DNA from: an uncultured Saprospiraceae bacterium
GTDB taxonomy: Bacteria; Bacteroidota; Bacteroidia; Chitinophagales; Saprospiraceae
Reading direction: 5' to 3'
Assembly: GCA_937941095.1 (NCBI GenBank)
Contig: CALDYJ010000085.1
Location: 1 to 64,000 of the forward strand
DNA: 64,000 bases
Shown here: positions 1 through 64,000 of the stretch, one piece after another
How positions within the stretch are numbered: the first letter of the stretch is position 1
Layout of the letters: the number at the start of each line of letters is the position of its first letter
Translations under genes and position numbers: made by a program
The notes under the pieces: model-generated
What the model saw: only the letters and a program-made list of their open reading frames with translations
The model's database searches: none
What the model was told of the DNA's origin: nothing

Positions 1-82
1 TTGCTTGATTTCATAGTTCAAAGTAACAAGCTTACTGCGCAATGATCTTGCGTAGTAAGAGGAAATTATTTATTTTTAACTC

Positions 83-1093
83 ATGGCACAAAATAAAAAT
101 GCCCTAATTCGCTATAAAACCATTGACAAATGTCTACAAAATCAATATAGAAAATGGACATTGGAAGACCTGATCACAGCCTGCTCAGATGCATTATACG
201 AATTTGAAGGGCGAGACATCAATGTCAGTAAACGCACCGTACAATTAGACATTCAATTGATGCGCTCAGATAAATTAGGATATAATGCCCCGATAGTCGT
301 CTATGAAAAGAAGTTTTATAAGTACGCAATCAATGATTACTCTATCATGAATGTTCCGCTCAATGAAAACGACATGAACATACTATCAGAGACCGTCGAA
401 ATGCTTAAGCAGTTTAAAGATTTTTCTTTGTTTTCTGAATTAGGCGGCATTATTCATCGACTAGAGGACAAAGTACATACTGAAAAAACCAAGCAGGCTG
501 CCATCATTCAGCTAGACAAAAATGAAAACTTAAAAGGCTTAAATCATCTTGACCTTTTGTATCATGCTATCTTAAAAAAAATTTGTTTGTCCATAGCTTA
601 CAAGTCTTTTAAAGCGACCTCTTCTTCTAAAATCCTTATCCATCCATACATACTCAAAGAATTTAACAATAGATGGTTTCTTGTTGGTAAAAAGGATAAG
701 GAAAAAAAGATCCTAACCCTTGCCTTGGATAGAATTGAACACATTGAGTACTTATTAAAAGTTAAATACATTAGTGGAAATTTTAATGGAGATGAGTATT
801 ATAAAAACACCATAGGAGTAACCGTGTTGAATGAAAGTCATCTTCAAAACATTAAGTTATCTGTTGACAAACACAATGCTCCCTATGTCTTGACCAAACC
901 CTTTCATCAATCTCAAGAAGTTCTAGAAACAAAAGAAGATGGTTCTATTGTCATAAACATTAAAGTTCACCTAAATTATGAATTAGAGCGATTAATTTTA
1001 GGATTTGGAGATTCCATAGAAGTGATGAAGCCAAAAAATTTAAGAAACAGAATTAAGAAGAAACTTACTAATGCGATCGCTAATTACAATTAA
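83..1093 (+). CDS. WYL-domain transcriptional regulator
   Basis: 336-aa cytoplasmic protein. Residues 1-70 look like a DNA-binding helical region. Residues 168-225 form a WYL-type ligand-sensing core; the usual 'RWYLvg' signature appears here as RWFLVG (197-202) after HPYIL. WYL proteins act as transcription factors that respond to small molecules or nucleic acids, often controlling stress or defence genes; the ligand here is unknown. The start is the first ATG after an AT-rich leader. The stop overlaps the convergent GNAT gene by a few bases. Neighbours give no clear regulon; the adjacent minus-strand amine-oxidase operon is the nearest candidate, which is inference only. Confidence 0.8.
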   Translation: MAQNKNALIRYKTIDKCLQNQYRKWTLEDLITACSDALYEFEGRDINVSKRTVQLDIQLMRSDKLGYNAPIVVYEKKFYKYAINDYSIMNVPLNENDMNILSETVEMLKQFKDFSLFSELGGIIHRLEDKVHTEKTKQAAIIQLDKNENLKGLNHLDLLYHAILKKICLSIAYKSFKATSSSKILIHPYILKEFNNRWFLVGKKDKEKKILTLALDRIEHIEYLLKVKYISGNFNGDEYYKNTIGVTVLNESHLQNIKLSVDKHNAPYVLTKPFHQSQEVLETKEDGSIVINIKVHLNYELERLILGFGDSIEVMKPKNLRNRIKKKLTNAIANYN

Positions 1094-1416
1094 TCTAGGC
1101 CTACTTTTTTTGAGCGTCTTTCTAAAAGCAAGGTATCTCTCCAAACACCATTTCTTTTATCGATTCGTGTAAGAGTTCCGAACAGTCTAAATCCATATTT
1201 TCTATGCAAGGCAAAAGTTCTTTTGTTTTCTGCCCTCCCCAAAACCTCAGTTTCTTTTTCAAAAACCAAACAGCTTTCTTTTATTTTAGATTTGATCCAA
1301 TCCTCTAGCCTTTTGACATCAGATTCCAAAGTCCTGGTAGCAAGGTCTGTATTGATGCCATCGATGTAGATCACGCTGACCTTATCCCAATCAGTTTTTT
1401 TTAATTTTCGGACCAT
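1090..1416 (-). pseudogene. GNAT acetyltransferase with central in-frame deletion
   Basis: 108 aa. The N-terminal 60 residues match the start of phosphinothricin/PAT-type GNAT N-acetyltransferases (MVRKLKKTDWD...IYIDGI, ending EVLG). The last about 45 residues match the family's C-terminus (ENK..FALHRKYGF, then RNGVWRDTLLLERRS). Family members are about 165-170 aa. The missing middle, about 60 residues, would contain the beta4 strand and the R/Q-x-x-G-x-G/A pyrophosphate loop that binds acetyl-CoA. The junction lies near residue 60 (about 1231-1239) and the frame is intact. A functional acetyltransferase is therefore unlikely; a decayed gene or a sequence/assembly deletion are the alternatives. 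It is the last gene of the amine oxidase-VOC-GNAT operon, 9 nt after the VOC gene. Confidence 0.7.
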
Positions 1417-1425
1417 CTTAGGGCC

Positions 1426-2049
1426 TTATAATTCTATAATGCCCTTAGGGCAATTTATGACTGCTTTTATACTTGCTTCTTCTGCTTTTTTGATTTCCAG
1501 ATTAAGGCCTAGTTTTTTAAATATTTGTTCAATTTCAAGTGCTTTGGGGTGACAAAAATTAAGACACTTTAGTTTACAAGCTGCATTTAAATTTTGAGCA
1601 GGATGTACTGATTTGCCCCAATCAATCATAAAAGGTAGAAGATCAATTGCTGGTTTTGCAAGCGGCATGATCATTTCCCAGGCCAAAGTATTTCCGTTTT
1701 GTTTTTTTCTGCTTCCGGCTTTAATTTCTCCTAAGTGTTGATCATAAGATTTCAAGCATGAAGCATCCTTTTCCAAATTGTCTGAAGCCAATGCCCATCT
1801 TGTCAGTTGTGGTTTGGTCAATAGATCGATGCCCATCCACCTATTCTTTTTAATGCTATCATTCGATTCGTCAATGCCTAAAATTTCCAAGTACATTTTA
1901 TCTCCAATTCGGACTAATGCATTTTTTGTTCCTTTAGCTTTATGATATCCACCAAAAACTGGTCGAACACCACTAATGTCCTCAAACCATTCAATACTGT
2001 CTTCAAAATTTGTAGTAGCATAAACAAGGTGATCAATTTTTCGATTCAT
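1426..2049 (-). CDS. VOC-family (glyoxalase-like) protein
   Basis: 207 aa, beginning RKIDHLVYATTNFEDSIEWF, which is the first beta-alpha module of the vicinal-oxygen-chelate fold as seen in glyoxalase-like (Glyoxalase_3 type) proteins. H7 and E55-type positions (YLEILGID) are the expected metal-ligand sites. The second half is more divergent but has the family's NLxAACKLKxL strand. No signal peptide. It starts 3 nt after the stop of the amine oxidase gene, so the two are almost certainly cotranscribed. The substrate is unknown; a lyase or dioxygenase role on the product of the flavoenzyme is conceivable but not shown. Confidence 0.75.
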   Translation of the reverse strand: MNRKIDHLVYATTNFEDSIEWFEDISGVRPVFGGYHKAKGTKNALVRIGDKMYLEILGIDESNDSIKKNRWMGIDLLTKPQLTRWALASDNLEKDASCLKSYDQHLGEIKAGSRKKQNGNTLAWEMIMPLAKPAIDLLPFMIDWGKSVHPAQNLNAACKLKCLNFCHPKALEIEQIFKKLGLNLEIKKAEEASIKAVINCPKGIIEL

Positions 2050-2052
2050 CCA

Positions 2053-3117
2053 TTAAGCAATTTTTGATCTAAATGATTGGACAATAAAATTAGCACTAGC
2101 AATGGCTCCATCCATGTAGCCAGGGTGTTCGCTAGCAGTTTCCGCGCCTGCGATGAAGAGTCTCCCATTCATATAGCTGCTTTTGTATACTTCATGTCCA
2201 TTATTTTGATGTGGCAAAATGTGATCATCATAATCTCTAAAAGTAAATTTCTCTTTTCTCCACACCTTTTCCTCATAGCTTAAAAATTCTTTTGCTTGCT
2301 CGCCAAAATATTTTGTGAGCTGCTTCAAGATTAATGTTAAACGTTCTTCCTTACTTACAGAGAAGTAATTTCCATTTAAAAAACCTTTAAGCGCATATTT
2401 GTCATCTTCAAAATTAGAATGATCATACATTTCAGGAATTGGCCCAACATTGCTAAATATGGTTCCACTTTTTCCATCTTCTCGCCAAAAAGGCGTTTTG
2501 TAGCTCAGAGAAATTTTTATGGATTCACCCATCCAAGTATGTGTTTGCTTGGCAACTTGCTGCAAAGCATTAGGCAAGGATGGTTCAACAGCTATTGTTT
2601 TCAAAAACAAATAAGGCGGTAAAGTAGAAACGATGTAATCAGCGGTGAATAAAGATTCTGATGTTTTAATTTCTAAGGAATCGCCTAAATCAGTGATCGA
2701 CTCAACTATTGTATTCAAATGAATTTGTTCTTTTTTTAAAGCTTTTGCGAAAGCTTCGATTACTGCACTAGAACCTCCTTTTATTCTAAAACTTGGATCA
2801 CTATTGGGTGGAAGATCTACTAACTGTGGAGGGCTCAAAGAAAGAGGTTCATAAAATGCTTGTTTGCCTAGTTCTTGAATAAAGGTCTCTAGTTTTAAAT
2901 CCGACAATGCCTTTAACAAATTAGTATGCTTTGCTCCTAACCAAGTCGCTCCCATTTCTTGATGCGCCTGATCTTTAGGGTATAGTGTATATACCCTTCC
3001 TCCTAGCCTATTTCTTGCTTCTAATAGAGTCACCTTAAAAGCTTCATTTCTCAATTGGTGAGCAATTGATAATCCTGTTAGTCCGGCTCCAATTATCAGT
3101 ATATGTTTTTTCTGCAT
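2053..3117 (-). CDS. FAD-dependent amine oxidase (flavin monoamine oxidase family)
   Basis: 354 aa. The N-terminal dinucleotide-binding loop GAGLTGLSIA (residues 10-19) is followed by the acidic ribose-binding ARNRLGGR motif. The C-terminal FAD-binding segment is RLFIAGAETASEHPGYMDGAIASA, here with GAETA and PGYMDGAI in the positions typical of monoamine oxidase and phytoene-desaturase-like flavoproteins. No export signal, so it is probably cytoplasmic. It likely oxidises a primary or secondary amine with O2 to an aldehyde, ammonia and H2O2; the substrate cannot be read from sequence. It is first in a tight minus-strand operon and diverges from porZ across a 107-bp gap. Confidence 0.85.
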   Translation of the reverse strand: MQKKHILIIGAGLTGLSIAHQLRNEAFKVTLLEARNRLGGRVYTLYPKDQAHQEMGATWLGAKHTNLLKALSDLKLETFIQELGKQAFYEPLSLSPPQLVDLPPNSDPSFRIKGGSSAVIEAFAKALKKEQIHLNTIVESITDLGDSLEIKTSESLFTADYIVSTLPPYLFLKTIAVEPSLPNALQQVAKQTHTWMGESIKISLSYKTPFWREDGKSGTIFSNVGPIPEMYDHSNFEDDKYALKGFLNGNYFSVSKEERLTLILKQLTKYFGEQAKEFLSYEEKVWRKEKFTFRDYDDHILPHQNNGHEVYKSSYMNGRLFIAGAETASEHPGYMDGAIASANFIVQSFRSKIA

Positions 3118-3224
3118 TTTTATACCTTAGTTTTTTAATTAGTGTCGCGAACAAGTAGAAAAAACTACTTTTAACTTACAATATTAATACTAACTTCGAG
3201 TTAAGTACTCATTAGCAATTTAGT

Positions 3225-5552
3225 ATGAAAAAAGCAATTCTCCTTTTATTATTAAACACTCTACTATTCAATTGGTTATCTGCCCAATATGATCTCGCTT
3301 TAGGCGAATGGCGAGCTCATTTACCATACCATAGGTTCAGTCAGCTTACGCAAAGTGAAAGTACCATTTATGCTGCAACCCAATGGTCGCTTGCACTAAT
3401 TGACAAAGAAGAAAGGTCAGTGCAGTTTGTTTCTAAGGTCAATGGCTTGAGCAATACTGGTGTGGGACTTATTGCATATAATAAAAGTGCAGATTTACTC
3501 ATCGCTACCTATACTAACAATGAATTCGATTTAATAAAAGATGGAAGCATTTTTAGTTTTGATGATATTCGGGTTGGAGGAAATTTTACGGACAGGACCA
3601 TCAATGCCATTACTTTTGATGGCACTGAATTCTTATATTTTGCGACTGCCTTTGGGGTTATAAAATTTGACCTAGAAGAAAAAGAATTTATTTTCACGGT
3701 AGATTTCGGCATACCTGTTTATGATGTAGCCATACTAGGAGATCAGATCTTTGCTTCAACGGAAGATGGTATTTTTAAAGTAACCAAGACTTCAGCTGTT
3801 AACCAGCAAGATTTTAGAAACTGGGTTTTACTTGGACCAAACGAAGGATTTCCAAGTGCCTATTTTGGAGGTGCCATTGAAACAAAAGAGGATAAACTTT
3901 TTCTTGCTTTAAATGATAGTCTAATGCTTTGGGAGAATGAGTTATTGACCAAAATTTTTTATGAAGAAGACTACATTATAGATCACATTACTTCTGAAGG
4001 CGAAGGGGTCGTAACGGGCTTTACCTTTTTAGAAGAATTTAAAGGCAGAAGTGTATACTACGATGTAAGTAGTGGAAGTACTCAGCTTTCTGGAGGTGGA
4101 TGTATTTTAGTACCAACACATGCTGTCGAAGATGAGTCCGGTCGCATATGGTATACAGACTTACAAGATGGTTTAAGAATAGCAGACGCACCTGGAGAAT
4201 CTTGCGGCACTCCAATTGAATTTAATTCTCCTCAAACTCATTTTACGAGTGAGATTGTTATTGACGAAGATGAAGTTTACATTGCTGCTGGAGGGATATT
4301 GCCAAATGGTAGCTTTGCTCAAAGAAGTGATGGCGTTTTTCACAAAGATGAAAGCAACAATTGGAACACCCTTAATAGGTGGAACAATCCTATTTTAGAA
4401 GACATGGATATTTTTCTTGATTTCTATAGAATAGCCATTCATCCCGTAACGCATGATGCATACTTCGGTACTTTCTGGGGTGGAATTGCTGTCTATGATG
4501 GTGAAAATTTTGAAGTCTATAATGATTCAAACTCTACCTTACAAGGAGCTGCTGGTGACGAAGCAAGAGAAAGAGTTGGTGGCATGGCCTTTGATGAAAA
4601 TAATAACTTGTGGATAAGTAACTCATCGGCACCAAATCCGATATCTGTATTAAGTAATGAAGGTCAATGGCATTCCTTTTCTGTGCCCTCAATAACTAAT
4701 TTAAATCAAGTCGTCATAGATCAATTAGGTTATAAATGGTTTGTACTCACAGGAACACAGCAAGGAATTTTGGTTTTTGACGATGGAGGAACTTTTGAAG
4801 ACACCTCAGATGATCAATACAGAATCATAACTTCTAACAACAGTTTGCTTCCTGACAACATTGTAAATTGTCTAGAGGTTGATAATGATGGTGATGTGTG
4901 GGTGGGCACCATCAATGGCATCATTGTTTTTGAATGTGGCTCAATTATTTTTAATGAGGAAGACTGCATCGGTTCTAGAAGAGTCGTTGAGGAAAATGCA
5001 TTCGATGACGAAGATGAATATTTATTAAAAGGAGAAGTAGTCACAACAATTGCTACTGATGCTGCTAACAGAAAATGGTTTGGCACGACAAATGGAATCT
5101 TCGTCCAAGATGCGAATGGCAATAAACAAGAAGCTAGGTTTGAGGAAAGCAACAGTCCCTTATTTGATAACAACATCATTGACATTGCCATCAACCATTC
5201 CAATGGTGAAGTTTTTATAGCCACTAACAAAGGCGTCCAATCCTACAAAGGCGAAGCGGTGGAAGGCGGAGTAATTCATTCTGCCGATGTTTACGCTTAT
5301 CCCAACCCAGTAAGGCCTGATTATGACGGTCCCATTGCGATCAAAGGTTTAGCAACAAATGCTAATGTAAAAATCACTGATGTAAGTGGAGGCCTAGTTT
5401 ATGAAACGACAGCCTTAGGTGGACAAGCGATTTGGAATGGAAGAGATTACGAAGGGAGGAAAGCTTCTACGGGTGTTTATTTAGTTTTTAGCACCAATGA
5501 AAACTTAACGAATCCAGAAGCAATAGTTACCAAGATTTTAATTGTAAATTAA
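3225..5552 (+). CDS. porZ: PorZ-like T9SS attachment-complex protein
   Basis: 775 aa with a signal peptide ending about residue 20 (NWLSAQ). The region after it (GEWRAHLPYHR, SKVNGLSNTGVG, DRTINAITF, FATAFGVIKFDL) matches the characteristic N-terminal beta-propeller of PorZ. Further two-component-regulator-like propeller blades follow (NNSLLPDNIVNCLEVDNDG, RKWFGTTNGIFV). The C-terminus from about residue 690 is a type A T9SS sorting domain (YAYPNPVRPD ... STGVYLVF ... KILIVN). PorZ is known as a cell-surface member of the T9SS attachment complex that delivers anionic LPS to the sortase PorU. It stands alone here, with bshA convergent 22 nt away. The CTD and propeller are seen; the PorZ role is from family knowledge. 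Confidence 0.85.
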   Translation: MKKAILLLLLNTLLFNWLSAQYDLALGEWRAHLPYHRFSQLTQSESTIYAATQWSLALIDKEERSVQFVSKVNGLSNTGVGLIAYNKSADLLIATYTNNEFDLIKDGSIFSFDDIRVGGNFTDRTINAITFDGTEFLYFATAFGVIKFDLEEKEFIFTVDFGIPVYDVAILGDQIFASTEDGIFKVTKTSAVNQQDFRNWVLLGPNEGFPSAYFGGAIETKEDKLFLALNDSLMLWENELLTKIFYEEDYIIDHITSEGEGVVTGFTFLEEFKGRSVYYDVSSGSTQLSGGGCILVPTHAVEDESGRIWYTDLQDGLRIADAPGESCGTPIEFNSPQTHFTSEIVIDEDEVYIAAGGILPNGSFAQRSDGVFHKDESNNWNTLNRWNNPILEDMDIFLDFYRIAIHPVTHDAYFGTFWGGIAVYDGENFEVYNDSNSTLQGAAGDEARERVGGMAFDENNNLWISNSSAPNPISVLSNEGQWHSFSVPSITNLNQVVIDQLGYKWFVLTGTQQGILVFDDGGTFEDTSDDQYRIITSNNSLLPDNIVNCLEVDNDGDVWVGTINGIIVFECGSIIFNEEDCIGSRRVVEENAFDDEDEYLLKGEVVTTIATDAANRKWFGTTNGIFVQDANGNKQEARFEESNSPLFDNNIIDIAINHSNGEVFIATNKGVQSYKGEAVEGGVIHSADVYAYPNPVRPDYDGPIAIKGLATNANVKITDVSGGLVYETTALGGQAIWNGRDYEGRKASTGVYLVFSTNENLTNPEAIVTKILIVN

Positions 5553-5574
5553 TATTCTAAACTGTATTACACTT

Positions 5575-6714
5575 TTATGAGTCGGCAGTCACACCTGCTA
5601 AGATCTCTTCGTAATATTCTTCATAAATCGGAAGGATGTTTTGAATATCAAATTGTTCAGCTTGCGCCAAAGCATTATTTTTAAAGACTTGATGTCTTGA
5701 TTCATCAGAAAGTATCTCAATACTTCTTTTAGCCATTGCTTCTACATCACCAACATCACATAAATAACCAGTCTGCCCTTCGATGTTTACTTCAGGTAAT
5801 CCCCCAGCATTAGAAGAAACAACAGGTACTTCACAAGCCATTGCTTCGAGAGCCGCTAAGCCAAAACTTTCACTTTCTGAAGGCATTAAAAAAAGATCTG
5901 AAACCGCAAGCAATTCTTCTATCGCATCTTGTTTGCCCAAGTACCTCACTTTGTCGCAAATGTGAAGGGTTCTGCATAATTCCTCAAGATTTTGTCTTTC
6001 AGGGCCATCACCTATCATTAATAAAGTTGATGGCATTGCTTGATGTATTTTCTGAAATATTCTTATTACATCATCCGTTCTTTTTACTTTTCTAAAGTTA
6101 GAAACATGAGTAATAACTTTTTCTCCATCAGGTGCGATGGCTTTCTTGAAATGATCCTTATTCGTTTTTTGGAATCTTTTTAGATCAATAAAGTTATGAA
6201 TGGTTTTAATCTCTTTATTGATGTTGAAGGTGCTTAAGGTTTGCTTTTTTAGGTTATCAGATACCGCTGTAACTCCATCGGAATTATTAATTGAAAATTC
6301 TACCACTGGAGCAAAGGAACTATGATTTCCAACTAAGGTTATATCTGTTCCATGGAGCGTTGTAATAAATGGGATATTAATTCCTTTAGTCTTTAAAATC
6401 TGCTTAGCCATAAAAGCAACAGCTGCATGAGGGATAGCATAATGAACATGAAGTATATCTAATTCTGCATGCATGACCACATCTACAAGCTTACTTGTTA
6501 AAGCAGTATCGTAAGGAGTATATTCAAACAGCGGATAATCAGCAGTGCTCACTTCATGGTAAAACACATTTTGCTGAAAACTATTTAAACGAGTTGGTTG
6601 TCTATAGGTGATAAAATGAACTTTATGTCCTTTCTGAGCTAGGCCTTTTCCTAATTCAGTCGCTAATACACCTGATCCACCATAAGTTGGGTAACAAACA
6701 ATTCCTATATTCAT
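5575..6714 (-). CDS. bshA: N-acetyl-alpha-D-glucosaminyl L-malate synthase BshA
   Basis: 379-aa GT4 (GT-B fold) glycosyltransferase. It begins [22 protein letters not shown] and contains FITYRQPTR and [13 protein letters not shown], all distinctive of BshA. The retaining GT E-x7-E motif is E282...E290 in [19 protein letters not shown]. BshA joins UDP-GlcNAc and L-malate in the first step of bacillithiol synthesis, the low-molecular-weight thiol of many Bacteroidota and Firmicutes. Length is normal. bshB and bshC are not in this window. It converges on porZ and is monocistronic as far as visible. Confidence 0.95.
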
Positions 6715-6772
6715 TTCACTTCTTTAATACAATCTTAAACATGTATCGCCACTATTAGTTGCCCTTTTATGT

Positions 6773-8797
6773 TTAATCTACAATGATTTTCCTACTTATT
6801 TGGCCCTGTCCGTCGCTTAGATTCAACAAATAGAGTCCTGTATTAAGACCACTAACATTTATTACACTCGAAATTTCTTGATTCTTTTCGAAATCTCTCT
6901 CCAAAATCAATTGTCCGAGTGAATTATAAAGACAAAGATGAATTGTTTTTAGCTCACTAAAAGATGCTTGCACATGCAGGTCATTTTTTACTGGGTTTGG
7001 ATATATATTTAGGGCTTCCAAAGCTGCTAAGTTTTGATCAGCAACCAAAGCTCTTACTTCGATAAATTCTGTTTGTTCGCAGCCTTCAGCATCTGTTACT
7101 GTAACGGAATAAATTCCTGAGCCTAAATTAGAAACTGTATTTGTATTTCCAGCAACACTTCCCCAATCATAAGTAATCGGCTCAATGCCTGTTACATTTA
7201 CGATGGTGATTGAACCATTATTTTCTCCTTCTACTGTTTCGTCAACAACATTTACATCTTCAAGGATATCAAACAATCCATTGTCGCAATTATAAATTTG
7301 AATGTCATCAAAATCTGCCCAGAATTCATCTGAGTTTCTAATCATGGTAAACCTAAATTCAACCGATTCTCCTGCATAAGCTGCGAGAGAATAGTTTAGC
7401 GTTCTCATGGAACTACTTGCCGTATTGTTATGATTAGATTCATTGATTAAACCTAAGACCTCCCAAGATGCACCACAATCACTTGATACTTCTACAGTCA
7501 ACATCTCACCAATTTCAATTTGATGAGCTTGAGCATTCCCTGCTCCATTTACAGTAACAAATCTGTAATCAAATAATAGTTCTTCATCCATTCCTAAAAT
7601 TCCATACCTAGCAGTACTAAAACTAAAGTAGCCATTTAAGTCACTCATGTAAGAACCGATCACTCCAGTGACGTTGCCATGATCTCCCATCTGATAAATG
7701 GGATCGATCAAATTAGTGTTCCACTGATTAGGCAAATCTGCCGTTTCAAACTTTTCTTTAAATGGAAGTTCATAGGTATGAATGAAGGTATAGGTGAAGG
7801 TATCATTAGACATGTCTCCGTCATCAATTGTCGTTAAGGCATATTGATTAGAAGTGTAAAACTCTGTCCATACCTTTATTTCATATGCTCCAGGGCTACT
7901 TATGTTTATTGGAGCTTCAAAAGCAATGTTATGACAGCTGTCTTTACCAATAACGCCAGTGTACAATCCATCTGTCGGTATATTTTGTACCCCACCTTCA
8001 CCATTGATGCTGTAATTAAAAGGGATATTCGCTTGAGGAAAAGTTCCGTAATTTTTAATAAATATTTCTAAGGTATCCGAATTTAGGTACTCGCATTTTT
8101 GTCCATTAAATGGTCTTAGAATTCCAGACACCCCAACGTCGACATTAAATATTGTTGTGAATTCATCTGAAAGAACAATGCTTGTATCACCACTTGCACA
8201 AACTAAGTAGATGTAGTATTCATAACAAGTATTTTCCATTAAGTTTAAGAACGTATAATCAGTATCAGCAGTCATGTCTGAAACTTGTGTATTCGGCATT
8301 CCACATTCCTGATATTCTATTACATAATTTCCAACGGCATTGGAAGCATCCCAATCAATCTGGGCAGAATTTCCTAACACATCCACTGTACTCAAGGTAT
8401 TGGATGGTAAAGCAGGACACAATGGACACAAAACAAAATGAGTAAACACTACTCCAGATGCTGGAGGATTACCAGATTCAAACAAAAGTTGATCGTCTGA
8501 ATCATGTAGGACATAAGAATGCTCAATTTCTGCTCCTGTTCCTGGAATGTATTCAACTGAAATTGAATCTCCTTCTGACACGGTGAAATCTACACTATTA
8601 GTAAAGCCATCGTCATTCATCCCATCAAGGGTGAAATTGTTAGCAACTCCATTTACATAAACAATAACTTCTGCAGCTTCCCAGCCATCACCAAAAGCAT
8701 CATTCATGACCAAAGTATGAAAACAGGAGTTTTGACTAAAACTAGTTGTTAATGTTGCAAACAAGAATAGTAATACGGTTAATATCTTTCTAAACAT
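6773..8797 (-). CDS. Secreted T9SS cargo with fibronectin-III and SprB-type repeat
   Basis: 674 aa from the ATG at 8797. An upstream in-frame ATG at 8857 would put 20 residues before the signal peptide, so the later start, MFRKILTVLLFLFATLTTSFSQ, is preferred. After the signal there is a CUB-like/proprotein-type domain (NDAFGDGWEAAEV), a fibronectin-III-like module (TLSTVDVLGNSAQIDWD...YEYYIYLVC), a jelly-roll region, one SprB-type repeat (NGSITIVNVTGIEPITYDW ... GIYSVTVTDAEGC), and a C-terminal T9SS sorting domain (IYPNPVKNDL ... LNTGLYLLNLSDG ... KIIVD). It is probably secreted and surface-anchored; the function is unknown. A 3' neighbour, bshA, is unrelated. Confidence 0.85.
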   Translation of the reverse strand: MFRKILTVLLFLFATLTTSFSQNSCFHTLVMNDAFGDGWEAAEVIVYVNGVANNFTLDGMNDDGFTNSVDFTVSEGDSISVEYIPGTGAEIEHSYVLHDSDDQLLFESGNPPASGVVFTHFVLCPLCPALPSNTLSTVDVLGNSAQIDWDASNAVGNYVIEYQECGMPNTQVSDMTADTDYTFLNLMENTCYEYYIYLVCASGDTSIVLSDEFTTIFNVDVGVSGILRPFNGQKCEYLNSDTLEIFIKNYGTFPQANIPFNYSINGEGGVQNIPTDGLYTGVIGKDSCHNIAFEAPINISSPGAYEIKVWTEFYTSNQYALTTIDDGDMSNDTFTYTFIHTYELPFKEKFETADLPNQWNTNLIDPIYQMGDHGNVTGVIGSYMSDLNGYFSFSTARYGILGMDEELLFDYRFVTVNGAGNAQAHQIEIGEMLTVEVSSDCGASWEVLGLINESNHNNTASSSMRTLNYSLAAYAGESVEFRFTMIRNSDEFWADFDDIQIYNCDNGLFDILEDVNVVDETVEGENNGSITIVNVTGIEPITYDWGSVAGNTNTVSNLGSGIYSVTVTDAEGCEQTEFIEVRALVADQNLAALEALNIYPNPVKNDLHVQASFSELKTIHLCLYNSLGQLILERDFEKNQEISSVINVSGLNTGLYLLNLSDGQGQISRKIIVD

Positions 8798-8907
8798 TGG
8801 AAATCTTTTTGATAAGAACAAAATTAGTCTAAATATCGAAAAATTAATATCGTGCATTTATTAATATTCAATAAAATGTTGTTCCTAACTGTATAGTAAT
8901 AAACAAT

Positions 8908-8940
8908 TTTGCAAATCTTGTGTTCTAAACTTTGCAAATC
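8908..8940. promoter_or_regulatory. Paired TTTGCAAATC direct repeats upstream of merR-type gene
   Basis: TTTGCAAATC occurs at 8908-8917 and again at 8931-8940, 23 bp apart centre to centre (about two helical turns). Each contains the 8-bp palindrome TTTGCAAA. They lie 31-63 bp before the MerR-type start codon in the divergent gap. Identical, phased palindromic half-elements suggest an operator bound by a dimer or tetramer, plausibly autoregulatory. This is inference from arrangement only. Confidence 0.45.
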
Positions 8941-8970
8941 AATCAATTATACCTCTAATTCACTAAAATA

Positions 8971-9852
8971 GTGGCTTTATATTCAATAAAAGATTTAGAA
9001 AAATTATCAGGCATAAAAGCCCACACTATTCGCATCTGGGAACAACGATATGAGATTTTGCAACCTCAGCGTACAAAAAGCAACATCAGGTACTATCAAG
9101 ATTACGATTTAAAGGTCTTACTCAACATAGCGCTTTTAAATAAAAATGGGATAAAAATTTCTAAAATCGCTGACATGAGCCATTTAGAAATTGCAGAAAA
9201 AGTTGCAGCTATTTCTGAAATTAATGTAGAATCCCCGACACAATTAGATGCATTGACCATTTCAATGATTGAAATGGATGAGTATAAATTTGATCGAATC
9301 ATTTCAACTAATATCCAGCAGATGGGCTTTGAAAAAGCCATGCTCGAGGTTATTTTTCCCTTTCTGGATAAAATTGGAATGCTTTGGTTGACGGGATCTA
9401 TCGAACCGATCCAAGAAAGTTTTATTAGCAACTTAATCAGACAAAAGATTATTGTTGCCATAGACAATGAACCTGTTCCTGTAGGCAATGATCTGCCTAA
9501 ATTCTTTATCTATACCCCTCCTGGTGAACGTCAAGAATTAAGTATTTTATTGATGCATTTTTTAATCAAATCTAGGAAGAAAAAGGTGATCTATTTAGGT
9601 CAAGACATAAGCATACAAGATCTTAAAGATGCTCATAGAATTAATACGCCTGATTTCATTTTTACGCTCATCTCAGAATCTTTTACAAAAAAACCAATCA
9701 AGGATTATGTAGATGATTTATCCCGTGCTTTTCCAAATACAAAATTAATCTTATCTGGCTATCAGGTGATCTCTCAAAACATCAGCTCTAGTAAGAACAT
9801 AAAGGTATTAGAAAGTCTTTCTGATACAATCTCCTATATAAATAACGTTTGA
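8971..9852 (+). CDS. MerR-family regulator with degenerate B12-binding (CarH/LitR-like) domain
   Basis: 293 aa. Residues 1-70 are a MerR winged helix (YSIKDLEKLSGIKAHTIRIWEQRY). Residues 90-170 correspond to the four-helix cap and 175-293 to the Rossmann-like cobalamin-binding domain of CarH/LitR-type light sensors. The cap motif W-x9-E-H reads W139-x9-E149-S150. The lower-ligand motif E-x-H-x-x-G reads E186-R-Q188-E-L-S191, so the cobalamin-ligating His and the following Gly are both replaced. A B12-independent regulator is the likely reading. The family typically controls carotenoid or photoprotection genes; none lies adjacent. A hairpin terminator follows. Confidence 0.85.
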   Translation: MALYSIKDLEKLSGIKAHTIRIWEQRYEILQPQRTKSNIRYYQDYDLKVLLNIALLNKNGIKISKIADMSHLEIAEKVAAISEINVESPTQLDALTISMIEMDEYKFDRIISTNIQQMGFEKAMLEVIFPFLDKIGMLWLTGSIEPIQESFISNLIRQKIIVAIDNEPVPVGNDLPKFFIYTPPGERQELSILLMHFLIKSRKKKVIYLGQDISIQDLKDAHRINTPDFIFTLISESFTKKPIKDYVDDLSRAFPNTKLILSGYQVISQNISSSKNIKVLESLSDTISYINNV

Positions 9853-9944
9853 ATTTATTGAGTTAAGTAGAATTAACCTTTATGCCTTTCGGGAAAATTG
9901 AAAGTTGATCCAATCAGAAAAAATTATTAAATTATAATCAAAAT

Positions 9945-9976
9945 GAGAGAAGCACCTTTTATAAGGTGTTTCTCTT
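9945..9976 (+). terminator. Intrinsic terminator after merR-type gene
   Basis: GAGAGAAGCACCTT (9945-9958) pairs with AAGGTGTTTCTCTT (9963-9976) through one G-U and a terminal mismatch, with a TTAT loop and a pyrimidine-rich 3' arm. An ATG at 9943 precedes this hairpin, which argues against translation of the next gene from there. Confidence 0.6.
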
Positions 9977-9984
9977 CAATACCT

Positions 9985-10449
9985 ATGCAGAAATCAATCT
10001 TTTTAACATTTATAATCTCCTTTTGCTTCAGCATTAATTTACTCATTGGTCAAAGAACATTCAATAAGTCTTTTTCGTTTGGATATGATGCCTCCAATGT
10101 TGAAGGCCAAACATCATGGATTGTAAAAATGGATCCCTTTGGATGCCTAGTCCCTGGTTGTCAGGAGCTCACAAATATTGAGTCTGTAGATAAAGTTGAC
10201 ATAAAAATGCTGCTTTATCCTAATCCTGCTCATGATTTTCTCAACCTTGCCATTGGCGCTACCAATCAAAATCAGGACGCTAAAATTGTACTTAGCAACT
10301 TGCAAGGTCAAACTTTAAAAGAAGTTGACCTTCAGCTCACGCCAGTTAATTTAATGTTGGATTTGCATGACCTAACAAGTGGTATTTATATTGTCCAATA
10401 CATTGTTGATGGACTTGTTTTGAAATCAGAGAAGTTAGTGAAGGAATAG
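9985..10449 (+). CDS. Short T9SS sorting-domain protein (stub or internally deleted cargo)
   Basis: 154 aa from the ATG at 9985; the in-frame ATG at 9943 sits in the upstream terminator. A signal peptide (MQKSIFLTFIISFCFSINLLIGQ) is followed by only about 50 residues, including WIVKMDPFGCLVPGC. In larger Bacteroidota proteins that segment is the last repeat before the sorting domain. A complete T9SS type A CTD follows (LLYPNPAHDFLNL ... LTSGIYIVQYIVDG). So it looks like the two ends of a much larger secreted protein joined together. Either it is a remnant with an internal deletion or a genuinely tiny T9SS cargo. No frameshift is visible. Confidence 0.6.
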   Translation: MQKSIFLTFIISFCFSINLLIGQRTFNKSFSFGYDASNVEGQTSWIVKMDPFGCLVPGCQELTNIESVDKVDIKMLLYPNPAHDFLNLAIGATNQNQDAKIVLSNLQGQTLKEVDLQLTPVNLMLDLHDLTSGIYIVQYIVDGLVLKSEKLVKE

Positions 10450-10538
10450 ATTCTGCATTGTATTGAATAGTCTTTTGTTAATCAAAATCCTTACACTATT
10501 TTAAAGGAAGGTGTTATTTTGTGAAATAATGCTGCCTT

Positions 10539-10739
10539 ATGCTTTTGGACTTTCTTATCATTGTTTGTGCTTTATCTGTTTTTCAGATAGTTAGAAAAAT
10601 CATTTCTCAACGAAAATGTTTAGAAGATGAGATTTTTGATGAGTACAAAAAAAACAGACTACCCAGCAATGAAAGAAGGAGAGTAACACAACATCTAGGA
10701 TTGTGCAAAAAATGCCAAGAAAAGATGTTGAAGGACTAA
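10539..10739 (+). CDS. Membrane-anchored zinc-finger (anti-sigma-like) mini-protein
   Basis: 66 aa. Residues 2-18 are a single hydrophobic helix (LLDFLIIVCALSVFQIV). The rest carries C27-x24-H52-x3-C56-x2-C59, the spacing of the zinc-binding anti-sigma (ZAS, zf-HC2) fold, with the expected acidic/Leu/Glu-Arg-Arg pattern (EIFDEYKKNRLPSNERRRV) and HLGLCKKC. In classical anti-sigma factors the ZAS domain is N-terminal and the membrane helix comes after it; here the order is reversed and no sensor domain exists. No ECF sigma gene is nearby. The stop abuts the convergent thioredoxin-like gene. Confidence 0.6.
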   Translation: MLLDFLIIVCALSVFQIVRKIISQRKCLEDEIFDEYKKNRLPSNERRRVTQHLGLCKKCQEKMLKD

Positions 10740-11195
10740 CTATTGAACCCCAGACAATGCTCGTTCTCCTAGTGTCATTAATTCATCATGGAATGCCGCA
10801 CCAATTTTCTTTTCCAAAACATTGCCTTTAGCATCCATAAACAACAAAGTTGGATAAGCGTGTACATCATAAACATAAGCAAGATTAACACCATTGCCTT
10901 TTTCCGCATTGACTTTATAGCTGATGAAGTTTTTATTCATAAACTCTCCTACACGTTCATTAGGAAAGACTTCTTCATCCATTAGGCGGCAAGGTAAACA
11001 CCATGTAGTATAAAAATCAACAAAAACAAGTTTTTCTTCTGCAAGTGCTTGATCCAGTACTTCGGTCAGCGTTTCAGATTTAGCAAAGTGCACACCAGGT
11101 GCATCTACTACTTTTGCCTTCTTCCCTCCTTTACAAGAGACAAAGGTAAAGGCCAATAGGATCAACATTGAGGCTAGGAATCTATTCGATTTCAT
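10740..11195 (-). CDS. Thioredoxin-fold lipoprotein
   Basis: 151 aa. A lipoprotein signal with Cys at 21 (TFVSC) predicts a lipid-anchored envelope protein. The fold core has VFVDFYTTWCLPCR with the redox pair C66-x-x-C69 and the cis-proline at P115 (AYPTLLF). It resembles the DsbD gamma/thioredoxin_7 class that donates or removes electrons from exported thiols. Length fits a single thioredoxin domain. The partner reductase is not in the window. The stop is directly adjacent to the convergent zinc-finger mini-protein gene. Confidence 0.85.
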   Translation of the reverse strand: MKSNRFLASMLILLAFTFVSCKGGKKAKVVDAPGVHFAKSETLTEVLDQALAEEKLVFVDFYTTWCLPCRLMDEEVFPNERVGEFMNKNFISYKVNAEKGNGVNLAYVYDVHAYPTLLFMDAKGNVLEKKIGAAFHDELMTLGERALSGVQ

Positions 11196-11300
11196 ATTCT
11201 TAATTTAAATTAAGCAAAGGACGAATTTTTCTCAGAAGGGATTATAAAGATATACATTTTTAACAAAAGAATAAGTCGTCAGGGAATTTAACAAGACAAA

Positions 11301-12239
11301 TTAAGAGGATTCTAAAATGATTTGTTTTTTTCTGTCTTCCATTTTCAAAATGGAATCTTCAATGTTTTTAACTTCAACTTCCAGAGAAGCTACTGTTCTT
11401 TTGACTTTATCGTGTACAGCAGAAACATTAGCCAGTGAGTTTTGAATTTTACTTTGCACAATCCAATCAGTAATTAGGTTATCAAAAAAAAGATCTGCAA
11501 AACTTGACATTCCATCTAAATCAAGGACTACATTAAAGTCTTGTCTTCCATAAACGTCAGCTAGTTCTTTTTTGAATTGTTCTAAGACGTGCTGAGTCTC
11601 TGGTACAATCCGTCTAGCTTTATCCATAGTGGAATGCTTCATCCAAGAAGCAGTTTTATTCCTATTATTTACCATATCCCAATTGCCCCAAGTTTTTGCT
11701 TCCCGCAATAATTTATGCAATTGGGCGAGATTAGATTGTGCTAGTTTTCCAAATTCAATGGCTTCAAATACTTCTTTTCTATTAAGGTAAGAAGCTCGCA
11801 TTTGATTTTCGATCTTCAGAATTACCTGGCCTTCAGGACTCCCATTTTTTAGTAATTCTTGTTTGCGATCTTGCATGAGTTGCTTTAAAGTAGCTTCCAC
11901 CACATCCGTTTTTGCTACTTTTTGTTCAAGCACTTCTTTTTCAAAATTTAAAATTTCCAGGGTTTTCTTAAACTCTTCATATTTCATGAAAGCCGCGAGG
12001 TATTCTTGCCGTTCTTTTTCTAATTGCTTCTCTTTATCTCCCAATACCTTTACAAATACTGACCTTAAGCTGAGATTTTCTAGCTTTTCTACATCTTTGT
12101 GTTCTTTTCGCCAAGAAGCATCAAGTTCATTGAGTTTGTTGAGTTTGGCATCTAATTGCTCATTTACATGCAACAATCTTTTTTGTGCAAGCTCGATTGA
12201 TTGAAACTGGTCTAAGACTTCTTTAAATTTTGACATCAT
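11301..12239 (-). CDS. Coiled-coil protein of unknown function
   Basis: 312 aa, highly charged and almost entirely alpha-helical. Long coiled-coil heptads run through residues 1-135 (repeated KLNELD, EKERQEY, FEKEVLEQKV) and again from about 270 to the end (VASLEVEVKNIEDSILKMEDRKKQ). A less helical central part, including KTWGNWDM and DLDGMSSFADLFFDNLITDWIVQSKI, may form a small globular domain. No signal peptide or membrane segment. Two adjacent Met codons open the frame. I do not recognise a family with a defined role; the gene stands alone between a thioredoxin-like gene and a divergent ROK kinase. Confidence 0.7.
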   Translation of the reverse strand: MMSKFKEVLDQFQSIELAQKRLLHVNEQLDAKLNKLNELDASWRKEHKDVEKLENLSLRSVFVKVLGDKEKQLEKERQEYLAAFMKYEEFKKTLEILNFEKEVLEQKVAKTDVVEATLKQLMQDRKQELLKNGSPEGQVILKIENQMRASYLNRKEVFEAIEFGKLAQSNLAQLHKLLREAKTWGNWDMVNNRNKTASWMKHSTMDKARRIVPETQHVLEQFKKELADVYGRQDFNVVLDLDGMSSFADLFFDNLITDWIVQSKIQNSLANVSAVHDKVKRTVASLEVEVKNIEDSILKMEDRKKQIILESS

Positions 12240-12317
12240 CTAATTTATAAATCACTTGGGAGAAATTAATGCTTAGCCCATTGATTTTTTTTAAATTCGG
12301 CTGATTAAAGAATAAAT

Positions 12318-13208
12318 ATGAATCAACATTGGGGAATTGACCTTGGAGGAACTAAAATCGAAGGAGTCGTATTGAATAAGGACTTAGAGGTTTTAGTAAG
12401 AAAACGAATAGCCACTGAAAGCGATCAAGGCTATGAACATGTGGTCGGGCGCATAATCAAGTTAATAGACATCTTATCAGCAGAAACCGGGTCAAAAGCT
12501 CAAAATATTGGCATAGGCACCCCTGGGGTACTTGATCCTATTACTAATAAGATGAAAAACTGCAATTCAACTGCTTTAAATGGTCAATTTTTAAAGAAAG
12601 ACTTAGAAAAAAGATTAGGCCTTGAAATTAAAATGGCGAATGATGCAAATTGCTTTGCAGTAGCTGAAACCTGTTTAGGCATAGTTAAAGATGAACTTCC
12701 AAAAGCAAATGTTGTTTTTGGAGTAATAATGGGTACTGGCGTAGGAGGAGGACTCGTTATAGATGGTAAGGCAATCTATGGTAAGCATGGCATAGCGGGA
12801 GAATGGGGACATAATTATTTAGATGACTCAGGTGGAGATTGCTATTGTGGTCGAACTGGTTGCGTAGAAACTATTATCTCTGGTCCAGCGCTGGAGAGGT
12901 TTTATAAAAAGAAAGCTGGCGAAACTAAAAAGTTAAAAGACATACTAAATAGCTTAGAAGTTGATCCAATTGCTCAACAAACCAAAGAACGCCTAATTCA
13001 TTTTTTTGGCAAAAGTATTGCAAGCATAATCAACATTATAGATCCTGATGCTATTGTATTAGGAGGTGGATTGGGCAACATAGATTGCTTGTATGATGAA
13101 GGAATCAAAGAAGTTGAAAAACATGTGTTTAACCATAGCATGGATACTCTTTTTTTGAAACCAAAATTAGGTGACAGTGCAGGTGTTTTTGGTGCAGCTT
13201 TGCTTTAA
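12318..13208 (+). CDS. ROK-family sugar kinase
   Basis: 296 aa. The phosphate-binding loop is GIDLGGTKIEGVVL (6-19). The catalytic base is D109 in MANDANCFA. The ROK zinc site is H165 in GEWGHN plus C175, C177 and C182 in CYCGRTGC. The second ATP loop is MGTGVGGGLVIDG. These are the marks of a glucokinase/fructokinase/N-acetylglucosamine kinase-type ROK enzyme, without the N-terminal HTH of ROK repressors. The substrate cannot be fixed. It is followed after 9 nt by an ABC transporter ATPase, so the three genes to 15211 are probably one transcript. Confidence 0.9.
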   Translation: MNQHWGIDLGGTKIEGVVLNKDLEVLVRKRIATESDQGYEHVVGRIIKLIDILSAETGSKAQNIGIGTPGVLDPITNKMKNCNSTALNGQFLKKDLEKRLGLEIKMANDANCFAVAETCLGIVKDELPKANVVFGVIMGTGVGGGLVIDGKAIYGKHGIAGEWGHNYLDDSGGDCYCGRTGCVETIISGPALERFYKKKAGETKKLKDILNSLEVDPIAQQTKERLIHFFGKSIASIINIIDPDAIVLGGGLGNIDCLYDEGIKEVEKHVFNHSMDTLFLKPKLGDSAGVFGAALL

Positions 13209-13217
13209 TGATAATTT

Positions 13218-13853
13218 ATGATTTCAACAACAAATTTAAAATATGCTTATCCGGGAAAGGGCCTCATTTCTTTTCCAGACATTAATATAAAACAAGGAGA
13301 AAGATTTTTAATCCTTGGAGATTCAGGTTGTGGAAAAACAACGCTACTCCATTTATTATGTGGACTTAGGTCTCCTAAACTTGGGAATGTCATCATAGCT
13401 GAATGTAACATCAACCAACTCAAAGCTAGTGATCTAGATTTTTTTCGTGGAAAAAACATTGGGCTTGTCTTTCAAGTTCCTCACTTTATTGACTCCATCA
13501 ATGTACTTGAAAATTTAAAGTTGGCACAACAGCTTTCAAATAATTCAATTGATGAAGCTAACATATATGAAGTGCTTGACAATTTAAATCTTAAACAAAA
13601 AGCATTTGATCCCCCTTCCGAATTAAGTCAAGGAGAAAGACAAAGGGTTTCTATCGCTAGAGCAGTGGTCACTTCTCCTAAGGTGATTTTTGCAGATGAA
13701 CCAACTTCAGCATTAGATGATAAAAATTGTAATGAGGTATTGTCCTTACTTGAAGAACAGGCGGCCAGAACAAATGCCACTTTAGTGATCGTTACACATG
13801 ACAATAGGTTGAAAGAAAAATTTTCTAATAAAATTATCTTGGAAGCATTATGA
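13218..13853 (+). CDS. ABC transporter ATP-binding protein (LolD/MacB type)
   Basis: 211 aa. Walker A GDSGCGKT (34-41), Q-loop Gln at 86 (VFQVPHF), signature LSQGE (136-140), Walker B VIFADE (156-161) and the His switch in VTHDN. The sequence around these is of the LolD/FtsE/MacB type that partners FtsX-like permeases, not importers with a binding protein. Its stop overlaps the start of the permease gene by 4 nt (ATGA), so the two are translationally coupled. Confidence 0.9.
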   Translation: MISTTNLKYAYPGKGLISFPDINIKQGERFLILGDSGCGKTTLLHLLCGLRSPKLGNVIIAECNINQLKASDLDFFRGKNIGLVFQVPHFIDSINVLENLKLAQQLSNNSIDEANIYEVLDNLNLKQKAFDPPSELSQGERQRVSIARAVVTSPKVIFADEPTSALDDKNCNEVLSLLEEQAARTNATLVIVTHDNRLKEKFSNKIILEAL

Positions 13854-15211
13854 GTTTGATTCGTTTAGCTTGGAAAAATCTTATCAGCAAGCCTCTGGCT
13901 ATGTTGTTGAGCTTGTTGCTTTTTGGTTTAGGAGTAGGTTTAGTAGTCTTTTTGCTTTTATTAAACAAGCAAGTTGAAGATAACTTTGTCAACAATTTGG
14001 CTAAAATTGATTGTGTAGTTGGAGCCAAAGGAAGTCCAATGCAATTGATTTTATCAAGTATGTATCACATTGATTCGCCTACTGGAAATATACCTGTAAA
14101 ATCGATAAAACCTTTTTTCAACCCTAAACATCCTGTCGTAAAAAAAGCAATCCCATTGTCCTTAGGAGACAATTACAAGAGCTACAGAATAGTTGGGACT
14201 GAGCCAAGTTTAATTGAGCTCTATAAAGGGAAAATAAATAATGGCAAATCATTTGAAAATAATCATGAAGTAGTCATAGGGCAAGTTGTTGCTAATAAAA
14301 CAAAGCTAGCACTAGGCGATCAATTTTACAGTTCTCACGGCTTGGTAGAAGATGGACTAAACGTTCATGACCACGGAGAAAAATTTAAAGTAGTTGGAAT
14401 TCTTGAACCTTCAGGTACTGTATTAGATCAACTGATTCTTTGCAATACAAATACTGTTTGGGAAGTCCATGACCATGACCACGAAGGCCATGAAGATCAT
14501 GAGCACGACCATGAAGGGCATGACCATGATCATGATCACAATCATGAAGGACACGATCATCATGGACACGATCATATTCAAGAACTAGATGAAGCTACCA
14601 TTTTGCCGCCAGGCATGAAGCCTGAAGAAAAGGCAGTTGAAAAATTAAAGTTAACAGACCATGTGGATAAAGACATCACTGCACTGCTTTTACAATTTAA
14701 AAACAAAGGAGTAATGGCTTTAAATTTTCCAAGAGGGATAAATGAAAATACTGACATGATGGCCGCTCAGCCTGCCTGGCAAATAAATCGAATTAGAGAT
14801 ATGATGGGAACAGGAACAGATGTATTGCGTTTAATAGCAGCAGCTATCATAATTGTTTCTGCAATAAGTTTATTCATTTCACTCTTTTCATCTTTAAGGG
14901 GAAGAAAATATGAATTAGCTTTGATGAGGGTGATGGGAGGATCCAGAAAAACACTATTCAGTTTGATTCTATTAGAAGGTCTACTTTTATCTTTAGTCGG
15001 TTACCTCATTGGAATTCTATTAGGGCACACAGCTATGCTGATCTTAGGTAGTCAACTAGAAGCTTCTTATAAATACAGTTTTACTCCTTGGATTTGGCTA
15101 AAGGAGGAATGGCTTGTTTTAGTAGCAGTCTTAGTCATTGGATTACTGGCTTCGATTTTACCAGCAGTCAAAGCTTCTAATACTGACATATCAGAAACAC
15201 TTAGCAAGTAA
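13850..15211 (+). CDS. FtsX-like ABC permease with histidine-rich loop
   Basis: 453 aa. One N-terminal membrane helix (about 17-38) is followed by a large exported domain, then three C-terminal helices of the FtsX fold (about 322-345, 372-395, 420-440) with the conserved YELALMRVMGGSRK segment. Within the exported domain, residues 207-242 are an HD/HE/HG-rich stretch containing 17 histidines, a likely zinc, copper or nickel-binding loop. MacB/LolCE-type transporters work on lipoproteins or envelope substrates without moving ions through a pore. A metal-sensing or metallophore-related function is inference. ROK kinase and ATPase precede it. Confidence 0.85.
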   Translation: MSLIRLAWKNLISKPLAMLLSLLLFGLGVGLVVFLLLLNKQVEDNFVNNLAKIDCVVGAKGSPMQLILSSMYHIDSPTGNIPVKSIKPFFNPKHPVVKKAIPLSLGDNYKSYRIVGTEPSLIELYKGKINNGKSFENNHEVVIGQVVANKTKLALGDQFYSSHGLVEDGLNVHDHGEKFKVVGILEPSGTVLDQLILCNTNTVWEVHDHDHEGHEDHEHDHEGHDHDHDHNHEGHDHHGHDHIQELDEATILPPGMKPEEKAVEKLKLTDHVDKDITALLLQFKNKGVMALNFPRGINENTDMMAAQPAWQINRIRDMMGTGTDVLRLIAAAIIIVSAISLFISLFSSLRGRKYELALMRVMGGSRKTLFSLILLEGLLLSLVGYLIGILLGHTAMLILGSQLEASYKYSFTPWIWLKEEWLVLVAVLVIGLLASILPAVKASNTDISETLSK

Positions 15212-15239
15212 GCAAAATAAAGCAGTTCTGTAAAAGATA

Positions 15240-17567
15240 TTAATTGTCTTCAATTGTCGTCTCAACAACTTCAAATTCTACTTCTTTGGTAGTTGCAACA
15301 CTACCTCCGACGTGAACTTTAAAGGTTCCAAGTTCTGTTTCCCATTTTTTATTAGCTGTATAATAAGCCAGATCGTCTGTATGAAGATCAAAGGTAATTA
15401 TCTTGCTTTCTCCAGGTTCTAAGGCCACTTTTTGGAAACCTTTCAATTCTCTGATTGGTCTTGCCGTTGTACTAAATAAATCTTCAATATAAAGTTGGAC
15501 GACCTCTTCTCCAGCGACTTTACCCACATTAGAAAGCTTTACACTTACTTTAATACTAGCGCCTAAGCTTAGGCTTTGTGTACTTAGCCCTAAATTTTTG
15601 TATTCGAAAGTGGTGTAACTTAAACCATGTCCAAATGAAAAAGTAGGCTCGTTAACCTCATCCGTATAATGGGACCAAAAAACCATGTTGTTTGGAGATT
15701 TATCGTTTCGTCCAGTTTTATGATGATTGTAATAAATCGGTACTTGGCCAACAGATTTTGGGAAAGTAACAGGTAATTTTCCTGATGGATTATAATCGCC
15801 GAAAATAACATCTGCGATTGCATTACCTGCTTCAGAACCTAAATGCCATGCTTCCACAATCGCAGGGATATTTTGTGCAGCCCAAGGAATGGCCATGGGT
15901 CTTCCATTCATTAAAACCAAGACAATATTTTGATTGACGGCATATATCTCTTTGAGCAATTCCTCTTGGACACCAAGCATTCCAATATTTGCCTGCGAAC
16001 GACCTTCTCCAGACTGGTAACAATCTTCGCCCATCGCTACCACGACTGTCTTAGTATTTTTGGCTATAGCCAATGCTTTTTCAAAATCTTTAGCTTCTTG
16101 ATTAATGCTTAATTCAAAAATGAAAGCTCGCTCTCCAATTGAATGCTCACAACCTTTTTCATAGCTAATTTTATCCTCTCCAATGACATTAGCAATTCCT
16201 TCTTTTAAAGAAACGGCGCTTCCTTTTATGGCTTGTCCACGCCAGTTACCTAAGGAGACATCTTTATCATCTGCAAAAGGACCAATTAAGGCTAAAGGTT
16301 CGTTTTTAGAAAGAGGAAGTAAGTTGTTTTCATTTTTCAATAAGACAATCGAACGCTTTGCAATTTCTCTGGAAGCTTGCAAATGCTCTTTTGTGTAGAT
16401 AGAATTTTTTTCTCTTTCTTCGTTACAGTATTTATAGGGATCATCAAATAAGCCTAAGCGATGCTTAACCCTTAAAATCCTTCTTACAGCATCGTCTATG
16501 TTTTTTACATCGACCTTTCCTTCCTTGACTAATTCTTCTAAATTTTCAACATAGCAATTAGACTCCATGTCCATGTCACTTCCTGCATTAGCAGCAATTT
16601 GAGCGGCAGCTTTTTTATCCTTAGCGTGCCCATGCATGATCATTTCTCCAATTGAACCCCAATCTGAAACTATGAACCCATCAAAGTTCCATTCTTTTTT
16701 TAGTAAGTCTCTTTGCAAGTATGAGCTCCCTGTGACTGGCACTCCTTGTAATTGATTAAAGCCATTCATAAAAGTTGCGGCTCCAGCTTCAGCACATGCT
16801 TTAAAAGGAGGAAGTATAACATTATGTATGGTTAAATCTGAAACATCAGCAGTGTTGTAGTCTTTTCCTGATTCTGCAAAAGCATAACCTGCAAAATGTT
16901 TAATGCAAGCAGCAATCGTATTTTCGTCCTTAAGATCATTGCCTTGAAATCCTTTCACCCTCGCAAGTGCGGCCTGAGTTCCTAAGTAGGGATCTTCTCC
17001 TGCACCTTCCATTACTCTTCCCCATCTTGCATCTCTTCCTACATCAACCATAGGAGCAAAGGTCCAATTTAAACCTGCAGCTGCAGCTTCTTTGGCTGCA
17101 ATTTGACTAGACTTTTCCAAAAGATCCATTTCCCATGATGCTGTTTCGCCTAAAGGAATTGGAAACATCGTTTGATAGCCATGGATGACATCATATCCAA
17201 AAATCAAGGGAATACCTAACCTTGTTTTTTCAACTGCCAATTGTTGAGCCTCTCTGATGTTTTTGACACTCAACACATTTAACATTGACCCTACCTGACC
17301 GCTTGTTAGGTGCTCATAACGCAATGCATTATAGTCATCTTTTGGAGCGGGTCCAGTGACATCCCATGTTCCATTGTATTGATTCATTTGGCCTACTTTT
17401 TCTTTTAGCGTCATTTGGGCTAAAAGTGCATCAATCTTCTTTTCTATTTCAGCCTCTTCCGTCGAGTATTTTTTAGATTCCTGTACGGAGGCTGTAGCTT
17501 CATTAAGCTTTTGATTACAAGAAAATAAACTGACTAGGGCCAATAAGATGAATATTCTATAAAGCAT
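15240..17567 (-). CDS. bglX: GH3 beta-glucosidase (BglX-like lipoprotein)
   Basis: 775 aa from the ATG at 17567; an in-frame ATG 27 nt upstream adds residues before the lipoprotein signal MLYRIFILLALVSLFSC and is not preferred. GH3 N-terminal barrel has GEDPYLG, IKHFAGY and the nucleophile Asp in GFIVSDWGS (about residue 302). The C-terminal part has the alpha/beta sandwich (GEDCYQSGEGRSQ) and a fibronectin-III-like tail (VVQLYIEDLFSTTARPIRELKGF). It removes beta-linked glucose from oligosaccharides or glycosides at the periplasmic or outer-membrane surface. It is last of three minus-strand genes, 39 nt after the alpha/beta hydrolase gene. Confidence 0.9.
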   Translation of the reverse strand: MLYRIFILLALVSLFSCNQKLNEATASVQESKKYSTEEAEIEKKIDALLAQMTLKEKVGQMNQYNGTWDVTGPAPKDDYNALRYEHLTSGQVGSMLNVLSVKNIREAQQLAVEKTRLGIPLIFGYDVIHGYQTMFPIPLGETASWEMDLLEKSSQIAAKEAAAAGLNWTFAPMVDVGRDARWGRVMEGAGEDPYLGTQAALARVKGFQGNDLKDENTIAACIKHFAGYAFAESGKDYNTADVSDLTIHNVILPPFKACAEAGAATFMNGFNQLQGVPVTGSSYLQRDLLKKEWNFDGFIVSDWGSIGEMIMHGHAKDKKAAAQIAANAGSDMDMESNCYVENLEELVKEGKVDVKNIDDAVRRILRVKHRLGLFDDPYKYCNEEREKNSIYTKEHLQASREIAKRSIVLLKNENNLLPLSKNEPLALIGPFADDKDVSLGNWRGQAIKGSAVSLKEGIANVIGEDKISYEKGCEHSIGERAFIFELSINQEAKDFEKALAIAKNTKTVVVAMGEDCYQSGEGRSQANIGMLGVQEELLKEIYAVNQNIVLVLMNGRPMAIPWAAQNIPAIVEAWHLGSEAGNAIADVIFGDYNPSGKLPVTFPKSVGQVPIYYNHHKTGRNDKSPNNMVFWSHYTDEVNEPTFSFGHGLSYTTFEYKNLGLSTQSLSLGASIKVSVKLSNVGKVAGEEVVQLYIEDLFSTTARPIRELKGFQKVALEPGESKIITFDLHTDDLAYYTANKKWETELGTFKVHVGGSVATTKEVEFEVVETTIEDN

Positions 17568-17606
17568 AATATAGGGTATTTGTAAAACTAACACTAAGTA
17601 ACAAAA

Positions 17607-18605
17607 TTATTTGCCTATTGCTACAAGATTCAAACTAGATTCTATAAAATTATTCAAGGCATTTTCAACCGATTTTAGGTCTTTAGATTGGCATTCTGAT
17701 GCTATGACATGTGCTCCAACATCAGAAAAGGCTTTACTTACTTTATGATCTGAAGGGATCATATTAAAATATTTCTTAATAGAAGGTGTCGAAATAACTT
17801 GATCCTGCTCTTGTTCATTTTTATAATAATAGCCGATAAATACTGGGTCTTTAATTTTCTTAAAATAGGATGACTTAATGCATTGCCTAATTAAGTCCTG
17901 TACGACGAAGATACCTTCTAATCTATATTCCATGGTCCAATAAGGATGACAAACTTTTGGTAAACCTAATTTTCTATACATGCTACCATTTATCTTTTTG
18001 GCAATTTGTTTTCCCCATGGTCCTAAAATCATTTTTGCTCGTTCATCGGCTAAGGCAAAATTTGGAGAAAGCATAATCAATGCATCCACCATGTCATCAT
18101 TTTCAGCGGCTAAAGGAACACTCAAGGTAGAGCCGGTTGAGCAAGACATTAGGATTACTTTTTCACCAATCTTTTTTCCAATCGCAATGGCCTCTTTGGC
18201 GGAAGCCATCAAATCTTGAGGACTAAGAGATTTAAAAACTTCTTTATCACTTATCCCATGTTCTGCTAATCTGGCTAAAAACATATTGCAGCCATACCTT
18301 TTAGCTATATTGAGGTGCACAGGATTACTTTCCATACAAGAAGCCGAAAAGCCATGCAAATAAACAATAGCATAAGGTGTTTTGCGGATACTATCTGCCC
18401 AAACTATTCTCGCTTCATTTTCAGGTTTTAGATTTTCAATATTAGCTTCGCGCTTTTCTAAAAAAGCATCTAAGTCCTCTAGTTCCACATTAATGTTATC
18501 TATTTTGGGATTTATTTTTTGGTACTTAATCCGTGGCCCTAGAAAAAAGGCAAGCGTGACCAACAAGAGCAATCCTAGAATAAAAAACAGACTTTTTTTA
18601 ATCAC
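17607..18605 (-). CDS. Alpha/beta hydrolase, membrane-anchored or exported
   Basis: 332 aa with an N-terminal hydrophobic helix (residues 5-22) lacking a clear cleavage site. The hydrolase core has the oxyanion HG in YLHGFSAS (84-85), a nucleophile elbow SCSTG around S156 (the usual first Gly is Ser154), and a late His in GAHVIAS. Such enzymes hydrolyse esters or related bonds; the substrate is unknown. It lies between an aldo/keto reductase and a GH3 glucosidase on one likely transcript, so it may deacylate a glycoside taken up by this pathway. That is inference. Confidence 0.75.
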   Translation of the reverse strand: MIKKSLFFILGLLLLVTLAFFLGPRIKYQKINPKIDNINVELEDLDAFLEKREANIENLKPENEARIVWADSIRKTPYAIVYLHGFSASCMESNPVHLNIAKRYGCNMFLARLAEHGISDKEVFKSLSPQDLMASAKEAIAIGKKIGEKVILMSCSTGSTLSVPLAAENDDMVDALIMLSPNFALADERAKMILGPWGKQIAKKINGSMYRKLGLPKVCHPYWTMEYRLEGIFVVQDLIRQCIKSSYFKKIKDPVFIGYYYKNEQEQDQVISTPSIKKYFNMIPSDHKVSKAFSDVGAHVIASECQSKDLKSVENALNNFIESSLNLVAIGK

Positions 18606-18620
18606 TTTTTATTTTTTTGA

Positions 18621-18635
18621 ACCTATATTATAGGT
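18621..18635. promoter_or_regulatory. 15-bp perfect palindrome in AKR/hydrolase intergenic gap
   Basis: ACCTATATTATAGGT is a perfect inverted repeat (7+1+7) in the 31-bp gap between the aldo/keto reductase stop and the hydrolase start. With a one-base centre it cannot form an RNA hairpin, so a protein-binding site is more likely than a terminator. Function is unproven. Confidence 0.35.
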
Positions 18636-18636
18636 A

Positions 18637-19509
18637 TTATGCTACTTCTTTTCCAGTAGCTGCCTGCCAGATCCGATACCAATCTTGTCTTTCCAATTTA
18701 ATGTTTAATGACCGGACTGCTTTTTCTACTCGCGCTATTTTCGTAGTCCCTAATACAGGATACATTTTGGAAGGATGCTTCAATAACCATGCATAAATTA
18801 ATTGATCTGCATCAGCATTATATTTATTCGAAAGAACATTTAACACGGCCATTATTCTTTCAGCGAATGCGTTGTTCTTTTCAAAGATTTTTCCGCCACC
18901 TAATGGCGACCAAGCCATGGGTCTGATGCCATTTTCAAGGCACTGATCTAAAGTCCCATCAAGGAAGGGGGCTAGATGTAATGGATGTGCTTCTACTTGA
19001 TTGGTAAATAATTTGATTCTGGTATTAAGCATTTGAAATTGGGAAAAAGAGAAATTTGAAACGCCAAACTCTAATACTTTTCCATCAAGCTTAAGTTGAT
19101 CGATGGTGATTCCTACTTCATCAGGGCTCATTAGAAAATCTGGTCTATGAATCAACAATAAGTCAATCCGATCTGTATTTAAAACCTTTAAAGAATTTTC
19201 AACGGATTGGACAATGTAATCTTTTGTAGTATTGTAATGCTTGAGCTTATTATTAGGTCTATTATTCGATAAGAGTGCAATACCACATTTAGTAATTAGT
19301 TGCATTTTATCTCTCAAGGCCGAATTCCCTTTTAAGATTTTTCCGAAAGCAGCTTCAGTGGTATATTCACCATAGATATCAGCATGATCAAAACTACTTT
19401 GTCCTAAGGCAATGCATGACTCTATAAAGCCATGCAATTCTTTTTCTTCAAAGTCTGCACCCCATGTACCTAAGCGCATGCATCCAATAATAAGTGGGCT
19501 TAATTTCAT
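18637..19509 (-). CDS. Aldo/keto reductase
   Basis: 290 aa, YdhF-like subgroup. The catalytic tetrad is readable: D41 and Y46 in DHADIYG, K74 in ITKCG, H121 in LLIHRPD. Also GVSNFS after strand 6 and the NADPH-binding LGTTK near the C-terminus. It reduces an aldehyde or ketone with NADPH in the cytoplasm. It is first in a minus-strand operon (AKR, alpha/beta hydrolase, GH3) and diverges from an SsuD-like monooxygenase with only 60 bp between probable start codons, so the two are likely co-regulated. See the island finding. Confidence 0.9.
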   Translation of the reverse strand: MKLSPLIIGCMRLGTWGADFEEKELHGFIESCIALGQSSFDHADIYGEYTTEAAFGKILKGNSALRDKMQLITKCGIALLSNNRPNNKLKHYNTTKDYIVQSVENSLKVLNTDRIDLLLIHRPDFLMSPDEVGITIDQLKLDGKVLEFGVSNFSFSQFQMLNTRIKLFTNQVEAHPLHLAPFLDGTLDQCLENGIRPMAWSPLGGGKIFEKNNAFAERIMAVLNVLSNKYNADADQLIYAWLLKHPSKMYPVLGTTKIARVEKAVRSLNIKLERQDWYRIWQAATGKEVA

Positions 19510-19569
19510 ATGGTGAAAATAGAAAAAAATAGATTCTTGATTCCTTACCTTGTGTGTATAAATTTTTAT

Positions 19570-20721
19570 ATGCCGATAAATATTAAATCTAAGGACTTAG
19601 CTGCATCAGAGGTCTCCTGGTTTGCACCAATTTGCAATGGCGATACAGACTATTTAGGAAGCATGCCAGATCAATATAAAAGTACCTGGGAAAATGCATC
19701 TAGCATTTTGCGAAAAGCAGATGATCTTGGCTATCGAAACATATTATGCCCTTCTTCCTACCAAGTCGGTCAGGATACATGGTCTTTTATAGCTGCCTGT
19801 GCACCCTTGACGAAGCAGATCAATATGCTCGCAGCCATTAGGTGTGGCGAAGTACACCCTCCTATGTTAGCTAGGGCAATTGCGACTTTAGATCACATCT
19901 TAAAAGGCAGACTTACCATAAACATCATCTCATCAAACTTACCAGGAACAGACTTAAGTTCACAAGAGCGTTATGCAAGAAGTCGCGAAGTCATAGAGAT
20001 ACTTAAACAAGCTTGGACTCAAGATGAGATCAACTTTGAAGGAAATTACTATCAGCTAAAACTTCCAACAGCGCCAATTAAACCTTACCAACAAAATGGT
20101 GGACCACTACTTTATTTTGGTGGTTACTCACCTCCTGGTGTTGATCTATGTGCGGAACATTGTGATGTTTACCTCATGTGGCCTGAAACTGAAGAAAGAT
20201 TACAGGTGCTCATGCAAAACATGTCCAACAAAGCAGAGGATTATGGAAGGGCTGTTGATTTTGGATTGCGGGTCCATGTAATTGTTAGAGAAACTGAAAA
20301 GGAAGCTAAAAGCTGGGCAAAAAAAATAATGTCAAAGCTGGATGTAGAAACTGGAAAAGAGATCAGAGAAAGGGCCTTAGATGCTAAAAGTTACGGGGTG
20401 TCTCGCCAAGCTGAGATGCGAGCAAATGCAGACTTAAATGGTTTTGTAGAAAAAAACCTTTGGACAGGAATTGGTCGAGCTCGTTCAGGTTGTGGTGCCG
20501 CTTTGGTTGGAAGCCCGGATCAAATCATAGAAAAGATCAATCGCTACCATGACATGGGCATTCGTTCTTTTATTTTTAGCGGCTACCCTCATCTTCAGGA
20601 ATGCGAAATATTTGCAGAGCAGGTTCTTCCCAAATTAAAAACATGTTCATTACCCCAAGCATTAGGTCGTATCCCAATCGATGAACCTATGACTCCATTG
20701 GGTGCTGCTAAAAGGAGATAA
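19570..20721 (+). CDS. FMNH2-dependent alkanesulfonate monooxygenase (SsuD-like)
   Basis: 383 aa from the ATG at 19570 (MPINIKSKDL). An in-frame ATG at 19510 abuts the divergent AKR start and leaves no promoter room, so it is not chosen. It is a bacterial-luciferase-like LLM flavoprotein. Residues used by E. coli SsuD are retained: the Arg and His of LRVHVIVRET, the Arg of NLWTGIGRARSG, and the Tyr of FSGYPHLQE. Such enzymes cleave C-S bonds of sulfonates using FMNH2 and O2, releasing sulfite and an aldehyde. No flavin reductase is seen nearby. The gene heads a plus-strand operon with a hydroxylase and a symporter. Confidence 0.85.
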   Translation: MPINIKSKDLAASEVSWFAPICNGDTDYLGSMPDQYKSTWENASSILRKADDLGYRNILCPSSYQVGQDTWSFIAACAPLTKQINMLAAIRCGEVHPPMLARAIATLDHILKGRLTINIISSNLPGTDLSSQERYARSREVIEILKQAWTQDEINFEGNYYQLKLPTAPIKPYQQNGGPLLYFGGYSPPGVDLCAEHCDVYLMWPETEERLQVLMQNMSNKAEDYGRAVDFGLRVHVIVRETEKEAKSWAKKIMSKLDVETGKEIRERALDAKSYGVSRQAEMRANADLNGFVEKNLWTGIGRARSGCGAALVGSPDQIIEKINRYHDMGIRSFIFSGYPHLQECEIFAEQVLPKLKTCSLPQALGRIPIDEPMTPLGAAKRR

Positions 20722-20783
20722 GTTTACTACAAAGGGCTTCATTTTCGATAAGAATTTTTATCTTAAGCATCAGTTTAATAGAT

Positions 20784-21995
20784 ATGTCTGTAGTAATATA
20801 TTCCATTCCTTTGTTTTTCACTCTAATGGCGATAGAGTTGGTATATGAAGCCCTTACCAAGAAAAAAACTTATCGACTAAATGATGCGATTACCAACATA
20901 AGTACAGGAACGCTTCAACAAGTTTCTGGGGCTTTTTTTTCTGTGGTAAAGGTTGGAATTTATGCTGCTGTTTATAAGTACTTCGCCCTTTTTGAGATAC
21001 CAAATGGCTGGTTTAGTTTTATTGCTCTTTTCATTCTATATGACCTTGCCTATTATTGGGAACATCGGATGGCTCATATTGTAAGTTTATTTTGGGGTGG
21101 GCATGTGGTGCATCATCAAAGCGAAGATTTTAACCTATCTGTAGCATTGCGCCAGACGTCCACCGGATTTATTTGGGGCTTTCCATTTTTTCTACCTTTA
21201 GCATTTATGGGTTTTGACCCTAAAGTTTTTCTGCTTGTAGGTGGATTAAATCTGATCTATCAATTTTGGATTCACACAGAACACATAAACAAAATGTGGG
21301 CTTGGTTTGAAGCTGTATTCAATACACCATCTCATCATAGAGTACATCATGGACGTGATCCAAAATACATTGACAAAAACTTTGCTGGTGTTTTTATTCT
21401 TTGGGACAAGATGTTTGGGACCTTTAAATCTGAAGAAGAGAGACCTAACTATGGCATCACCACTCCACTTAAAAGTTGGAATCCTGTTTACGCCAATTTC
21501 GCTCATTACTTCGATTTGGCTAAAACCTTGAGAAAAACCAAAAGTTTTTCGGACGGTCTCAAGGTCCTTTTTAAAAAACCAGGATGGCGCCCTTCTTATT
21601 TAGGAGGTTATCAAGCACCAACAAAGCCCAAAGAAGATTATAAAAAATACAATCGCATTTTAAGCAAAAATTTTAATGCTTATATCCTCTCACAATTTTT
21701 GATCTTATTATTAATTGTTCCGCCTTTTTTCTTTATCGCAAAGGAAATGGATTTTAGTTTAAAATTTATTTATGCCTTTTGGATTATCTGGACAACCATT
21801 TCATTTGGGTTGATTTTTGAAATGCACTCGAAGCATTATAAAATATTTGAACTACTACGTTTATTTTGTTTACCCTTAATTACTTGGGCACTATTTGTAC
21901 AAGGTATCGCAGCCATGCCTGTGCTGTATCTAATGATTATTTTATCCTTTCTTAGTATTTGTTTCTTTTTTTATTCCGTAAGAAAACTTGATTAA
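20784..21995 (+). CDS. Fatty acid hydroxylase/sterol desaturase family (AGMO-like)
   Basis: 403-aa integral membrane protein with the diiron histidine boxes of the family: HRMAH, HVVHH, a mid-membrane HTEH and HHRVHH. The arrangement and the C-terminal extra helices (about 290-400) resemble alkylglycerol monooxygenase-type members more than C4 sterol oxidases. These enzymes insert oxygen next to an alkyl or ether chain carbon of lipids. It lies 62 nt after the SsuD-like gene and 18 nt before a symporter gene, so coexpression is likely. The lipid substrate is unknown. Confidence 0.85.
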   Translation: MSVVIYSIPLFFTLMAIELVYEALTKKKTYRLNDAITNISTGTLQQVSGAFFSVVKVGIYAAVYKYFALFEIPNGWFSFIALFILYDLAYYWEHRMAHIVSLFWGGHVVHHQSEDFNLSVALRQTSTGFIWGFPFFLPLAFMGFDPKVFLLVGGLNLIYQFWIHTEHINKMWAWFEAVFNTPSHHRVHHGRDPKYIDKNFAGVFILWDKMFGTFKSEEERPNYGITTPLKSWNPVYANFAHYFDLAKTLRKTKSFSDGLKVLFKKPGWRPSYLGGYQAPTKPKEDYKKYNRILSKNFNAYILSQFLILLLIVPPFFFIAKEMDFSLKFIYAFWIIWTTISFGLIFEMHSKHYKIFELLRLFCLPLITWALFVQGIAAMPVLYLMIILSFLSICFFFYSVRKLD

Positions 21996-22013
21996 AACTC
22001 TATCTTAGTATCT

Positions 22014-23573
22014 ATGATACTCGATCTTGGAATTGTCATAATTTACTTTGCCATAATATTAATTGCTGCCCTTTCGGGGAAAAAATTGAAGAATCCTAGC
22101 AAAGAAGAGTACTTTTTAAGTTCCCGTAATCTTCGTTGGCCTTCTATTGCCATCTCAACCATTGCTACCAATGTACAAGGTTATCAATTTTTGGGCATGA
22201 TGGGTTCTGCCTACCTCTATGGATTAGCGCAAGCAAATTTTGAAATTAATGCTGTTCAAGGCATGTGGATGGCTGCCTTTATTTTTGTTCCACTTTACCT
22301 TAAAGATAAGGTCATCACCATCACACAATTTATACAAAAGCGCCTTGGTAAAACCGTTGGTTTATTTTATTCCATTGGGAGCATCATCTTATTTGCTACT
22401 ATTGGTTTGGGCGCTGCGCTATTTTGGGGAGCATATGCTGCAGACCTTGTATTTAATGACCTAATGTCTAGCATAACAGAAAATAGAATATTAAGAATTT
22501 CTATTTTAATCTTTGCATTAGGATGCATCTCTGCCTTATATACTTATGTCGGTGGTTTGAGTGCAGTGGTGAGAACTGACATCATCCAATTTATCATCTT
22601 GCTAAGCGGTGGAATAATTGTCCTCAGCATTTCCATCCAACACTTAGGTGGCTGGAGACAATTGTATGAAAAGACACCAGACCTTATGCATTTACATTTA
22701 CCAGCTGATCACCCAAAGCTTCCATGGATAGGAATGATAGGTTTATTGTTTTTAAACATCAACTATTGGTGTGCTAATCAAGCAGTGATGCAAAGATCAC
22801 TTGCTGCAAAAAGTTTAAAGGATGCGCAAGTAGGTTTATTGGTTGGAGGCTTGATGAAATATTTTATGGCAGCGGTGATTATTATTCCGGGCATTGCTTT
22901 AGCGGGGATCCTGGCAGATGTTGGAACACCTTTAACTGATCCAGATGCGGCTTACCCATATGTGATCAAAAACTTTCTTCCATTAGGTGCAAGAGGTTTG
23001 ATTTTGTGTGCTCTTTTTGCTTCCTTAATGAGTACTGTTGATTCTACTTTTAATTCCTTGGCTACACTTTGGTCTGTAGACATTTACAAAGCATACATCA
23101 AAAAGGATGCTACTGATGCCGAGATGGTCGCTGCAGGTAAAAAAACCATCCTTGTTACTTTCATCACGGGTGTTAGCATGGGCTTTGCTCTTTTATACTT
23201 CAAATTAGCCAATCCCCAAGATGCCTTTACGCATACTTTAAATGAGATGCGCTATTACTTCAATACAGGTTTTGTGGTATTAATTTGTGCAGCTGCCTTT
23301 TTGATTTTAAAAAACCAAAAGCACATTTTGTTTGGGTATTTGAGCACAGTTCCACTATATGCATTTTTCAAGTTAGGGTTTCCGGATATGAATTATCTAT
23401 TAAGGGCAGGAGTAGTCATCCTAATTGGGTTTTTAATCTTAGCCTTACCGGCAATGCTAAATGGCGGCTTAAGGGGCTCCAAAGAAATTTATAAATCTTC
23501 AAGTAAAAGGTTAACTTATTTTGGTCTTGGGATGATACTTTCTTTAGTGCTTTTACATGTTGTTTTTCATTGA
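22014..23573 (+). CDS. Sodium/solute symporter (SSS family)
   Basis: 519 aa with about 13-14 hydrophobic helices. Typical SSS features are the early EEYFLSSRNLRWPSIAISTIATNV region, the GALFWGAY helix, YTYVGGLSAVVRTDIIQ (the family's 'GGlkaViwTD' segment) and SLMSTVDSTFNSLATLWSVDIY. It imports a solute (sugar, carboxylate or similar) with sodium. As third gene after an SsuD-like monooxygenase and a lipid hydroxylase it probably takes up the substrate of that pathway. The 3' end overlaps the convergent MFS gene by 7 bp. Confidence 0.9.
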   Translation: MILDLGIVIIYFAIILIAALSGKKLKNPSKEEYFLSSRNLRWPSIAISTIATNVQGYQFLGMMGSAYLYGLAQANFEINAVQGMWMAAFIFVPLYLKDKVITITQFIQKRLGKTVGLFYSIGSIILFATIGLGAALFWGAYAADLVFNDLMSSITENRILRISILIFALGCISALYTYVGGLSAVVRTDIIQFIILLSGGIIVLSISIQHLGGWRQLYEKTPDLMHLHLPADHPKLPWIGMIGLLFLNINYWCANQAVMQRSLAAKSLKDAQVGLLVGGLMKYFMAAVIIIPGIALAGILADVGTPLTDPDAAYPYVIKNFLPLGARGLILCALFASLMSTVDSTFNSLATLWSVDIYKAYIKKDATDAEMVAAGKKTILVTFITGVSMGFALLYFKLANPQDAFTHTLNEMRYYFNTGFVVLICAAAFLILKNQKHILFGYLSTVPLYAFFKLGFPDMNYLLRAGVVILIGFLILALPAMLNGGLRGSKEIYKSSSKRLTYFGLGMILSLVLLHVVFH

Positions 23574-24733
23574 GGTTTATCTTTAAAAATCAAAACCAAT
23601 AAAACAGCTAAGCCTGCCAATAAGGCCAATACGACAAAACTACTTTTAAGGCCAGCTAAGTCCGAGACCATTCCTAAGACAACAGGACCAGACAAAAAAC
23701 CTACAAATCCTAAACCAGAAACAAAAGTAATCCCCAAGGAAGAGGATACAGATTTGTGATTACCTGCCAGTCTAAACAGTTCAGGAATCACGACGGAAAA
23801 ACCCATTCCTATCAAGGCAAAACCGAAAAAAGCTAAATACAATACTTGAAAGGTCGTAACCAATAAAACAAATCCAATACTAGCTATTCCAAGGCCATAC
23901 AAAATAGTATTGTCAGATCCCATTTTATTGCTAATGCCATCCCCAAAAAATCTTCCAATGGTCATGAACACAGAAAAAATCACAAAGCCTAAGCCTGCCA
24001 GTTGATCACTTTCCACCAAGCTTACTTCAAGTAAAAACAATTTACTCCAATGTTCGATGGCTCCTTCACTACCCATGACTATGAAAGCAATAATCGCAAT
24101 CCAAAATAGTGGTTTAAGCTTGTTGAAAACTAAGGCCGCTTTTTCTTTTTTTTCATGTTGTCCAAAAATAAAGTAGTAGTTTTTAATTAAAAGTAAGTTT
24201 GAAAAAAGCACAAAGGAAATTGCCCCTAACATATGAGTGATGGGACTTGAAACTGAGGCAATAATTAAGGAACCTATTCCTGCTCCTATGACTCCACCTA
24301 GACTAAAAAAACCATGAGCAGCAGACATAAATGTTTGTTGTTCATTTTTTTCAATCTCCGAAACCAAAGCATTCATAGCAATATCAGTCAAGCCTGACAT
24401 GGCTCCAACAAAAAACAAAAAGCAGCAAAGTTGTGTATAGCTTTGTGCATAAAATGGCAAGAGATAAGATAAAGCAAATAAAATTAAAGCGATAAAACTT
24501 ACTCTTCCTACTCCAAATTTTTTGAGAATTTTTGGAACAAATGGCAAAAGACAAATCACTCCTAGCGCAAAACAAAAAAGGGCTAAACCCAATTGAGCAT
24601 CATCCAGCTGCAGTTTAGATTTAATCTTTGGAATATAAAGTACCCAAGTACCAGTTATGATGTTTAGTGAGGCAAAGACCCAGCAAGCTCCGAATAATTT
24701 TTTGGACTTAAATATTTGAATTAATGAATTCAT
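23567..24733 (-). CDS. MFS transporter
   Basis: 388 aa, twelve predicted helices, of the fucose-permease/YbjJ-like MFS branch (GTWVLYIPKIKSKLQLDDAQLG near the N-terminus, LPFYAQSY, SDLAGLKSSFVVLALLAGLAVLL at the end). Probably a sugar or drug transporter; the substrate is not readable. Its start codon directly abuts the stop of the RluF gene upstream on the same strand, suggesting one transcript with rluF. Confidence 0.85.
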   Translation of the reverse strand: MNSLIQIFKSKKLFGACWVFASLNIITGTWVLYIPKIKSKLQLDDAQLGLALFCFALGVICLLPFVPKILKKFGVGRVSFIALILFALSYLLPFYAQSYTQLCCFLFFVGAMSGLTDIAMNALVSEIEKNEQQTFMSAAHGFFSLGGVIGAGIGSLIIASVSSPITHMLGAISFVLFSNLLLIKNYYFIFGQHEKKEKAALVFNKLKPLFWIAIIAFIVMGSEGAIEHWSKLFLLEVSLVESDQLAGLGFVIFSVFMTIGRFFGDGISNKMGSDNTILYGLGIASIGFVLLVTTFQVLYLAFFGFALIGMGFSVVIPELFRLAGNHKSVSSSLGITFVSGLGFVGFLSGPVVLGMVSDLAGLKSSFVVLALLAGLAVLLVLIFKDKPQ

Positions 24734-25471
24734 TTATTTTGATGAATCAGCTGTTAGTGTCTGCAGTTTTTTAATTTCTTCTGATGTCAGTTCTCTCCAC
24801 TCTCCTACGCGGAGGTCTCCAAGTTTGATGTGCATGATTCGTACCCTTTTCAATCGACTTACTCTATAACCTAAGAATTCACACATCCTTCTTATCTGTC
24901 TATTCAAGCCTTGATTCAGAATTATTTTAAAAGTATTTTCTCTGAGCCTTAGCACTTTGCATTTTTTAGTAACAGTACCTAAGATAGGAACACCTTTAGC
25001 CATAGATTTAATGAATTGATCAGTAATCGGTTTATTAACCATGACTACATATTCTTTTTCATGCTTATTCCCCACACGCAATATTTTATTGACAATGTCA
25101 CCATCATTTGTTAGGAAGATCAAACCTTGCGAAGCTTTATCCAATCTGCCGATCGGAAAAAGTCTTTCTTTCTGGTTCATAAAATCAATGATGTTATTGG
25201 GTTCTCTTTTATCAGTAGTGCAGACTATTCCAGCTGGTTTATTTAAAGCTATGTAAATGGACTTAGGTTTTTTTTTCAGCAGCTTTCCATCAATTCGAAC
25301 TTTATCACCGGCATATACTCTATTACCTTTTTGAGTTTCGAAGCCATTGATGGTAACTCGATTTTCTTCGATTAAGGTGTCAGCTTCTCTGCGGGAGCAA
25401 ATCCCAGTATTTGAGATGTACTTGTTCAGGCTGATAGAGTCGTCGTTATTTTTACTTTCCTTGTCTTTCAA
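24734..25471 (-). CDS. rluF: 23S rRNA pseudouridine synthase (RluF-like)
   Basis: 245 aa. An S4 domain at residues 14-60 (LNKYISNTGICSRREADTLIE) precedes the RsuA/RluF catalytic domain with the active-site Asp111 in PIGRLDKASQGL and GLNRQIRRMCEFLGY. It isomerises a uridine in 23S rRNA (RluF acts on U2604 in E. coli). The RluF assignment over RluB/E rests on the sequence LNKPAGIVCTTD and the short form. Twelve to fifteen nt separate it from the MOSC gene upstream. Confidence 0.9.
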   Translation of the reverse strand: MKDKESKNNDDSISLNKYISNTGICSRREADTLIEENRVTINGFETQKGNRVYAGDKVRIDGKLLKKKPKSIYIALNKPAGIVCTTDKREPNNIIDFMNQKERLFPIGRLDKASQGLIFLTNDGDIVNKILRVGNKHEKEYVVMVNKPITDQFIKSMAKGVPILGTVTKKCKVLRLRENTFKIILNQGLNRQIRRMCEFLGYRVSRLKRVRIMHIKLGDLRVGEWRELTSEEIKKLQTLTADSSK

Positions 25472-25485
25472 AATTAATGTGTAGG

Positions 25486-25944
25486 CTATTTATCCAACAT
25501 CGAAATGGAATCTCCTATTTTGATTTGTCCTTCTCGAATTACTTTGCAGCAAATTCCTCCATGCCCTCTCATGGTATTTAAGCCTCCAGCACCGAGGTTT
25601 TCTTCCATTCTAGAACAGGGATGACAAGGATCTGAAAATTCTAGCACCACCTCATCTCCTATTATGAACTGCTTGTCTTTAAATGCTAATAGATTTATTC
25701 CTGAGACAACTAAGTTGCGTCTTGTTAGAAAGGCAATTTCATTTTTATCCTTATTCATGACCTTGGCTACAAAATCAAGGTGTTCTTTTTGAATCAGGGT
25801 AACAGATCTTTTTTTTCGAACAGATTTAAAATGGTCTCCTTCTAATCCGAGTGCTATGCTCACTTTTGCTTGTTGTACTGCTTCGAGGGTTTTCTTTTTA
25901 GCTGGACGAAGGCCAATCCATTCTAACTTCCCTTTTTGAGGCAT
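25486..25944 (-). CDS. MOSC-domain protein
   Basis: 152 aa from the ATG at 25944 (MPQKGKLEWIGLRP). A longer frame would begin with TTG at 25974; the ATG start fits the usual beginning of the family. It contains GLEGDHF, RRNLVVSGINLLAF, and the Cys of DPCHPCSRMEE that may carry sulfur or bind molybdopterin. MOSC proteins are thought to handle molybdenum cofactor or act in sulfur carriage; the partner is unknown. It lies directly after msrB in a minus-strand run. Confidence 0.85.
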   Translation of the reverse strand: MPQKGKLEWIGLRPAKKKTLEAVQQAKVSIALGLEGDHFKSVRKKRSVTLIQKEHLDFVAKVMNKDKNEIAFLTRRNLVVSGINLLAFKDKQFIIGDEVVLEFSDPCHPCSRMEENLGAGGLNTMRGHGGICCKVIREGQIKIGDSISMLDK

Positions 25945-25974
25945 TGTATTTAGCGTCTTTTTTAGATTTGACAA

Positions 25975-26337
25975 TTAGTCTTCGGATTTAAAATCTAAAG
26001 AAATTGAATTTACACAGTGTCTTGTATTTTTTGGTGTAAATCTTTCTCCTTTAAATACGTGTCCAAGGTGTCCTTTACAGGCGGCGCAAACTATTTCAAT
26101 CCTACGTCCATCCGCATCTGGTACCTGTTCAACGGCTCCTTCTATTTCATCATCGAAGGATGGCCATCCGCATCCGGAATCAAATTTACTATCCGAATTA
26201 TACAGAGGAGTTTCGCATTGTTTGCAGACATAAACGCCATTTTCATAGTGTTTATTAAATTTTCCGGTAAAGGGACGTTCTGTTCCTTTCTTCAAAATCA
26301 CAAAAGCTTCTTCTGTATTTAATTCTTTCTTTTTCAT
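25975..26337 (-). CDS. msrB: Peptide-methionine (R)-S-oxide reductase MsrB
   Basis: 120 aa. Zinc-binding pairs C38/C41 and C84/C87, substrate pocket GCGWPSF (with C56), and the catalytic C108 in TRHCVNS (usual Tyr replaced by His). It reduces the R-epimer of methionine sulfoxide in proteins using thioredoxin. No signal peptide, so cytoplasmic. Its ATG overlaps the stop of frr by one base (TAATG-type junction on the minus strand), a sign of translational coupling in a frr-msrB-MOSC-rluF-MFS run. Confidence 0.95.
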
Positions 26338-26900
26338 TAAACCGTCATTATGTCTTTTTCTTTTGCTGCAATTAGTTTATCTACATTAGCAGCATAGCCT
26401 TTGACCATGTTTTGCACTTCTTCTTCTTTCATTTTTCCTGCATCTTCTGAGTAACCATTTTTGACAGCTTTTTTAATAAAGTCCATCATTTTCTGTCTGG
26501 CTTGTCTGAGGCTTACTTTTGAATCTTCACCACTAGATTTAGCTTGTTTTACCAATTGCTTTCTTCTCTCTTCAGTCATTGGTGGAATGGTAATTCTGAC
26601 AAATTCTCCATCATTCATTGGAGTAAGACCAATGTTAGCTTTAAAAATACTTTGCTCTATTGGGTCAAGCATATTTTTTTCCCAGGGTTGAATGGAAATT
26701 GTTTTAGAGTCTGGTGTGCTTAAATTAGCTACTTGTGAAATTAGCGTTGGCGTACCATAGTAGTCAACTTTTAATCCATCAAGGATAGATGCAGAGGCCT
26801 TACCAGCACGAATTTTAGTTAACTCTTTGTTTAAATGAGCTAATGTTTCATCCATATTGGCCTTTCCTAAATCCAAATAATCATCTACTTCTTGAGACAT
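26337..26900 (-). CDS. frr: Ribosome recycling factor
   Basis: 187 aa, normal length. It shows the family's [23 protein letters not shown], the [20 protein letters not shown] segment and a C-terminal KEKDIMTV. Frr with EF-G splits the post-termination ribosome. It leads a run of minus-strand genes (frr, msrB, MOSC, rluF, MFS). In many Bacteroidota pyrH precedes frr; here the upstream gene is a PIN-like protein. Confidence 0.97.
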
Positions 26901-26957
26901 AATCCTATTTTTATGTTAATTGAAAATAAATTGCTCATGGCATTAAGCCAAGCGCGA

Positions 26958-26986
26958 TTCCTAAAAGCTTAAAAAGCTTCTAGGAA
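26958..26986 (-). other. Stem-loop between PIN-like gene and frr
   Basis: TTCCTAAAAGCTT (26958-26970) pairs with AAGCTTCTAGGAA (26974-26986), a 13-bp stem with one wobble on the minus strand and a 3-nt loop. It lies about 58-86 nt before the frr start and after the PIN-like stop. No T-run follows on either side, so it is either a weak terminator or a leader structure of frr. Confidence 0.4.
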
Positions 26987-27039
26987 AATAACACAAATAT
27001 CTGACAATTGGTTGAAAATTTGTAGTAAAGAATGTCTTA

Positions 27040-27720
27040 TTAAAAGTGGTAGATGACTTCTTCTTTATTTACTTCGATTTCATTCATCTCTTTGAGCAGA
27101 GCTATGACTAGCTCAAGATTTTCTTGAACTTCTAAATCGTTATTATTAAGTAGGATATAATCTTTCAGTAGTGAGAGTTCAGAAGGCCTATTCCCTGAAT
27201 CTATTAGTCTTTTGATGGTATTACTCGCTGCTTTGGAAATCATTTGATGATCAACTTCATTATTTCCTAAGCTTCCTTGTTTTGCTTCAAAAATGTCTTT
27301 TGAGTTTTTATCTTTTTTGAAGCCTTCCATGTTTATCTTGTCCTTGCCTTCTTTTCTTTTTTTCGTTTTCACTCTTATGCAAGATCTTCCTTCGAAATTT
27401 ACGTATTCTACAAGATTGTCGTATTCTTCTTTATTGGATAGAATAGCAAATTCAATTTCTTTGTCTTCCTTATCGTGCAATTGTCCCATGAGAAAGGCCA
27501 TGGTGTGTCCTATTGCATGAATGGATTTTCCACTTACAGGAATCCACTTTGCGTTTTTTCCAAGTTTTTGAATTTGCTTCACAAGTTTAAAGGGTACGGA
27601 ATCGATGTCTTCTCTAATGAGGACATGAATTTTATCACAAACTTTTTCCAGTTTGCGAAACTTGATCTGGCTGAGGTCTTCATACTCGATAAAGACATAC
27701 CGCTGAGTGTGGCTTGTCAT
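27040..27720 (-). CDS. PIN-like domain protein of unknown function
   Basis: 226 aa. The first about 110 residues have the beta-alpha pattern of a PIN/NYN-like nuclease fold (YVFIEYEDLSQIKFRKLEK, HVLIREDIDSVPF, KWIPVSGKSIHAIGHTMAFLMGQ, EFAILSNKEEYDNLVEY). The usual catalytic start 'D-x-E/N' appears as E-Y-E-D and the conserved S/D-x-D later as SNKEEYD, so catalytic competence is uncertain. Residues 115-150 are a lysine-rich linker, and 150-226 form a helical C-terminal region. It resembles conserved Bacteroidota PIN-like proteins; function is not established. It sits upstream of frr. Confidence 0.6.
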   Translation of the reverse strand: MTSHTQRYVFIEYEDLSQIKFRKLEKVCDKIHVLIREDIDSVPFKLVKQIQKLGKNAKWIPVSGKSIHAIGHTMAFLMGQLHDKEDKEIEFAILSNKEEYDNLVEYVNFEGRSCIRVKTKKRKEGKDKINMEGFKKDKNSKDIFEAKQGSLGNNEVDHQMISKAASNTIKRLIDSGNRPSELSLLKDYILLNNNDLEVQENLELVIALLKEMNEIEVNKEEVIYHF

Positions 27721-27794
27721 CCTTTCTTTAGCTCTGGTTAATTAAATTTGAAAACTATTTTCGGTTTGTGGCACGATCCGATATGTGCGGGACA

Positions 27795-27802
27795 CAAAAT
27801 TA
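27795..27802 (-). promoter_or_regulatory. Candidate -7 box for PIN-like gene
   Basis: The minus strand reads TAATTTTG, matching the Bacteroidota sigma-A -7 consensus TAnnTTTG, 75 nt before the start. A second match, TAGTTTTG, lies at 27833-27840. No good -33 TTG is seen for either. Confidence 0.35.
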
Positions 27803-27897
27803 AAATAATTTCTAATATAATTAGTAGCTATGCAAAACTATTTAAGAAATAAAATAGATGCCTATAGAAAAAGGTCAGTCTGAATAAGAGAGGAAAG

Positions 27898-27944
27898 AAA
27901 ATCGTTTGCTTTTCCTAATTGAATAAGAAAAAGCAAACGATTTT
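27898..27944. terminator. Bidirectional terminator hairpin
   Basis: A perfect 16-bp inverted repeat, AAAATCGTTTGCTTTT (27898-27913) and AAAAGCAAACGATTTT (27929-27944), with a 15-nt loop, sits just after the protease stop codon on the minus strand. T-runs occur at both arm ends, so it can end transcription from either side. Confidence 0.8.
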
Positions 27945-27952
27945 TAATTAAA

Positions 27953-28648
27953 TTATCTTGAGCTAGCAAATTTTAGCAAAAAGAATAGAAAGTAAACTAG
28001 TGCACTTAATGCTGCAGCTACATAAGTCATGGCTGCCCAATTTAATGCATCTTTTGCACCATAATATTCTGGATCACTTTTAGTCACTCCAGATTCATCC
28101 AACCAAACCAATGCTCTTTTACTTGCATCAAACTCGACTGGTAATGTTATAAAGCTAAATAAAGCTGTAATTCCAAAAACAACTACTGTTGCAAAAAGTA
28201 AGTATGGGTTATTTGACAAACCCATAAAACCTAAAGCAAACATCAACAAAAATTGTTGAGCCTTAGATGCTAAACTAACTACTGGTACAATTGTCGATCT
28301 CATTTGCAGCCATGCATAAGAAGTATCATGCTGAACTGCATGACCACATTCGTGAGCTGCAACGGCTGCAGCTGCAACCGTTTTAGCATTATAAACTGGT
28401 TCTGAAAGTGCAATTGTTTTTGTTTTTGGATTGTAGTGATCAGTTAGAGACCCTTTTGCTGGGACGACTTTTACGTCATTAATGCCGTAATGCGCCAACA
28501 TTTGTTCTGCCACTTCCTTTCCGCTCAATCCTGAGCCTAAAGGAACTTGACTGTATTTCTGAAATTTTGATTTTAGCCTATTGCCTACAAACATTCCGAT
28601 GCCGGAAAGTACTAGACCTAGAACCATATAAACCATGTAACCGCCCAT
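27953..28648 (-). CDS. YugP-family membrane zinc metallopeptidase
   Basis: 231 aa. An N-terminal helix (4-21), a cytoplasmic or periplasmic segment with HYNPKTKTIALSEPVY, the zinc motif H99-E-C-G-H103 (AAHECGHAVQH), and three C-terminal helices (about 125-160, 205-228) match the Zn-dependent protease YugP family. The likely third zinc ligand, in PVEFDASKRAL, is present. The in vivo substrate is unknown. Followed by a strong hairpin terminator; serS is upstream on the same strand. Confidence 0.9.
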   Translation of the reverse strand: MGGYMVYMVLGLVLSGIGMFVGNRLKSKFQKYSQVPLGSGLSGKEVAEQMLAHYGINDVKVVPAKGSLTDHYNPKTKTIALSEPVYNAKTVAAAAVAAHECGHAVQHDTSYAWLQMRSTIVPVVSLASKAQQFLLMFALGFMGLSNNPYLLFATVVVFGITALFSFITLPVEFDASKRALVWLDESGVTKSDPEYYGAKDALNWAAMTYVAAALSALVYFLFFLLKFASSR

Positions 28649-28750
28649 TGTTTTAAATTATGATTTGATTATTAATTTTAATATAAAAGACTTTTTTCGA
28701 AAAATAAGTCAATATTTAGACTAATCTCCAAAATTGGAGTCACTAGTATT

Positions 28751-30031
28751 TTAGTTAATTATTTCAAAACGAGTATAAGGCTGTAAAGCCTTAGGTATAA
28801 CAATTCCATCCTCAGTTTGGTTGTTTTCTAACAAACCAGCGACTATTCTAGCAAGTGCTAAGGCACTTCCATTTAAGGTATGAGCCAAATGCTTCTTTTT
28901 ATTCGCATCTTTAAACCTAAGTTTCATTCTATTCGACTGAAAGGTTTCAAAGTTTGATACAGAGCTAACTTCAAGCCATCTTTTTTGAGCAGCAGAGTAA
29001 ATTTCAAAATCAAAGGTAAGCGCAGAAGCAAAAGAAATATCTCCTCCACACAACCTAAGGATTCTGTAAGGAAGCTCCAATTTCTTTAATAAAGACTCCA
29101 CATGCGCTAACATCTCATCTAAAGCGGCATATGACTTTTCTGGGTGTTCTATTCTTACAATCTCAATCTTATCAAATTGATGTACTCTGTTTAAACCTCG
29201 CACATGTGCGCCATAAGAACCTGCCTCTCTTCTAAAGCATGGTGTATATCCACATAGTTTAATTGGAAACTGAGCTTCATCCAAGATCTCACCTCTGTGA
29301 ATATTGGTAATTGGAACTTCTGCCGTAGGTATTAAGTAAAGATCATCCGCAGTAGCATGATACATTTGACCTTCTTTATCTGGAAGCTGACCAGTTCCTC
29401 TTGCAGAATCCTCGTTAACTAATAAAGGTGGTATTATTTCTTCGTAGCCTGCTTTTTCAGCCTCGTCCAAAAAGAAATTGATTAAAGCTCTTTGAAGTTT
29501 AGCACCCTTTCCTCTATATAAAGGGAATCCAGCACCTGATATTTTTGCCCCTAATTGTAAATCAAATAAATTATACTTGGTTGCCAATTCCCAATGAGGT
29601 TTTGCTGATTCTCCAAGATCTGGTAAATCTTCTCCCCAATCTTTAAACACCTCATTATCTTCCTCAGAATTTCCAGGAGGAACACTTGGGTGCGGCATGT
29701 TAGGTAGGGCAAGCAGTAATTCTTCTAAATTTTCTTTGATTGTTTGTAAAGAGGATTCTCCTTCTTTAATGCCTATTTTTAGGCCAGCAACTTTGTCTTT
29801 CAAAGACTGAGCTTCTGCTTGTTTCCCCGTTTTAAAAAGATCCCCAATTTCTTTAGACAATTGATTGCTTTCTGCTTTTTGAGCATCCAAAGTTGTCTGA
29901 AGCGATTTTCTTTGATCATCTAATTCTATGACCTTATCTACTATATGGAGGTCTTCTTCCTTAAAGTTTTTGGTTTTCAGACCTGTTAAAAGGGCCTCTT
30001 TATTGTCTCTTATGAAACCTAAGTCTAACAT
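28751..30031 (-). CDS. serS: Seryl-tRNA synthetase
   Basis: 426 aa, usual length. The N-terminal coiled-coil arm (residues about 30-105) contacts the long variable arm of tRNA-Ser. Class II motif 2 is FRREAGSYGAHVRGLNR and motif 3 is NGSALALARIVAGLLEN. It charges tRNA-Ser, and tRNA-Sec if present. A TATCTTTG box on the minus strand about 70 nt upstream is a plausible promoter. Divergent from rho. Confidence 0.97.
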   Translation of the reverse strand: MLDLGFIRDNKEALLTGLKTKNFKEEDLHIVDKVIELDDQRKSLQTTLDAQKAESNQLSKEIGDLFKTGKQAEAQSLKDKVAGLKIGIKEGESSLQTIKENLEELLLALPNMPHPSVPPGNSEEDNEVFKDWGEDLPDLGESAKPHWELATKYNLFDLQLGAKISGAGFPLYRGKGAKLQRALINFFLDEAEKAGYEEIIPPLLVNEDSARGTGQLPDKEGQMYHATADDLYLIPTAEVPITNIHRGEILDEAQFPIKLCGYTPCFRREAGSYGAHVRGLNRVHQFDKIEIVRIEHPEKSYAALDEMLAHVESLLKKLELPYRILRLCGGDISFASALTFDFEIYSAAQKRWLEVSSVSNFETFQSNRMKLRFKDANKKKHLAHTLNGSALALARIVAGLLENNQTEDGIVIPKALQPYTRFEIIN

Positions 30032-30351
30032 ATAAGTATAAAATTATGTGATGTATTACGGGTTTTGACGATTTAAAGACGGGTTTACGGCTTTTTTTTG
30101 CAAAGATAGTATTTGATATCAAAAAAAGTCTTATTTTTGGGTCATCAGCGAATCACTCCTGCTTTTATAACAATCCTTTATTATACTTCGATTTTCTTTG
30201 TTATAAATTCTTTTGAATTCCCACTGAATATATTTTGAATTTAATCCATAGGAGTAAGAGTTCCGAAAACTATTATCAAGTTAATTTGATTTCATTCCCC
30301 ATATATTCCGCGTTAATATTAACACATTAGTAAAATAAACCTACCAAGACA
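30032..30351. promoter_or_regulatory. serS/rho divergent intergenic region
   Basis: 320 bp without a gene. It holds a minus-strand -7 match TATCTTTG (30101-30108) for serS and a plus-strand match TATTTTTG (30132-30139) about 213 nt before rho, which would give rho a leader of roughly 200 nt. A long leader is compatible with Rho autoregulation. No tRNA, riboswitch or ORF is recognisable here. Confidence 0.4.
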
Positions 30352-31986
30352 ATGTTGGACATACTGCAATTAAATGACATGCTCGTTCCTGAACTTAAGG
30401 AACTGGCTGAGCAGCTAGGTGTAAAAGGTTACAAAAGGATGAATAAGCAAGATCTTATTTACAAAATCCTTGACGAGCAGGCCGTATCTCCTGACAAAAC
30501 TGAAAAGGCAGAAAAAGCTCCTTCTGCCAAAGCAGCTAAAAAAGAAACTACAAAAACCAAAAAGGTCGAGCGAAAAAAAGTAGAAGCAATAGAGGAAGAA
30601 GAAGGAGTGGAAGAAAAAGCTGAAGAGGAACTAGAAATAGAAGAAGTTGTCGCTGTTGCAGAAGAACAGAAAGAAGCTGTAACTGAGGAAGTAGATCCTA
30701 AAGCCAACTCTAAATATTCAAATAATAAATTTGAAGACAAGAGAAGAAACAACAAAAGATCTGACCATAGAGGAGACGATAGAAATGGAAAAGGTAAATT
30801 CGATAGAAAAGAAAATGGAAGAGGTCATCGGAAGCAAAATGATGCACCAAAATTTGATGTAGAACTTGATGGCATCATAGAAGGAGAAGGAATCTTAGAA
30901 ATGATGCCAGACGGCTATGGATTTTTGAGGTCATCCGATTACAACTATTTGACTTCTCCAGATGATATTTATGTGTCTCCGTCACAAATCAAATTATTTG
31001 GTTTGAAAACAGGTGATACCGTAAAAGGAGCCATTAGACCTCCAAAAGAAGGTGAGAAATACTTTGCGCTACTTAGAGTTTCTAACATAAATGGGCTTGA
31101 GCCACAATACATTAGAAACAGAGTTCCTTTTGATTACCTAACACCTCTTTTTCCTCAAGAAAAATTTAGCCTTACCTCACATCCACAAGGAAAAGACGTT
31201 AGTAATAGAATTATAGACCTTTTTACACCAATTGGTAAAGGACAGAGAGGGTTAATCGTTGCACAACCAAAAACTGGTAAGACTTGGTTGCTCAAGGACA
31301 TTGCAAACGCAATCGCTAAGAATCACCCTGAATCTTACTTAATGGTACTTCTAATTGATGAAAGACCTGAGGAGGTAACAGATATGAAAAGAAGTGTCAG
31401 AGGTGAAGTTATAGCTTCTACCTTTGATGAACCTGCTGACAATCATGTTAGAGTGGCTGGAGTAGTTTTGGAAAAAGCAAAAAGATTAGTTGAAACAGGA
31501 CACGATGTTGTCATCTTATTAGATTCAATTACAAGATTGGCTAGAGCATACAATACAGTAGCACCAGCTAGTGGAAAGGTATTATCTGGTGGTGTTGAAG
31601 CAAATGCATTACATAAGCCTAAAAAGTTCTTTGGTGCTGCAAGAAACATAGAAGGAGGTGGATCACTTACCATCTTAGCAACTGCTTTGATTGATACTGG
31701 TTCGAAAATGGACGGTGTTATCTTTGAAGAATTTAAAGGTACTGGTAACATGGAACTTCAGTTAGATCGATCTCTTGCAAACAAGAGAATGTATCCTTCC
31801 ATTGACTTGACTAAATCAAGTACAAGAAGAGATGACTTCTTATTAGACAAAGACACCTTACAAAGAATGATCATTTTAAGAAACCACCTTTCAGATATGA
31901 AACCTGTAGAGGCAATGGATTTCTTATTGAAACATATGAGATCAACAACCAGCAATGATGAATTTCTGGTCTCAATGAACGGATAA
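30352..31986 (+). CDS. rho: Transcription termination factor Rho with charged insertion
   Basis: 544 aa. The N-terminal Rho_N helical domain (1-43) is followed by a disordered insertion at 44-167: first Lys/Ala/Glu-rich (44-115), then Arg/Asn/Asp/Gly-rich (120-165). The cold-shock-like RNA-binding domain ([13 protein letters not shown]) and the hexameric ATPase core come next: Walker [10 protein letters not shown], Walker [11 protein letters not shown], the Q-loop region [11 protein letters not shown]. Rho is an RNA helicase that ends transcription. In Bacteroides the insertion has been linked to condensate formation and termination control. An intrinsic terminator follows at 31998. Confidence 0.97.
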
Positions 31987-31997
31987 AAGAATACATC

Positions 31998-32028
31998 AAA
32001 AAGACCTTCCTTAGTGTGGGTCTTTTTT
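31998..32028 (+). terminator. Intrinsic terminator after rho
   Basis: AAAAAGACC (31998-32006) pairs with GGTCTTTTT (32019-32027), followed by more T. The stem can be extended by outer ATCAAA/TTTGAT pairing. It lies 12 nt past the rho stop and inside a longer reading frame of the next gene, showing that gene starts later. Confidence 0.8.
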
Positions 32029-32066
32029 CTTTGATAAACTGCAATTGTCAACGAAAAAAATTAAAG

Positions 32067-33107
32067 ATGAAATTATACAATCGCGTTAACAAAGAAGAGT
32101 TACGCAAAAAACTCCTTGAGGAAAATGTTCCTCGCACTACCCTATCTTTCTATAAATATTATAAAATCAAAAACACCCCATTGTTTAGGGACCACTTATA
32201 CTATAACTGGTCTAAGCTAGGAGTTTTTGGAAGGATCTATATTGCAAGTGAAGGGGTCAATGGACAAATTTCAGTACCTACTGATCACATGGATTCATTC
32301 AAAGCTGTCCTCAATGAAATAATTTTTTTCCAAGGAATGCGACTGAACATTGCCATAGAAGATGACGGAAAATCATTCGCATTGCTAAAAATAAAGATTA
32401 GAAATAAAATTGTAGCAGATGGTTTAGATGATGCGAGCTTTGATGTTACAGACAAAGGAGTGCACTTAGATGCAGAAGCTTTTAATGAGATAACCAGTAA
32501 TGAAGAGACTGTCCTTATCGACATGAGGAATCACTATGAAAGTGAAGTTGGTTATTTTAAAGAAGCCATTAGACCAGACGTAGAAACGTTTAGAGATTCT
32601 CTTCCGATAGTCGAAGATCTTTTAAAAGGGAATGAAGAGAAAAACATTGTGATGTATTGCACAGGCGGAATTCGTTGTGAGAAGGCTTCAGCCTGGTTTA
32701 AGCATAAAGGCTTTAAAAATGTCTTTCAGCTAGACGGAGGAATTATTGAATATGCAAGACAAACAAAGTCTCAGGGCTTAGAAAATAAATTCCTAGGTAA
32801 GAATTTCGTTTTTGATGACAGGCTAGGAGAAAAAATTAGTGCAGATGTCGTCTCTAAATGCCATCAATGTGGTACCGCTTGCGACCAACACACCAACTGC
32901 ATAAATGATGCTTGCCACATCCTTTTTATTCAATGTACAGAGTGTGCAGCCAAGTACGAAGCTTGTTGTTCTAATAAATGTAAAGAATTTAATCAATTAC
33001 CTGAAGAAGAAAGAAAGTCTTTAAAAGGAAGCTTAGAATTTAACGGTACTAAGTTTGGCAAAGGCAGGTATAAGGCCTTTAATAAAGATCAAGGCTTATT
33101 GAAATAG
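32067..33107 (+). CDS. trhO: tRNA uridine-5-oxyacetic-acid pathway hydroxylase TrhO (rhodanese-like)
   Basis: 346 aa from the ATG at 32067 (MKLYNRVNKEEL). A GTG at 32016 in the same frame lies in the rho terminator and is rejected. The acylphosphatase-like N-terminus (RIYIASEGVNGQIS) is followed by a rhodanese domain with the active Cys198 in MYCTGGIRCEKA, then a Cys-rich C-terminal tail (CHQCGTACDQH, CTECAAKYEACC). TrhO hydroxylates uridine 34 of certain tRNAs using O2. Length is normal for Bacteroidota members (UPF0176). Confidence 0.9.
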   Translation: MKLYNRVNKEELRKKLLEENVPRTTLSFYKYYKIKNTPLFRDHLYYNWSKLGVFGRIYIASEGVNGQISVPTDHMDSFKAVLNEIIFFQGMRLNIAIEDDGKSFALLKIKIRNKIVADGLDDASFDVTDKGVHLDAEAFNEITSNEETVLIDMRNHYESEVGYFKEAIRPDVETFRDSLPIVEDLLKGNEEKNIVMYCTGGIRCEKASAWFKHKGFKNVFQLDGGIIEYARQTKSQGLENKFLGKNFVFDDRLGEKISADVVSKCHQCGTACDQHTNCINDACHILFIQCTECAAKYEACCSNKCKEFNQLPEEERKSLKGSLEFNGTKFGKGRYKAFNKDQGLLK

Positions 33108-33126
33108 AGATCTTGCAAGAAGGCAA

Positions 33127-33169
33127 AAAAATGGATACAAAGTTACCTACTAACCTTGTATCCATTTTT
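33127..33169. terminator. Bidirectional terminator between trhO and DUF1761 gene
   Basis: AAAAATGGATACAA (33127-33140) and TTGTATCCATTTTT (33156-33169) form a perfect 14-bp stem with T-runs at both ends, placed between the two convergent stop codons. Confidence 0.8.
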
Positions 33170-33170
33170 A

Positions 33171-33587
33171 TTAAGCTAAGGCATCTATAATTCCACCCAT
33201 TAAAGCCATTGCGATTGTCCAATAACCCACGCCTAATAAGACATTAGTTGCCGTTTTTCTATCGTATTGAGACATAATTACCATTGGTGGAATCACCAAA
33301 AACAAAGCCAACATAGCACCGTGAAACGCACCATGTCCGAACCATGATCCATGATCAGATCCTCTATGCATACCTGTCATAATACCCCAGATTGCAAAGG
33401 CCAAGAAAAATCCTAAAACCAAATTTGTAATCATGACTTTTGGTATACTGAAACCATCCATCAACTCTTCTTCAGTTTTGCCTGTCGACTTTATCCAAAG
33501 TTTTCCAAACAAAGGGCCATACCATATACTACCAACCACTGTTGGTACTAAAGTCGCTAATCCGATTGCCAACCAATTAATTTCCAT
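33171..33587 (-). CDS. DUF1761 family membrane protein
   Basis: 138 aa with four hydrophobic helices (about 5-27, 50-70, 87-106, 114-136). The start, INWLAIGLATLVPTVVGSIWYGPLFGKLW, matches the DUF1761 family. Several histidines lie in the loop MHRGSDHGSWFGHGAFHG. Function is unknown. It lies 27 nt after the PhyH-type gene and may share its transcript; a bidirectional terminator follows. Confidence 0.8.
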   Translation of the reverse strand: MEINWLAIGLATLVPTVVGSIWYGPLFGKLWIKSTGKTEEELMDGFSIPKVMITNLVLGFFLAFAIWGIMTGMHRGSDHGSWFGHGAFHGAMLALFLVIPPMVIMSQYDRKTATNVLLGVGYWTIAMALMGGIIDALA

Positions 33588-33614
33588 TTTGATATTGTTT
33601 TGATTATTAAATAA

Positions 33615-34571
33615 TTATTCATCTCCAAGTAAAGCAGGTCTTTGTGTTAATTCGTGGTAGCATGCAACATCTTTTGCATAGTAATGCAGCACCATACTTT
33701 TTCTTGATGAATTGGGTTTTGTTATTTGGTCACCGCCATGTAATAAGTTAGCGTGCCAGATGAGAATGTCACCTTTTTTCGCTAGAAAATTTTTCTTTTT
33801 ATAGGTGTTTTTTTGAATGACTTCTTTAATTTTCTTTTCATATCGATCATAGGCATTTGAGCCTAAAAATAAACTATTGCTTCCATGATCATAATCAGGA
33901 GTCAAGATATAAGGCAATTTGTGACTCCCTGGGTAATAATGCAACACACCGCTTCCTTCTTCAATGTTTTCTAAGGCAATCCACACTGCAATCAAGTAGC
34001 CTAAAGGAAAAGTGGTCATGTGTACAGAATCAGAATGTGAAGCCTGTTGAGATCCAGTAAAGAAATTTATGCTTTGAAACAATATGACTTCTTTTCCTAA
34101 AAGCAATGATAAGATGTTTTGAAGTCGATCACTGTTTACAATGTTTTTTATGATTGATGATTGCCTGTAAGCAAACATGATTTTATTACTATTCCTTTGA
34201 AAATTGGCCTTGTTAGAGGACACTAATTTATTCGTCTCTTCTAATACTGTATCAATTTCTTTTTCGCTAAAAAATTGGGGAATTATGGCGTATCCATCTT
34301 TAGACCAATTGATGATCCTCTCTTGAACATGAGGACTTAGCTTTTTAAAATGCTGATTCTCTGGTAATGCATCATTAGAATTTCTTGAGTCCAGCCAAGG
34401 AGGTTCTCCTTTTGCTTCTTTAAAATCTAAGCTATTGATTGGTTCAAAATAATTTTTTTTAATGCCGTGCTTTTCATAGGCCTCTTCAATGTGATGAAGT
34501 TTCTTTCGATTGAAAAAATTATATAAACTATACGCCGGTTTGAATCTTCTGAAATAATCTTTTAATCCCAT
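33615..34571 (-). CDS. Phytanoyl-CoA dioxygenase (PhyH) family protein
   Basis: 318 aa, cytoplasmic. Fe(II)/2-oxoglutarate dioxygenase core: the HxD facial pair in ASHSDSVHM, the distal His in LIWHANLLHGGD, and an Arg downstream (NSSRKSMVLHYYA). Members hydroxylate varied small molecules, for example compatible solutes, lipid chains or antibiotics; the substrate here is unknown. Twenty-seven nt separate it from the 1578-aa gene, with a small stem-loop over that stop codon. Confidence 0.85.
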   Translation of the reverse strand: MGLKDYFRRFKPAYSLYNFFNRKKLHHIEEAYEKHGIKKNYFEPINSLDFKEAKGEPPWLDSRNSNDALPENQHFKKLSPHVQERIINWSKDGYAIIPQFFSEKEIDTVLEETNKLVSSNKANFQRNSNKIMFAYRQSSIIKNIVNSDRLQNILSLLLGKEVILFQSINFFTGSQQASHSDSVHMTTFPLGYLIAVWIALENIEEGSGVLHYYPGSHKLPYILTPDYDHGSNSLFLGSNAYDRYEKKIKEVIQKNTYKKKNFLAKKGDILIWHANLLHGGDQITKPNSSRKSMVLHYYAKDVACYHELTQRPALLGDE

Positions 34572-34582
34572 AGTTTAACTTA

Positions 34583-34601
34583 TAGTATTTTTTCAATACT
34601 A
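34583..34601 (-). other. Small stem-loop spanning the stop of the giant T9SS gene
   Basis: TAGTATT (34583-34589) and AATACTA (34595-34601) form a 7-bp stem with a 5-nt loop, including the stop codon of the 1578-aa gene. No T-run follows on the minus strand, so it is a weak attenuator or processing site at best. Confidence 0.3.
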
Positions 34602-37600
34602 GTTCTTTGCACTTAGCATCAACTGTCCATTTACAATTTTTCTTTCAGCTAATATTTGATAAAAATACATGCCTGGAGTCAGGTCATTCAAAATCAAATC
34701 CATTCTTTCATTGACCTTAAAACTTTTTACCTTTTCACCTTCGCTGTTGTAAAGGTTAAATTCAAAAACTCCAATTCCTTCAGAGCTAATACTTAAAGCA
34801 CTTCCGATTTCAAGGGGATTGGGATATAAGCTAAGGTGACTCTTTTGCTTATTATCCAAGCTTGTGCTTAATGGTTCTTCTTGTCTAAGAATGTTTTCTC
34901 TACAAATTGAAAACTGCCCCATGCCAGGAGAAATGTTTTTAAACTCAGCGCCTCCTTTTTTACCTTGCCATACTTGATTTGCTTGACCTACATTTGTCCA
35001 AGTATCTTGCTCATCATTAAACTTTCTATTGTACAAATTAAAACCTCGAGGAAAGTACTCTTCATTTTCGAGAACATTCGGTGATCTTAAAGTAAAATTT
35101 AAGATGGTAGAAGGTTCATCAGTGAATTGATGGATTACCCAATACCCATCGTCAGCAAATCTATTAGGGTAAACATCGGGATCAACTTCAATATGACTTA
35201 CTACAACATCTCCATTTGGTGCATTCTCAAAATCAACTTTTGCTTTCCGATCAATAAAAAATTGAGTTCCGGCATCTTCTACAAATTTTGACTGTGCGCT
35301 TCCTCCTCCTACTGGAGCATTTGAAATTTGTTTTCTAGCATCCCCGTTTACATTTGCATGGGAGCCACCAATTCGATCTGAGACATTACTAACTTCCGCA
35401 TTAAATTGATAATACAATTTGAGGTTTTCATCCAAGGAATTTTTGGTAAGATGCATACTTTCTCTAATCTCTTGCTCTGTTAAAGATTTATTCCAAATTG
35501 AAACTTCATCCATCATTCCATTATAATTTCTACTTTCCCAAGCAAGGTATGATCCAATGTAATAGAAAGCAGCATCATAATCCTTTTGTCCTAAATCAAA
35601 GGTATGTTTTCTCCCAACACCATTTAAGTATAAGGTTACACCATCTTCTTCTGCGACCAATGCAACATGAGACCACTCATCTTCTGGAACAAATAGTCCG
35701 CTACTCCAATACCATTGACCACCAGCCCAATGATAAGCTAATTCCATACCTGGCCTAAAATTCAGTCCAAATGCACCTTCTTGATCTCCCATTATTATAC
35801 CTGTATAATCGTTTTGTATACCATTAGGCTTAATCCAGGTAGAAAATGTTAAAGCTTTGCTTGTACCCATGTTTGACAACCTTGTTGTTAGGTAAGCACC
35901 ATCCGATGTCAAGTCTTCTGCTAAACCAGGAACTCTTTCTGGATCACAATCAGAAGTAACGCTTATAAAATCTTCTATCGTCTGAGAATCTTCTCCGTGG
36001 ACATTGCTAATACTTAAACTTACTGAATAAAGACCAGGAGTTTGATATTGAATTTTAGGGTGTTGTTCACTAGAATATTCTGGAGTGCCTCCAGGAAAAT
36101 GCCATTCCCAAGTTGCATTATCTAATTTCATTGCTGAGTGGTCTATAAATTGAACTTCATCACGTGTACAATAGGATATCAATCTATCCGCGGAAATTTG
36201 TGCTTGAGGTTTTGTCACTTCATATAGGTCAGCCTCATGAACACTTCTATTTGTGCCATTTCTAATTTTTCCTTCTGCGTAGTAGGGGATTAATTTTGTT
36301 GAGAAAGTACTAACAGGCAACGCATTGTTGTAAAGCACCCAATCGTCCATTAAATCATTACGATAATAAACTGCTCTTCTAGTTCCTAAATAAATTCCTC
36401 CTTTGGTTCCTCTTTGGTGTTCTATATTCGATAAATGTTCACCATCTAACATTGGAGTACTTAAGTTCTCCCATTGTTCGCCACCATCTAAAGATTTAAA
36501 AACTTTATTTCCATCTAAAGAGTTATATCCACCTGATTGTGGCGTTCTAGCTATCCAAATTTTCATAGGGTCTTCTCCACTTATCGCTACGTCTATTGGA
36601 GGCCAAACTCCCCCTTCAAATAGATTAGCTGGTGTAATGTTAGTCCAAGTAAGCCCTCCATCTAATGATCTGTATATTTTCTTTTCGCCCCACCAATCTA
36701 TGAAAGTACAAGCATAAATCACCTCTGGATTTGTTCTAGATACTTCGATGTTTGTAACAGACTCTCCAAAGTCGTATAATAAATCCCAAGAGCTTCCGTC
36801 ATCGTAAGTTTTCCAAATCCCTGTTTCAAAACCTGTCCATGAAATGTTATAACACATTGGATGAAAAGCAATGTTGCTAGATTCTCCAACTATGTAAGAA
36901 GCGTTTGGTTTTTTACCATAAGTTAATCCAATAAAAGGTTTAGTTCGATCTCCCGGCAATTCTCTTTTTCCTCCATCATCATAGACAATTCTATTGTTTC
37001 CTACATTCACAAAACCTCTAATATTATCCCCTCCTCTTGTAGAAAGCCAACCATTTTCATAAACATCATTATCTTTTAATAAGGTGCCATTGTGATAAGT
37101 GCCTCCAAGCATTACTTGTCCATCGTGAAAACCTGCTCCAAAACCCCAAAAATCTGTTCCAGCTATCCCTTTCATTTTTCTTTGAAAAGTAGCTGCGTTA
37201 TCATTTGAATAGAAAATGCCTCCATCACAGGCAACCCACAATTCATCTCCTATGTATCTAATATCATGTATATCAGCATGAACATAATTTGCATTTCCAG
37301 ATTGTGACCATTTTGATGGGCAAACAAAACTTTCTCCACCATCTTCCGAAATCCAAAGATTGACCCCAGCGACAAAAACTTTATTTTCATCAATTGGCGA
37401 GACATCTAAAGCTAAATCATAATAATATTGCCCCCCATCATCGGAACCGTCTTGCGCCCAAGCCATCATGTTAATGTTGCTTCCTGCAGCAGCAGGCCCT
37501 CCTGGTTCTAAACCACAACATTTGAAAGTCCAAGATTCGCCTTGATCTTCGCTGACGTATATTCCAAATAGACCACTTCCTCCATTTACATTACCAGTTG

Positions 37601-39335
37601 ATAAAGCATATATCTTATTTGGGTTAGCTGCCGTCACAGCAATCTCAGTTCTTTTTTGTTCTTCATCGGCTTCAAGATTAGAGCTGATACAAACCATCTT
37701 CCCCCCAGATTCCCAAAGAGAATTTCCTGAAATCATGCCATCTACGTCTCCTTCCATATCTATGACCATAGATCCAGATGAAGCATTCAATGGCCAATAA
37801 TGCTCTAAAGCATTTCTTTCAGGGTGAGAATTATTTAATGCATAGCATGCATTATCTTCTATCGTACTTTGTGCAAGAGCCCTATCCCAAATTCTTAAGT
37901 CACTAATTGAGCCGTTAAAAAAATGAGTATATGAGGTAGTTCCATCTTGTCCTATTACTAGATTAAAATTTCCATTAGAGGTAGAAACTGGATCTAATAG
38001 CGTTGATGTTTCTGCCAATAGTGTACCATCTTGATAAATCCTTTTATTGCCATTTGCATCAAATGAAACGGCCAAATGATGCCAAGCTCCATCAGCGATT
38101 TGACCACCCTCTAAATCTACCCTTGAACTACCTGTTCCAATATTGAATTTCCAAGATCCATTTTCTAAAGCAGAAATTATAAAGCCTTTATTGAATCCAT
38201 TATTCCAATTTTTATTAGATACAATTGCAGGGTCACCGCTTATGTTTTCGCATTTAACTTTTAACTCTATCGTAAAATCTTCAAAATCTCCCATTCCTAA
38301 TGGAACATTTTCGTCCATTTCAACATATGCATTCTCGAGAGTCAAGCCATCTAATTCATCACTTGAAGCTGAGTCTTCAATTCCTGGCCATCCATCTCCT
38401 TTTAAGGTAAAAGTTTCTCCTCCATCAATCGATTTATAAAATTCAGTTCTATTAGCTGCTTGTTTGATCAAATAAATGATGGATGGATCACTTGGATGAA
38501 ACTCTAATTCTTGAAAAGATCCACTCAAAATTTTTGTCCAAGAAGTTCCGCCATCCATGCTTCTAAAAATTCCTCTTTGAGAACTTAAAAATATTTTTTG
38601 ATTGTTCTGCGGACACATCACTATATCATTTGCATTATGAGTCTCAGCATTAATTACTTCATCTTCTATTTGAGTCCATGAAAGTCCTCCGTCTATGGAT
38701 TTATAAACGGCACCTCCAGCTCGGTTAAAGAAAACGACATCAGGGTTTTCGTGATCAATTTCTATGGAGCGAATTCCATTAACCATCATATCTCTTGTCA
38801 TGAGCTCCCAAGTATCTCCACGATTAGTACTTTTCCACAAACCGGCTGTTGCAGTTCCAGCATATAAAATGGATGGATTTGATTTTGATTGCTCTACGGT
38901 ATAAACATGAGCTGCTCCAGATGCATATGATCTACCTTCCGCTTCTTTATCAAAATCTATTGGCCCCAAACAAGTCCACTCGCCATTATTCGATCTTGAA
39001 TTTCTAGCTGTTAAGCTTCTTGTTAGGTACGCTTGCTCTTCTGCTTCTGCAATATCTTTAGAAACTTTTTCAAAAACGAGACCATTTACATCTCTCTGCA
39101 AACTCCTCATCCATCTTTTATAATATTGGGTATGTCCGTTTTTTAGGAAGGCATTATTTTTATAGTAGTCTTTATATGCTTTTGCCACAAGACCAGGATC
39201 TGGATTTTCGCTGTACATTAAAGTAAGCCATTGCGGAGCTTCTTGATCATTAATGCTATATTTTAATTCTTGTTCTTGAGCGTTTAAGCTTGTTATTATA
39301 AAGAGAAGGAAAAAAGTATTAAATATTAATTTCAT
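34599..39335 (-). CDS. Giant secreted T9SS protein: sortilin-like propeller, two LamG, PKD
   Basis: 1578 aa. Signal peptide 1-20 (FFLLFIITSLNAQ). Sortilin/BNR-like blades with the S-x-D-G-G-x-T/S-W signature start at about 155 (KSTNRGDTW, KSIDGGLSW, RSMDGGTSW, KSIDGGETF) and resume from about 565 to 1010 (SEDQGESW, KTYDDGSSW, RSLDGGLTW, KSLDGGEQW). A LamG jelly-roll sits at about 328-545, inside the blade series. A PKD domain at about 1041-1125 is followed by a second LamG (about 1140-1310) and a T9SS CTD (about 1492-1578, LYPNPLEIG). Probably a surface-bound carbohydrate- or protein-binding factor; no catalytic motif is recognised. Confidence 0.85.
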   Translation of the reverse strand: MKLIFNTFFLLFIITSLNAQEQELKYSINDQEAPQWLTLMYSENPDPGLVAKAYKDYYKNNAFLKNGHTQYYKRWMRSLQRDVNGLVFEKVSKDIAEAEEQAYLTRSLTARNSRSNNGEWTCLGPIDFDKEAEGRSYASGAAHVYTVEQSKSNPSILYAGTATAGLWKSTNRGDTWELMTRDMMVNGIRSIEIDHENPDVVFFNRAGGAVYKSIDGGLSWTQIEDEVINAETHNANDIVMCPQNNQKIFLSSQRGIFRSMDGGTSWTKILSGSFQELEFHPSDPSIIYLIKQAANRTEFYKSIDGGETFTLKGDGWPGIEDSASSDELDGLTLENAYVEMDENVPLGMGDFEDFTIELKVKCENISGDPAIVSNKNWNNGFNKGFIISALENGSWKFNIGTGSSRVDLEGGQIADGAWHHLAVSFDANGNKRIYQDGTLLAETSTLLDPVSTSNGNFNLVIGQDGTTSYTHFFNGSISDLRIWDRALAQSTIEDNACYALNNSHPERNALEHYWPLNASSGSMVIDMEGDVDGMISGNSLWESGGKMVCISSNLEADEEQKRTEIAVTAANPNKIYALSTGNVNGGSGLFGIYVSEDQGESWTFKCCGLEPGGPAAAGSNINMMAWAQDGSDDGGQYYYDLALDVSPIDENKVFVAGVNLWISEDGGESFVCPSKWSQSGNANYVHADIHDIRYIGDELWVACDGGIFYSNDNAATFQRKMKGIAGTDFWGFGAGFHDGQVMLGGTYHNGTLLKDNDVYENGWLSTRGGDNIRGFVNVGNNRIVYDDGGKRELPGDRTKPFIGLTYGKKPNASYIVGESSNIAFHPMCYNISWTGFETGIWKTYDDGSSWDLLYDFGESVTNIEVSRTNPEVIYACTFIDWWGEKKIYRSLDGGLTWTNITPANLFEGGVWPPIDVAISGEDPMKIWIARTPQSGGYNSLDGNKVFKSLDGGEQWENLSTPMLDGEHLSNIEHQRGTKGGIYLGTRRAVYYRNDLMDDWVLYNNALPVSTFSTKLIPYYAEGKIRNGTNRSVHEADLYEVTKPQAQISADRLISYCTRDEVQFIDHSAMKLDNATWEWHFPGGTPEYSSEQHPKIQYQTPGLYSVSLSISNVHGEDSQTIEDFISVTSDCDPERVPGLAEDLTSDGAYLTTRLSNMGTSKALTFSTWIKPNGIQNDYTGIIMGDQEGAFGLNFRPGMELAYHWAGGQWYWSSGLFVPEDEWSHVALVAEEDGVTLYLNGVGRKHTFDLGQKDYDAAFYYIGSYLAWESRNYNGMMDEVSIWNKSLTEQEIRESMHLTKNSLDENLKLYYQFNAEVSNVSDRIGGSHANVNGDARKQISNAPVGGGSAQSKFVEDAGTQFFIDRKAKVDFENAPNGDVVVSHIEVDPDVYPNRFADDGYWVIHQFTDEPSTILNFTLRSPNVLENEEYFPRGFNLYNRKFNDEQDTWTNVGQANQVWQGKKGGAEFKNISPGMGQFSICRENILRQEEPLSTSLDNKQKSHLSLYPNPLEIGSALSISSEGIGVFEFNLYNSEGEKVKSFKVNERMDLILNDLTPGMYFYQILAERKIVNGQLMLSAKN

Positions 39336-39397
39336 GTCTAATATAGTTGCATTGTAAGATACAAAGAACTCTATTAATAGTAAAATTATTCAATTTG

Positions 39398-40828
39398 CTA
39401 AAATTCGAATTTTACAAGCTTTAGTTTATTACGAAACTGGCTAGGGACCACGATTGTATTAGCGGCAATTTGTAAAGAGTCCTTAATCCTGAGCTTTACT
39501 TCTAAGTCTCTAGTATTTAAAATAGCTCTACGTTTGTATTCACCATTGCCTTTAAGGCTAAATTCACTGACCGTGCTTTGGCTCCTAATTTCATCATTGA
39601 ATAGAATGTTCAAACTAGAACTGGTTTTAACTGGATAAAAAGAAGAGAAAACGGCTTCATCATCGAAGGAAAATTGTTTTTTATGTATAATGTTTGTCCA
39701 GTGCTCAGATCCATCAGGGTGTATGGATACTAAAAACAATTCTTCAAAATAATAATCTGCTCTAAACAAAACATCTGTTCGATGATTACCATTAGGGGAT
39801 TGTCTGTTTTTTCTTTTTATTTTTTCTCCAATCAAAAGTATGCCTCCATCTCGTCTAAGAATGATTTCTTGAACCTGCCCATCTATCATTCCAGTTTTTT
39901 TATTGATGGATTTTTTATTTAAGTATTCTTTTAAAAATTCTTCATCGAAAGAATTATAAGCTAAAGTGTAATTTTCTTTATTATCAATAGGCACACTTAA
40001 ATAGTAATAGCCTTTTGCACGTACTACATTTTTCTCTGCAAAAAGCCCACCTGCTGTAATTCTATTGTTTAAATTATCTATTTTAAATTTTGAGTAGTAA
40101 TTCTTTTTTTCCTCAAACTCAATTTTAAACTGATCCAGTTCTTGATCGTTTTGGCCGGAATAACAAATTAAAAAATAGGGGTTTTTTCTTTGGGAAAAAC
40201 CAGTAGATTTTTCAATGATTGCATAGAAGTCTCCTTTGTTATCAACCAACATTTCTGCTAAATCATAAAAAAGATCAACTTCTAAATTTTCATAATAAGT
40301 GTCTTTTACTAGGCTTAGGCTGTCGTTATCAACAACCAATATTTTCAATTCATCTTTTGCTTCGACACTGTAAAAAAGTAATTTGTTTTCATTCTCTGAT
40401 ACGACAAGCTCAAAATCTGGAGTGTCATAAATCCCATCTTTAACATATAATGTTTTAGACTCTATCAACTCAGATTTAATGTTGTATTTCTCTACATTAA
40501 AATAGAATTTGTTTTTTTTCTTAGCGGTATAAAATATATTAAAATGTTTCTTCCCGTTTGGTAAAACATCTATGATGTCAACACTTTTAAAATCGAATTC
40601 AAATTCAATGTTATCAACAGGAAGCATCATTTTGTCATAAGTGTGCATTCTGTATTCGTTATCCATGTCTCTAAACAAAACAAACTTGTCTTCAAATTCT
40701 CCAACTAAAAAGTAAGCTTTGTCATTTCTTAGTATGAGATCTTCTGTCATACTAACAGTTTGAGCTTTAGATTCAATAAAGAACAACACAAAACAAAGGC
40801 TGACGAATATGAGTTTAGAATTTTTCAT
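39398..40828 (-). CDS. Exported protein of unknown function
   Basis: 476 aa with a signal peptide (KLIFVSLCFVLFFIESKAQ). The mature part is rich in beta-strand-like alternation and aromatic residues (KFVLFRDMDNEYRMHTYDKMM, KKHFNIFYTAKKKNKFYFNVEKYN, RAKGYYYLSVPIDNKENYTLAY), suggestive of a beta-propeller, but no standard motif or sorting domain is seen. It begins 1 nt after the stop of the MORN-repeat gene, so both are translated from one mRNA. Probably periplasmic. I do not recognise the family. Confidence 0.65.
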   Translation of the reverse strand: MKNSKLIFVSLCFVLFFIESKAQTVSMTEDLILRNDKAYFLVGEFEDKFVLFRDMDNEYRMHTYDKMMLPVDNIEFEFDFKSVDIIDVLPNGKKHFNIFYTAKKKNKFYFNVEKYNIKSELIESKTLYVKDGIYDTPDFELVVSENENKLLFYSVEAKDELKILVVDNDSLSLVKDTYYENLEVDLFYDLAEMLVDNKGDFYAIIEKSTGFSQRKNPYFLICYSGQNDQELDQFKIEFEEKKNYYSKFKIDNLNNRITAGGLFAEKNVVRAKGYYYLSVPIDNKENYTLAYNSFDEEFLKEYLNKKSINKKTGMIDGQVQEIILRRDGGILLIGEKIKRKNRQSPNGNHRTDVLFRADYYFEELFLVSIHPDGSEHWTNIIHKKQFSFDDEAVFSSFYPVKTSSSLNILFNDEIRSQSTVSEFSLKGNGEYKRRAILNTRDLEVKLRIKDSLQIAANTIVVPSQFRNKLKLVKFEF

Positions 40829-40829
40829 T

Positions 40830-42122
40830 TTACTTTCGATAATCTAAAATGTTTATTGGTTCATTCATGAGCTCCACTGTTTCAAGTGCATTATTGATCA
40901 TTTTTTCTACTTTCATTTTTTCATCTGAATTTGTGTGGACCGTATGCAAGCTTAGCACTTTGTCTTTACAAATTAGTGAAATATAGTATTCATGTTGTGC
41001 TGTTCTTGCCTTTTGTTCTGTCGCTTTGCTGTCAGGTGATATAAAATCCCAGGACAAATAATCTAAATTATTTACATTTTTTCCAAAAGATGAATTTATT
41101 TCAATGGAACTATTAGCATCAGATTCTATGTGTTTCTTGACAAAGCCCATATAGGCATCAAGGTTTTCTTTAGGGCTAGATTTTTCATCTAAGCCAAGCT
41201 TAAAAAGTGGAGTAATAAATATTTTAAGCATCATACCATCCACTGTGTATGTTATGTCTTTTGAAGCATCCACATAATTTTCTGAACCCTGTCCTTTTAC
41301 ATGCAATAAAAAATTACTCCCTAAAGAGTTGTGTATTTCATAATACCCATTTGAACTTTTAATGCTTCCACTTCCATAATCATATTCTTTGACTAGCGTT
41401 CCATTTTCGTATACACGCTTTCCTGTCACTCTACCACTTTTAGCAAAATATACATTCTCCCCATAAGGTTCGCCTTCCTTATAAGTGCCTGCAGATTTTT
41501 TTTGGCCTTCTGGATACCATTCGAGTAGTTCACCATTTAACTTTCCATCTGTATAAATCGACTCCATTTTTACTTGGCCGTTTTCGTACCAATTGACAAC
41601 TCTGCCGTTAGCTTTACCATTTTTATATTCAATAAGTTGATCTTTTTTACCCCCGAGATACCACCAATAATGATCACCTTCTTCTTTACCATTATCAAAG
41701 TAGCCTTCTGACATTTTGTGTCCTTTTTTGTGCCATTCTGTACAGACACCATGAGGAACTCCATTAAGGTATGAAACCTCGAGTTTTTGTACCCCCGATG
41801 TGTACCATTGTTTTTCTACCCCAACCTTGATACCCATTTCGTAGGAGATCTCTGAAGTCTTTTGACCATTCTTCCCCCATTCTTTATAAATCCCATTAAT
41901 TTTTCCTTCTTTAATTGGAAACTCGACCTTCTTTTTCCCACTAGGATATTTTTCAAAGGCAGTTCCAGAATAGGGGCCAACAGTATTTGGTTGGAAGAAA
42001 AGACCTTTAATAATGTCTAATTCGTGGTAATCAATTTTTTTCTTTTGTTGGCCTGAAAGACTAGGAATTTGAAAGACTGCTAATAAACAAGCAAATATTA
42101 TACTTTGTATAAAAAACTTCAA
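40830..42122 (-). CDS. Exported MORN_2-repeat (YwqK-like) protein
   Basis: 430 aa with a signal peptide (FFIQSIIFACLLAVFQIPSLSGQ). From about residue 57 to 245 there are eight tandem units of about 24 residues with the pattern W-Y-x-x-G-x-K-x-x-E-x-x-Y-x-x-G-x-x-x-G, typical of the MORN_2/YwqK antitoxin-like repeats. The C-terminal half (about 255-430) is a separate domain with no recognised family. Despite database naming, nothing indicates a toxin-antitoxin pair here. A minus-strand TAATTTTG box at 42151-42158 may be the promoter of a run continuing to the 476-aa and 1578-aa genes. Confidence 0.75.
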   Translation of the reverse strand: MKFFIQSIIFACLLAVFQIPSLSGQQKKKIDYHELDIIKGLFFQPNTVGPYSGTAFEKYPSGKKKVEFPIKEGKINGIYKEWGKNGQKTSEISYEMGIKVGVEKQWYTSGVQKLEVSYLNGVPHGVCTEWHKKGHKMSEGYFDNGKEEGDHYWWYLGGKKDQLIEYKNGKANGRVVNWYENGQVKMESIYTDGKLNGELLEWYPEGQKKSAGTYKEGEPYGENVYFAKSGRVTGKRVYENGTLVKEYDYGSGSIKSSNGYYEIHNSLGSNFLLHVKGQGSENYVDASKDITYTVDGMMLKIFITPLFKLGLDEKSSPKENLDAYMGFVKKHIESDANSSIEINSSFGKNVNNLDYLSWDFISPDSKATEQKARTAQHEYYISLICKDKVLSLHTVHTNSDEKMKVEKMINNALETVELMNEPINILDYRK

Positions 42123-42150
42123 TTCTATTAATTTTAGATTTATAATCTTA

Positions 42151-42158
42151 CAAAATTA
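42151..42158 (-). promoter_or_regulatory. Candidate -7 box for MORN-repeat operon
   Basis: The minus strand reads TAATTTTG, a match to TAnnTTTG, 29 nt before the start codon. No clear -33 TTG lies at the expected spacing. Confidence 0.35.
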
Positions 42159-42221
42159 AACGAATGTGACTAAAAAGAAATTATAATCTAGCATTATACT
42201 AAAAGAATTAAATCTTTAAGT

Positions 42222-42680
42222 CTAATCGGGTAGCTGACTTTTAAAGGCTATCCACTCCAGTAATTGTAAAATTTCTTCATCTGTTAGTGTTGGAAATATC
42301 GTCATTTCGATGTTTGAATAGTTAGAAATTTCTATTGCCTTTGGATGATTTTTAGCCTTTAAGGCAGGAGCGTTTTTAATCCAATCAAAAAGATCACTTT
42401 TAGGATAAGCTGACCACCTTTCTTCTGCCCCTTTCAAAGGTGGGCCTAGAAGTTTATCTTTCATGTTTTTATGGTGGCAAGAAGCACAATGAGCTTTGAA
42501 TAAATTTTTTCCATCTTTCAACGATTGACTTAATTTAGTTCCTTCATTTTTGTTTGTAGCATGATCAGAGGCTATCAATTCTGCATGGTACTCTAGTCTG
42601 AGTAGTGTCTTTGGAGCTGAGCAAATTTCATAAAAGAAGACAAAACAAGCGAGATAAATTAAATAGCTTAATGTTCTCAT
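42222..42680 (-). CDS. Exported monohaem cytochrome c
   Basis: 152 aa. Signal or anchor helix at 5-20. Haem motif C65-A-S-C-H69 (FKAHCASCH), GPPLKG after it and a probable axial Met126 in NIEMTIFPTLTDEEI, the usual arrangement of class I cytochrome c. It carries electrons in the periplasm; the partner is not visible. It appears monocistronic, 99 nt upstream of the MORN-repeat gene on the same strand. Confidence 0.85.
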   Translation of the reverse strand: MRTLSYLIYLACFVFFYEICSAPKTLLRLEYHAELIASDHATNKNEGTKLSQSLKDGKNLFKAHCASCHHKNMKDKLLGPPLKGAEERWSAYPKSDLFDWIKNAPALKAKNHPKAIEISNYSNIEMTIFPTLTDEEILQLLEWIAFKSQLPD

Positions 42681-42827
42681 AAACCAGATTTTATATCCCT
42701 AAGTTAGCCCATCGGTTAAATTAAAGCCAGCATTAAATGATGAACTGTTTAATCATCTTGTTGAAATGTAATTTTCAACTAAAAATGGATCTACTTAATT
42801 TAAAATCAATTTAATTGAAAATGAGCC

Positions 42828-42857
42828 TTGCATTCATAAAGAGAATCTCTAGTTTTG
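42828..42857 (+). promoter_or_regulatory. Consensus Bacteroidota promoter for ftcD
   Basis: TTG at 42828-42830, a 19-bp spacer, then TAGTTTTG at 42850-42857. This is an exact match to the TTG-N19-TAnnTTTG layout of Bacteroidota sigma-A promoters. Transcription would start near 42863, just before the ATG at 42876, and it excludes the in-frame TTG at 42855 as a start. Confidence 0.75.
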
Positions 42858-42875
42858 CAGAACAATAGAATAGAA

Positions 42876-44570
42876 ATGAATAAAAGACAACTTATAGAAT
42901 GCGTACCTAATTTTAGTGAAGGACAAGATTTAAGCATCATCAAAGAAATCACAGACGAAATCGAAAAAGTAGATGGTGTAAAACTATTGGATGTTGATCC
43001 AGGTGCTGCTACAAATAGAACTGTAGTTACTTTTGTTGGTGAACCAGAACCAGTTATAGAAGCAGCATTTAGAGCCATCAAGAAAGCATCTGAACTTATC
43101 GACATGAGCAAGCACAAAGGAGAACATCCTCGGATGGGAGCAACGGATGTTTGTCCATTAGTTCCTGTCGCTAACATCTCCATGGAAGAAACAGCCAAAT
43201 ATGCCCATAAACTTGCGGAAAGAGCAGGAAGCGAGTTAGACATTCCATTTTATATGTATGAATCTGCCGCTACAAAAAAAGATAGAAAAAACCTTGCAAT
43301 CGTTAGAGCTGGAGAATACGAAGGTCTTCCTCAAAAATTAAAAAAAGCCAATTGGAAGCCAGATTATGGACCTGCTCGATTTAATAGTAAATCAGGGGCA
43401 ACAGCAATTGGAGCTCGAGATTTTTTAGTCGCTTACAACATCAACTTGAATACCACCTCTGTGAGAAGAGCAAATTCTATTGCTTTCGACATTAGAGAAA
43501 AAGGTAGATTAAAAAGAAAAGGAGGAAAGGTCAATGGTGCCATTCTAAAAAACAAAAAAGGAGACCCTTTAAGACAAAAAGGTTCTTGTAAATCGGTAAA
43601 AGCAATCGGTTGGTTTATTGAGGAATATGGAGTGGCACAAATATCCATGAATTTAACCAACTTAAATGACACTTCTTTACATAAAGCTTTTGAAGAAACA
43701 AGAAAAAGTGCAAACAAAAGAGGCCTGAGAGTAACTGGTTCTGAATTGGTAGGTTTAGTTCCTTTAAAGGTTCTTTTAGATGCAGGAAAGTATTTCTTAA
43801 GCTTACAGAAAAGATCTATTGGTGTATCTGAAAGTGAATTGATAAAAATAGCGGTAAAGTCTTTGGGACTAGACGAACTTGGACCGTTTGACCCTCAAAA
43901 GAAAATCATAGAATATCAATTAAGAGACAATAATCTTTCTCCATTATTAAGCATGGACTTGCAAGATTTTGCTGATGAAACTGCTTCTGAAAGTCCAGCT
44001 CCTGGAGGAGGATCCATAGCAGCATACGTTGGAGCACTTGGCATTTCTCTGGGAACCATGGTAGCAAATTTATCTTCACATAGAAAAGTCTGGGACAGCA
44101 GATGGGAAGAGTTTTCTAAATGGGCCAACCAAGGTCAAGAATTAAAAGATCAGTTGCTAAAGATGGTAGATGAAGACACAAATTCTTTTAACGGAATAAT
44201 TGCCGCCATTCGTTTACCAAAATCAAATGAAGCAGAAAAAACCATTCGAGCTAAAGCAATTCAAGACGCCACTAAGCATGCCATCGAAGTGCCTTTAAAA
44301 GTAATGGAACTCAGTTTGGAATCTTTTAATGTATTAAAAGGTATGGCGAAAACAGGAAATCCTAATTCTATTTCAGATGCAGGAGTTGGTGCTCTTTGTG
44401 CAAGGGCTGCTGTAAGAGGAGCTTATTTAAATGTTATGATCAATTCTGGTGACTTAGATGACAAAAAATACGTCACTAGTATTTCAAAGAAAGCTGGAAA
44501 AATGGTCAAACTGGCTGATAAAGAAGAAGCTGAAGTATTGAAATTAGTAAATAAAGCTTTAGGAATTTAG
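42876..44570 (+). CDS. ftcD: Glutamate formimidoyltransferase / formimidoyltetrahydrofolate cyclodeaminase
   Basis: 564 aa from the ATG at 42876 (MNKRQLIECVPNFSEG). The formiminotransferase part covers about residues 1-325 (ECVPNFSEGQD, HKGEHPRMGATDVCPLVP, GARDFLVAYNINL, GSELVGLVPLKVLLDA). The cyclodeaminase part covers about 355-564 (DETASESPAPGGGSIAAYVGALG and the helical bundle that follows). The fused enzyme ends histidine degradation by moving the formimino group to tetrahydrofolate and releasing ammonia. hutH, hutU and hutI are not in the window. A strong consensus promoter precedes it. Confidence 0.95.
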   Translation: MNKRQLIECVPNFSEGQDLSIIKEITDEIEKVDGVKLLDVDPGAATNRTVVTFVGEPEPVIEAAFRAIKKASELIDMSKHKGEHPRMGATDVCPLVPVANISMEETAKYAHKLAERAGSELDIPFYMYESAATKKDRKNLAIVRAGEYEGLPQKLKKANWKPDYGPARFNSKSGATAIGARDFLVAYNINLNTTSVRRANSIAFDIREKGRLKRKGGKVNGAILKNKKGDPLRQKGSCKSVKAIGWFIEEYGVAQISMNLTNLNDTSLHKAFEETRKSANKRGLRVTGSELVGLVPLKVLLDAGKYFLSLQKRSIGVSESELIKIAVKSLGLDELGPFDPQKKIIEYQLRDNNLSPLLSMDLQDFADETASESPAPGGGSIAAYVGALGISLGTMVANLSSHRKVWDSRWEEFSKWANQGQELKDQLLKMVDEDTNSFNGIIAAIRLPKSNEAEKTIRAKAIQDATKHAIEVPLKVMELSLESFNVLKGMAKTGNPNSISDAGVGALCARAAVRGAYLNVMINSGDLDDKKYVTSISKKAGKMVKLADKEEAEVLKLVNKALGI

Positions 44571-44629
44571 CACAATTTTGGCAATACAAATTAAGTTAAA
44601 TACAGGGATAAGTCTAAAATTATAAGCTC

Positions 44630-45796
44630 ATGATAAAATCAATACTCTTTCTTGCTCATGTATTATTATTTGTTGTAATAAGTGCTACAGGATCCATTTC
44701 GGCTCAGCAGAAAGCAGAACACTATACTTATCTCACCGATAAGAAGTTTAAAAAGACTAATGATTTAAAAGGTTTTGAATTCCTTCCTGATGTAATGGAG
44801 ATTCCCGGAAAAGATAAAAAAGACATTGAGCCTGGTGCATTTAAATTTGGAATTGCAGGAGAGAATCTGATGGTAAAAGGAGGAGACATCGGTGGAATTT
44901 ACAACATCAATAACATCAACACAACAGACTATGGCTTTAAACTTGCCTTAATGAATGCCAGAGACCCAGGCATGCAAGGGCATTTAAAAGTCATTTTACT
45001 AAATAAAAAATTCGTAGATGCGCTTGTTTTCAAAAAATCGAACGACAGTCCTGAGATCATTTTTTTTCTACCAGAAATTCCAGAAGAAAAAAGATTAAAA
45101 GAAAAAGAATATTTCACAGATAGAAGTGAAATTGTCTTGGAATTTGCTGATGAAGTTTGGGGATTAGAACTTCTCCCATTTTATAGAGTGCTCTCTCCAC
45201 GAAAAAAATTCCAAAGAATTCAAATGAGCGATGGCGTAAAAGTTGAATTTATAGAAACTGAAACCATTATTGAAAAAACCAAAAAAGGTCCAAAGAAAAA
45301 AGATGTCACAAGTCCAGATGTTGCTTTTGTAGATCCACCAGTTGATGAAGAAACTGAAGAAGAAGTAAGTGAAGAACAATCTGCATTTGATGCTTTCTTT
45401 GGAGATGAGGAAGAAGAAGAAATGGTGGAAGAAGTCATGGAGGAAGAAAAACCTGCCTCAGAAGAAGAACAATTAGACACCTATTTCGGTGGCGATGCAA
45501 AATCTGAAACCAAAGAAGAAAGAGAAGTGATCAAAAAAGTGAAGTACGAATATGAGTACATCATAAAATTAACCGACTTGAGGGTTGGTGACACTGGATT
45601 TGCAGAACCATTTACCGAAGAGTTTAAAGTCAAAAACATTAAAATGAGAGAGGATGTTCAAGCCATAGATCCTCAATATGTTTTTCAAATTGAATTCGAA
45701 ACCAACAAAGGAATGGTTTACATGTATCTAAACAATGCTCAAAAAATCAGTTCCATGGATTTTGGCCCAGTAAAATACTTGATGCGAGGCCATTAA
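44630..45796 (+). CDS. Exported protein with acidic linker and repeated FDxFFG-type motif
   Basis: 388 aa with a signal peptide (ILFLAHVLLFVVISATGSISAQ). Two beta-rich parts (about 30-215 and 297-388) flank a linker at 215-297 that is very rich in Glu. In the linker a short motif occurs twice, FDAFFGDE (253-260) and LDTYFGGD (282-289). No sorting domain and no recognised family. It is 60 nt after ftcD and may be cotranscribed. Probably periplasmic or outer-membrane associated. Confidence 0.65.
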   Translation: MIKSILFLAHVLLFVVISATGSISAQQKAEHYTYLTDKKFKKTNDLKGFEFLPDVMEIPGKDKKDIEPGAFKFGIAGENLMVKGGDIGGIYNINNINTTDYGFKLALMNARDPGMQGHLKVILLNKKFVDALVFKKSNDSPEIIFFLPEIPEEKRLKEKEYFTDRSEIVLEFADEVWGLELLPFYRVLSPRKKFQRIQMSDGVKVEFIETETIIEKTKKGPKKKDVTSPDVAFVDPPVDEETEEEVSEEQSAFDAFFGDEEEEEMVEEVMEEEKPASEEEQLDTYFGGDAKSETKEEREVIKKVKYEYEYIIKLTDLRVGDTGFAEPFTEEFKVKNIKMREDVQAIDPQYVFQIEFETNKGMVYMYLNNAQKISSMDFGPVKYLMRGH

Positions 45797-45913
45797 AACC
45801 TGAAATATTCTCTATTGCTTATTAGATGCTAGAGCAAAAGTCTCTATTGTTAAAGTGAATCAAACTCTAACGATTTTTATACCTTTATAAAAAAGACTCA
45901 TACTTTAGACATC

Positions 45914-48889
45914 ATGAAAAAGCCAATCCTTGTAAGCTTAATATTGCTATTAAGCTTAATCAATGCCTTTGCACAAGAAACCTTTCCAACCAATGGAATT
46001 TTAGACAGCAGAGAAGGTCATTATGTATTTACAAATGCCATCATCCATAAAGCTGATGGTACTGTAATAAAAAATGGCAATTTAGTTATCAAAAAAGGAA
46101 AGATAGAAAGAATTGGGGCGAAGATTCCTATCCCAAAAAATGCCGTAGAAATCAATGTAGAAGGCAAACACATTTATCCTTCTTTTGTAGACATCTATTC
46201 TAATTACGGACTTCCAGAACCTAAGCGAAAAGAAGGAAATAATAGGTCGGGCATCCAACAAATGGTCTCATCAAAAGAAGGAGCTTACAGTTGGAACGAG
46301 GCCCTTAAATCAGAAACCAAAGCACATGAATTATTCAAATCAAATGATAAAGCTGCAAAAGAATTTAGAAGTGTTGGCTTCGGCAGTTTAAATGTTCACC
46401 TCATTGATGGAATCAGCAGAGGAAGTAGTTGTATAGTTTCCCTAGGGAGCGGTAAAGCACATGAACTAATTCTTAAAAAAGAAGGAGCACATCACTTATC
46501 TTTTAGCAAAGGAACTTCTACCCAAGCTTATCCTGGTTCTCTAATGGGTGGAATAGCCCTACTCCGACAAACATATTTAGATGGCCTTTGGTATGACAAC
46601 CATGGAAAAAAAGAACAACTAAACTTATCCCTAGAAGCCTGGAACAAATTACAAAGTCTACCCCAAATTTTTGCAGTAGGCAATAAGCTAGAAGTCCTTA
46701 GAGCAGAAAAAATTGCTAAAGAACATGGTAAAAAGTACATTTATAAAAGTACAGGCGATGAATATCAAAGAGTTGATTTACTAAAAGCCACTAATGCTTC
46801 TTTTATTATTCCACTAAACTTTCCAAAAGCTTATGACCTTGAAGATCCATTGGATGCTCAATTGGTAGCTTTAGAAGATCTAAAGCATTGGGAAATTGCG
46901 GCTAAAAATGCTTTTTATTTAAATGAGGCAGATATAAATTTCACCTTTACAACATCTGGGTTAAAAGATAAAAGTCAGTATTTACCTAGCATAAGAAAGT
47001 GCATTAAAAATGGATTGCCTGAAGACGTTGCTTTAAAAGCTATGACCAGCACCCCCGCAAAACTTTTAAATGTTCAAGATCAAGTTGGCGAACTAAAAAG
47101 TGGACTTTATGCAAATTTCATCATCACCTCTGATGAGCTCTTTGAAGAAGGTACTAAGATATTGCATAATTGGGTTCAGGGCAAACCTTTCGTTTTTCAG
47201 GCACTTAGTGAAATTGATTTGAGTGGGGATTATGACTTAAAAATAAATAAGTCAAGTTACTCACTAATAATCTCCGGTAAGCCAGGAAATCATGAGATGA
47301 AAATTGCTGTAAATGATAGCACAAATGTAAAAGTTAAACACAGCATTAAAGATGAGATTTTGACTTTATCTTTTAAACCTCATGAGGAAAATGAAATCAT
47401 TCGATTGAGTGGTCCTAGCAAAAGCTTGAAAGGTAAGGCCATCCTTGGCGACGGTTCTTGGGTAAATTGGTCTGCAGTAAAAAAGGACATGAGTTTTGCT
47501 GTAGAAAAAGTACAGAAAAAACCTGCTTCCGAAGAAGAGGTGCATGGTCCAATTACTTATCCTTTCCTACCTTATGGTTGGACAGAAAAACCAAAAATAA
47601 ATACCTTTATTTTTAAGAATGCAACCGTTTGGACGAATGAAGAAGATGGCATTTTAGAAAATACAGATGTCATCATTAAAGATGGAAAAATTTCAAGCAT
47701 AGGAGAAAATTTATCAGCGGCTGGAGCAATTGAAATTGATGCTACAGGCAAGCATCTAACTTCAGGGATTATTGATGAACATTCACACATTGCCATCTCA
47801 AGAGGAGTCAACGAATGTACACAATCATCAACAGCAGAAGTAAGCATAGCTCACGTAGTAAATTCTGAAGATGTAAACATTTATAGACAGCTTTCAGGAG
47901 GTGTAACAGTTGCACAGTTGCTTCATGGTTCTTGCAATCCAATAGGCGGGCAGGCAGCCTTAATTAAATTGAGGTGGGGATCTTCTCCAGAAGAGATGCT
48001 CTATAAAAATGCTGATGGTTTCATAAAATTTGCCCTTGGTGAAAATGTAAAAAAATCTCGTTCAAGCAGAAACAATAGATTTCCTGATACACGAATGGGT
48101 GTAGAACAAGTCTATGTAGATCACTTTACAAGAGCTAGAGATTACGAAAAAAGAAAATTAGCTGGTGACAAAACACTTAGGCCTGATTTAGAAATGGAAA
48201 CCATAGTTGACATCCTCAATGCTAAACGTTTTGTTACTTGTCATTCTTACGTACAATCAGAAATAAACATGCTGATGCACGTGGCAGACGATTTCGATTT
48301 TAAGATCAACACCTTTACACACATTTTAGAAGGCTATAAGGTGGCTGACAAAATGTTTGATCATGGAGCAGGTGGGTCATCTTTTTCTGATTGGTGGGCA
48401 TACAAATATGAAGTAATTGACGCCATCCCCCAAAATGGAGAAATCATGACAGAGCAAGGAGTCACAGTAGCATTTAACTCTGATGATGCAGAAATGGCTC
48501 GTCGGCTAAATCAAGAAGCAGCTAAAGCTGTTATGTACGGAGATATCCCAGAAGAAGAGGCATGGAAATTTGTCACCCTTAACCCTGCAAAATTGTTGCA
48601 CATCGATGACAAGGTAGGTAGTATCAAAGTCGGTAAAGATGGTGACCTAGTCTTATGGTCTGAACACCCAATGTCTGTTTATGCAAAAGCAGAAATGACT
48701 TTTATCGATGGAATAAAATATTTTGATAGAAAGGAAGACCTTAAACTTCGAGAAGAAATTAGAAAAGAAAGAGCTCGTCTAGTTCAAAAAACCTTAGCAG
48801 CTAAAGCCAGTGGTGCATCGACACAAAAGGTCAAAGGAAAGTGGAGAAAACATTATCATTGCGATGACAATCAAGATGAGATGAGGTAA
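45914..48889 (+). CDS. Exported tandem amidohydrolase (inactive-looking N-half, metal-binding C-half)
   Basis: 991 aa with a signal peptide (ILVSLILLLSLINAFAQ). Two amidohydrolase modules are joined. In the first (about 30-420) the metal-binding D-x-H-x-H is replaced by D93-I-Y-S-N97, so it cannot bind metals in the usual way. The second (about 560-960) has H623-S-H625 in IIDEHSHIA, later His in FVTCHSYV and FTHILEGYK and the catalytic-type Asp in FNSDDAE. It probably hydrolyses a cyclic amide or peptide bond in the periplasm. Followed after 35 nt by an HxH-less amidohydrolase. Confidence 0.85.
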   Translation: MKKPILVSLILLLSLINAFAQETFPTNGILDSREGHYVFTNAIIHKADGTVIKNGNLVIKKGKIERIGAKIPIPKNAVEINVEGKHIYPSFVDIYSNYGLPEPKRKEGNNRSGIQQMVSSKEGAYSWNEALKSETKAHELFKSNDKAAKEFRSVGFGSLNVHLIDGISRGSSCIVSLGSGKAHELILKKEGAHHLSFSKGTSTQAYPGSLMGGIALLRQTYLDGLWYDNHGKKEQLNLSLEAWNKLQSLPQIFAVGNKLEVLRAEKIAKEHGKKYIYKSTGDEYQRVDLLKATNASFIIPLNFPKAYDLEDPLDAQLVALEDLKHWEIAAKNAFYLNEADINFTFTTSGLKDKSQYLPSIRKCIKNGLPEDVALKAMTSTPAKLLNVQDQVGELKSGLYANFIITSDELFEEGTKILHNWVQGKPFVFQALSEIDLSGDYDLKINKSSYSLIISGKPGNHEMKIAVNDSTNVKVKHSIKDEILTLSFKPHEENEIIRLSGPSKSLKGKAILGDGSWVNWSAVKKDMSFAVEKVQKKPASEEEVHGPITYPFLPYGWTEKPKINTFIFKNATVWTNEEDGILENTDVIIKDGKISSIGENLSAAGAIEIDATGKHLTSGIIDEHSHIAISRGVNECTQSSTAEVSIAHVVNSEDVNIYRQLSGGVTVAQLLHGSCNPIGGQAALIKLRWGSSPEEMLYKNADGFIKFALGENVKKSRSSRNNRFPDTRMGVEQVYVDHFTRARDYEKRKLAGDKTLRPDLEMETIVDILNAKRFVTCHSYVQSEINMLMHVADDFDFKINTFTHILEGYKVADKMFDHGAGGSSFSDWWAYKYEVIDAIPQNGEIMTEQGVTVAFNSDDAEMARRLNQEAAKAVMYGDIPEEEAWKFVTLNPAKLLHIDDKVGSIKVGKDGDLVLWSEHPMSVYAKAEMTFIDGIKYFDRKEDLKLREEIRKERARLVQKTLAAKASGASTQKVKGKWRKHYHCDDNQDEMR

Positions 48890-48924
48890 TTAGTTGCAAT
48901 TTCTTGATTAAATAACTTAACAAA

Positions 48925-50220
48925 ATGAACTTAAAATATACTTTTACTTTTTTATTGATTTTACTTATTAGCACAGCCTATACTCAGCAAACACCAGCTG
49001 CAGCTCAAACAGAACAGATTAGCATAGTAGGCGCGAAGGCTCATATTGGAAATGGTGATGTAATTGAAAATGCTTTCATCTTAATAAAAAATGGTAAAAT
49101 TTCATTTATTGGAAAAGCTGAAGATGCTCCTTCAATACCAGATGTAGGCAGAACAATCATCGCGAATGGTAAAGATGTTTATCCTGGTTTTATTGCTTTA
49201 AATTCAAGCTTAGGCCTAACAGAAATTGGCGCTGTTAGAGCAACAAGAGATGTGGATGAAATAGGAAACTTTAATCCAAGCATTAGGTCTCTTATCGCAT
49301 TCAATACTGATTCTAAGGTCATTCCAACTGTAAGAAGTAATGGAATTTTATTGGCACAAATTGTTCCTCAAGGAGGAAGGATGCCAGGTCAATCTTCAGT
49401 CGTACAACTTGATGCATGGAACTGGGAAGACGCTGCAATAAATACAGATGAAGGTATCCATTTACACTGGCCCAGACCATATCAAAGATCAGGTTGGTGG
49501 GCAGAACCTGGGGGCATAAAAGCCAATGAAAAATACAAGACTCAAGTTGATGAAATCAAGGCGTTTTTTGATGAAGCGAAAGCTTATTCAAGGGTTCTGC
49601 CTAGCAGTAAGAATTTGAAATTTGAGGCCATGCAAGAAGTATTTAGTGGTACTAAAAACTTATACATTCATGCTAATTATGCAAAAAGCATTATGTCTGC
49701 TGTACTATTTGCAAAAGATTTAGGAATCAACCCAATCTTAATCGGAACAGAAGATTGCTGGTTGATAACTGACTTTTTAAAAGAAAACGAAGTGAAAGTC
49801 ATTCTAGGAGCAGCTCATGACCTTCCCAATAGAAAGGAAGACGATATAGACATTACTTATAAGCTCCCAAAAATTTTACATACTGCTGGGATCCCTTTTG
49901 CCATTTCGAGAGACGGATACTATGATCAAAGAAACTTGCCATTTCAAGCAGGACATGCTGTTGGATTCGGTCTTCCTTATGAAGCTGCCATTAGAGCCAT
50001 TACATTAAATGCTGCTGAAATCCTTGGGATTGAAAACAACTATGGAAGTTTAGAAGAAGGAAAAAGCGCAACCCTTTTCATTTGTGAAGGGGATGTTTTA
50101 GACATGAGAAGTTCAAAAGTTACTCACGCTTTTATTGATGGTCGAAAAATTGATTTGGACAACAAACAAAAAGCTTTGTATAGAAAATTTACAGAAAAAT
50201 ATAAGCAGTCAAAAAAATAA
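48925..50220 (+). CDS. Exported amidohydrolase-like protein lacking the HxH motif
   Basis: 431 aa with a signal peptide (FTFLLILLISTAYTQ). The amidohydrolase scaffold is clear (VGAKAHIGNGDVIENAFILI, DVYPGFIALNSSLGLTEIG, AIRAITLNAAEILGIENNYGSLEEGKSATLFI). However, the D-x-H-x-H of strand 1 reads A91-L-N93-S-S95, so metal ligation is lost. It follows the tandem amidohydrolase by 35 nt and ends at a hairpin terminator, so the pair is one transcript. It may be a partner or regulatory subunit of the active enzyme; this is inference. Confidence 0.8.
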   Translation: MNLKYTFTFLLILLISTAYTQQTPAAAQTEQISIVGAKAHIGNGDVIENAFILIKNGKISFIGKAEDAPSIPDVGRTIIANGKDVYPGFIALNSSLGLTEIGAVRATRDVDEIGNFNPSIRSLIAFNTDSKVIPTVRSNGILLAQIVPQGGRMPGQSSVVQLDAWNWEDAAINTDEGIHLHWPRPYQRSGWWAEPGGIKANEKYKTQVDEIKAFFDEAKAYSRVLPSSKNLKFEAMQEVFSGTKNLYIHANYAKSIMSAVLFAKDLGINPILIGTEDCWLITDFLKENEVKVILGAAHDLPNRKEDDIDITYKLPKILHTAGIPFAISRDGYYDQRNLPFQAGHAVGFGLPYEAAIRAITLNAAEILGIENNYGSLEEGKSATLFICEGDVLDMRSSKVTHAFIDGRKIDLDNKQKALYRKFTEKYKQSKK

Positions 50221-50258
50221 AAAAAAGGGAGATACACAAAAATGCATCTCCCTTTTTT
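50221..50258 (+). terminator. Intrinsic terminator after amidohydrolase pair
   Basis: AAAAAAGGGAGAT (50221-50233) and ATCTCCCTTTTTT (50246-50258) form a perfect 13-bp stem with a T-run, directly after the stop codon. A reading frame that opens inside it (50242) is therefore not the start of the next gene. Confidence 0.85.
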
Positions 50259-50331
50259 TATTACATCTGCTGATATTATATCTTGCGACGATAACTTTAT
50301 GAGAACAAACATCCTAGATAATAAATCAAAA

Positions 50332-52035
50332 ATGATGAGAAAAATCAATCCATTTCATTTATTAGTTTTACTTCTTTTTGCTTGCACCTGCGCTTGTCAA
50401 GAGGATGAAATGACTGGTAAGAATATGCAAAACTTTGAAAGCGAACAAATTTTTATTAATGGAAAAATATATACCGTTAACCCTTCTCAAGAATGGGCTG
50501 AAGCGATTCTAGTTATCGATGGTGTTATAGAATTTGTAGGGACTACAACGGCGGTTCAAGATCGTGCGAGTGAAGATGCTGAGGTCATTAATCTTGATGG
50601 TGCCTTGGTGTTGCCTGGTATCCATGACGTACATATGCATCCTTTAGAAGCTGCTTCAGAAAACTTTCATTTCATCATTGAAGAAGGAATAACAGACCCA
50701 GAAGATTATGCCTTTGATGCTGAGCAAGCAGCTCAAGAGAACCCAGGTTCCGATTGGATATTAGGATGGGGGTATGACTTAGAAATTCTATTAGAAGCTA
50801 AACGTCTTCCGAAAGAGATTTTAGATGATGTTGTTTCTGATCGACCTATTGGAATAATGGAGTTAACATCTCATTCTATTTGGTGTAATTCTAAAGCGCT
50901 CGAATTAATGAATATTGATGACAAAACAGAAAACCCTACTGGAGGAATAATTATGCGAGAGCAGAATGGTGAAGCCAATGGTATTCTTATTGATAATGCC
51001 GGTAATTTATTGATAGATCTTGCTTTGCCTGTTACCCCAGAAAGTTTAAATAACGACTATAATGGCTTAAAAGAATATGCTCTTCCAGAATTAGCTAAGC
51101 ATGGCATAACCTCCATCTGTGATGCAAGAACTTACTGGAAAAGAGACCATCATAAAACATGGAAAAAGTTAGCAGATGATGATGAATTAACTGCTAGAGT
51201 AAATTTAGGACTTTGGGCTTACCCTACTGAAGAAGATGACACACAATTAAGTACATTAAAGTCTATTTATGAGTTTAATCAAAACAGTTTGCTTAAGATC
51301 AATCAAATTAAATTGTACTGTGATGGAATCATTCACAACACAACTTCAGCGATGCACGGTAATTTTTTATTGGATTATTTTGGTGAAGACACTAATAATG
51401 GCTTAAATTACTTTACACAAGAAAGGATTCAAAAGTACATCACAGAACTTGAAGCAACAGGATTTGATTTTCATATTCACACCATTGGAAACCGAGGTGT
51501 TAATGAAGCACTCAATGCGATACAGCTTGGAGGTGGCCCTACAGGAAGACATCGCTTGACGCATGTGGAGTACATAGACAAAGAAGACATAAGTCGATTT
51601 CGACAACTAAACGCCACTGCGGATGCTCAAGTAGCAGGTGACTTTACAAACCCTGAACACTGGCATGACTTTGACCATTTGATCGGAGAAGAGCTTGCTG
51701 AAAATGTTGTTCCAATTAAAAGTTTAAACGAAGCAGGTGCAAGACTATGCCTATCCTCTGATTGGGATGTCAGTAGCCTCAATCCTTTTGTTGGTATGCA
51801 GAATGCTGTAAGTCGAGTACCTCAAAACATAAGTCTTGCTGAGGCGGTAAGAGCTTATACTTTAAACCCGGCCTACGTGATGAGACAAGAACAAATTGTA
51901 GGTTCCATAGAAGTAGGAAAGGAAGCTGATTTGATCATACTTAATCAAAATATTTTTGAAATTGATGCGAATCAAATTGCTCAGACGGAAGTATTACAAA
52001 CCTTTTTACAAGGTGAACTAATCTATCAGAAGTAG
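50332..52035 (+). CDS. YtcJ-like amidohydrolase lipoprotein
   Basis: 567 aa from the ATG at 50332 (MMRKINPFHLL); the ATG three bases later is equally possible. A lipoprotein signal ends with Cys18 (LLLFAC), so the enzyme is lipid-anchored in the envelope. Amidohydrolase_3 features: IHDVHMHP with H101 and H103, GWGYDLEILLEAKR, DFHIHTIGNRGVNEAL, HRLTHVEYID and SSDWDVSSLNPF. It resembles YtcJ-type N-substituted formamide deformylases and related hydrolases. Substrate unknown. Separate from the previous pair by a terminator and followed by its own hairpin. Confidence 0.85.
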   Translation: MMRKINPFHLLVLLLFACTCACQEDEMTGKNMQNFESEQIFINGKIYTVNPSQEWAEAILVIDGVIEFVGTTTAVQDRASEDAEVINLDGALVLPGIHDVHMHPLEAASENFHFIIEEGITDPEDYAFDAEQAAQENPGSDWILGWGYDLEILLEAKRLPKEILDDVVSDRPIGIMELTSHSIWCNSKALELMNIDDKTENPTGGIIMREQNGEANGILIDNAGNLLIDLALPVTPESLNNDYNGLKEYALPELAKHGITSICDARTYWKRDHHKTWKKLADDDELTARVNLGLWAYPTEEDDTQLSTLKSIYEFNQNSLLKINQIKLYCDGIIHNTTSAMHGNFLLDYFGEDTNNGLNYFTQERIQKYITELEATGFDFHIHTIGNRGVNEALNAIQLGGGPTGRHRLTHVEYIDKEDISRFRQLNATADAQVAGDFTNPEHWHDFDHLIGEELAENVVPIKSLNEAGARLCLSSDWDVSSLNPFVGMQNAVSRVPQNISLAEAVRAYTLNPAYVMRQEQIVGSIEVGKEADLIILNQNIFEIDANQIAQTEVLQTFLQGELIYQK

Positions 52036-52115
52036 CATCTGAGCAGCTTGATTTATTGATAAAATTGACAAATGCTCGAACTTGAGCTCACATTAGGTGT
52101 TCTTAACAAATAAAT

Positions 52116-52136
52116 AACGAAATAATTTCGTTTTTT
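52116..52136 (+). terminator. Intrinsic terminator after YtcJ-like gene
   Basis: AACGAAA (52116-52122), loop TAA, TTTCGTT (52126-52132), then TTTT. It is a short but well-formed stem 80 nt after the stop codon. Confidence 0.65.
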
Positions 52137-52183
52137 GAGTAATCGGTAAGAATTTTGAGCGTCTAAATAAGAAAGTTTTAAAG

Positions 52184-52795
52184 ATGAAAAAATTAATCTT
52201 CAACATAGCATTTTTAGTCACCTTACCAATGGTTGGGCTGTTTGCTCAATTAGAAAATGAAGAACTCGAACAAATAGAGTTAGATGGCGAAATAGTGACG
52301 GTTTTAATTACAGAAGATAACGACACTTTACTCGTCGCTGACTTAGAAGATGTAGGCATCACTTCTCCTAGGAGATTTAAAGACAAAAAAGAATATAGAA
52401 AGTATCTAAAATATAGAAGGTATGCTAATGTAGTTTATCCTTATGCTTTAAAAGCAATTGATATTTTTGAAGAAGCTGAAGAGGTTACTAGAACCATGAA
52501 GCGATCAAAAAAGAAAAGACACATTAAAAGACTTCAAAAAGAACTAAAAAAAGAATTCGAAGATCCGCTAAGGTCTTTAACTAAAACTCAAGGCTTAATC
52601 CTTACAAAAATGATCGAAAACGAGTTAGACACCCCTATGTATGACTTGATTAAAAACTTGAGAGGCTCTGTTGTGGCTAGCTATTGGAGCACTATTGCCA
52701 AAGTAAATGGTTACAAATTTAAGCACAAGTATACACCAGGAGAAGATCTTATTATGGATACTGTTATACAAGACTTTACCATCAATCCTGAATAA
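52184..52795 (+). CDS. DUF4294 family exported protein
   Basis: 203 aa with a signal peptide (KLIFNIAFLVTLPMVGLFAQ). The mature protein is highly basic and helical (KKEYRKYLKYRRYANVVYPYALKAI, KRSKKKRHIKRLQKELKKEFEDPLR, LIKNLRGSVVASYWSTIAK), matching DUF4294, which occurs across Bacteroidota. Function unknown; it is probably periplasmic. It sits between the YtcJ-like gene and mvaD with no obvious operon partner. Confidence 0.8.
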   Translation: MKKLIFNIAFLVTLPMVGLFAQLENEELEQIELDGEIVTVLITEDNDTLLVADLEDVGITSPRRFKDKKEYRKYLKYRRYANVVYPYALKAIDIFEEAEEVTRTMKRSKKKRHIKRLQKELKKEFEDPLRSLTKTQGLILTKMIENELDTPMYDLIKNLRGSVVASYWSTIAKVNGYKFKHKYTPGEDLIMDTVIQDFTINPE

Positions 52796-52855
52796 ACAAT
52801 TGTTTAAAAGATAATCTATTCCTTTGGAAATGGTTTTAGTATTTTGTGATCCAAT

Positions 52856-53938
52856 ATGTATCAAAATAAAGATTTAGTTTTAGACTCCTCAAAAGTTCAA
52901 GCGGACAGTGTTAGCTGGAAGAGCCCAAGCAACATCGCCTTGATAAAATATTGGGGTAAACATGGGAGGCAGCTTCCAAGAAATCCATCCATCAGTTTTA
53001 CACTTAACAATGCCTATACTGAAACAAGTGTTTCTTATCAAGCTAGACAAGGTGCATTAGATGGTGTCGCTTTTGATTTTTTCTTTGAAGGAAAACCAAA
53101 AGAAAGTTTTAATCCAAAGCTTAAAAAATTCTTGGATAGCATTTTAGATATTTTTCCTTTTTTAGCGCAGATCAAACTAAGCATAAACTCCAAGAACTCA
53201 TTCCCTCATTCTGCAGGAATTGCTTCTTCCGCTTCCGCCATGAGTGCCTTAGCACTTTGCCTGTGCAGCATTGAAGAAAAATTATTCAACACCTCATTGT
53301 CAAAGGAAGCTTTTTTAGCAAAAGCATCTTATGTAGCGAGGTTAGGGAGTGGAAGCGCTTGCCGCTCAGTATTTCCTGTGGCAGCTGTATGGGGTAAAAG
53401 CATCAATGTGGAAGGTTCTTCAGATGAATTTGCCATTCCTTTCGAAGAAAATATACATCCTGTTTTCAAAGATTTTAACAACGACATCTTAATCGTTTCG
53501 AAAGATGAAAAAGGAGTTTCATCCAGTCAAGGGCATGCTTTAATGGAAAACAACATCTATGCAGAGGCTAGGTATAAGCAAGCTAACATCCGCTTAAACA
53601 GATTACTGATTGCCTTAAAAGAAGGAGACATAGAAACGTTTGGAAGTATCGTCGAAAATGAAGCTTTGACGCTTCATGCAATGATGATGGCCAGTTACAA
53701 TCCTTTTATATTGATCAAACCAAATACTTTAATAATCATTGATTTGATCAAAAACTTCAGAAAAGAAAGCAAAATTCCTTTATATTTTAGTTTAGATGCA
53801 GGACCAAATCCACATCTTATGTATCCAGCACAATACAATGCTGAAGTAAAAGGTTTTATCAATCAAATGCTAGTTGATTTTTGCCATGGTGGAGAATGGA
53901 TTGCAGACAGGGTTGGTAAAGGTGCAACAGCTTTATAG
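52856..53938 (+). CDS. mvaD: Diphosphomevalonate decarboxylase
   Basis: 360-aa GHMP-kinase-fold enzyme. The N-terminal SPSNIALIKYWGKHG and the ATP loop NSFPHSAGIASSASAMSAL are diagnostic, as are LGSGSACRSVFPVAAVWG and FSLDAGPNPHLMY. It decarboxylates mevalonate diphosphate to isopentenyl diphosphate with ATP, so this organism makes isoprenoids by the mevalonate route. Sixty nt separate it from the DUF4294 gene; 15 nt separate it from the rhodanese gene. Confidence 0.95.
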   Translation: MYQNKDLVLDSSKVQADSVSWKSPSNIALIKYWGKHGRQLPRNPSISFTLNNAYTETSVSYQARQGALDGVAFDFFFEGKPKESFNPKLKKFLDSILDIFPFLAQIKLSINSKNSFPHSAGIASSASAMSALALCLCSIEEKLFNTSLSKEAFLAKASYVARLGSGSACRSVFPVAAVWGKSINVEGSSDEFAIPFEENIHPVFKDFNNDILIVSKDEKGVSSSQGHALMENNIYAEARYKQANIRLNRLLIALKEGDIETFGSIVENEALTLHAMMMASYNPFILIKPNTLIIIDLIKNFRKESKIPLYFSLDAGPNPHLMYPAQYNAEVKGFINQMLVDFCHGGEWIADRVGKGATAL

Positions 53939-53953
53939 ATTAATTAGCAATTT

Positions 53954-54496
53954 ATGCCATATCATCTAAAACTCACTTCATTACTTTCTATCTTTTATCT
54001 TTTACTTTTCTGCCTTGGATGTAATGCTCAAGTAAAGATAGATAGAGCAAGGTGCCAAGATCCAAATTTTGACAAAAAAGTCGAGCGTACAATTAGCTTT
54101 AGCGTACCAACCATTAGTCCATTCGAACTAAATGCCTTAGGAGAGGATGTTATAATTTTAGACACAAGAGAAATGGAAGAATATGAGATTAGTCATATCC
54201 CAAATGCAAAATTCATCAGCTACAAAGATTTTCAAGCAAAGGATTTATCCGACATTGACAAGGAAAAGCAATTAGTTGTTTATTGTTCTATTGGTTACCG
54301 TAGCGAAAAGATTGGCGAAAAGCTCAATGCTTTAGGTTATAAAAATGTATCTAACTTGTATGGTAGTATTTTTGAATGGGTAAATCAAGGGTATGAGGTA
54401 ATAGACAAGGATGGTAATGCAACAAAGAAAGTCCACACTTACAATAAGAATTGGAGCAAGTGGCTCGATAAGACCAAAGGTGAAAGGGTTTGGTAA
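53954..54496 (+). CDS. Rhodanese-domain lipoprotein
   Basis: 180 aa. A lipoprotein-like signal (LLSIFYLLLFCLGC) with candidate lipid-Cys at 20 or 23 precedes a single rhodanese domain. The active-loop Cys111 is in VVYCSIGYRSEKIG, and the fold markers VIILDTREMEEYEISHIPNAKF are present. It likely transfers sulfane sulfur or binds a persulfide in the envelope. The gene lies 15 nt after mvaD, so cotranscription is likely. Confidence 0.85.
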   Translation: MPYHLKLTSLLSIFYLLLFCLGCNAQVKIDRARCQDPNFDKKVERTISFSVPTISPFELNALGEDVIILDTREMEEYEISHIPNAKFISYKDFQAKDLSDIDKEKQLVVYCSIGYRSEKIGEKLNALGYKNVSNLYGSIFEWVNQGYEVIDKDGNATKKVHTYNKNWSKWLDKTKGERVW

Positions 54497-54622
54497 CTAG
54501 GTAGGCATATTTCCTATGTTATAATATAAATAGGCCCACATTCCAATGAAAAGGAATAAAGCAATAAAAAAGTACCCTAAGCATTTTCCTTTTCTTCCAG
54601 CGTTTTCTACGTGATCACTCAT
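54497..54622 (-). CDS. Small single-span membrane protein
   Basis: 41 aa, below common length cutoffs. A basic head (MSDHVENAGRKGK) is followed by one hydrophobic helix at about residues 15-37 (LGYFFIALFLFIGMWAYLYY) and a short tail. Its stop directly abuts the convergent rhodanese stop, and a minus-strand TACTTTTG box lies in the upstream 40 nt. Positive charges before the helix suggest the N-terminus is cytoplasmic. Family unknown to me. Confidence 0.55.
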   Translation of the reverse strand: MSDHVENAGRKGKCLGYFFIALFLFIGMWAYLYYNIGNMPT

Positions 54623-54734
54623 CTGTTTTGAAATTATCTTTTAATATAAAATGAGGTTGCAAAAGTAAGTGAAATAATTGATAGAGAATATCTTTTTTTA
54701 GAAATTCTCCATTCAAATTGAATTGACCTAATAT

Positions 54735-55766
54735 TTAGGATTGAAGTACAGTTTCGGTCCTGTTCTTTTCCCAAATCCATGCAGATTTCATAATGTCTTC
54801 AATGTTTCTACTAGGTTTCCAGCCAAGATTTTGTTCAGCTTTATTAAGGTTTGCATAAATGGCCTCCACATCTCCTGCTCTTCTCTCTCCAATGGTGTAA
54901 TTCAACTTTTGACCAGTTACCTTTTCAAAAGCATTAATTGCTTCTAGGACCGTAACTCCTTCTCCAATACCTAAATTATAAACTTCGCAATTTTGTTGGT
55001 TTTCATCACCCAAGAGATACTGAATCGCCTTTGTATGCGCATTAGCAAGATCCATTACATGGATGTAATCTCTGATACAAGATCCATCTCTTGTTCCATA
55101 ATCATTTCCAAAAACAGTCATGCTTTCACGCTTACCGATAGCTGTTTCAGTTATAACGGGTACAAGATTAGAAGCCTTATTAGAAGGTGCTTCTCCGATA
55201 AGGCCACTTTCATGCGCACCTGCTGGATTAAAATACCTAAGCAGTATTGCTTTAAATTCTTTATTTGGAACACAAAAATCTTCAATAATATTTTCTCCCA
55301 TCTGCTTCGTTCTCGCATAAGGGCATTCTGCATGTTCAAATGGAGTAAGCTCTGTAACAGGCAGATCCTTTGCATTTCCATAAACAGAGCAGGAAGATGA
55401 AAATATCAAATTGTCAACTCCAAATTCTTTGCAACAAGTCAGTATGTTTAATAAGCTGTTTAGATTGTTGTGAAAATACCTTATTGGTTCAAATACGGAC
55501 TCCCCTACACTTTTCAAGGCCGCGAAATGAATGACTCCGTCAATTTTATCATTTGAGAAAATCTTCCTAGTTTTTTCCAGGTCACACAGGTCTATGGTGT
55601 AGTTTTTAACTAATTTATCTGTGATCGATTGAATTCCTCTTAAGGCTTTTAAATCAGAATTGACATTATTATCAACACTAATGACTTCAAATCCATTGTC
55701 TATTAAATCAATGATCGTGTGACTTCCAATGTAACCGCAACCCCCTGTAACCAATACTTTTTTCAT
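54735..55766 (-). CDS. galE: UDP-glucose 4-epimerase
   Basis: 343-aa extended short-chain dehydrogenase. NAD-binding GGCGYIGSH near the start, SSSCSVYG with the catalytic Ser, YARTK holding the Tyr-x-x-x-Lys pair, and LRYFNPAGAH after it. It interconverts UDP-glucose and UDP-galactose for surface polysaccharide and galactose metabolism. Normal length. A TACTTTTG box on the minus strand (55800-55807) lies 34-41 nt before the start codon. Divergent from cysQ. Confidence 0.95.
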   Translation of the reverse strand: MKKVLVTGGCGYIGSHTIIDLIDNGFEVISVDNNVNSDLKALRGIQSITDKLVKNYTIDLCDLEKTRKIFSNDKIDGVIHFAALKSVGESVFEPIRYFHNNLNSLLNILTCCKEFGVDNLIFSSSCSVYGNAKDLPVTELTPFEHAECPYARTKQMGENIIEDFCVPNKEFKAILLRYFNPAGAHESGLIGEAPSNKASNLVPVITETAIGKRESMTVFGNDYGTRDGSCIRDYIHVMDLANAHTKAIQYLLGDENQQNCEVYNLGIGEGVTVLEAINAFEKVTGQKLNYTIGERRAGDVEAIYANLNKAEQNLGWKPSRNIEDIMKSAWIWEKNRTETVLQS

Positions 55767-55799
55767 CTTTATTTTCTTTTCTTGCTAAAAAACGCACTG

Positions 55800-55807
55800 C
55801 AAAAGTA
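55800..55807 (-). promoter_or_regulatory. Candidate -7 box for galE
   Basis: The minus strand reads TACTTTTG, followed by CA, a match to the Bacteroidota TAnnTTTG box 34-41 nt before the galE ATG. A -33 TTG is not clear. Confidence 0.5.
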
Positions 55808-55828
55808 AATATCTTTTGTATTTGCTAA

Positions 55829-55836
55829 TATATTTG
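55829..55836 (+). promoter_or_regulatory. Candidate -7 box for cysQ
   Basis: TATATTTG matches TAnnTTTG 34-41 nt before the cysQ ATG; a -33 element is not obvious. Confidence 0.45.
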
Positions 55837-55869
55837 TCCACTTTTTAGTACTCAAAAATACTGCCTTTA

Positions 55870-56667
55870 ATGATAGACTTAAGTTCTTTAACACAAGAAG
55901 TCCAAGAAATAGCTAAAAAAGCTGGTGATGCAATCATGATAATATACAATGAGACAGAGGATATTGTATACAGCAAAAAAGATGATGATTCTCCTTTAAC
56001 ACAGGCTGACAAAGCAGCAAATGATGTCATATGCGAAGCTTTAGCAAAACTCCTCCCTAGTTTCCCAATCGTTTCAGAAGAAAATAAGGAGATTCCTTAC
56101 GAAGAACGGAAAGATTTTACCACTTTTTGGCAAGTGGACCCATTAGATGGGACAAAAGAATTTATTAAAAGGAATGGTGAATTTACGGTAAACATCGCGC
56201 TTGTGCACGAACAACGGCCGATTATTGGTGTAGTATTTACCCCTTGTACCAAAGAATTGTTTTATGCTTTTAAAGATGGTGGCGCTTTTCTTGAGTCAAA
56301 AGGACAGACTAAAAAGATCTCTAGCAATGAATTTACATTAAAAGAAAATGGCTTAAAAATGGTTTGTTCGAGATCTCATCTCAATGAGGAAACTCAAGCA
56401 TTTGTCAACAAGTTCGATGCTCCAGAATTGGTAGCAAAAGGAAGCTCTTTAAAATTTATGATTCTTGCTGAAGGAAAAGCAGACATTTATCCGAGATTGG
56501 CCCCAACTATGGAATGGGATACCTGTGCTGCTCAAATCATTTTAGAAGAAGCTGGTGGTGCTGTAATTGATCAAAATACTCAAAAGCCACTCACCTACAA
56601 CAAAGAGGTTTTGTTAAACCCTCATTTTGTTGCTTATGGCAATGTCCTAACAGACAAAATGGGCTGA
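55870..56667 (+). CDS. cysQ: 3'(2'),5'-bisphosphate nucleotidase CysQ
   Basis: 265 aa of the inositol-monophosphatase superfamily. Metal and substrate residues are visible: the Glu of VSEEN, the VDPLDGTKEFIKRNGEFTVN block (shown here as its key DPLDGT residues), and WDTCAAQIILEEAGG. CysQ removes the 3' phosphate from PAP or PAPS during sulfate assimilation and recycles toxic PAP. Length is normal. Nothing in the neighbourhood belongs to cysteine synthesis. Confidence 0.93.
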   Translation: MIDLSSLTQEVQEIAKKAGDAIMIIYNETEDIVYSKKDDDSPLTQADKAANDVICEALAKLLPSFPIVSEENKEIPYEERKDFTTFWQVDPLDGTKEFIKRNGEFTVNIALVHEQRPIIGVVFTPCTKELFYAFKDGGAFLESKGQTKKISSNEFTLKENGLKMVCSRSHLNEETQAFVNKFDAPELVAKGSSLKFMILAEGKADIYPRLAPTMEWDTCAAQIILEEAGGAVIDQNTQKPLTYNKEVLLNPHFVAYGNVLTDKMG

Positions 56668-56748
56668 TTTTTGTAGCCGTTAGGACATACCAACATTATT
56701 CAAGCAAGGCGGATAGAACATAATCTTTTCTATTGAAGTTTACTTTTT

Positions 56749-57597
56749 ATGAGATTGTTAACAGCTTTAATTTTCATTTTTTTCGTTTTCCAGCTTGCTT
56801 ATGCACAAGATCAAAAAGATAATGGAAATAAACGCTATACTGGTTTACAATCGATACGTTTAGGTTCTGTAGAGTATAAACTTTTCAATGCTATTTTTAC
56901 CGCTAAAAAGTTTGATGGCTTTGAAACCTTGAATTCACGAAGTACCTATTTTAATGCCTACAGTCAGTTGTTGCTTGGTTTGAAAAAAGACTTCGCAATT
57001 GGTTTTGACTTGGTTTATCATTCAAGGGTAGAAAATGATTTTTACAAAAACACTCCGTTCAGCCCACTAAATTTTAGAAAAGAAAACAGCTATACTTTAA
57101 ATCGAGAAACTCAAGACAGCTTGAGCAATTCATCAGACATGCTTTTGCAAAAGAGATCGATACATGGTCTTTCACAATTTGGACCTAAGGTCAGATTTAA
57201 ACCTATAAAAAAGTTTAAAAATTTAGCCTTACAGCAAACTCTTTATATTCCACTAAACAAAAAATTAGAATCTAACTGGATTTCTTTTACTCAATTCTTT
57301 TATGAGCACTATTTCACGAGTGATTGGCATTTGTTTTCTGAGGTTTCCCTTTGGGCAAGGTTTGGAAATGAGTTTAATCCAAGTTTTTTTGCTAAGGCTT
57401 TCATCAATTACTTTCCCGGAAATAAGTGGACTTTTTATGCCACCACAACGAATTTTTATGAATATGGAGGGGGGTTAAAATACTTAATCAGTCCTAATTT
57501 TGAAATAGAATTGTTAAGCACGATTTTTCTTCCTTTGGAGCGATTTGGAGGAGATAGGAACAGAAGTTTCAACCTTGGCCTGAGGTGGTCCAAATAG
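56749..57597 (+). CDS. Predicted outer-membrane beta-barrel protein
   Basis: 282 aa with a signal peptide (LLTALIFIFFVFQLAYAQ). The mature part alternates hydrophobic and polar residues with many aromatics (FAIGFDLVYHSRVEND, WHLFSEVSLWARFG, WTFYATTTNFYEYGGGLKYL) and ends in a strand (FNLGLRWSK), as in transmembrane beta-barrels. It resembles uncharacterised Bacteroidota outer-membrane proteins; function is unknown. The 3' end meets the convergent thiL gene with a 2-nt gap. Confidence 0.65.
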   Translation: MRLLTALIFIFFVFQLAYAQDQKDNGNKRYTGLQSIRLGSVEYKLFNAIFTAKKFDGFETLNSRSTYFNAYSQLLLGLKKDFAIGFDLVYHSRVENDFYKNTPFSPLNFRKENSYTLNRETQDSLSNSSDMLLQKRSIHGLSQFGPKVRFKPIKKFKNLALQQTLYIPLNKKLESNWISFTQFFYEHYFTSDWHLFSEVSLWARFGNEFNPSFFAKAFINYFPGNKWTFYATTTNFYEYGGGLKYLISPNFEIELLSTIFLPLERFGGDRNRSFNLGLRWSK

Positions 57598-57599
57598 CT

Positions 57600-58643
57600 T
57601 TAGTCATTACCAAAGTGCTTCCATCCTTGGGCTTTCAAATCATGAATATTGCCACCTTTAGTATGCATTTTTATGCCATGAGCTTGTTCTGTCACTTCTC
57701 CCATTATATAGATATCTGGCATATATTTCACTTTATCCAAGTCTTTAGGGTCGACAGTAAATAACAACTCGTAATCTTCCCCTCCGCTTAAAGCGCATGT
57801 AATCGGGTCCATATTAAAATCAATAGCTTGTATTTCAGTTTCTTGTTTTATTGGAACACCACTTTCTTCTATCATCGCTCCTACTCCTGACTGTGTACAA
57901 ATGTGAAATATCTCAGAAGCTAAGCCATCAGACACATCTATCATAGAAGTAGGAATGAGGTCAGCTTTTCTCATGACCTCAATGAGGTCTTTTCTAGCTT
58001 CAGGTTTTAATATCCTTTCTATCAAGTAAGATTCTTTTCCAAGATCAGGTTGAATGTTTGGATTCGACAAATAAACTTGTCTTTCTCTTTCCAAGATTTG
58101 AAGCCCTAGATAGGCAGCTCCAAGATCTCCTGTTATACAAAACAAATCTCCTTTCTTAGCTGTGTTTCTATACACCACACGTCCTTTTTCTCCTTGTCCA
58201 ATTGCTGTAATGCTAATGATTAAGCCCTTCGGTGATGAAGTCATGTCTCCACCAACCAAATCAACATTGTATCTTTTGCAAGCCAACTTTACACCTTCAT
58301 AAAGTTCATTCATTGTTTCTACAGAAAATCGATTTGAAATAGCAATGGATACAGTGATTTGCTTTGGAATTCCATTCATTGCATAAATGTCAGAAAGGTT
58401 TACGACCACAGCTTTATAGCCTAAATGTTTGAGTGGGGTATACATTAAATCAAAATGAATGCCTTCAACTAACATGTCTGTCGATACTAGACTCAGCATG
58501 TCGCCATTGTCTATCACTGCAGCATCATCGCCAACCCCATATTTAGAAGATGGATTATTTAAGACAATAGATTTTGTAAGATGATCGATCAATCCAAACT
58601 CACCAAGATCATTTACATCAGTTCTTTTAACATCATCGGACAT
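57600..58643 (-). CDS. thiL: Thiamine-monophosphate kinase
   Basis: 347 aa. Nucleotide and Mg-binding GVGDDAAVI and STDMLVEGIHFD, YKAVVVNLSDIYAMNG, NVDLVGGDMTSSPKGL and the C-terminal SGGEDYELLFTV, all typical of ThiL. It phosphorylates thiamine phosphate to the active diphosphate. It follows rsmA by 7 nt on the same strand, a common but not functional association. Confidence 0.95.
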   Translation of the reverse strand: MSDDVKRTDVNDLGEFGLIDHLTKSIVLNNPSSKYGVGDDAAVIDNGDMLSLVSTDMLVEGIHFDLMYTPLKHLGYKAVVVNLSDIYAMNGIPKQITVSIAISNRFSVETMNELYEGVKLACKRYNVDLVGGDMTSSPKGLIISITAIGQGEKGRVVYRNTAKKGDLFCITGDLGAAYLGLQILERERQVYLSNPNIQPDLGKESYLIERILKPEARKDLIEVMRKADLIPTSMIDVSDGLASEIFHICTQSGVGAMIEESGVPIKQETEIQAIDFNMDPITCALSGGEDYELLFTVDPKDLDKVKYMPDIYIMGEVTEQAHGIKMHTKGGNIHDLKAQGWKHFGND

Positions 58644-58650
58644 AGAATAC

Positions 58651-59427
58651 TTATTTTCTTTTTTCTAAAATTGTGTTTACTTCATTAGACAAATCAACAA
58701 AGTTTTTTGTTGATAAGCTTTCTGGTCTCAAGTTTAATTTTTCTTGCTTTAGAAAATCACTTTCGGGGATAAATGATTTAATGCACTTTCTAATCATTTT
58801 TCTTCGAGTACCAAAACTTTGTTTTACGATGCTTCTAAATAATTTTGGATTGTCGATTTTAAATTTTTCCTTTTTTCTAACAAGCTTAATCACTGCCGAT
58901 TCAACTTTCGGAGGAGGGTCAAATTGTTCTTTGCCTACATTTAAAATGAGTTCTCCTGAATAATGAACCTGTGTAAAAACACTTATTACGCCAAACTTCT
59001 TACTTCCAGGTCCTGAAATTATTCTTTCTGCTACTTCTTTTTGGAACATTCCTACCATCAAAGGAATCAAATGTTCAAAATCCAACATCTTAAATACAAT
59101 TTGCGAAGAAATGTTGTAAGGGTAATTGCCTATCAAACAAAATGCTTCGCCATCGAACACTTCTTCTAAAGATGTTTTTAAGAAATCTTCTTGCCTAATT
59201 TCTAAGGATGGAAATTTATTTTTAAGGATAGGAATCATGTCCCTATCCAATTCGACTAATTTTAAATTTTTATTAAGCTTTATGAGCTGTTTGGTCAGCA
59301 TTCCTTTACCAGGCCCTATTTCTAAAACATTAGCATTTAGGCTAATATCAGAAATGGCCATTGCTATTTCTTCAGCAATAAGGTCATTGTTTAAAAAGTG
59401 TTGACCAAAAGATTTTTTCGCCTTCAT
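58651..59427 (-). CDS. rsmA: 16S rRNA dimethyladenosine transferase RsmA
   Basis: 258 aa from the ATG at 59427 (MKAKKSFGQHFLNN); an in-frame ATG 39 nt upstream adds residues absent from the family. SAM-binding EIGPGKGMLTKQL, the catalytic IGNYPYNIS motif and PPPKVESAVIKL are present. It dimethylates two adjacent adenosines near the 3' end of 16S rRNA. It is followed by thiL. Confidence 0.95.
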   Translation of the reverse strand: MKAKKSFGQHFLNNDLIAEEIAMAISDISLNANVLEIGPGKGMLTKQLIKLNKNLKLVELDRDMIPILKNKFPSLEIRQEDFLKTSLEEVFDGEAFCLIGNYPYNISSQIVFKMLDFEHLIPLMVGMFQKEVAERIISGPGSKKFGVISVFTQVHYSGELILNVGKEQFDPPPKVESAVIKLVRKKEKFKIDNPKLFRSIVKQSFGTRRKMIRKCIKSFIPESDFLKQEKLNLRPESLSTKNFVDLSNEVNTILEKRK

Positions 59428-59523
59428 ATTAGATAAACGTAAAAATAGGCATTTATCCATTGCCACTTAAATTAAAGAGGAGAGCTCAGACTTGAGTTTA
59501 AAGGCTTTTCTCCATTATTTCTT

Positions 59524-59531
59524 TATATTTG
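59524..59531 (+). promoter_or_regulatory. Candidate -7 box for M17 aminopeptidase gene
   Basis: TATATTTG followed by CG matches TAnnTTTG, 92 nt before the ATG, in the 195-bp gap between the divergent rsmA and aminopeptidase genes. No clear -33 TTG at 19 bp. Confidence 0.4.
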
Positions 59532-59622
59532 CGCATCGTTTTTGAAGCTAAAACGTAGATTATCATACATATAAGCGAAACAATTGATTTTTTCCAATTA
59601 TGCTTTCGCAAAATGAAGATAA

Positions 59623-61056
59623 ATGAATACCAAAATAAAAGTAGTCCGGTCAGCTAGAACAGGAGACAATCTGATCATCTTAGCAGAGAAGAGCCGATTG
59701 ACTTGGACAAAGTCATACCTTAATGAAGAAGAATCAGCTTATATTCGTAAGGCTGTAAAAGAAGATATAAACCAGATCATTTTTCCAAGAAACACAGGAC
59801 TCATTGTTATCCAATTTTTGAAGAAAAATGGGAATCAATACGAATCTAGAGAAGAATCAAGAATTGCTGGTTCTGAAATCTTAGCAAAGCTTGAGCACTA
59901 TAAGGCTCAAAGTGCTACCCTTATCAATGAGCGTAAACAAAATCATGTCTTAGATTTTGTTGAAGGAATGATTTTAGGAAATTACCAATTCCTTAAATAC
60001 CATACCGACAAGAAGGATAAAAAACACATTCTCGCAGAGATAAAATTAACAGCTGGTTTAGCTCCTAAAAAAGACATCGATCATCTATTGGCATGCGTAA
60101 AAGCTGTCTACACTTCAAGAGATTTTGTAAACGAACCACAATCTTATCTAACTGCTTCGCAGATGAGTAAGGATATTGTGAAACTTGGAAAAGAATGTGG
60201 CTTTAAAGTTCAAGTCTTTGACGAGAAGAAAATCAAGTCTTTGGGTATGGGTGGACTTATCGCTGTAAACATGGGAAGCTTTACTCCACCTAGGTTTAAT
60301 ATTCTTGAATGGAAACCAAAGAAAGCAAAAAATAAAACCCCTATTGTTTTAGTGGGTAAAGGGATCGTATACGATACAGGAGGCTTAAGTTTAAAACCTA
60401 CCGCCAACTCTATGGATAGGATGAAGGCGGACATGGGTGGAGCTGCAACCGTCATTGGAGCATTTGTAGCAACAGCGATGGCTAAATTGCCGGTACACAT
60501 TATTGGACTCATTCCTTCTACTGATAATCGTCCTGGAAATAATGCTTATGCACCAGGAGATGTTATCAAAATGTATAATGGCAGTACGGTTGAAATAATG
60601 AATACTGATGCCGAAGGGAGAATGGTATTAGCTGATGCTTTGCATTATGCTAAAAAGTACAAACCCGAATTAGTTATTGACTTTGCTACGCTCACTGGTG
60701 CTGCTGTTAGGTCAGTTGGTACAGAAGCAATAAGTTTGATGAGCACAGCTGATGCGAAAGTTGTAAATAAAGTTAAAAAATCTGGATTCAGTGTGCATGA
60801 ACGCCTTATTGAATTTCCATTATGGAAAGAGTATGGTGATCAAATAAAATCACATATAGCAGATATTAAAAATCTTGGTGGACCATACGCTGGTCAAATA
60901 ACAGCAGGAAAATTTTTAGAACATTTTACTGATTATCCTTGGTTACATTTTGATATAGCCGGTTCAGCGTTTTTGAGCAAACCTAATGCATATAGGCCAA
61001 AAGAAGGGACAGGAGTAGGTGTAAGATTAATGTTTGATTTTCTCAAAAATTATTAA
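59623..61056 (+). CDS. M17 leucyl aminopeptidase
   Basis: 477 aa. The C-terminal catalytic domain has the two-zinc ligands in KGIVYDTGGLSLKP (Lys and Asp), MKADMGGAA, and NTDAEGRMVLAD (Asp, Glu and the catalytic Arg). The N-terminal about 150 residues are the less conserved macro-like domain. It removes N-terminal residues from peptides and forms hexamers in this family. Cytoplasmic. Nine nt before pdxA, so both may be one transcript. Confidence 0.93.
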   Translation: MNTKIKVVRSARTGDNLIILAEKSRLTWTKSYLNEEESAYIRKAVKEDINQIIFPRNTGLIVIQFLKKNGNQYESREESRIAGSEILAKLEHYKAQSATLINERKQNHVLDFVEGMILGNYQFLKYHTDKKDKKHILAEIKLTAGLAPKKDIDHLLACVKAVYTSRDFVNEPQSYLTASQMSKDIVKLGKECGFKVQVFDEKKIKSLGMGGLIAVNMGSFTPPRFNILEWKPKKAKNKTPIVLVGKGIVYDTGGLSLKPTANSMDRMKADMGGAATVIGAFVATAMAKLPVHIIGLIPSTDNRPGNNAYAPGDVIKMYNGSTVEIMNTDAEGRMVLADALHYAKKYKPELVIDFATLTGAAVRSVGTEAISLMSTADAKVVNKVKKSGFSVHERLIEFPLWKEYGDQIKSHIADIKNLGGPYAGQITAGKFLEHFTDYPWLHFDIAGSAFLSKPNAYRPKEGTGVGVRLMFDFLKNY

Positions 61057-61065
61057 AAAAAAATA

Positions 61066-62142
61066 ATGCGAATAGGCATAACAATAGGCGATTTTAACGG
61101 AATTGGTCTAGAGGTAATTATAAAAACACTTTCTAACAGTAACATTTGTAATCTCTGTACACCAATAATTTATGCAAATAGCAAAATTGTTGCTTACCAT
61201 AAAAACATCGTAGAAATTCCGGAATTTCAATTTCAAAACACTAAGAGTGTTAATCACATATCACCAGGCAAAGTAAATGTTATAAACTGCTGGCAAGATC
61301 AAGTAAACATTTCTTTAGGAAAATCGACTAGTGAAGGTGGAAAATATGCGTCATTGTCTCTTCAAAGGGCCGTCAGTGACTTACAAAATAACTTAATTGA
61401 TGCAGTAGTTACTGCTCCGATTAATAAACATGCCATGCAATTGTCGGGCTTTGAACATCCCGGTCATACAGAATATTTTACCAAAGAGTTTAATGTAGAT
61501 GAAAGTCTAATGATGATGGTTAGCGATAACCTAAGAGTAGGTCTTGTTACAAACCATATTCCTTTATCTGAGGTTTCTAAGAAAGTGCAAAAATCATTAG
61601 TTCTTAAAAAACTTAAGATCTTTCATAAATCACTAGAAGTAGATTTTGGAATAGACAAACCAAAGATTGCCGTCTTAGGTTTGAATCCTCATGCTGGAGA
61701 TAATGGTGCAATAGGTGATGAAGAAAATAGTTTAATAAGACCTGTAGTTACTGAATCGAAGAAAAAAGGCAAATTAGTCTATGGGCCTTTTGCAGCAGAT
61801 GGATTTTTTGGTTCAGGGTCTTTTAAGAAGTTTGACGGTGTTCTCTCTATGTATCATGACCAAGGTTTAGTAGCTTTTAAATCTTTATCTTTTGGTAATG
61901 GAGTAAACTTTACCGCTGGTCTTCCTATCGTTAGAACTTCTCCAGATCATGGAACTGGTTTTGACATTGTAGGGCAAAACATTGCGGATCCTGCATCTTT
62001 TAGACAAGCTTTGTTTACTGCTATTGACGTTGTCCGTAATAGAAAAGATCATGCAGAAGCATATCTGAATCCATTAAAGAATAGAAAAGATTCATTGGAA
62101 AATTCTGTTGATGAGGCAATAACTGAAGACGAGACGCACTAA
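61066..62142 (+). CDS. pdxA: 4-hydroxythreonine-4-phosphate dehydrogenase
   Basis: 358 aa. Diagnostic segments: GITIGDFNGIGLEVI, APINKHAMQLSGFEHPGHTEYF with metal/substrate His, LGLNPHAGDNGAIGDEE, YHDQGLVAFKSL and RTSPDHGTGFDI. It oxidises and decarboxylates 4-phosphohydroxythreonine in the DXP-dependent vitamin B6 pathway. pdxJ is not seen. It lies 9 nt after the M17 aminopeptidase gene and converges on the glucosaminidase gene. Confidence 0.95.
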   Translation: MRIGITIGDFNGIGLEVIIKTLSNSNICNLCTPIIYANSKIVAYHKNIVEIPEFQFQNTKSVNHISPGKVNVINCWQDQVNISLGKSTSEGGKYASLSLQRAVSDLQNNLIDAVVTAPINKHAMQLSGFEHPGHTEYFTKEFNVDESLMMMVSDNLRVGLVTNHIPLSEVSKKVQKSLVLKKLKIFHKSLEVDFGIDKPKIAVLGLNPHAGDNGAIGDEENSLIRPVVTESKKKGKLVYGPFAADGFFGSGSFKKFDGVLSMYHDQGLVAFKSLSFGNGVNFTAGLPIVRTSPDHGTGFDIVGQNIADPASFRQALFTAIDVVRNRKDHAEAYLNPLKNRKDSLENSVDEAITEDETH

Positions 62143-62143
62143 A

Positions 62144-62749
62144 TTATTTTGATCTTCCGACTTCCATTTCGAATGAAACAACTGGTTCTTTCATCTCAGT
62201 GAAAAGAGAAGGATCATCGTATTGGCTCAACTTATAATTTTCAATTATCCTAATTAATATTTCAGCATATTCTGGGTTAGCAGAATAATGGCAAGACTGA
62301 AGACCTTCAGCCCAATTTTTGTAATCGTAAAATGCATGTTTAAAAAGCGGACGGTATCGTTGGCTTTCTGTCAAAAATTTAGTGTGATCCTTAAATGATT
62401 CTTCTACAGACTCGTATACTCTAAAGCAAGATTTTATCCTCTGACCATCTCTATCTAAATCATCGTCATATTCAAAATGAATCATTCCATCCCAACTTGA
62501 TTTACATTTTATTCCAAAATGGTTGTTGGTAGATTTTGCTAGATTACTATTACCAGTATTAGACTCACAGATGGCTTGAGCTAAAGTTATACTGGCAGGA
62601 ATTCCACTGACCCTCATTTCTTCTACTGCAAGGTACCAATGTGCATCCACGTATTGCTCGATAGACATGAATTCTGTTGCTTTCATTGGACATAAAAACA
62701 AAAGAAGGAAAACTAGATTAAAAAAGTTATTACGCTCGTACATATTCAT
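62144..62749 (-). CDS. Exported glucosaminidase (GH73-like)
   Basis: 201 aa with a signal peptide or anchor (NFFNLVFLLLFLCPMKATEF). The glucosaminidase fold has the catalytic Glu62 in ITLAQAICESNTGNSNLAK and the FGIKCKSSWDG segment, with YESVEESFKDHTKFL after it. Enzymes of this type cut the N-acetylglucosamine bonds of peptidoglycan during wall turnover. No LysM or other wall-binding repeat is present. Start could be at M1 or M3. Confidence 0.85.
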   Translation of the reverse strand: MNMYERNNFFNLVFLLLFLCPMKATEFMSIEQYVDAHWYLAVEEMRVSGIPASITLAQAICESNTGNSNLAKSTNNHFGIKCKSSWDGMIHFEYDDDLDRDGQRIKSCFRVYESVEESFKDHTKFLTESQRYRPLFKHAFYDYKNWAEGLQSCHYSANPEYAEILIRIIENYKLSQYDDPSLFTEMKEPVVSFEMEVGRSK

Positions 62750-63050
62750 TATTAATGTTTAGCCCATGCTGAGTAGACATGGAAGAGCGTTTATTTCATA
62801 GGTTTTAATTAATATAAGGCAAGACTACAGAAAATGATATATACAAATTTTGTTAATGTGACTTGAAATGGTGTTTTTCTTGATTTTACCTTTAAGCCTA
62901 AGGAAACTTAGGAATACATTTTGGTGTTATAATCTCAACAAGGCATTGTTTCTGTGAGAATACGGTTGTGCTTTTGTGACATTTTACATATTAAATAAGT
63001 AAATATATTTTTACTTTTGCAAAAATTACTTTTTACTAAACACTAAGTTT
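62750..63050. promoter_or_regulatory. Divergent gap before the DksA/TraR-type gene
   Basis: 301 bp without a gene. A -7 match TACTTTTG followed by CA lies at 63012-63019, 32 nt before the plus-strand start, and is the likely promoter. A short hairpin with a GAAA tetraloop (CCTAAG 62897-62902, CTTAGG 62907-62912) is upstream of it; its role is unclear. No RNA gene is recognised. Confidence 0.5.
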
Positions 63051-63422
63051 ATGGCTAATAAGACTGATAAAACACGATATACTGACGATGAATTGAAAGA
63101 ATTTCAAGCACTCATTGAAGGCAAATTAAATCATGCAAAAGAGCAATTTGTATTTTATAAGAATCAATTGAAGGAAATTTCTGAAGGAGAAGAAGCCAAA
63201 CTTAAAGGTTTAGATGACGGAATTAGCACCACCGAAAACGAAAGAATATCTACCTTAGCAGGGAGAACTAAAAAGCACATTCAACATCTTGAAAATGCTC
63301 TTTTAAGGATTCAAAATAAAGTTTACGGGATATGTAGAGAAACAGGCAAACTCATCTCAAAAGAAAGATTAAAAGCTGTTCCTCATGCTACCTTAAGTAT
63401 TGAAGCAAAACAAAAAAGATAA
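63051..63422 (+). CDS. TraR/DksA-family regulator
   Basis: 123 aa. An N-terminal coiled-coil (about 10-95) with many charged residues, then the zinc-finger-like end YGICRETGKLISKERLKAVPHAT. Only one Cys (93-95 region) of the usual four zinc ligands remains, as in most Bacteroidota members, so the finger is probably zinc-free. Such proteins bind RNA polymerase in the secondary channel and modulate transcription with ppGpp. lspA starts 8 nt downstream, a conserved Bacteroidota pair. Confidence 0.85.
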   Translation: MANKTDKTRYTDDELKEFQALIEGKLNHAKEQFVFYKNQLKEISEGEEAKLKGLDDGISTTENERISTLAGRTKKHIQHLENALLRIQNKVYGICRETGKLISKERLKAVPHATLSIEAKQKR

Positions 63423-63430
63423 ATTCTTAA

Positions 63431-64000
63431 TTGAGCCAAAGCACTAAAGTATTCCTAATTGTATTTATAGTTATTTTACTAGATCAAATCTTAAAGATCT
63501 GGGTAAAACTAAACATGGAAATGCATCAAGAAATTTCCATCCTTGGATTAGCACAAGCAAAATTACATTTTATGGAAAACCCAGGTATGGCTATGGGGCT
63601 TTCTTTGGGAGATGAATCTGATGAAAAAAACTTTGGCAAGCTTTTCTTAAGCCTCTTCCGAATTGCTGCAGCAAGTGGGCTAGTATACTTCATTAAATAT
63701 CTCATCAAAAACAAAGCTTCTCTAAGTATGCTTATTTGTTTTGGGCTTATTTTAGGAGGAGCAATAGGTAACATTATTGATTGCACATTCTATGGGATGA
63801 TCTTTTCAGAAAGTCCTTTTCATGGAGGAAAGGCAAGTTTGTTTCCTAGTGAAGGAGGTTACAGCGGATTCCTTTATGGAAGTGTGGTGGACATGCTTCA
63901 CTTTCCAATTTTTACAGGGAGATACCCTAGTTGGTTTCCCTTCTTTTCTAACAAAGCATTTGTATTTTTGAGCCCAGTCTTTAATATTGCAGATCTAGCT
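63431..64000 (+). CDS. lspA: Lipoprotein signal peptidase LspA (3' end outside window)
   Basis: About 190 codons are visible; the frame is open to the window end. It starts with TTG at 63431, immediately after an in-frame TAA, and no upstream ATG is possible. Later ATGs would delete the first helix with LLDQILKIWVKLN, which matches the LspA start, so TTG is the probable start. Four helices, the catalytic Asp in GAIGNIIDC and the partner Asp in VFNIADLA are present. LspA cleaves lipoprotein signal peptides after lipidation. A loop of about 40 residues between the catalytic strands is typical of Bacteroidota. Confidence 0.9.
   Translation, partial: MSQSTKVFLIVFIVILLDQILKIWVKLNMEMHQEISILGLAQAKLHFMENPGMAMGLSLGDESDEKNFGKLFLSLFRIAAASGLVYFIKYLIKNKASLSMLICFGLILGGAIGNIIDCTFYGMIFSESPFHGGKASLFPSEGGYSGFLYGSVVDMLHFPIFTGRYPSWFPFFSNKAFVFLSPVFNIADLA

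What the first reader, a model, noticed from the sequence alone, without database searches (positions are those of the whole stretch)
8971..9852. MerR/CarH-like regulator that lost both cobalamin signatures
The cap motif W-x9-E-H is W-x9-E149-S150 and the axial-ligand motif E-x-H-x-x-G is E186-R-Q188-E-L-S191. The fold context is otherwise intact. In CarH the His binds cobalt, so a photosensor of that type should not work here. The protein may sense something else or have become constitutive.
Basis: partly seen in the sequence, partly recalled or inferred. Interest (0 to 1): 0.5.

Follow-up and report, generated by a model that had tools for sequence, protein, structure and literature searches.

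The report
Light-type regulator without its vitamin B12
A gene switch related to the vitamin B12-based light sensor CarH has lost the residues that hold B12, a loss shared by nearly its whole clade of Saprospiraceae relatives, yet it still appears tied to genes for light protection, so those bacteria probably read light by another route.

Summary
In detail: ORF 8971-9852 (+) is a MerR/CarH-like protein with W139-x9-E149-S150 and E186-R-Q188-E-L-S191 in place of Wx9EH and ExHxxG. It is not a local oddity. The window belongs to a clade ("MerR*") of Bacteroidota homologues; 2 of 112 non-redundant members keep the full W/EH/H/P signature, against 81 of 83 related H-forms. Positions fixed in H-forms but lost in MerR* are the published cobalamin contacts (G of GxxW, H of EH, H of GxxH, P of GxxxP); W139 and E149 stay. 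The genome still encodes AdoCbl-type mutases, so B12 itself was not abandoned. A directional element, TAAAC-N16-TGTT, lies upstream of merR* (70/144), of unlinked crtI operons (24/40 vs 3/240 other genes), of photolyase (7/29 vs 0/84) and of an SRPBCC-type gene (5/27 vs 1/101). Best reading: a B12-independent CarH/LitR-type regulator that stayed in the photoprotection circuit and takes its signal from elsewhere, comparable in working to CarA or class II LitR. Whether MerR* or an ECF sigma factor binds the element is unresolved, and the input signal is unknown. New variant of a known kind.

The parts
8971..9852 (+). merR*: CarH/LitR-like MerR regulator, 293 aa, GTG start; HTH (res. 4-69), four-helix bundle (88-165), Rossmann domain (177-292)
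9385..9420 (+). Cap motif W139-x9-E149-S150 (His of EH replaced by Ser)
9526..9543 (+). Axial-ligand motif E186-R-Q188-E-L-S191 (ligand His replaced by Gln)
9610..9612 (+). S214 at the Pro position of GxxxP
8900..8924 (+). Shared regulon element TAAAC-N16-TGTT, 71 bp upstream of the GTG start
6773..8857 (-). T9SS-sorted secreted protein (Por_Secre_tail), conserved divergent neighbour
5575..6714 (-). bshA, N-acetyl-alpha-D-glucosaminyl L-malate synthase (bacillithiol), conserved neighbour of merR*
9943..10449 (+). Small ORF with T9SS tail where many relatives have a YceI gene; not part of the conserved unit

Best explanation
merR* encodes a CarH/LitR-type transcription regulator whose lineage lost cobalamin ligation while keeping fold and DNA-binding head, and which stayed in the circuit that controls photoprotection (itself, crtI-crtB carotenoid operons where present, DNA photolyase, an SRPBCC-type protein). 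It would act without B12, with light or photo-oxidative information arriving through another component (a partner protein as with class II LitR and LOV, a CarS-like antirepressor, or a sigma factor), not through its own AdoCbl. Shown: loss of the signature, its clade-wide extent, intact predicted fold, shared upstream element. Inferred: absence of B12 binding, that MerR* itself acts in this circuit, that the stimulus is light.
For: Full W/EH/H/P signature in 2 of 112 MerR* vs 81 of 83 H-forms. The columns conserved >90% in H-forms and <60% in MerR* are 136, 150 and 214, and 188 is diverged H to Q: the published GxxW/EH/GxxH/GxxxP contacts (PMC11796333, sections 8 and 11). Residue 188 changes between His and not-His at least 8 times inside MerR* by parsimony, so the ligand site is not held. 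Clade support: SH-aLRT 100; split of MerR* (plus the distant TtCarH) from H-forms 99 under a C20 model. Element TAAAC-N16-TGTT: 70 of 144 MerR* upstreams vs 0.5 by shuffling, 47 of 112 after de-replication; crtI 24 of 40 vs 3 of 240 other genes in the same loci (p 5e-21); photolyase 7 of 29 vs 0 of 84, SRPBCC-type 5 of 27 vs 1 of 101, own genome excluded from the target counts; only spacing 16 is enriched. AdoCbl-type enzymes present in the genome.
Against: No experiment. In the window's own genome the element is not more frequent than its reversed control (19 vs 36 sites). The element is directional (crtI 25 sense, 2 opposite), which fits a promoter of an alternative sigma factor as well as or better than a symmetric MerR operator. 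The known class II operator and tandem 11-bp CarH repeats are absent upstream of the window gene. The window genome and two congeners lack phytoene synthase, so no carotenoid target here. 16 of 40 crtI, 22 of 29 photolyase and 22 of 27 SRPBCC-type genes lack the element. No photoreceptor partner was looked for. W139 and E149 being kept (94%, 97%) is odd for a dead pocket. Two MerR* members (L185, L186) keep the full signature.
Confidence: 0.58

Rival explanations
1. The upstream element is the -35/-10 promoter of an ECF sigma factor (the orthologue of the sigma gene that sits directly downstream of many H-form merR genes). merR* and the photoprotection genes are then members of an ECF regulon, and MerR* works at another, unseen site or on another level. 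This rival concerns the mechanism and can be true together with the B12-free photoprotection reading.
For: AAAC-N16-TGTT has ECF-promoter geometry (recalled from sigma-W type promoters); it is directional; the ECF gene is adjacent and downstream of 44 of 90 H-forms and of a few MerR* genes and is present in 115 of 120 family genomes.
Against: The ECF gene itself lacks the element (0 of 23 anchored loci; none in promoter position in 30), unusual for an autoregulated ECF; TAAACA and TGTTGA fit the CarH half-site TnnACA (half-site from PMC9304148 passages).
Confidence: 0.5
2. MerR* still binds a cobalamin or another ligand in the old pocket without protein-His ligation (base-on, water or Gln side), and senses it.
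For: W139 (94%) and E149 (97%), which lie at the adenosyl group in CarH, are kept; 13 of 112 members still have H188.
Against: H150, H188 and P214 are lost in most members, with residue 150 free to be N, S, H, Q and others.
Confidence: 0.15
3. MerR* was recruited to a new local role: control of its conserved neighbours bshA (bacillithiol) and yceI.
For: Divergent bshA and downstream YceI recur in MerR* loci: bshA 45, YceI 46 of 117 Gln-forms; 7 and 10 of 11 capless forms; H-forms have them in 2 of 90 only.
Against: The shared element also lies at unlinked crtI and photolyase genes; in the window there is no YceI downstream and bshA is separated by a 2-kb gene.
Confidence: 0.2
4. A decaying or constitutive relic.
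For: The sensory residues are gone and sites 188 and 150 vary.
Against: Open frame, about 40-70% identity to MerR* relatives over full length and HTH residues T19, R21, W23, E24, R26 invariant in 96 aligned sequences; a homologue is present in 110 of 120 family genomes.
Confidence: 0.07

Closest known systems
CarH / class I LitR (T. thermophilus, B. megaterium, M. xanthus)
   Same: HTH + four-helix bundle + Rossmann architecture, predicted fold, W and E of Wx9EH, association with carotenoid genes
   Different: No cap His, no axial His, no GxxxP Pro, no H132; NCBIfam CarH score 89 of 400
CarA of Myxococcus xanthus
   Same: B12-independent member beside B12-dependent paralogues; carotenoid circuit that includes an ECF factor (PMC8156234, PMC9304148, passages)
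   Different: [quoted passage not shown] MerR* keeps the Trp and loses both His. No CarS known here (not searched)
Class II LitR (PplR, PmlR2 of Pseudomonas)
   Same: PF02607 recognised but not the second B12 domain; photolyase in the regulon; B12 judged not to bind (PMC9758184, passages)
   Different: Known operator TGTACA-N12-TGTACA absent here; different lineage; no LOV partner established
CtMerR (Chloracidobacterium thermophilum)
   Same: CarH-like fold without the H132 equivalent
   Different: CtMerR keeps GxxW, EH, GxxH, GxxxP and is a B12 photoreceptor (PMC11796333, section 11)

Membership tests
CarH / class I LitR | MerR HTH + four-helix bundle + Rossmann B12 fold | tested here: met
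   (fold predicted, not solved)
CarH / class I LitR | Wx9EH cap motif | tested here: not met
   W139-x9-E149-S150
CarH / class I LitR | D/ExHxxG axial-ligand motif | tested here: not met
   E186-R-Q188-E-L-S191
CarH / class I LitR | Curated NCBIfam NF052513 cut-off | tested here: not met
   89.1 of 400 bits
CarH / class I LitR | AdoCbl binding and photolysis | not testable with these tools
   needs purified protein
CarA-type B12-independent regulator | Keeps B12-binding motif and EH, lacks Trp of Wx9EH | tested here: not met
   opposite pattern
CarA-type B12-independent regulator | CarS antirepressor | not tested
   no search made
Class II LitR | PF02607 only, no recognisable PF02310 | tested here: met
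Class II LitR | Operator T(G/A)TACA-N12-TGTA(C/T)A upstream | tested here: not met
   0 of 232 homologue upstreams
Class II LitR | Short-LOV partner | not tested

The most novel reading that the evidence does not exclude
MerR* is a separate, Bacteroidota-born class of LitR/CarH regulator: the corrin pocket, with W139 and E149 kept and Q188 and N/S150 installed, now holds a different ligand or an antirepressor partner, so a photoprotection regulon was handed from a B12 photoreceptor to another light or redox sensor.
Probability: 0.2. Interest if true: 0.7.

Novelty: new variant of a known kind. Interest (0 to 1): 0.5.

Why it matters
B12-free members of the CarH family are known in Myxococcus and Pseudomonas. 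Here a whole clade of Bacteroidota shows the same loss by a different residue pattern, with intact paralogues in some of the same genomes and a readable shared promoter element. That makes it possible to ask what replaces B12 as the light input, and it warns that 'CarH' or 'B12-binding' annotations in Saprospiraceae may mislead.

Tried and rejected
Pattern counts in the own genome: TAAACNNTTN12TGTT 6 sites, reversed control 17; TAAACMWWN13TGTT 19 sites, control 36; so there is no genome-wide enrichment, and the list of own-genome targets (photolyase, SRPBCC-type, ferrochelatase, Zn/Mn-binding protein, SelL-like redox protein, Crp/Fnr, GNAT-like, a membrane protein) stands on position alone, except that photolyase and SRPBCC-type were then tested in the family. 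Only sites in sense orientation before an ORF are in that list; the other sites lay inside ORFs or pointed away. CarH tandem repeats TnnACA-N5-TnnACA: 10 of 232 upstreams vs 3.7 by shuffling, none with three repeats, none before the window gene: dropped. Another His as ligand: the window has His at 18, 71, 196, 222 only; H196 is in 66% of MerR* and 16% of H-forms; its place relative to the pocket was not measured because model coordinates were not readable in the Python box. Cavity filling was not measured for the same reason. bshA as target and the YceI link: kept as a rival.

Rows dropped: 28 identical sequences before the 232-row table (260 to 232); fragments under 220 aa and rows over 82% identical before the tree (to 196); L221 (branch 2.35, placed outside MerR* though it has bshA/YceI neighbours) left out of the H-form counts. 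Photolyase loci are the best 30 of 98 matching genomes; SRPBCC-type 28 usable of 30 fetched of 70 matching genomes; crtI 40 of 96 genomes with PF00494, chosen by me and not at random, 39 of them with a homologue of the window protein; the exception (G445, L353) has no element. ECF: 23 of 30 loci anchored.

Full report
Check. Pfam finds a MerR HTH and the four-helix B12-binding_2 domain but no B12-binding Rossmann domain; the best solved relative is T. thermophilus CarH; NCBIfam CarH scores 89 against a cut-off of 400. The alignment gives W139-x9-E149-S150 and E186-R-Q188-E-L-S191. The bis-His residue H132 of CarH is L140, and the GxxxP proline is S214. Published work names GxxW, EH, GxxH and GxxxP as the light-sensing signature (PMC11796333, abstract and sections 8 and 11 read).

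Extent. The genome has one copy. Homologues at 1e-10 occur in 253 of 395 genomes sampled from the class and 110 of 120 of the family. Eighty named loci from another collection are mostly Saprospiraceae, with Cytophagales and Carboxylicivirga further out. Among 231 distinct homologous sequences besides the window (one locus counted as two fragments), 117 have Gln at the axial-His site, 90 have EH plus His, 11 have His without EH, 13 other.

Tree. On 196 sequences plus TtCarH, with the trait columns left out, a clade of 112 tips holds the window (SH-aLRT 100): 90 Gln, 11 His without EH, 2 with EH and His, 9 other. A 93-row tree under a mixture model gives the same split with support 99, with the distant TtCarH falling on the MerR* side, so which side is older is open. 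Some genomes carry both kinds: G342, G405 and G509 each have a crt-linked EH+His gene and a Gln gene beside bshA. The state at residue 188 changes at least 8 times within MerR*, so loss is not a single clean event, or there were reversions; His and Gln codons differ by one base.

What was lost. Comparing 112 MerR* with 83 H-forms, the columns over 90% conserved in H-forms and under 60% in MerR* are 136 (G of GxxW), 150 (H of EH) and 214 (P of GxxxP); 188 is H in 99% of H-forms and Q in 80% of MerR*. Other differing columns are mild (I/L, Y/F, A/V). By entropy, columns 150 and 214 rank first and second of 292, 136 fifth, 188 twelfth; columns 154, 211, 146 and others also lost conservation. The window itself keeps G136. 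W139 (94%) and E149 (97%) stay. The predicted fold is intact: pLDDT 89.5 and pTM 0.75 for the window, 94.0 and 0.88 for an H-form; both match CarH 5c8d best. I could not measure the cavity.

B12 in the cell. The genome has a methylmalonyl-CoA mutase and a fused protein with B12 and MeaB domains. So cobalamin is likely used elsewhere in the cell (inferred from the families).

Neighbourhood. H-forms have an ECF sigma gene directly downstream on the same strand in 44 of 90 and crtI or crtB nearby in 31 and 29; flank lengths varied, so these are lower bounds. MerR* genes have divergent bshA, a T9SS-sorted gene, and a YceI gene downstream. The window has bshA (TIGR03999, 576 bits) and the T9SS gene, no YceI. 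A few MerR* genes still have the ECF gene next door.

Shared element. Upstream of MerR* genes TAAAC-N16-TGTT occurs in 70 of 144, shuffles 0.5; in H-forms 14 of 88, shuffles 0.4; after de-replication 47 of 112 and 14 of 84. In the window it is at 8900-8924. I then tested genes elsewhere in the genomes: crtI 24 of 40 against 3 of 240 other genes of the same loci (25 with a slightly longer stretch); photolyase 8 of 30 against 0 of 84; SRPBCC-type 6 of 28 against 1 of 101. Without the own genome these are 7 of 29 and 5 of 27 (p 4e-5 and 0.002). Spacing 16 alone is enriched and the orientation is fixed. The ECF gene lacks it. In the own genome the pattern is not over-represented. 'SRPBCC' is my name; Pfam gives only a weak PF03364 match below its cut-off.

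How it may work. The regulon resembles the photoprotection set that CarH and LitR proteins control elsewhere (class II LitR: photolyase; PMC9758184 passages). I infer that MerR* stays in that circuit without B12. Two readings of the element remain: a MerR operator made of two CarH-type half-sites TnnACA (PMC9304148 passages), or an ECF promoter. Fixed orientation leans to the second, absence at the ECF gene to the first. The input may be a partner protein (LOV with class II LitR; CarS with CarA, PMC8156234 passages), singlet oxygen through a sigma factor, or a new ligand.

Novelty. No paper in the held library has both CarH and Saprospiraceae; a search with CarH and Bacteroidota terms gave two papers, neither about such a regulator by its listing; another five-term search gave none. 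A Nonlabens carotenoid paper notes a MerR gene in the cluster (PMC11855829 passages). B12-independent CarH relatives are known, so this is a new variant of a known kind.

Noticed in passing
L342:1501-1527 (own genome C42:1564-1590): Perfect dyad TAAACAA-N13-TTGTTTA about 50 bp before a Zn/Mn ABC substrate-binding protein gene.
   Followed up: partly
L352 (own genome C167:3695-3719): The regulon element lies 24 bp before a ferrochelatase gene, of interest because protoporphyrin IX is the light sensor of the Myxococcus CarA pathway (PMC8156234 passages).
   Followed up: no
Own genome, G402, G508: All three sampled members of the window's genus lack phytoene synthase (PF00494), 96 of 120 in the family sample have it: carotenoids seem lost in this genus (draft genomes).
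   Followed up: partly
window 5575-6714: bshA suggests bacillithiol is made; it is a regular neighbour of merR* genes.
   Followed up: partly
L185:5001-5885, L186:1540-2439: Two MerR* clade members with bshA/YceI neighbours still have EH, His and GxxxP; good test cases for retained or regained B12 binding.
   Followed up: partly
L082, L083: Members with EH but Asp at the ligand site and the ECF gene still downstream: possible intermediate forms.
   Followed up: no
alignment column 196 (window H196): A His two helical turns after the ligand site is in 66% of MerR* and 16% of H-forms.
   Followed up: no
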